Source of the DNA: a virus
Reading direction: 5' to 3' (one strand)
IMG/VR virus record: IMGVR_UViG_3300023178_000297
Coordinates: 1-22,179 of that record
DNA: 22,179 nucleotides
The notes beneath the pieces were generated by a model. That model ran no database searches and was not told the origin of the DNA. It worked only from the letters and a program-made list of their open reading frames with translations. Below, one piece after another: positions 1 through 22,179 of this stretch. Each line of letters opens with the position of its first letter. The first letter of the stretch is position 1. Made by a program: the position numbers and the translations under genes.

Positions 1-4
1 ATAT

Positions 5-31
5 AAACCCGCTTCGGCGGGTTTTTCTTTT
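5..31 (+). terminator. Intrinsic terminator with TTCG tetraloop
   Basis: Bases 5-12 (AAACCCGC) pair perfectly with 17-24 (GCGGGTTT) around a TTCG loop, giving an 8 bp GC-rich stem. A T-rich run interrupted by a single C follows (to about base 31). This is the classic form of a rho-independent terminator. It lies at the left edge, so it probably ends the transcript of upstream genes (in lambda-like order, the major tail protein), which are outside the window. The opposite strand lacks a comparable T-run, so it looks one-directional. Confidence 0.9.
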
Positions 32-50
32 CTGCTATCAAAAAAAGTTC

Positions 51-79
51 TTGACTTTTTATCTCCTCTCCCTTATAAT
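51..79 (+). promoter_or_regulatory. Sigma70-type promoter for the tail operon
   Basis: TTGACT (51-56) and TATAAT (74-79) are separated by exactly 17 bp. A run of seven A residues at 40-46 could act as an UP-like element. Transcription would start near 86-87, leaving a leader of about 30 nt with AAGGAA at 103-108 before the ATG at 116. It sits 20 nt past the terminator tail, so the chaperone/tape-measure operon is transcribed independently of the genes to the left. It should be read by the host housekeeping polymerase; when in infection it fires cannot be seen. Confidence 0.85.
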
Positions 80-115
80 TACACAATATAAATTTCATTT
101 AAAAGGAACCAAAAA

Positions 116-538
116 ATGTCTGATTCACCCGTTTCACTCGCCAGTCTCATGACTGCAAGCAAAACTGTCGCTGTAGACTTTCCTGGCTATACAGGTATGG
201 AAGTTTCTCTTTGTTACCTAGCAAGAGAAGAGTTAGTAAAATTACGTAAACGCTGCGTAACTACTAAATTTGATAAAAAAACTCGCCAGCCAGAAGAAAC
301 TCTCGACGAAGAAAAGTTTATTGTTGAATACTGTAAAGCTGTCATCAAAGGATGGTCGGGCCTAAAGTATCGTTACCTAGAAGAGCTTCTTTTGGTAGAT
401 ATATCAAGTCTTGACCCGGAGGATGAACTTCCTTACACTCAAGAAAATGCTGAGCTTCTTATGAAAAACTCAAATGTCTTTGACAGTTGGGTTACAGAAG
501 CAGTAGGTGACCTCGAAAATTTTACTGGGAACAAATAG
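116..538 (+). CDS. G: Tail assembly chaperone, short form (gpG-like)
   Basis: This 140-residue protein sits directly before the frameshift site and the tape measure gene, where lambda places gpG, also about 140 residues. In that family the short form binds and spreads along the tape measure protein before tube polymerisation and is absent from the finished virion. No catalytic motif or membrane segment is visible; the protein is acidic towards its C-terminus. The ATG start is supported by AAGGAA about 8 nt upstream and the promoter at 51-79. The last sense codons run through the slippery heptamer, and the stop (536-538) abuts the base of a hairpin, so most ribosomes should end here while a minority shift. 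Assignment rests on position, length and the frameshift arrangement more than on sequence motifs. Confidence 0.87.
   Translation: MSDSPVSLASLMTASKTVAVDFPGYTGMEVSLCYLAREELVKLRKRCVTTKFDKKTRQPEETLDEEKFIVEYCKAVIKGWSGLKYRYLEELLLVDISSLDPEDELPYTQENAELLMKNSNVFDSWVTEAVGDLENFTGNK
517..523 (+). promoter_or_regulatory. -1 programmed frameshift slippery heptamer A AAT TTT
   Basis: In the frame of the 116-538 gene the codons here are GAA AAT TTT, so the heptamer A-AAT-TTT fits the X-XXY-YYZ rule exactly. Slipping back one base re-pairs the two tRNAs as AAA and TTT. The -1 frame has a stop at 508-510 and is then open from 511 to 951, so the usable overlap is only 511-538, and this is the one good heptamer in it. 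After slippage the next codon is TAC at 523-525. Confidence 0.85.
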
Positions 539-951
539 CCCGAATAGATACTCTCCTAGAGAGGTCTATTCGGGAGGTAGACTCTAAGATAGACTTAGAT
601 AAGTATCTGCTTGTTTGTGAACAATTAGGTCAAGAACCCGATCCCGCCAAAATGCCGCTCGAGCCTTCGGATTTTCCCGAAGAAGTTCAAGTGGCATTTT
701 TTATGTTTAGCTTATTACCAGATCACTGGGAAGGAATGAGTGGTACATATATGGGGAAATATTGGGATGGAATCGAATATTTTTTCAATCTATATGAAAT
801 AGAAGATAGAAAGACTATTTTATATATAATGAAAATGTATGAAGCAAAGCTAGTAAATTATAGAGCAGAGCAATCAGAAAGAAAACGAAAAGCTGAAGAA
901 CGTAAAGCAAAAAGCGGTGGAAAAAATTACACCCATAATGTAAAAGGCTAA
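523..951 (+). CDS. T: T segment of the frameshifted chaperone gpG-T (116..523 joined to 523..951)
   Basis: This -1 frame reading segment is made as the C-terminal part of a fusion: 136 residues from the G frame plus 142 from this frame, 278 in all, very close to lambda gpG-T. The T part includes a conserved-looking stretch, EQLGQEPDPAKMP then DFPEEVQVAFF, typical of phage tail chaperone C-terminal domains, and ends in a Lys/Arg/Glu-rich helix (about the last 40 residues). In lambda the T part recruits major tail protein to the G-coated tape measure. An internal ATG at 652 lacks any Shine-Dalgarno and lies inside the conserved part, so independent translation from it is unlikely. The stop (949-951) overlaps the tape measure ATG by one base. 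Confidence 0.86.
   Translation, partial: YWEQIARIDTLLERSIREVDSKIDLDKYLLVCEQLGQEPDPAKMPLEPSDFPEEVQVAFFMFSLLPDHWEGMSGTYMGKYWDGIEYFFNLYEIEDRKTILYIMKMYEAKLVNYRAEQSERKRKAEERKAKSGGKNYTHNVKG
539..574 (+). promoter_or_regulatory. Frameshift-stimulating hairpin
   Basis: Bases 539-548 (CCCGAATAGA) pair perfectly with 565-574 (TCTATTCGGG). Inside, 551-555 (CTCTC) pair with 559-563 (GAGAG) around a CTA triloop, so the element is a 10 bp stem, a small internal loop and a 5 bp stem. It begins immediately after the zero-frame TAG at 536-538 and 15 nt after the slippery heptamer. That spacing is longer than the usual 5-9 nt, so the stem may act differently or form part of a larger fold. It has no following T-run and lies inside the -1 frame, so it is not a terminator. 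Confidence 0.75.
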
Positions 952-3900
952 TGGCTAAAAAAATTACTATTGATATTGAAGTTAATGGCAGAATGCAAAA
1001 AGCAACTTTGTCTGCAAAAAAGCTTCGTTCAGCTTTAAATGAAGTAGATACTGCGTCTCAAGGGGTCGAGAAAGGTAGTCGAACCTTAGACCGTAATTTA
1101 AAAGGCGCTGCAAAAACAACTTCAAATAGTACTAAAGAATTTTCAAAAATGGCACAAGGTATGGGTGGCTTGGTTGGCGCCTATGCAACTGTCGCTGCCA
1201 GCGTTTTTGCCTTATCAGCCGCATTTCAGTTTTTTAAGACAGTTGGCGACCTTGCTGCTTTGACCGCAGGACAAGAACTTTTTGCAGCAAAAACCGGCGT
1301 GTCAATGAAGTTGATGACAAAAAATATCCAAGATGCAACTGGAGGTCTGGTAGCATTTAGAGAAGCAGCACAAGCTGCCGCTATTGGAGAAGCCGCAGGG
1401 CTCAGTGCTGATCAAATGGAAAGGCTCGGTGCAGTTGCAAAGAATGCAGGAACAATTCTTGGCAGAGATGTGACTGATGCATTTAATCGACTGACTCGGG
1501 GTGCAATCAAAGCAGAACCAGAACTTTTAGACGAATTAGGTATCATTGTTCGTATCAATGATGCAGCCGAAGCCTATGGTAGAACAATAGGAAAAAATGC
1601 ACAAGATTTAACACAGTTTGAAAAAAGTCAAGCCATAGTTAATGCCGTTCTTGAGCAAGGCGAGAGTAAGTTTGATGATGTAGGAGACAGTATCAACTCT
1701 GTTGCGCAATTTGCAGCCGCGTTCCAAGATACTTTTAAAGAGCTTTCAAAGCCAATAGCAGAAGTCGCTAATTTTATTGCAAAGTCTTTGGGCGACAGTA
1801 TTTTAGGCGTAAGTTCTATTTTAGGTATTTTAGGCCTAAATATTGTAAAAAGCTTTGCTCCTGCCGGACCAGCATTAAAAAATACAGCTAAAGAAGGAAT
1901 AGAAGCTAGAAAGCGTTTAATGGAGGCTGCACATACAGAAACTAATTCTACTGTTGCAGATGAAATTCGTAAGGGAGAATTTACAAATAAAAACTTAAAG
2001 CATATAGAAACTGCTGCAAAATCTAAAACTAGTATAGTTATGAATTTGTCTAAAATGGAACGAACTGCAATTGAGAGAGATATTGCAATAATTCGTGCAC
2101 AAAACTTACGAATGACTATGGATGGGAAAAATGCCTTTACCCGAATGATTACAGGCTGGCGAATACAGCTTCTAATGTTTCAAGCCGATTATGGCAAAAC
2201 TATGGGGTATCTTAAAGCCGCTACAGCAGTGCTTACCACTGCGGTAGGAAAACTTTTTGGTGCCTTATCTTTTGTCGGATTGATTGTAATTCTTGTCGAG
2301 CTTGGAAAGCAGTTTAGAAGAACTTTTATGATTGGTGAGGATCTTCGTGAAGCAGAAGAGGCTACAGAAAAACTTAATAAAAAATTAAAAGAACAATCTG
2401 AGGCAATAAAAGAAGTAACAGCAAATCTTAAAAAGCCTACAAGTGAATTAAATCGTTTAAATCAAAAACTTGGAGTATTGGCAAACTTTAATTTAGCCCC
2501 TATAAGTGCACAAATTAATCTTTTGGAAGAAGCGGTACAAAGATTAGCAGAAGCAGAAGAAAAAAGAAAAAAAGCTAGACAACAAGTAGGTATAGAAGAA
2601 GGCCCAGAAGAAAGTGAAAAAATACCCCTGCTCAATGTTGCTCAAAAAGCCCGTTTGGGAGTAGAAACTTTTGGAGACTTAAATAAAGCACTAAAAGAAC
2701 AATATGTAGCATCTAAGAATGCACGAGACGCACTAGATGTGTATAAAACATCTCTGGGCCCCTTGGACTATTTAATAGCTAATATTTCAGGAAAGTTCAA
2801 AGAACACAATGCTGAGATACACAGATATCAAGAATTAAAAATGGTAGCCAATCAGAATGGCATACGGCTTGGATTCAACGACGCGGAAGCTAAAGCTGTT
2901 GCGGAAATACTAGAAGGTTTAGAGAACAGCGTTCCAACATTAATTAGAAATTTTGAAATGCTCGAGGAGCAAAACTTAGCACCAAAAGATGTTAATCAAC
3001 AAAAATTATTAGACCTTAAAGATAAAATCAGGCTAGTAACTGCTGAACTGGAACAAAATCCTGGTAGTGCAGAGCTAAGATTTGAATTCGAGAAGCTTAT
3101 AGAAGAGTCCCGAGGAGTTATAGATTCATTAGAGACTCAAAGTAAAAAAGCTGCATCTGTAAAGGCGTCATTTACAGGACTTACAAACGCAGTACAGCAA
3201 TTTGGTGATGCTTCTCAAAAATTTATGCCTAAATCTTCAAATTTTTCCGGAATTTTTCAAGGATTAGACGAACTCGACAGAAACTTAATGAATATTGTTG
3301 ATACCTATAAAGATACAGAAAATTTTCAAACAATAGGACAATTAATAGCAGGCGATGATGAAGGCAAAATAGATCAAGAAGGCGCAGCAATTCGAAAAGC
3401 CTATGAAATAGCTATAAAAGGCGAAAAAGATTTTAATGATGAAGAGTTTAGAGGATTACAGCTCTCTGATCTTAGATTAATGCTGTCTGAAAAAAGAGCA
3501 AAACTTGCAAAGATATTTTTTGATCTTGAAAGAGCGTCTACTTTAAATAAAATTGAAATGTTAAAAGCAGAACAGTCTATTCTGCCCTATCAGCAAAAAG
3601 CATTTAATGCAACAAAAGCCACAAACGAAGCCGAAATAGCATTAACTAAAGCAAAAAAAGAGCAAGAAATGCTAGATAAAACAAACTTAAGTGTTACAGA
3701 AGAACAAAGAATACTGGCAAAAGATAAAGTAGATTTAGCGCAAGCCGAATATGATATAGCAGTTCGTAGAGAAGCATTAGAAAGAAGACTTGTTCCAATT
3801 AGAAAAGAGCTCGACAATTTAGGTAGAGAGACGGAGCGATTAAATACTATAAAAGAAGTTGTAGCACAAGAAAGAAAAATTTTAGATATGAGAAAGCAGT

Positions 3901-5621
3901 TTCTCTCCCTAGAAAAGAAAATGGTAGAAGATAGAGTGCAGGAGGAAATAGACTCTATTGCCAACAGAAATCCTTTCTTTGATAAAGAGCTAGCAACTGC
4001 TAGGGCTAAAGTAAGTGTTGCGGAAGCATTTTTAGAGATTGAAAAACAACAAGTAGAGTCAAATTATAATTTAAAAGTAAAAGAAATTAATAATGAATAC
4101 GCTTTATTAGAAGCAAAACGAAAGCAAAGTCTTTTAGAGTTAGAGATAAAAGCAGCAGAGGCCCGCGACAAGGGAGGTCCGAATGCAGAAAGAATTGCAC
4201 GAGAATATGAATCAATTGCTGCCGTTTATAATAGTATAGATTTCAAAACTCCTAGAGATACTGCTCTTTTACTAGCAGCTAAAACAAAAGAAGCGTCATT
4301 ATACGGCCTAGAAAAAATAGTACGAGATTCAAAAAGAGCATTAGAAGAACTAGATCCATTAGATCAAGTTTTAGATGCTGCAGCAGATGCTTTTGAAAAA
4401 GGCTTAAATAATGCTGTAAATGGTATATTTGACTCTTTGATCGACGGGTCAAAAAGCATGTCAGAGGCTTTAAAAGATGCGGCTCGAGGTGTTTTATCTG
4501 CAATTCAAAAAGAAGTAACTCAAAGATTAATTGTAGATCCTCTTTTGGACGCGCTGTTTGGAGAAGAGACAACAGCAGAAACTCAAGCAAAAGCAGCAGC
4601 ACAAGGAATGCAACAAGGAGCCCAAGCAGTAAAAACAACGCTACAAACTGCAAATATTAATTTTGAGACGACTTTTACTTCTGCTTCAAACAATGTAAAA
4701 ACAGCTTTAAGTACTGGAGGCGGTTCTGTTGCTCGACAAATTACAGAGGCATTAACGTCTAATCGTGTAAAAATTGAGTGTTGTAAAGGCCCGAAAGGTC
4801 CAAAAGACCCGGCATATGGTCCTGACTCTGCTGCAAGTAACACAACTGTTACTGGAACCGATTTAAGTCGTAATAGTGAATATTATAAACAAAATTCTCA
4901 ATCAGTTTTTGATTCTGCACGAAATGAATCAGATACAGCTTTAGAAGGTGCAATGGCTCCCCAGAAGCCAGATATTAGTATGCCCATACTACCGGAAAGG
5001 GATAAAAATACAGCTGCTCTCGAAGGATTAACAGGAGTAATGACAGAAAATAATCTGGCTCTAGGACAAAACATACTAGGATTAGGACTAGCAGTAACAA
5101 GCTTGATGGGGAATAGTAGAGCTGCTCAATCTTTACAAAAAGTTATGGCAGTATTATATATTCTTCAAATGTCAATGAAAATAATTGAGACAATTCAAAC
5201 TTCTATGATTGCAGCAAACACCGCCGCCCTTATAGCAAACACTGCGGCTCAAACCGTTTCCAGCGGAGGCTCGATCATGGGCTTTGCGCGGTACGGGGGA
5301 ATCACAGAAGGATATAGTAGTGGAGGAATTGCAAAAGGCCCCCAATCAGGCTATCCTACACTTCTTCATGGTAGTGAAGCAGTTGTCCCTCTTCCAGACG
5401 GAAAAACAATACCAGTAGCTCTATCGGGGGCTGCAGGTCAACAAAATAATGTTACTGTAAATGTGTCTGTAGATAATCAAGGAAATGCGACTCAAAGAAT
5501 GGGAGGAACTTCAGAAAATCAAGCGGCAGGTCTAGGAAAAGCCATAGCACAAGCAGTTCAACAAGAACTTGTAAATCAAAAACGCTCGGGTGGAATACTT
5601 AGTCCCTATGGAACAGCATAA
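951..5621 (+). CDS. H: Tail tape measure protein (gpH-like)
   Basis: At 1556 residues this is the tape measure, whose length sets tail length and which is expelled ahead of the DNA. It follows the chaperone genes, as expected. Hydrophobic segments are visible near residues 72-94, 283-303 and 421-450, with another stretch around 1370-1440. Long Lys/Glu/Ala/Gln-rich coiled-coil regions fill about 455-600 and 870-1130. The C-terminus holds the Gly-rich tape measure signature at about 1449-1486 (GGITEGYSSGGIAKG, then LHGSEAVVPLPDG). It is much longer than lambda H (853), predicting a correspondingly longer tail by the usual rule of about 0.15 nm per residue. The ATG overlaps the preceding stop (TAATG), implying translational coupling; AAAAGG lies just 3 nt upstream. 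Confidence 0.95.
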   Translation: MAKKITIDIEVNGRMQKATLSAKKLRSALNEVDTASQGVEKGSRTLDRNLKGAAKTTSNSTKEFSKMAQGMGGLVGAYATVAASVFALSAAFQFFKTVGDLAALTAGQELFAAKTGVSMKLMTKNIQDATGGLVAFREAAQAAAIGEAAGLSADQMERLGAVAKNAGTILGRDVTDAFNRLTRGAIKAEPELLDELGIIVRINDAAEAYGRTIGKNAQDLTQFEKSQAIVNAVLEQGESKFDDVGDSINSVAQFAAAFQDTFKELSKPIAEVANFIAKSLGDSILGVSSILGILGLNIVKSFAPAGPALKNTAKEGIEARKRLMEAAHTETNSTVADEIRKGEFTNKNLKHIETAAKSKTSIVMNLSKMERTAIERDIAIIRAQNLRMTMDGKNAFTRMITGWRIQLLMFQADYGKTMGYLKAATAVLTTAVGKLFGALSFVGLIVILVELGKQFRRTFMIGEDLREAEEATEKLNKKLKEQSEAIKEVTANLKKPTSELNRLNQKLGVLANFNLAPISAQINLLEEAVQRLAEAEEKRKKARQQVGIEEGPEESEKIPLLNVAQKARLGVETFGDLNKALKEQYVASKNARDALDVYKTSLGPLDYLIANISGKFKEHNAEIHRYQELKMVANQNGIRLGFNDAEAKAVAEILEGLENSVPTLIRNFEMLEEQNLAPKDVNQQKLLDLKDKIRLVTAELEQNPGSAELRFEFEKLIEESRGVIDSLETQSKKAASVKASFTGLTNAVQQFGDASQKFMPKSSNFSGIFQGLDELDRNLMNIVDTYKDTENFQTIGQLIAGDDEGKIDQEGAAIRKAYEIAIKGEKDFNDEEFRGLQLSDLRLMLSEKRAKLAKIFFDLERASTLNKIEMLKAEQSILPYQQKAFNATKATNEAEIALTKAKKEQEMLDKTNLSVTEEQRILAKDKVDLAQAEYDIAVRREALERRLVPIRKELDNLGRETERLNTIKEVVAQERKILDMRKQFLSLEKKMVEDRVQEEIDSIANRNPFFDKELATARAKVSVAEAFLEIEKQQVESNYNLKVKEINNEYALLEAKRKQSLLELEIKAAEARDKGGPNAERIAREYESIAAVYNSIDFKTPRDTALLLAAKTKEASLYGLEKIVRDSKRALEELDPLDQVLDAAADAFEKGLNNAVNGIFDSLIDGSKSMSEALKDAARGVLSAIQKEVTQRLIVDPLLDALFGEETTAETQAKAAAQGMQQGAQAVKTTLQTANINFETTFTSASNNVKTALSTGGGSVARQITEALTSNRVKIECCKGPKGPKDPAYGPDSAASNTTVTGTDLSRNSEYYKQNSQSVFDSARNESDTALEGAMAPQKPDISMPILPERDKNTAALEGLTGVMTENNLALGQNILGLGLAVTSLMGNSRAAQSLQKVMAVLYILQMSMKIIETIQTSMIAANTAALIANTAAQTVSSGGSIMGFARYGGITEGYSSGGIAKGPQSGYPTLLHGSEAVVPLPDGKTIPVALSGAAGQQNNVTVNVSVDNQGNATQRMGGTSENQAAGLGKAIAQAVQQELVNQKRSGGILSPYGTA

Positions 5622-6064
5622 TGTCAAGAACTTTTAAATTTGAAATTTTAAAATCAACTGTTCAAACCGAAATAGAAACAAGGTTTCCATCAGATTATAC
5701 TAATATACTTACAAAAGTTTTTGGTAGTCCTGGTACTGCGCCAGTAGATATTATCTTTGATAGGTCGTCGGCACGTTCAGTTAATCACAGAGTATTGACT
5801 GCTCGATTTGGAGATGGATATGAGCAAAGAGTAAGAGATGGAATACATCATAAAGAAGAAACGATTAATTTTACCGCAAATAATCGAATATGGCAGGAAG
5901 TAGAAGTAATTGCAGCATTTTTTGATGTAAAAGCAGGATTAAAGTTTGATATAACTATTGCAAGTGAAGTGCTGCCAGTAGTTTGCGAAAGCTATAATAT
6001 TTCTTACACCCAGCCAGAAGTGCACAGTATTACAGCGGAATTTAGAAGAGTATATGAACCGTGA
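5621..6064 (+). CDS. M: Minor tail protein, gpM family
   Basis: This 147-residue protein carries the hallmark of the lambda gpM family, RVLTARFGDGYEQRVRDGI at residues 57-75, followed by an aromatic β-rich body and a short C-terminal strand region. gpM-type proteins join the tail tip complex where the tube begins to polymerise. It is longer than lambda M (109 residues) because of about 45 extra N-terminal residues. The first ATG overlaps the tape measure stop by one base, and no later in-frame ATG precedes the conserved part, so this extension looks genuine. The next gene starts at a GTGA overlap, consistent with a coupled M-L pair. Confidence 0.9.
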   Translation: MSRTFKFEILKSTVQTEIETRFPSDYTNILTKVFGSPGTAPVDIIFDRSSARSVNHRVLTARFGDGYEQRVRDGIHHKEETINFTANNRIWQEVEVIAAFFDVKAGLKFDITIASEVLPVVCESYNISYTQPEVHSITAEFRRVYEP

Positions 6065-7038
6065 CAGATTTAATACATTTAGTACAACAAGATGAAATAG
6101 ACAGCGAACTAATAGAGCTATTTGACATTACTTTACCGGGCTATCAAGAGGGAGGTAGTGGCACCTATTATTTATGTTCTGCAGATGTAGACATAGACTC
6201 TGATGGAGATAGCGATATAGTTTTTAATGGTAAAACGTATGTAAGTATTCCTATTAATATTGACGGAATAGAGTTTACAGCTCAAGGGGCATACGCACGT
6301 CCTACTCTAACAATTGCAAATATCCCAAACCTAACAAAAAGTATAACCAACAGTGAAACCTTACTAGAAGATATGAGAGAAGCCGGTACGGATTCTTTCG
6401 AGCAGTTTGATAGAAATCAAGATTTATTAGGAACTCAAGTAAGATATAGAAAGACATTAAAAAGTAAGCTATCCACTGGAGAAGAGTTTCCTTCTCAAGT
6501 ATTTTTTGTCGACAGAATTGCATCTGAAAATAGTTTATTTGTCGCTTTTGAACTGGTCTCGCCAATGGATGTAGAAGGGGTAACCCTCCCTCATCGAATG
6601 GTAATAGGAAGATATTGCAGTTGGCAGTATCAAGGTCAAGAAGATGGCTTGGGAGGGGGATGTACTTGGGGAAATACTTTGGCTGACCAACATAGTTTTT
6701 TTAGGGAGGACGATACAAAAATTACTGGTACCATAGACGAATGGGCAGATGACGAAGAATATTTTGTTGATGATATAGTTAAGACTACCGAAGCAGCCAA
6801 TCATACTATTTATCCAAATAAAGTTCAAATTTGGCAAGCACTATACGATCACGGAGGAAGCGATACAACTGCTAGAGACCCAAGAAACTATAGAGCATTT
6901 TGGAAAAGAATTGATCTTTGTGGAAAAACTTTAAAGTCTTGCAAAATACGGTATCAAGGAAACAGCACAGATACTAGTTTAAATCAGGATATACCACTAT
7001 TCTTTGGAGGATTTCCGGGGTCGAAAAAGTTTAGATGA
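6061..7038 (+). CDS. L: Minor tail protein, gpL family, with Fe-S cysteines
   Basis: A 325-residue relative of lambda gpL, which is part of the tail tip and binds an Fe-S cluster through four cysteines. Matching cysteines are C186 (RYCSWQY), C201 (GGGCTWG), C287 (DLCGKTL) and C294 (KSCKIRYQG), and the C-terminus ends in FFGGFPG, all typical of the family. About 85 residues separate C201 from C287, including a Trp/Tyr-rich segment (about 226-285) that may be an inserted β module; this explains most of the excess over lambda L (232 residues). The start is GTG at 6061, overlapping the M stop as GTGA. A fifth cysteine, C39, lies outside the cluster motif. Confidence 0.9.
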   Translation: MTDLIHLVQQDEIDSELIELFDITLPGYQEGGSGTYYLCSADVDIDSDGDSDIVFNGKTYVSIPINIDGIEFTAQGAYARPTLTIANIPNLTKSITNSETLLEDMREAGTDSFEQFDRNQDLLGTQVRYRKTLKSKLSTGEEFPSQVFFVDRIASENSLFVAFELVSPMDVEGVTLPHRMVIGRYCSWQYQGQEDGLGGGCTWGNTLADQHSFFREDDTKITGTIDEWADDEEYFVDDIVKTTEAANHTIYPNKVQIWQALYDHGGSDTTARDPRNYRAFWKRIDLCGKTLKSCKIRYQGNSTDTSLNQDIPLFFGGFPGSKKFR

Positions 7039-7721
7039 TAGAAGAAATAAAATCTCATTTTGAGAAAGAATATCCAAGAGAAGGGTGCGGAGTAATAGGA
7101 ATTGTTAAAGGAAAAAAACAGTGGTTTCCTTGCACAAATCTTGCTCCAGGAACTGAAAATTTTATACTATCATCAAAGGATTATTTAGATATAAAAAGAA
7201 AAGCAGATATTTTTGCAATAGTTCATAGTCACCCCGACGATTCTAATGAACCTTCAACTCATGATATAGATTGTTGCAATGCTTTAGGGGTTCCTTATTA
7301 TATTTTTAGTTATCCTGAAATGGATTTAAAAATAGTTGAACCAAAAAAGCACGCATACCCCTTGATTGGTAGAGAGTATAAGTTTGGCGTTTTAGATTGC
7401 TTTGAGGCGCTGAGAGACTGGCTTGCAAAAGAAAATATATACATTCCCCCAAGAGAGCCTTTTGAAGACAATTGGTGGGAATCAAACTTAGATTATTTTT
7501 CGGAAGAAAATATAAAAAACTGGAACCATACAAAAGTTACTTCTTTTCAAAAAAATGATGTGTTAATTTTTAGTATAAGAAATAAAATAGCAAATCACTG
7601 TGGAGTATATTTAGGAAATGATATTTTCTTTCATCATGCAGAAAACAGATTATCTTGCAGAGAAAATCTATACCCTTTTTGGGCACAGCATTTAACAGGA
7701 ATTTACAGATATGATGCGTAA
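7035..7721 (+). CDS. K: Tail tip peptidase: JAMM/MPN + NlpC/P60 (gpK family)
   Basis: This 228-residue protein has two peptidase-like domains in the lambda gpK order. The N-terminal JAB/MPN domain shows the metal-site motif E16 plus H64-x-H66-x7-S74-x2-D77 (HSHPDD...STHD). The C-terminal NlpC/P60 domain has the Cys nucleophile in LDCFEALRDW (C122) and its His in NHCGVYLG (H188), with H200/H201 as a possible third residue. Both active sites look intact. Family members act in tail tip assembly and are thought to cut peptidoglycan during entry. The ATG overlaps the L stop as ATGA. No signal peptide is present, as expected for a virion protein. Confidence 0.93.
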   Translation: MIEEIKSHFEKEYPREGCGVIGIVKGKKQWFPCTNLAPGTENFILSSKDYLDIKRKADIFAIVHSHPDDSNEPSTHDIDCCNALGVPYYIFSYPEMDLKIVEPKKHAYPLIGREYKFGVLDCFEALRDWLAKENIYIPPREPFEDNWWESNLDYFSEENIKNWNHTKVTSFQKNDVLIFSIRNKIANHCGVYLGNDIFFHHAENRLSCRENLYPFWAQHLTGIYRYDA

Positions 7722-8448
7722 AATTTATTTAGAGGGAGAAATTGCAGAAAGATTTGGAACAGAATTCGACGTGCATGCTACTTCTATAAAAGAAGCTATT
7801 TCTTGTCTTGAAACAAATCTCCAAGGATTCAGAGAGTACCTGGTAGAATGTTGTGAAAGAGGCATAGGTTTTATTTTTTCTGTGGAAAATGATTATTTGC
7901 AAAAAGATGAAGAACTTTTATTACAATATCCAAAAGGCAGTTTTACAATGTCTGCTCTTCCTGCAGGCTCTAAGTCAGGTATTGCAAAAATTTTCGCGGC
8001 AATTGCAATTATAGTAGTTGTGGCAGCCACGGGAGGATTTGGTGCTGGAGGCTGGGCAATGGCAGCCGGAGGAGGATTAAGTACTGCGGGATCAATCGTG
8101 GTTGGGGTGGCATTGAGTCTAGCACTTACTGGAATAGCCCAGATGATGGCACCAGATCCTTCTGTAGATGGTGGATCCGAAAGTGATGAAAGTAATATCT
8201 TTCAGGGATCAGGTCAAAATATTAATGAAGGAGATCCGGTACCGGTAGTATATGGTAGACTAAGAATACCAGGAAGACCTATCTCTCTTGAAATCAAAAA
8301 TGATTTTAATCAATTTTTGGATTATGCAGATCCTATAGATAATGCTGTAATACCAAATGATCCCGGTGATAACGGGGGAGGTGAAAACGATCAAAGTCAG
8401 GGGGCTCCCGACACCGATCCTGGCAATACTCAAAGAGTTCTACCTTGA
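7711..8448 (+). CDS. I: Tail assembly protein, gpI family
   Basis: A 245-residue protein of the lambda gpI family, required for tail tip assembly. The N-terminal ~80 residues look like the ubiquitin-like fold of the family. Next come two Ala/Gly-rich hydrophobic stretches (about 93-107 and 123-145). Then comes the conserved INEGDPVPVVYGRLRIPGRP at 171-190, shared with the start of many J-associated proteins, and a Gly/Asp/Asn-rich tail. It overlaps the K gene by 11 nt. Two consecutive ATGs occur (7711 and 7714); the first is better placed relative to CAGGA at 7696-7700. In lambda, I works with L, K and J to form the tip initiator. Confidence 0.9.
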   Translation: MMRKIYLEGEIAERFGTEFDVHATSIKEAISCLETNLQGFREYLVECCERGIGFIFSVENDYLQKDEELLLQYPKGSFTMSALPAGSKSGIAKIFAAIAIIVVVAATGGFGAGGWAMAAGGGLSTAGSIVVGVALSLALTGIAQMMAPDPSVDGGSESDESNIFQGSGQNINEGDPVPVVYGRLRIPGRPISLEIKNDFNQFLDYADPIDNAVIPNDPGDNGGGENDQSQGAPDTDPGNTQRVLP

Positions 8449-8464
8449 AGGAGCAATATAACTA

Positions 8465-11400
8465 ATGGCTAATTTTTCCGCATCTGGTTCTAGTAAACAA
8501 TATGTAGGTATTGTTGATATGCTATGTGAGGGTCCAATTTATGGACTTGTAAATGGCAAGAGCTCCGTATATTTAAACGATATATCTTTTGAATCTGCTA
8601 CTGAAGTAGGGGCTACAACAGATACGGATACTAGTGGCAGACCTCTTACCTTAGGAAATGCAGATTCGTCAAAAGTAATGTCATTATCAACTGGCTCTGT
8701 TAACCCAGAGATGGTAGGTAAAATGGCTATTATAGAAGTAGGCATAATTGGAGTCTCTTCAATAACAACTACATATGAATCAACTACCAGAATTCAGTAC
8801 AATTACATTAATTTAGATGAAGATGCAACTTCAGACTGGAATACCTTTGATAATCCCAAAACGTTTGTAAGACTGAGAAATACTCGAAATGGAGCTTCTA
8901 CAGATACTAATACATTTACCGTCGCTGGTAATGCGGGCGCTTTACAAGCATATGAATTACCTATTAGAAGAAACTATGCTAGCGGAGTATGGGAAGTAGT
9001 CTTAATACAAGGCTCAACCATAGTATCTGTAGATAGTGCAAATAATACATTCACAGTCGAAGATGATATTATAAACCATGATAGTTTAGGAACTGAAGGC
9101 TCAAGCGGTGGGAACGCCCTTTTTCGAGTAAGAGATGCTATAACTTTTACAGTAGATATTCCTAATATTAATACAAATGTAACTAAAGTAGAAGGATCTT
9201 CTTTACAATTTAGAAAAGGAGATTTAAATCAAGCCCCTATTCAACAAGTACATGGAGTTTCGGGCGCTGTTACTAGAACAGGAAATGGACCTAACATAGA
9301 ACTAAAACAGGTTAGTGATTTTTCAACTCAGGCGGCCGGCACATATGTAGCAGGTACAATTGATGGTAATGGATACCCTACAGGGCAAAGTCTAACGCAA
9401 AATGGAGGAGTAGCGCAAGAATTCAGTTCTAGTGCTTTTGGAGCGTCTTCTCCTAGTCAAGTCGATGAGTTAACTCTTAGAATAAACTATAACAGTTTAT
9501 GTTGTTTTAATCAAGAAAATGGTGATAAAGAAAACGCATATGCTCTTTATAAATTTGAAATAGCACTAAAATTAAATGATAATTGGGGCCCTTGGCTGCA
9601 AATATTTAGTAAGTACGGAGGAATAGTTAGCCATAGAGGAAACACTACTGCTCCGGTTTCTTTCGATCATATTATAGGGCTCAATAGATTCAAGCCTTTT
9701 CAAGATTTTAAAATAAGAGTACACAGACTTACTCGACATGTAGGACTTCCTGTTCGCGCCAACGGAGGAACTGGCGGTGAAACCGATAGAAAGAAATGGA
9801 ATCTTCAGGCTTCTGGGGGCACGGGCGGCGGAAATTTAAGTTCTACAATTAAAGATAAATTTGTTTATCCAAAAACAGCACTTGCAGGAATAACTTTTTC
9901 ATCTAAAAGTTTTACTAACTTGCCAAAAAGAAGTTATGATATTCAAGGTTTATGTGTTAAAATTCCAGATAGCTATACTCCTAGAGAATATTCCGATGAT
10001 GGTGTAGCTAAGTATGAAAATTACTGGTCAGGTAATTTTAAAGAAAGACTATTCTATACGGATAACCCTGCTTGGGTTTTTTATGATATTGTTACAAATA
10101 ATAGGTACGGAGCAGGCAGGTGGATAGAACAATCAGACATAGATAAATTCGCCTTATATAGAATTGCAAAATATTGTGATGAACTAGTCCCTTCCGGGGT
10201 AAAGGATGCAAACGGTGCCGATATATTAGAGCCCCGTTTCAGGGCAAATATTTATCTTGCAAAATCTACTGATGTATATAAAGTTCTTAAAGATATGGCA
10301 ACCATTTTTACAGGAATGCTGTATTGGCTTGATGGAAAACTTTCTCCTATTCCGGACGTTCCTGCAGAACCTGTCTATACTTTTTCAAAAGCAAATGTAA
10401 TAGACGGTAATTTTGCCTATGAAACGGCGGGAAAGAAAACTCTTGCAAATCAAATTGTAGTAACTTGGAATGATCCTACTAGAAACTATGAGCCTGTACC
10501 CTTAATAATAGAAGATCGAGAAAGCATAGTTAAAGAAAGACGAATAATTTCTCAAAATTCTATAGCATTTGGAGCAACTTCCGAAGGGCAGGCCATGCGG
10601 TATGGTCGATGGAAGCTTTGGACTTCTCAAAACCAAAAAGAAGTAGTACAATTTAAAACTGGGTTACAAGGAGCATATATTCGTCCTGGAGATATTATAA
10701 ATGTTCAGGATAAGGATAGGTATGGAATTGATTTTAGTGGCAAAATTAAAGAAGTAAATACAGAAACTCCTGGCTCAGAGTACATAGTTTTAGATAGATT
10801 AGTAACTACTCCATCTAATGCTGGAACTTATAAATTAACTACAGTTGTTAAAGAGTACGCTGCTTATTATACAGGACTAGATACAAAATATTTTAATAGT
10901 AGCGGAAAAGAAGTTGCCTCTGGTACTGCGGGCGCTACCGAGTACAATAAGGGCGATAAGATAACTACAAACTTTTATGTTTGGGACTCTACGAGTGATC
11001 CGGCTGTTTGGTCTTCTGAAACACTTAATACTGAAGGAAAAGCTACCAATGCATTTTATGAAGCACAAAACACTACTGACAAACTCCCATTAGGAGTAGA
11101 GTGGAAACCTTATACTCATGTTATAACAAAAACAGTAACCTTAACGTCGGGAACAGAGTACACTACTGTTTCTATGGCAAGTGGTGAATCTTGGTACACT
11201 GATGCTACTTCCATTCCCGCAGTTGGTAGTATATATGCGTTGTCTGCAGTAGAATCTGGAACCGGAACAGAAATTTTAGGAAGTAAAAAAGAATATAAAG
11301 TTCTAGGAATAGTTTTTGAAGAAGAAAAAAATATTTATGGAATCGCAGCAGTAGAACATTATAATGTAAAGTATGATGCCGTAGATAAAGATTATGCTTT

Positions 11401-14400
11401 AGGGGCTCTTCCTGATAGTACTTATGCAGATATTGAAGATATAAATGCTGTTGTTCCTGCACCTTCCAATATTTATGTTGTTCTTGAAACAGACTCTACA
11501 AAACCGGGAGAAGAAATACGAGTAGAATGGATAAAGGCAGAAGAAAGTTATTTAGACGCCGATGGAAATACTAACACTAGAGATTATCAATTTTTAAGTG
11601 GGTATGAACTACACCATAATGTTCCAGATATAGAAAGTCCTATATTTACAACTCAGACTAGCCATAGATTTGCTGCTCTTGAAGATGGAGAATACATTTT
11701 CCGTGTCAGAACTGTGTCTAATAAACAAAATGTTTCTTCTTATACTAGTACTAAACATAATTCTATAGATCCTTTTTCTGTTACCATTCCTAGAATTGTG
11801 GGAGGACTTCCAAAAGGATTATATACAAATAGTACTTTATTCTCAACGTATGGGGGCAGTACTACTACAGATTATGAAATTGTATGGGAGAAGAATAATG
11901 CTATAGGATATTCTATAGGCGCTTCTTTATTAAGTAATAGTAGTATCTCTACAGCTTTAAATAGTATCCCTATTTACGGCCTTGTAAATAGGGGATTCCC
12001 TGTAGCTAATTATGATACCCAAGCAGAGCAAATCGCTGGGAGAGGATTAGATTTTAGTTATCGAGACGACGAGTGGTACTACATTTTATATGACGGTAGT
12101 TGTTCTTTGGGATATTGGAACACCGATACTTTGGACGGTCTTCCGTTCATGCAAAAAATTCCAAATCTAGGGGCACAATTACATCCTATAAATGGCGGAC
12201 AAAATATACAATTTACGGGCTGGAGAGGGGCCTCTCAAACATGGGCAGAAGTAACCGCAGCGGGAGGCGGCACAGTTACAGCTTCTTTGCCTGCGTACTC
12301 CAATAAATTAACTGGAAGTGGTGCTAGTTTAGATCTTTCTTTAAGAGATATTGTTCATTTTGAAGGTAGAAATTCTCAGTATGAATTTGCAGCTTATAAA
12401 ATAGATGATGTAGAGTTTGATGCAACAGAGGGGACTACAAAAGTCACTATTAGAGGAGTTGGTAAAGTAACAGGCGGGGGTGGCCAAGAAGGTTTCGATA
12501 TTCAGTTAGGGAATAATACTGATACTGGGAATTGGAGAACGGGTGATATAGTAAAAATTGATGATGTATTGCGTACTACAACTTCCAGCCCAGATAATGT
12601 TTTATTAAATGGAAATGAGTATTATGTTCGAGTAAATAGTAGTAGTACCAACGATCTTGCTAATAATGAATTTTTCTTATACGGTAGTTTAGAAGCTGCG
12701 AACGGAGATTCGTTAGCAGAAGATTCCGACAGTCTTATAATTAATGAAGAGTATAAAATAACAACATTAGGAACCACGAACTGGAATACTGTAGCAGGAA
12801 CCACCGGAGTTACATATACGGCAGGAGACACTATTACCGTTGAACAAACAGCTTCTGGAACCGGAACTGCTACAAAAACATCTCATTTTATTCCCGCTTC
12901 TCAATTAGGAGGTACTTATTTAGAATATACTGGATATGTTAAAAGAGTAAAAGTTCAAGCAGCAAAAGTTATTGCAATTGTCGATGATAATACAGTACTT
13001 TTAGATAGAAGCTTTAATACTGCAATTAATAACAGAACAATTTATAAATATAACTATAAACCTTCTTACTCTCTAGATGCTGTTATAGGCAGAATAAGAT
13101 CTGCTGGCTATAGTACTTCTAGTTCAGAGCATACCTTTATTGTAGATAAATTTTTAACTATAGACCCTGGTTTGTCTACTGCAGGCTTACAAGCAATTGT
13201 AACTCCTTCTATTCCTGTAATACAATATAATTCGGACGGAAGTACTCAATCAACAAATGTAGATGGAGCAATAACTGTTCGAGTAGATGCTATTGGCTTT
13301 TCGAATCCTCAGTTTCGAATTGTAGAAATAACGGGAGGAGGCGCAAATATTGATGTAAATGATTATACTGTAGCTTGGCAAGATTCTACAAATGTAGGAG
13401 GAACTTTTTATTCTACAGAAATAATCGCCGATGGAACTAATTCAGGCCAGTCTGATAATATTCCCTTTGAAGAAGGGGAGCCAATTATTATAACCGCACA
13501 GGTACGAGAAGAAAAAGCTAGCGGATTAAATGTAGAAAGCACAGGTCAAATTACAAAAATAACTTCAGGTTCCGACGGGCTAGATGGTAAAACTGTACAT
13601 TTAGAGTCAGATGATTATAGTATTATTTATGATGAGTCTGGACTTAATCCGCTTATGAATGGAAGTAATCGCACGATTACACTTACTGCAAGTGCTTTTA
13701 ATTTTACTGCTCCACAGTTTAAATTTATTTTTACCGGAACAAATTTAAGTACTAGTAGTAGCTTTACTTTAGGAACAAATGAATTTAGTGTTTTTAGAGA
13801 CCCTGCTACAGACGCTACAGAACTAACTGCGACCATTCAAGTTCCTACTTCTTGGAATAATAACTGGAATACTACTAAACAACAAACTGCTTTTAATGTG
13901 AAGGTAGAAGTTAGAGAGCAGGGCGATGGATCTACTACTGTTGAAGCTTTTGATGAAATTAGTATTATTGGAGTCCACTCTTCAGAGGACGGATACTGGG
14001 CAATACTAAGTAATACAGCACATACTATTCCTACTACTTCCTCTGGACAAATTATTGCCGAACATAACTCTTTAACGAATGAAACTGGGTATGCCACTAT
14101 TGAGAATTCGGGAACAACTCTCGAAGTTGGAAAAGGAGGTACTGTACTTGAGCCTTATCAAGGGACTGCTGCCGAGTGGGCATCAGAAAACTACGAAGAT
14201 CAACGAGGAAAATACTTTGTAACTTATACAGAAAATGGATCTTCTAATTCTACTGTTTTTAATAAGGGTGCAATTAGTTATAGTGATCAAGACAGCGACG
14301 GTACGGATGATCTTATAACTATAGGAGACCATGAATTTACCACTTCTGGATGGAATACAGAAACAGCACAATTAGGATTTGAAATAAATCTAGAAGGAAG

Positions 14401-17400
14401 CTCTTATAACACTATATTTTTAACTCAAGGATTTAGTAAATCAAAACAAGGTTTTGGTGGAATATCAGTTGTAAACACAAACGGCTTTGAAAGCCTGCCC
14501 TCTAGTTCGTATGGCAAAATTCAAGATTATTCTCTTACTGAAAATAGTATAAATATATTTATGTCAGGACAAAACCTGCCATATTATCCTGCAAGTTGGA
14601 TTGCAGATACTTCGAATACGCTCCCCGATACTGTAACAGCTTATTGGCAGTTTATAAGTTTGATAGATGAAAATATTGATGCAGCTACAGTAGATGATGA
14701 CGATAATACAAATACTTCTTATATGACCCCCGGGACTACGGGGGCTATGAGTATAGCTGCAGCATCAAACATGGCCGCGAGCGCTTCTTCTGCAAGTATT
14801 ACTTGGACTTTTAGGGTGTGGGTATTAGTTGGAGAAACTTGGATATCAGAAGATGTAACTGCCACACAAGTTTTAACAAGAACAAAAGGCGTTGAAAATA
14901 TTTCGTCCTTTTTAAATGTAAATCACTTTGTATTTGACGGGGATAGTACAACATCCTCGCCTTCTAGTTCAACAGTTACACTTACTGCCGTCTCTACAAT
15001 TAATGAAACTGAAAATCCTTATATAACGTATCAAATAGAAAATGGAACTGAGTCAACTTCTTGGAACAGTACTTCTACAGCAGACGGAAGAATAACTAAA
15101 ACTTTTAACTACACACGTCCAGATTACGAAACTAGCGGCTCAATAAACTATCCTATTACTTTTACTAGTAGATTTTATGACTGGGATGGAACAACTGATA
15201 GTACGTTATCTGCTGCTTTAGCTGCAGGAAGTGCGGTACTTCTTGATACAGATACAGTAACATTAAGTGCAAGTAAAACTCCTGCAGATAATGTTGTAAT
15301 GGAACTCACTAATGACAGTGATATTATTACAGTGGGAGCAACTTCTAGTACAAGTGCTATTGGTAGTTTAACCCTATCAACCACTGCAAAAATTTTCTTT
15401 TCAGGCACAGAAGAAACTGATTATACACAATGGAATTGGAATGCTACTACTTCCGGATTAACAGGCTCTTTTGATAGCTCAACTGTAAACCAGTATAATA
15501 TTACAGGCATGAATGCAAATACTAATTTTGCAACTGTAACTATTACTGCGAGCAGAATTGGGTATGGAACTCATGACAAAGTATATACGCTTGCAAGAGT
15601 TGTAGATGGGGAAGTAGGAGAGCATGCTGTAATATATTATTTAGTAGGCCCAACCGCACTAGTATATAATCCAAACACAGACACTTTTACTGGCGGAACA
15701 GGAACTAATAATAAAGAAATAGAGTTTGACTTTAAAAAATTAGACACAGATCCAAATGCAGCAAATCCTGTTACAAGTGCTAGTTTATACTATAAAATAG
15801 ATGGTATTGCAGGAAATAGCGGAGATGCCGATACTTCTGCTACTTGGGACCCTTTTGCTGCCGTACCTACTACTTCTGATTCAACAACTATTCAAGTATT
15901 TACAGATTCCAGTTTTAATAATGAGGTAGATAGAGAGACCATACCTTTAATTATTGGCGGAGAAGACGGAGTAAGCCTTACCAGTACTCAAGAGTATTAT
16001 TTAAAAACAAGCACTAATTCAGCCCCTGGCAGATACTCAAGCGGTACAACAATAGACACCGGAGATGGAGTAACTGGCTGGACTACAAGTGTTATTCAAC
16101 CTGATTCTACAAATAAGTATCTTTGGAATTTTAATAGAAATACTAAATCTGATAGTAGCACAGAAGATACAAATGTCATACTTTTAAGTCAAACAGTAAA
16201 AAGTATTTCAAGTATTACAGAAGAGTATCAAGTACATAATAGTCCTACAGCAGCAAATACATCTGGTACTTGGTATTCCACAATAGCAGGAGCAGTTGCA
16301 GCACAAGCAATTACTTCTTCCTACCCTTATCTATGGAATAGAACCACTATTGCGTACACAGATGGGAGTACAAGTACGGTTGTATATAGCTTAATCGCTG
16401 TTAGAGGAAATGATGGAGTAAGTTTTAGTGGAACAACAGAATACTATATTTTACATAACAATAAAACTAATGCGCCGGCTAGGTATTCAAACGGCACAAC
16501 TATAGCTTCCGGATGGAGTACAACAGTACCTACTCCTACTACTACTAACAGATATGTATGGAATTTTAGTAGAAACTCTAAATCTGATGGTACTTTTAAT
16601 GATAGCGCAGCATACTTAATAAGCGAACTACTGAAAAGTATTTCTAGTATTACAGAAGAATATCAAAAAGGAAGTAGCGCAACTACTGCACCTACAGGCA
16701 CTTGGTATTCCACAATAGCGGGAGCAGGTTCAATAGATGCAAATAATCCTTATATGTGGAATAGAACCACTATTGCTTATACAGATGGAAGTGCAAATAC
16801 TGTCACTACTACTGTTATTGCTGCTCGAGGAAGTGATGGAGTTAGCTACACAGGAACTGCAGAATATTATAAACTTACAAACAGCAATTCAGCTCCAGGT
16901 AGATATTCAAATGGTACAACTATTGATACGGGATGGAGTACGAGTCCCTCAACTCCCACCTCTACAAATCAATATTTGTGGAACTTTAATAGAAACTCTA
17001 AGTCTGATGGGACTTTTCAGGATAGTGCTGTTTACTTAGTAACTCAGTTCGTTCAGGATGGAAAAGGTATATCCTCTATAACAGAGCAATACGCCCTTCA
17101 TACAAGTCCAAGTAGTGCACCTAGCTCGGGTTGGAACTCAACTTTCCCGACAATTAGTGCAAACTATCCATATATTTGGAATCGAACTTTAATTAATTAT
17201 ACTGACGGTACAAATTCTGGATATATTTATACACTTATTGCTGCACGAGGTTCAAATGGTACAACTCCTGTTAAGGGAGTAGATTATGATGATGGAGACC
17301 CCGGAGCAGATGCAGGACAAGTAGTTACAGGATATATTTATTCAGCGAATAATAATCCCACAGTTCCTAATAATCAAACGTATAATTTTGCCAATGCTGG

Positions 17401-17809
17401 GCTAGATAGTGCATTTAGTAGTATTACAGGATGGTCTGTAAATCCTCCGACATTTAGCTCTACAAATAATGTTATTTATTATGCTTCTTATAAGGCAGTA
17501 GAGACTGTGAACAGCAGCGGTAACGCAACCGGAAGTGGAACTGTTACTTTTAGTGCTCGTCAAGTTGGAACAAGTTTTACAGGTCTTGTTACTTTTGCAA
17601 GCGGAGACTTTTCTACAGGCGGTAGCACCATTACAGCTATTGATGGAGGAAATATTGCAACAAATAGTATTACAGCCACCCAATTACAAATTTCTAATAG
17701 TACAGGTGCGAGTAGTGCAGGAATTAATATGAACTATAATAGTGGAAATCCTAAAATAGAAATTAGTGACGGAAGCAGCATAAGAGTTGTTTTAGGCTAT
17801 CTTTCTTAA
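8465..17809 (+). CDS. J: Tail tip / host-specificity protein J, giant 3114-residue form
   Basis: This is the central tail fibre and receptor-binding protein. The N-terminus has the J signature GIVDMLCEGPIYGLVNG (residues 15-31). The tip core follows: YPKTALAGITF at 468, FYTDNPAWVFYDIV at 530, and NSIAFGATSEGQAMRYGRW near 698-716. About 998-1098 is FN3-like and about 1580-2490 holds several Ig-like stretches. Residues 2501-2930 are three tandem repeats. The end (DGGNIATNSITATQLQIS ... GSSIRVVLGYLS) is typical of J C-termini, so the protein is complete. Lambda J has 1132 residues; the excess lies in inserts and the Thr/Ser/Asn-rich distal array. AAGGAG at 8448-8453 lies 11 nt before the ATG. 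Receptor specificity presumably lies in the distal half, which is inference. Confidence 0.95.
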   Translation: MANFSASGSSKQYVGIVDMLCEGPIYGLVNGKSSVYLNDISFESATEVGATTDTDTSGRPLTLGNADSSKVMSLSTGSVNPEMVGKMAIIEVGIIGVSSITTTYESTTRIQYNYINLDEDATSDWNTFDNPKTFVRLRNTRNGASTDTNTFTVAGNAGALQAYELPIRRNYASGVWEVVLIQGSTIVSVDSANNTFTVEDDIINHDSLGTEGSSGGNALFRVRDAITFTVDIPNINTNVTKVEGSSLQFRKGDLNQAPIQQVHGVSGAVTRTGNGPNIELKQVSDFSTQAAGTYVAGTIDGNGYPTGQSLTQNGGVAQEFSSSAFGASSPSQVDELTLRINYNSLCCFNQENGDKENAYALYKFEIALKLNDNWGPWLQIFSKYGGIVSHRGNTTAPVSFDHIIGLNRFKPFQDFKIRVHRLTRHVGLPVRANGGTGGETDRKKWNLQASGGTGGGNLSSTIKDKFVYPKTALAGITFSSKSFTNLPKRSYDIQGLCVKIPDSYTPREYSDDGVAKYENYWSGNFKERLFYTDNPAWVFYDIVTNNRYGAGRWIEQSDIDKFALYRIAKYCDELVPSGVKDANGADILEPRFRANIYLAKSTDVYKVLKDMATIFTGMLYWLDGKLSPIPDVPAEPVYTFSKANVIDGNFAYETAGKKTLANQIVVTWNDPTRNYEPVPLIIEDRESIVKERRIISQNSIAFGATSEGQAMRYGRWKLWTSQNQKEVVQFKTGLQGAYIRPGDIINVQDKDRYGIDFSGKIKEVNTETPGSEYIVLDRLVTTPSNAGTYKLTTVVKEYAAYYTGLDTKYFNSSGKEVASGTAGATEYNKGDKITTNFYVWDSTSDPAVWSSETLNTEGKATNAFYEAQNTTDKLPLGVEWKPYTHVITKTVTLTSGTEYTTVSMASGESWYTDATSIPAVGSIYALSAVESGTGTEILGSKKEYKVLGIVFEEEKNIYGIAAVEHYNVKYDAVDKDYALGALPDSTYADIEDINAVVPAPSNIYVVLETDSTKPGEEIRVEWIKAEESYLDADGNTNTRDYQFLSGYELHHNVPDIESPIFTTQTSHRFAALEDGEYIFRVRTVSNKQNVSSYTSTKHNSIDPFSVTIPRIVGGLPKGLYTNSTLFSTYGGSTTTDYEIVWEKNNAIGYSIGASLLSNSSISTALNSIPIYGLVNRGFPVANYDTQAEQIAGRGLDFSYRDDEWYYILYDGSCSLGYWNTDTLDGLPFMQKIPNLGAQLHPINGGQNIQFTGWRGASQTWAEVTAAGGGTVTASLPAYSNKLTGSGASLDLSLRDIVHFEGRNSQYEFAAYKIDDVEFDATEGTTKVTIRGVGKVTGGGGQEGFDIQLGNNTDTGNWRTGDIVKIDDVLRTTTSSPDNVLLNGNEYYVRVNSSSTNDLANNEFFLYGSLEAANGDSLAEDSDSLIINEEYKITTLGTTNWNTVAGTTGVTYTAGDTITVEQTASGTGTATKTSHFIPASQLGGTYLEYTGYVKRVKVQAAKVIAIVDDNTVLLDRSFNTAINNRTIYKYNYKPSYSLDAVIGRIRSAGYSTSSSEHTFIVDKFLTIDPGLSTAGLQAIVTPSIPVIQYNSDGSTQSTNVDGAITVRVDAIGFSNPQFRIVEITGGGANIDVNDYTVAWQDSTNVGGTFYSTEIIADGTNSGQSDNIPFEEGEPIIITAQVREEKASGLNVESTGQITKITSGSDGLDGKTVHLESDDYSIIYDESGLNPLMNGSNRTITLTASAFNFTAPQFKFIFTGTNLSTSSSFTLGTNEFSVFRDPATDATELTATIQVPTSWNNNWNTTKQQTAFNVKVEVREQGDGSTTVEAFDEISIIGVHSSEDGYWAILSNTAHTIPTTSSGQIIAEHNSLTNETGYATIENSGTTLEVGKGGTVLEPYQGTAAEWASENYEDQRGKYFVTYTENGSSNSTVFNKGAISYSDQDSDGTDDLITIGDHEFTTSGWNTETAQLGFEINLEGSSYNTIFLTQGFSKSKQGFGGISVVNTNGFESLPSSSYGKIQDYSLTENSINIFMSGQNLPYYPASWIADTSNTLPDTVTAYWQFISLIDENIDAATVDDDDNTNTSYMTPGTTGAMSIAAASNMAASASSASITWTFRVWVLVGETWISEDVTATQVLTRTKGVENISSFLNVNHFVFDGDSTTSSPSSSTVTLTAVSTINETENPYITYQIENGTESTSWNSTSTADGRITKTFNYTRPDYETSGSINYPITFTSRFYDWDGTTDSTLSAALAAGSAVLLDTDTVTLSASKTPADNVVMELTNDSDIITVGATSSTSAIGSLTLSTTAKIFFSGTEETDYTQWNWNATTSGLTGSFDSSTVNQYNITGMNANTNFATVTITASRIGYGTHDKVYTLARVVDGEVGEHAVIYYLVGPTALVYNPNTDTFTGGTGTNNKEIEFDFKKLDTDPNAANPVTSASLYYKIDGIAGNSGDADTSATWDPFAAVPTTSDSTTIQVFTDSSFNNEVDRETIPLIIGGEDGVSLTSTQEYYLKTSTNSAPGRYSSGTTIDTGDGVTGWTTSVIQPDSTNKYLWNFNRNTKSDSSTEDTNVILLSQTVKSISSITEEYQVHNSPTAANTSGTWYSTIAGAVAAQAITSSYPYLWNRTTIAYTDGSTSTVVYSLIAVRGNDGVSFSGTTEYYILHNNKTNAPARYSNGTTIASGWSTTVPTPTTTNRYVWNFSRNSKSDGTFNDSAAYLISELLKSISSITEEYQKGSSATTAPTGTWYSTIAGAGSIDANNPYMWNRTTIAYTDGSANTVTTTVIAARGSDGVSYTGTAEYYKLTNSNSAPGRYSNGTTIDTGWSTSPSTPTSTNQYLWNFNRNSKSDGTFQDSAVYLVTQFVQDGKGISSITEQYALHTSPSSAPSSGWNSTFPTISANYPYIWNRTLINYTDGTNSGYIYTLIAARGSNGTTPVKGVDYDDGDPGADAGQVVTGYIYSANNNPTVPNNQTYNFANAGLDSAFSSITGWSVNPPTFSSTNNVIYYASYKAVETVNSSGNATGSGTVTFSARQVGTSFTGLVTFASGDFSTGGSTITAIDGGNIATNSITATQLQISNSTGASSAGINMNYNSGNPKIEISDGSSIRVVLGYLS
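15965..17254 (+). repeat. Three tandem coding repeats near the J C-terminus
   Basis: Units start at 15965, 16412 and 16835 (J residues 2501, 2650 and 2791) and end at 17254, giving units of 149, 141 and 140 residues. Each opens with DGVS and has an A half (YY...APGRYS-GTTI...W, then a Y[LV]WNF[NS]RN motif with KSD) and a B half (SISSITE[EQ]Y, W[YN]ST, a YPY-WNRT-like motif, then YTDG). Units 1 and 2 share exact 20-nt DNA blocks at 16268-16287/16700-16719 and 16334-16353/16757-16776, pointing to fairly recent duplication or recombination. Similar SI-EEY/W-ST/YLW-RT repeats occur in distal receptor-binding parts of other phage tail proteins; function here is inferred. Confidence 0.9.
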
Positions 17810-17830
17810 CAACCACCAAAAAAATAATCC

Positions 17831-17859
17831 TTGACATTTCATGTTGGTATTGATATAAT
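17831..17859 (+). promoter_or_regulatory. Near-perfect extended -10 sigma70 promoter for post-J genes
   Basis: TTGACA (17831-17836) and TATAAT (17854-17859) are spaced by 17 bp, with TG at 17851-17852 giving an extended -10 (TGnTATAAT). Seven A residues lie at 17818-17824, echoing the A-run upstream of the promoter at 51. Start would be near 17866, giving a leader of about 43 nt. No terminator is visible between the J stop at 17807-17809 and this promoter, so J transcription may also read through; the promoter would raise expression of the downstream fibre-type genes. Confidence 0.88.
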
Positions 17860-17883
17860 CATTTTTAACTTAAAGTAAAAAGC

Positions 17884-17895
17884 CTCCCGAAGGAG
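17884..17895 (+). promoter_or_regulatory. Leader hairpin containing the Shine-Dalgarno
   Basis: CTCC (17884-17887) pairs with GGAG (17892-17895) around a CGAA loop, so the Shine-Dalgarno AAGGAG (17890-17895) is partly base-paired. The Shine-Dalgarno also lies 13 nt from the ATG at 17909, longer than usual, with no better in-frame start nearby. A 4 bp stem is weak and may breathe freely, so a regulatory role is only possible. Confidence 0.45.
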
Positions 17896-17908
17896 TACGT
17901 TTAGAATA

Positions 17909-18247
17909 ATGGATATAATTCAAGTAGTAAAAGGCGACACAGGACCTCAGCTAAAAGCGACTGTGACTCGCTCGGATACCGGAGATCCCTTTGTGGGTTC
18001 TGGCACCATTAATTTGCGTATTCGTAAAAAAGGGAATACTGCAATAATTTCTACAATAGGGCTAGATACTATAACCTCTAATCTTGCGTCAGGGCTTTTA
18101 GTTTTTCCGTTGCAGGATTTTTTAACGGACTCTTCTGTGGAAGAGGGATTTTACGAGGGCGAGATAGAATTTACTCTCGCAGACGGACAAATTATGAGTG
18201 TGTTCGAGTTGATAGACTTCAAAGTCCGAGATGACTTTGGATCGTGA
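17909..18247 (+). CDS. Small Ig-like/BppU-type baseplate or tail protein
   Basis: This 112-residue protein opens with a motif common in N-terminal domains of BppU-like phage upper baseplate proteins, QVVKGDTGPQLKATVTRSDTG (from residue 5; a β-strand with the KGDTGP signature). Later strands include INLRIRKKG and GFYEGEIEFTLADG (about 80-93), fitting a single Ig-like β sandwich. In other phages such domains attach fibres to the tail. It is the first gene after the strong promoter and overlaps the next gene by 4 nt (GTGA). No membrane segment or catalytic motif is present. The fold assignment is moderately sure; attachment of the downstream 951-residue protein is inference from gene order. Confidence 0.7.
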   Translation: MDIIQVVKGDTGPQLKATVTRSDTGDPFVGSGTINLRIRKKGNTAIISTIGLDTITSNLASGLLVFPLQDFLTDSSVEEGFYEGEIEFTLADGQIMSVFELIDFKVRDDFGS

Positions 18248-18429
18248 CTAGAAAAATTTTAACTGTGGCGAAGCCAAGTACCGGAAATTCCCCGGTACTC
18301 TTCAAGACTACCTTGACAACTCCGAATCTACTTACAAAAAGTGCAAATACTGGAGCTTTATTTACTGCGATAGATAATACTCCAAAATTAAAAGAAACAG
18401 GAGCGGTGGGTATAAGTATAGTGGTTTAA
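18244..18429 (+). CDS. Small hypothetical protein, 61 residues
   Basis: The gene starts with GTG at 18244, overlapping the previous stop as GTGA, and ends one base before the ATG at 18431, so it fits tightly in a translationally coupled chain. That spacing is the best evidence it is real. The product is Thr/Asn/Leu-rich with a basic N-terminus (MTRKIL) and a hydrophobic C-terminal VGISIVV. No family is recognised. It could be an adaptor or small structural subunit between its two neighbours, but nothing in the sequence proves it. The coding DNA carries three adjacent short inverted repeats between 18266 and 18316. Confidence 0.65.
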   Translation: MTRKILTVAKPSTGNSPVLFKTTLTTPNLLTKSANTGALFTAIDNTPKLKETGAVGISIVV

Positions 18430-18430
18430 A

Positions 18431-21286
18431 ATGGCAGATTTTGATATAAATGTTCTTTTAGCTGAAGCAAAAGACGATCCGCGATTTTTAAAACTTACTA
18501 CAAATACATTAAAATTTGGATCAACCGCACTGTCAAATGATCCTATAGTATCAGGAGTAGACGGAGGAGCTCTGCCTACTCTTTTTGCATCTACATCAAA
18601 TACCCCCGGGCTTTTTGATGTACGAATAGAGTTCTTTATTCTTCTGCGCGAAGCTATAGAAAACTCTATAACTATAACAGATCTATTTGCTTTTTCTCAA
18701 GATAAAAACTTAAATGATTTTCTTGGGTTTAGCGAATTTATAAAGATAAAAGCTCCCTTTAATATTCCGAATGAAAAATTACTGGCAGTAGATAGAGCAC
18801 AACTTACAAGTCAAGGAAAAGATTTTAGAGACTTTTTCTCGGTTTCTGACGAAGTAGAAGATCCAATCTTTACTCAAAATAGAAGATTTGAAAATTTAAT
18901 TACTTCGATCGCACAAATTAAAAGAAAGATAGTAGTAGACTTTCACCATAAGAATACTCGCGGTAACTTTAGACGCCCTTTGACCGAGCTCATGGCACTT
19001 CTGTATAATCCTTCTAGTTCGGGAGGAATGAAATTAAGAGGCCAAGGTTTTGTAGGACATCATTCTGTTGTTACTTATTCTTATTCCGGAATATTTAGTG
19101 CACCTGGATTAGACTATACATATCCTTCGAGACGGGGGCATTATTATATTCCAAATGGTTATGTGGCTAGTTCTTCAGACTTTACCATTTCCTCATTTGG
19201 CGCAACCCACCCATTTAATGACAATATAAATAAGATGTACCCACACTTTAGATGGAATGGAATTGATCAGACATGGAAATATAATACAACTGCACTTCGT
19301 CCAGAGCAGTACCATTTAGAAACAGGTGTACCAATAACCGGAATTTCTGCTCCAGTATATGACTGGGAAAAATATGCTCCTTGGGCAAAAAAATGGTACA
19401 AAGAAAACTTTCCTAATGTAATTTATGGAAAAGTTTATTGGTGGATGCCAGGGTACTTTAAAGACTTCAGACCTTTTGGAGGCCCTTTATACGTAGCAGA
19501 TCCCTTTGATGAAGATAAGCGCGGATGGGGAAATGCAACATTAAAAGATATAAACGAAGGCGAATTATATTTTTGGGAAATGAATGTACTTTCGTATAAT
19601 GCTAGATTTCAAGGTTATAATGCGTACTTAGTAAACTGGCAAAATTATCCTGATACTCCTGATTTTACTTATGACACAAGACTATTGAAGACAAAAGAAG
19701 GGAGTAATCGAGGAGAGTATAATGGTAGCTTAGCAGAAACTATTTCAAGAATATTTAGTTTTGGACATACTCAAGTAAGACAAGATGAAATTGCAGCAGT
19801 AGTAAATGTACTTAATCCAAAAGCAAAGGACACAAGATCAAAAGTTAAAATAAATGCAGATACTATAAAATTCTTTCAAACAAAAACTGTTCCAGAAAGT
19901 TTTATGGAAAGCAGCGATAGAGTAGAAGCGTTCAAAATTACAACAGCAATACGAGAATTTTTAGCATCAAAAGAATTAACTTTAACTCCAAAAGCATTAT
20001 CTTTCTTTGAAAGAATATTGTTTAACGAGAGAAGAACCGCAAAGCAAACAATTAATTTAAAGAAATCTTTAGTAGAAACTTTTGATCGACATGCAAAGAA
20101 AGCAGCACTTAGAAAAGAAGATAGTGCAGAATTGCGACAAGATTTATTAAATAGCGGTAAATTTATTTTAACTCTGGAAAAACTAAAAGCGGCATCTACA
20201 AATAAGTTAAAAGCAGAAACAAGTTTAAAGTCACTACTAGACACTGTAGATTTAGAAAATTTTCAGATAAATAGAAACTTGTTTGAAGAGTTTAAGATAA
20301 AAGAAATTATAATTCCGCCCTATGAACACAAAGAAACTAGATCGAAAGCAAAGACAAAAAGTTTTACTACTAAGCAAACGGACAAGCCTTTACTAGTAAA
20401 AGTTGATACTCTCAGTACTCGTACTTTTGACACAGTTAAGTTTTTAGATACAGAAAGTCTTATTCGAAGCTTAATAGTAAAACCAGTAAATTCTTATATA
20501 CAAAGTGACAGACTATTTTTAGAGACAGAACTAAAATTTGATCCAAGATTTAATTTAGAAAGTCATTTCGAAGTAGAAGAAGATAGACAAAGTAAAGATG
20601 TCTCAAAACTAATATCTCCTCCTGAAAAGCTAAAAGCACGACAGTTAATACTGCAAGGTAAAGCAGAGTTATTTACAGAAGCTCTAGGAGCTATAAGCAA
20701 AGACAGAGATGCTGGAGGATTTGGGGATGTGCTTTTTGATTTTAAAACTCAAATACTGTTACAGTTTATGGAGCTAAAAGAGCAAAGACTATCAAAAGAT
20801 TTTGCAACTCCAAAAGAAGATAATGTTACTTCAAGAGAAAATGTTTTATATTCTGGAAGATTTAAGGAACTAAATAGTAGAACATCTTCAAATGACTTAT
20901 TGCACTCTTTTGAAGTCACTAAGGCTTTAATCGAAAAGCTAATTGAAATAATAGATACAGATCTTGTAAAAGATACAGAAAAACCAATCAGAACAGTAGG
21001 TAAATTAAAAGAATTATTACTAACAAATCCTGCTAGTTTTGAATATAAATTATCAAGGTTCTTGGTAAATGATAGCTTTAACCCTTACTTAATGGTTAAA
21101 GACCTAGAAGAAGATGTAGAACTAGTTGAAGCACCTTCAAAGAATTTTGACACAGGTATTACAGAAATTCTTTCTCCCTCTATAAAAGGATATGCTTTTA
21201 TGAGGGATGAAGATTATGTAGAAGGAGCATATTTTTTACAGCCATATGTTGCTACAATACCCCCTGGCAGATCACGCCAATTCTAA
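18431..21286 (+). CDS. Probable tail fibre / tip-associated protein, 951 residues
   Basis: Not assigned to a named family. Residues 80-170 hold degenerate acidic/aromatic segments (TITDLFAFSQ, FFSVSDEVED). Residues about 186-435 form a Trp/Tyr/Gly-rich block with many aromatics (RRGHYYIPNGY, VYWWMPGYFKDFRPFGGP). Residues about 450-900 are Lys/Glu/Leu-rich with weak repeats: KED-x4-R-x2-[VL]L-x-SG-[KR]F at 562-578 and 795-811, a related copy near 731-745, and K-[QD]-T-[DE]-KP-[LI] at 648-654 and 847-853. It lacks a signal peptide and enzyme motifs. Position after a BppU-like gene in the late tail region suggests a virion fibre or side-tip protein. It has a weak Shine-Dalgarno and starts one base after the preceding stop, so coupled translation is likely. 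Confidence 0.7.
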   Translation: MADFDINVLLAEAKDDPRFLKLTTNTLKFGSTALSNDPIVSGVDGGALPTLFASTSNTPGLFDVRIEFFILLREAIENSITITDLFAFSQDKNLNDFLGFSEFIKIKAPFNIPNEKLLAVDRAQLTSQGKDFRDFFSVSDEVEDPIFTQNRRFENLITSIAQIKRKIVVDFHHKNTRGNFRRPLTELMALLYNPSSSGGMKLRGQGFVGHHSVVTYSYSGIFSAPGLDYTYPSRRGHYYIPNGYVASSSDFTISSFGATHPFNDNINKMYPHFRWNGIDQTWKYNTTALRPEQYHLETGVPITGISAPVYDWEKYAPWAKKWYKENFPNVIYGKVYWWMPGYFKDFRPFGGPLYVADPFDEDKRGWGNATLKDINEGELYFWEMNVLSYNARFQGYNAYLVNWQNYPDTPDFTYDTRLLKTKEGSNRGEYNGSLAETISRIFSFGHTQVRQDEIAAVVNVLNPKAKDTRSKVKINADTIKFFQTKTVPESFMESSDRVEAFKITTAIREFLASKELTLTPKALSFFERILFNERRTAKQTINLKKSLVETFDRHAKKAALRKEDSAELRQDLLNSGKFILTLEKLKAASTNKLKAETSLKSLLDTVDLENFQINRNLFEEFKIKEIIIPPYEHKETRSKAKTKSFTTKQTDKPLLVKVDTLSTRTFDTVKFLDTESLIRSLIVKPVNSYIQSDRLFLETELKFDPRFNLESHFEVEEDRQSKDVSKLISPPEKLKARQLILQGKAELFTEALGAISKDRDAGGFGDVLFDFKTQILLQFMELKEQRLSKDFATPKEDNVTSRENVLYSGRFKELNSRTSSNDLLHSFEVTKALIEKLIEIIDTDLVKDTEKPIRTVGKLKELLLTNPASFEYKLSRFLVNDSFNPYLMVKDLEEDVELVEAPSKNFDTGITEILSPSIKGYAFMRDEDYVEGAYFLQPYVATIPPGRSRQF

Positions 21287-21298
21287 AGGAGAAATTAA

Positions 21299-22179
21299 AT
21301 GTACAAAGACGATTGTCGATTAAAAGGTGTTGTAAACCTAGTCCTTCGTGATAAAGACGGTAAGGTAAAGCAACACAAAACTATAAGAAATAAAGTAACA
21401 CGCGCAGGTATTGCTCACATTATTGGTCGAATGATTGATGATGGGCAGGATCGTGCGGGCCTACATAAAATGCCCCGAATGATGAGCCATATGGCAGTCG
21501 GAATCGGAGCCGCCGCCCGTAGTGATCAAAACACATACACTGCACAAGACCTAGATAACTTGCCTAATAATATTCCTGGAGGCACAGACCCCGGGGGTAC
21601 TACTGCAAGTTCTCGTAAAAAAGCTGCGAGCGCAGAAAGCTATGATAGAATGTTGCAAGATGAGCGAGGCTATCGTGTTCAGTTAATGAAAGATACTAGT
21701 CTTGCTTCAGACTATGTTACTCTCGAGGATGTTACCCTTGCTCAAGCAACAGACTCTTCAAGTAATGCTATTGCAATGCACGCAACAACTAGCGGAAATA
21801 GTCAACTAATTTTTGAAACAGGAAGTGATAGTGGTAATACTCTTAAGCGTTTACGCGTTGGTTTGCAGATTTCTGCCATTGGTACTACTGCCGGATCACT
21901 TACTGATCTCACTGCAGGTGGAACTCAGGCAGGCCCAAAAATTACAAAAATTGAATCAGGAGTAGCAGGTACTTCAGCAGAAGCTACAGCAACTACAATT
22001 ACTCTAGACTCTAGTTTAGCTGGGAATGCGCCAGGAAGTTCAGTTACTACTTTGTATTTGGATATTGATTATGTAGATCGAATTGCATTGACTACATACT
22101 CTACTAATACTGCGATGCCAAACCATCCTACACTTACTCATGTTAAGTCTGTATTTCAACCAAATGATGGAAATAGTAT
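21299..22179 (+). CDS. Phage structural protein with MSHMAVG motif (3' partial)
   Basis: An open frame of 293 codons runs from ATG 21299 to the right edge with no stop, so the protein is incomplete. A strong AAAGGAG (21285-21291) with 7 nt spacing supports the start and even overlaps the previous stop. The N-terminus has a basic β-like segment (CRLKGVVNLVLRDKDGKVKQ), an NKVTRAGIAHI helix (residues 31-41), then MMSHMAVGIG at 61-70. This RLKG / N-V-AG / MSHMA-G-G pattern is known from conserved virion or tail-associated proteins of many phages, particularly aquatic ones, of unknown exact role. The remainder is Thr/Ser/Ala/Gly-rich. It probably belongs to the same fibre operon. Confidence 0.75.
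   Translation, partial: MYKDDCRLKGVVNLVLRDKDGKVKQHKTIRNKVTRAGIAHIIGRMIDDGQDRAGLHKMPRMMSHMAVGIGAAARSDQNTYTAQDLDNLPNNIPGGTDPGGTTASSRKKAASAESYDRMLQDERGYRVQLMKDTSLASDYVTLEDVTLAQATDSSSNAIAMHATTSGNSQLIFETGSDSGNTLKRLRVGLQISAIGTTAGSLTDLTAGGTQAGPKITKIESGVAGTSAEATATTITLDSSLAGNAPGSSVTTLYLDIDYVDRIALTTYSTNTAMPNHPTLTHVKSVFQPNDGNS

Follow-up and report, generated by a model that had tools for sequence, protein, structure and literature searches.

The frameshifting that yields phage tail assembly chaperones is a textbook case, in which lambda uses the heptamer G GGA AAG, and the unrelated dnaX gene of E. coli achieves its -1 frameshift with a heptamer, an upstream Shine-Dalgarno (SD)-like element and a downstream stem-loop. 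The evolution of such sites is, to our knowledge, little documented. In lambda, G and G-T are tail assembly chaperones produced by a -1 frameshift, as described in PMC5009743, and T5 and Sugarland are listed in PMC6256483 as phages in which no frameshift signal was predicted.

We report a comparative analysis of a tail chaperone locus from an IMG/VR virus record of 22,179 bases, the whole of which is referred to here as the window. It carries a siphovirus-type tail module, in the order G (116-538), T (511-951, in the -1 frame) and tape measure gene (951-5621), then the M, L, K and I-type minor tail proteins and a J-like protein. The last of these, at 8465-17809, is a central fibre protein of 3,114 residues, very long for its position; the label J is one that we presume from gene position. 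The features of the chaperone locus are as follows.

116-538, + strand: G, a short tail-assembly chaperone ORF (ATG116 to TAG538, 140 aa; PHROG 313, tail assembly chaperone, E 1.2e-12)
517-523, + strand: slippery heptamer A AAT TTT, in phase in the zero frame as GA[A AAT TTT] and conserved in relatives
536-538, + strand: TAG, the zero-frame stop of G, read from the sequence
511-951, + strand: the T frame (-1), predicted to be read as a G-T fusion, from 523 after the slip (PHROG 3914, E 2.4e-19)
951-5621, + strand: tape measure protein (PHROG 3779, E 1.3e-42), its start overlapping the stop of T (TAATG)

The -1 frame is opened at 511 by a TGA (508-510) and closed by a TAA (949-951), and shares 28 nt with G (511-538). 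The predicted G-T fusion comprises 136 + 142 = 278 aa with the junction ...DLENF/YWEQ..., and the coordinates and product sizes (140 and 278 aa) proposed in an earlier, sequence-only reading of this DNA proved correct when read again from the sequence. G and T are both homologous to annotated tail assembly chaperones, PHROG 3914 bearing the same label, 'tail assembly chaperone', as PHROG 313, and the pair occupies the position of a chaperone pair, directly upstream of the tape measure gene. The likeness to lambda G and G-T drawn in that reading holds as an analogy of layout and logic, but by sequence the homologues found are the T5-type chaperones, and no lambda G/T family appeared among the window's Pfam and PHROGs matches. 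T5-type phages are also the nearest named relatives, and all of the phage records that match T (892) and G (902) do so at under 60% identity.

The first two viral-contig searches with T and G returned 160 loci which, together with the window, gave 103 distinct loci with both genes, one of the 161 being dropped with its G cut off. An enlarged set of 339 loci, from which 114 duplicates and 8 loci lacking G were removed, left 217 distinct loci with both genes, 174 with T in the -1 frame and 43 with T in the +1 frame; the -1 loci are represented below by 76 sequences under 90% identity. Relatives were located on only three MAG contigs in a genome-contig scan. One search pattern (KFYWEQIA, in all synonymous codons) covers part of the slip site, the patterns of the second search do not, and loci obtained from patterns not covering the slip site show the same heptamer.

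That heptamer, AAATTTT at 517-523, lies inside the overlap of two ORFs in a -1 relation and in phase with the zero frame, just where it had been placed. The bare string is common in this AT-rich window, where 18.6 matches are expected and 26 occur; an in-phase XXXYYYZ, by contrast, is seldom seen elsewhere in G, at 19 of 9,646 positions across the 76 representatives. In the first set T stands in the -1 frame in all 103 distinct loci, each with a single in-phase XXXYYYZ, which is AAATTTT in 102 and TTTTTTT in one, and the enlarged set has such a heptamer in the overlap of all 174 -1 loci, with AAATTTT in 173 and the equally slippery TTTTTTT in the other (L017). The Asn codon of the heptamer is AAT in 75 of the 76 representatives, TTT replacing Asn in the last, and the Phe codon is TTT in all 76; Asn codons in the rest of G are divided between AAT (123) and AAC (101), and the heptamer is conserved beyond protein constraint.

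These counts bear directly upon two alternatives. To the notion of an assembly or sequencing error, or of a decayed gene, we give practically no credence: the two-frame layout recurs in 174 distinct loci from many metagenomes, independent contigs that already refute it, T is under coding constraint, and nothing in the analyses made was found to support it. The run of seven T in L017 would suit transcriptional slippage, in which the slip on the A4T4 stretch is made by RNA polymerase instead of the ribosome, but AAAATTTT is a short mixed run, AAATTTT is retained in 173 of 174 -1 loci, and a polymerase would need neither a stem nor an SD-like element, all of which makes this explanation highly improbable. 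Three further conserved elements lie upstream or downstream of the heptamer.

505-510, + strand: internal SD-like AGGTGA, ending 6 nt before the heptamer (from codon bias and anti-SD match)
539-574, + strand: downstream stem-loop, the proposed frameshift stimulator, in a register specific to the window's subclade (from fold, synonymous permutations and covariation)
649-702, + strand: terminator-like hairpin followed by U6 inside T, with AUG652, the earliest in that frame, in its 5' arm; conserved in the -1 clade

The sequence-only reading had suspected that the mechanism needs a further element, a pseudoknot or an internal SD sequence; of these the SD-like AGGTGA was found and no pseudoknot was seen. 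The sequence AGGTGA(T/C)C precedes the heptamer across the representatives, and the element is constrained at synonymous sites, the Gly codon within it being GGT in 58 of 68 cases, as opposed to 31 of 158 Gly codons in the preceding part of G. An anti-SD match of at least 5 nt is present in 73 of the 76 representatives (the other three match by fewer than 5 nt) against 76 of 760 control windows, as scored with the tail of E. coli 16S rRNA, which may not be that of the host. Were the duplex to reach as far as the usual SD core, the end of the core would stand about 9 nt ahead of the heptamer, close to the spacing that favours -1 slips in dnaX.

Downstream of the heptamer, 539-548 and 565-574 are perfectly complementary and make a 10-bp stem. 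In the predicted fold of 539-574 this stem continues with a U.G pair, a bulged A and another 5 pairs, reaching -21.9 kcal/mol, a stability attained by none of 200 shuffles, and the spacer between heptamer and stem is indeed the 15 nt described earlier. For each T gene we permuted the synonymous codons and folded the 54 nt after the heptamer, in 75 representatives, one of the 76 being too short. None of the 200 such permutations made for the window's T gene equals its hairpin (z -5.4), and in 75 of 75 representatives the stem is stronger than coding explains, with a mean z of -2.78, 56 values below -2 and none above 0, though it is weak (z above -1) in six, L017 with its TTTTTTT variant among them. 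Control stretches of T gave a mean z of -0.11 at codon 80 and of -1.54 at codon 45, which proved to fall within a second hairpin.

The stem is found in several registers, which among the 76 representatives comprise a majority register (49), one shifted by one codon (8), that of the window with its 15 nt (7) and a scattered remainder (12). The majority register starts 8-10 nt after the heptamer in 46 of its 49 members and pairs the zero-frame stop codon, typically as CAAGTAG...CTACTTG. That the hairpin follows the zero-frame stop, as had been pointed out, is true in the window and incidental, for most relatives have the stop inside the stem. Covariation in the majority register scores 0.337, with G-C/A-U changes at columns 19-40 and five standard pair types at 23-36; shuffling gives 0.126, none of 500 shuffles coming as high, and sliding gives no more than 0.161. 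The set scored, which consists of all 49 register-43 representatives but L072, together with L028 and L222 of register 44, was picked by register, so that its percentage of paired cells is flattered. In the register of the window's subclade the score is 0.209 against 0.120 shuffled, double changes are present and L008 has an A-U to U-A swap. The compensatory changes for which an alignment of related phages had been suggested as a check are seen in both registers, and the downstream structure is conserved with such change, six of the 75 representatives having weak stems.

A single family-wide stem was rejected: RNAalifold run on all 76 representatives gave none there, because the registers differ, and the stems were accordingly grouped by register. 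A pseudoknot was likewise discarded, as the spacer in the window does not pair convincingly with anything further downstream and the 3-nt hairpin loop means that no classical pseudoknot is possible; a weak outer helix in some folds rests on protein-conserved letters. No Rfam family matched positions 1-1000 of the window at the gathering score.

In the tree of these loci the window's register falls inside the -1 clade, whose members mostly have the 8-10 nt register, and the 15-nt spacer is therefore most simply a derived relocation. The register has moved several times, the fewest changes among the four register classes being 11. The hairpin at 539-574 is not the module of the family, and looks like a relocation peculiar to the window's own subclade. 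Because its 15-nt spacer exceeds the 8-10 nt of most relatives, the window's stem may act weakly or differently. It is also conceivable that the frameshift is real and the 539-574 hairpin not stimulatory at all, a relic or a structure with another purpose, the SD-like element and the heptamer being sufficient; the spacer length, the repeated movement of the register (11 changes or more) and the weak stems of some relatives point this way, and we nonetheless judge it unlikely, in view of a stem far above coding constraint (z -5.4) and of pairing kept by compensatory change in the window's subclade.

A further alternative dispenses with the frameshift altogether and makes T a separate protein, synthesised by reinitiation or internal initiation after G terminates. 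The T5-type records annotate two separate ORFs and there is an AUG at 652, but that AUG is buried in a conserved stem and the window has no ATG, GTG or TTG in the T frame between 511 and 652, yet the T protein before 652 is conserved; the frozen heptamer, moreover, would be left unexplained. The first ATG, GTG or TTG of T occurs at codon 42-43 after the slip or later in 46 of the 76 representatives, and the remaining 30 have an earlier T-frame start, upstream of the slip in three, so that the argument from the missing start is strongest for the window and those 46. On balance we regard separate initiation as very unlikely.

The -1 frameshift of the sequence-only reading is strongly supported by the conserved heptamer and the conserved downstream stem, and relatives that keep the two-frame layout with neither of these were sought and not found among the -1 loci. 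Comparison of the loci establishes conservation of the layout, heptamer, stem and SD-like element, selection on RNA structure and homology to chaperones. We hold it highly probable that 511-574 is a -1 programmed ribosomal frameshift site giving G and G-T; -1 programmed frameshifting, in itself an event of a known kind, is thus very likely for this tail assembly chaperone. As to the slippage itself, its rate, its stimulation by these two elements and its role in assembly, we infer the following. Most ribosomes would read G to TAG538 and release the 140-aa chaperone, while in a minority the Asn-tRNA on AAU and the Phe-tRNA on UUU would slip back together to AAA and UUU at A_AAU_UUU, and these ribosomes would continue in the T frame to give the 278-aa G-T fusion. 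Slipping would be made more frequent by two elements, the downstream stem-loop and the internal SD-like AGGUGA on the upstream side. As in lambda, G would coat the tape measure protein and the T domain would recruit tail-tube subunits.

G itself contains a further constrained stretch, upstream of the overlap.

374-398, + strand: synonymously frozen element TACCTAGAAGAGCTTCTTTTGGTAG, 25 nt, with a small hairpin (from synonymous identity and fold)

Its excess synonymous identity is about +0.5, against about 0.05 around it, at the same place in the -1 representatives, and it is present in a single copy in the window. A milder excess of synonymous conservation, perhaps related to translation initiation, is seen near the start of G at 131-157.

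The T5-type relatives present the opposite arrangement. All 43 distinct T5-type loci, which include named isolates, environmental contigs and T5, have T in the +1 frame relative to G, and in every one the overlap contains TTT followed in phase by CGT, CGA or CGC (TTT CGN), where TTT encodes the Phe homologous to the window's slip codon. This Phe is TTT in all 15 +1 representatives (under 90% identity), the G genes overall having 41 TTT and 37 TTC; the 15 were chosen by carrying TTTCG, but there is no +1 locus without TTTCG among the 43. TTT CGN stands at the G/T junction in L162-L175, L187 and the other T5-type loci, in L171 as exactly TCC TTT CGT, and T5 itself (AY543070, T5.143/T5.142; its sequence is L187) carries the predicted +1 site. 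The window's G and T are homologous to T5.143 and T5.142, with the -1 relation and AAATTTT in place of that layout. Neither AY543070, the record of T5 itself, nor any of the 13 annotated T5-type records that were inspected first describes a fusion, and a literature search (T5/Demerecviridae, frameshift, chaperone) revealed no report of a T5 +1 site in titles or in the opening lines of abstracts.

On this comparative evidence, T5-type phages seem to slip by +1 at the codon homologous to that of the window's -1 slip, a +1 frameshift is predicted for the T5 chaperone pair, and the polarity of the slip has apparently been switched between the T5-type and marine clades. The two directions split with one change and a support of 100 in a tree that was built by a quick method and has long branches and an unknown root. 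No intermediates between the +1 and -1 clades were found among the loci searched. A single-base indel, if joined by a new motif, could turn either layout into its counterpart; AAATTTTCG is an example of a site in which both motifs would be present.

Features that may bear on transcription also stand around G and T, namely the hairpin at 649-702 and two upstream of G.

5-24, + strand: intrinsic terminator-like hairpin ending the upstream unit (8 pairs, T-rich tail)
51-79, + strand: sigma70-type promoter TTGACT-17-TATAAT for G-T (11/12 matches, near-consensus)

A sigma70-type promoter scoring at least 10/12 precedes G in 70 of the 72 representatives scanned and arises in 11 of 360 shuffles, and with so near-consensus a promoter kept directly before G, G-T looks like its own transcription unit. 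The hairpin at 649-702 (-27.4 kcal/mol, z -5.87) is stable, conserved and followed by six U, as in an intrinsic terminator, although it was not among the hits of a terminator pattern scan restricted to loops of at most 8 nt. Set against synonymous permutations it is the more stable in each of the 70 representatives scored, every z being below -2, and GGCATTTTTT of this region is kept in 75 of 76; its pairing is 94.4% and its pairs are mostly invariant, so that covariation says little. We infer that transcription may terminate at 697-702. Among T5-type loci a T-run hairpin, annotated as a terminator in the T5 record, follows the T stop by 58-72 nt in 9 of 11 and lies more than 800 nt further on, past an extra gene, in the other two. 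In the marine clade the tape measure ATG is within 8 nt of the T stop in 73 of 74, abutting or overlapping it, and a terminator there must therefore lie inside T.

We would tentatively suggest, as something that may well prove otherwise, that the G-T unit is a two-level rheostat, with its own promoter and a terminator within the frame reached only by frameshifting, the slip direction having also switched at one homologous codon, from +1 UUU_CGN to -1 A_AAU_UUU or the reverse. Transcripts ending at the terminator, 110 nt past the G stop, would give only G, G-T and the tape measure protein would require read-through, and a ribosome translating T after the slip would unfold the terminator hairpin by its own passage. 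If this is true, frameshifting tunes both the ratio of G to G-T and transcription into the tape measure gene.

Compared with the known systems, the locus resembles lambda in that two products, the short form presumably in excess, would arise by a -1 slip between overlapping frames situated immediately ahead of the tape measure gene, and differs from it in the heptamer, A AAU UUU as opposed to G GGA AAG, and in having a stem and an SD-like element. With E. coli dnaX it shares the arrangement of heptamer, SD-like element and stem-loop; the spacings of the SD-like core and the stem differ and the gene is unrelated. The T5-type (Demerecviridae) pair T5.143/T5.142 consists of homologous G and T before the tape measure region with the slip site at the homologous Phe codon, and differs in having T in the +1 frame and TTT CGN (43 of 43) instead of AAATTTT. 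Within one family the heptamer is frozen across a clade, the proposed stimulatory stem has shifted its place on the mRNA although the protein has been retained, and the direction of the slip has apparently changed between homologous genes. For the T5-type relatives, though not for the window, to which it does not apply, the yardstick is the +1 site of influenza PA-X, UCC_UUU_CGU, which shares with them the UUU_CGN core and the direction of the slip and belongs to eukaryotic translation; PMC3498833 gives UUU_CGU slippage in PA-X as established by mass spectrometry and UUU_CGN as a class of +1 sites that function in eukaryotes. The T5-type loci suggest that UUU_CGN may work in bacteria too, and they predict that a +1 frameshift has been overlooked in the classic laboratory phage T5.
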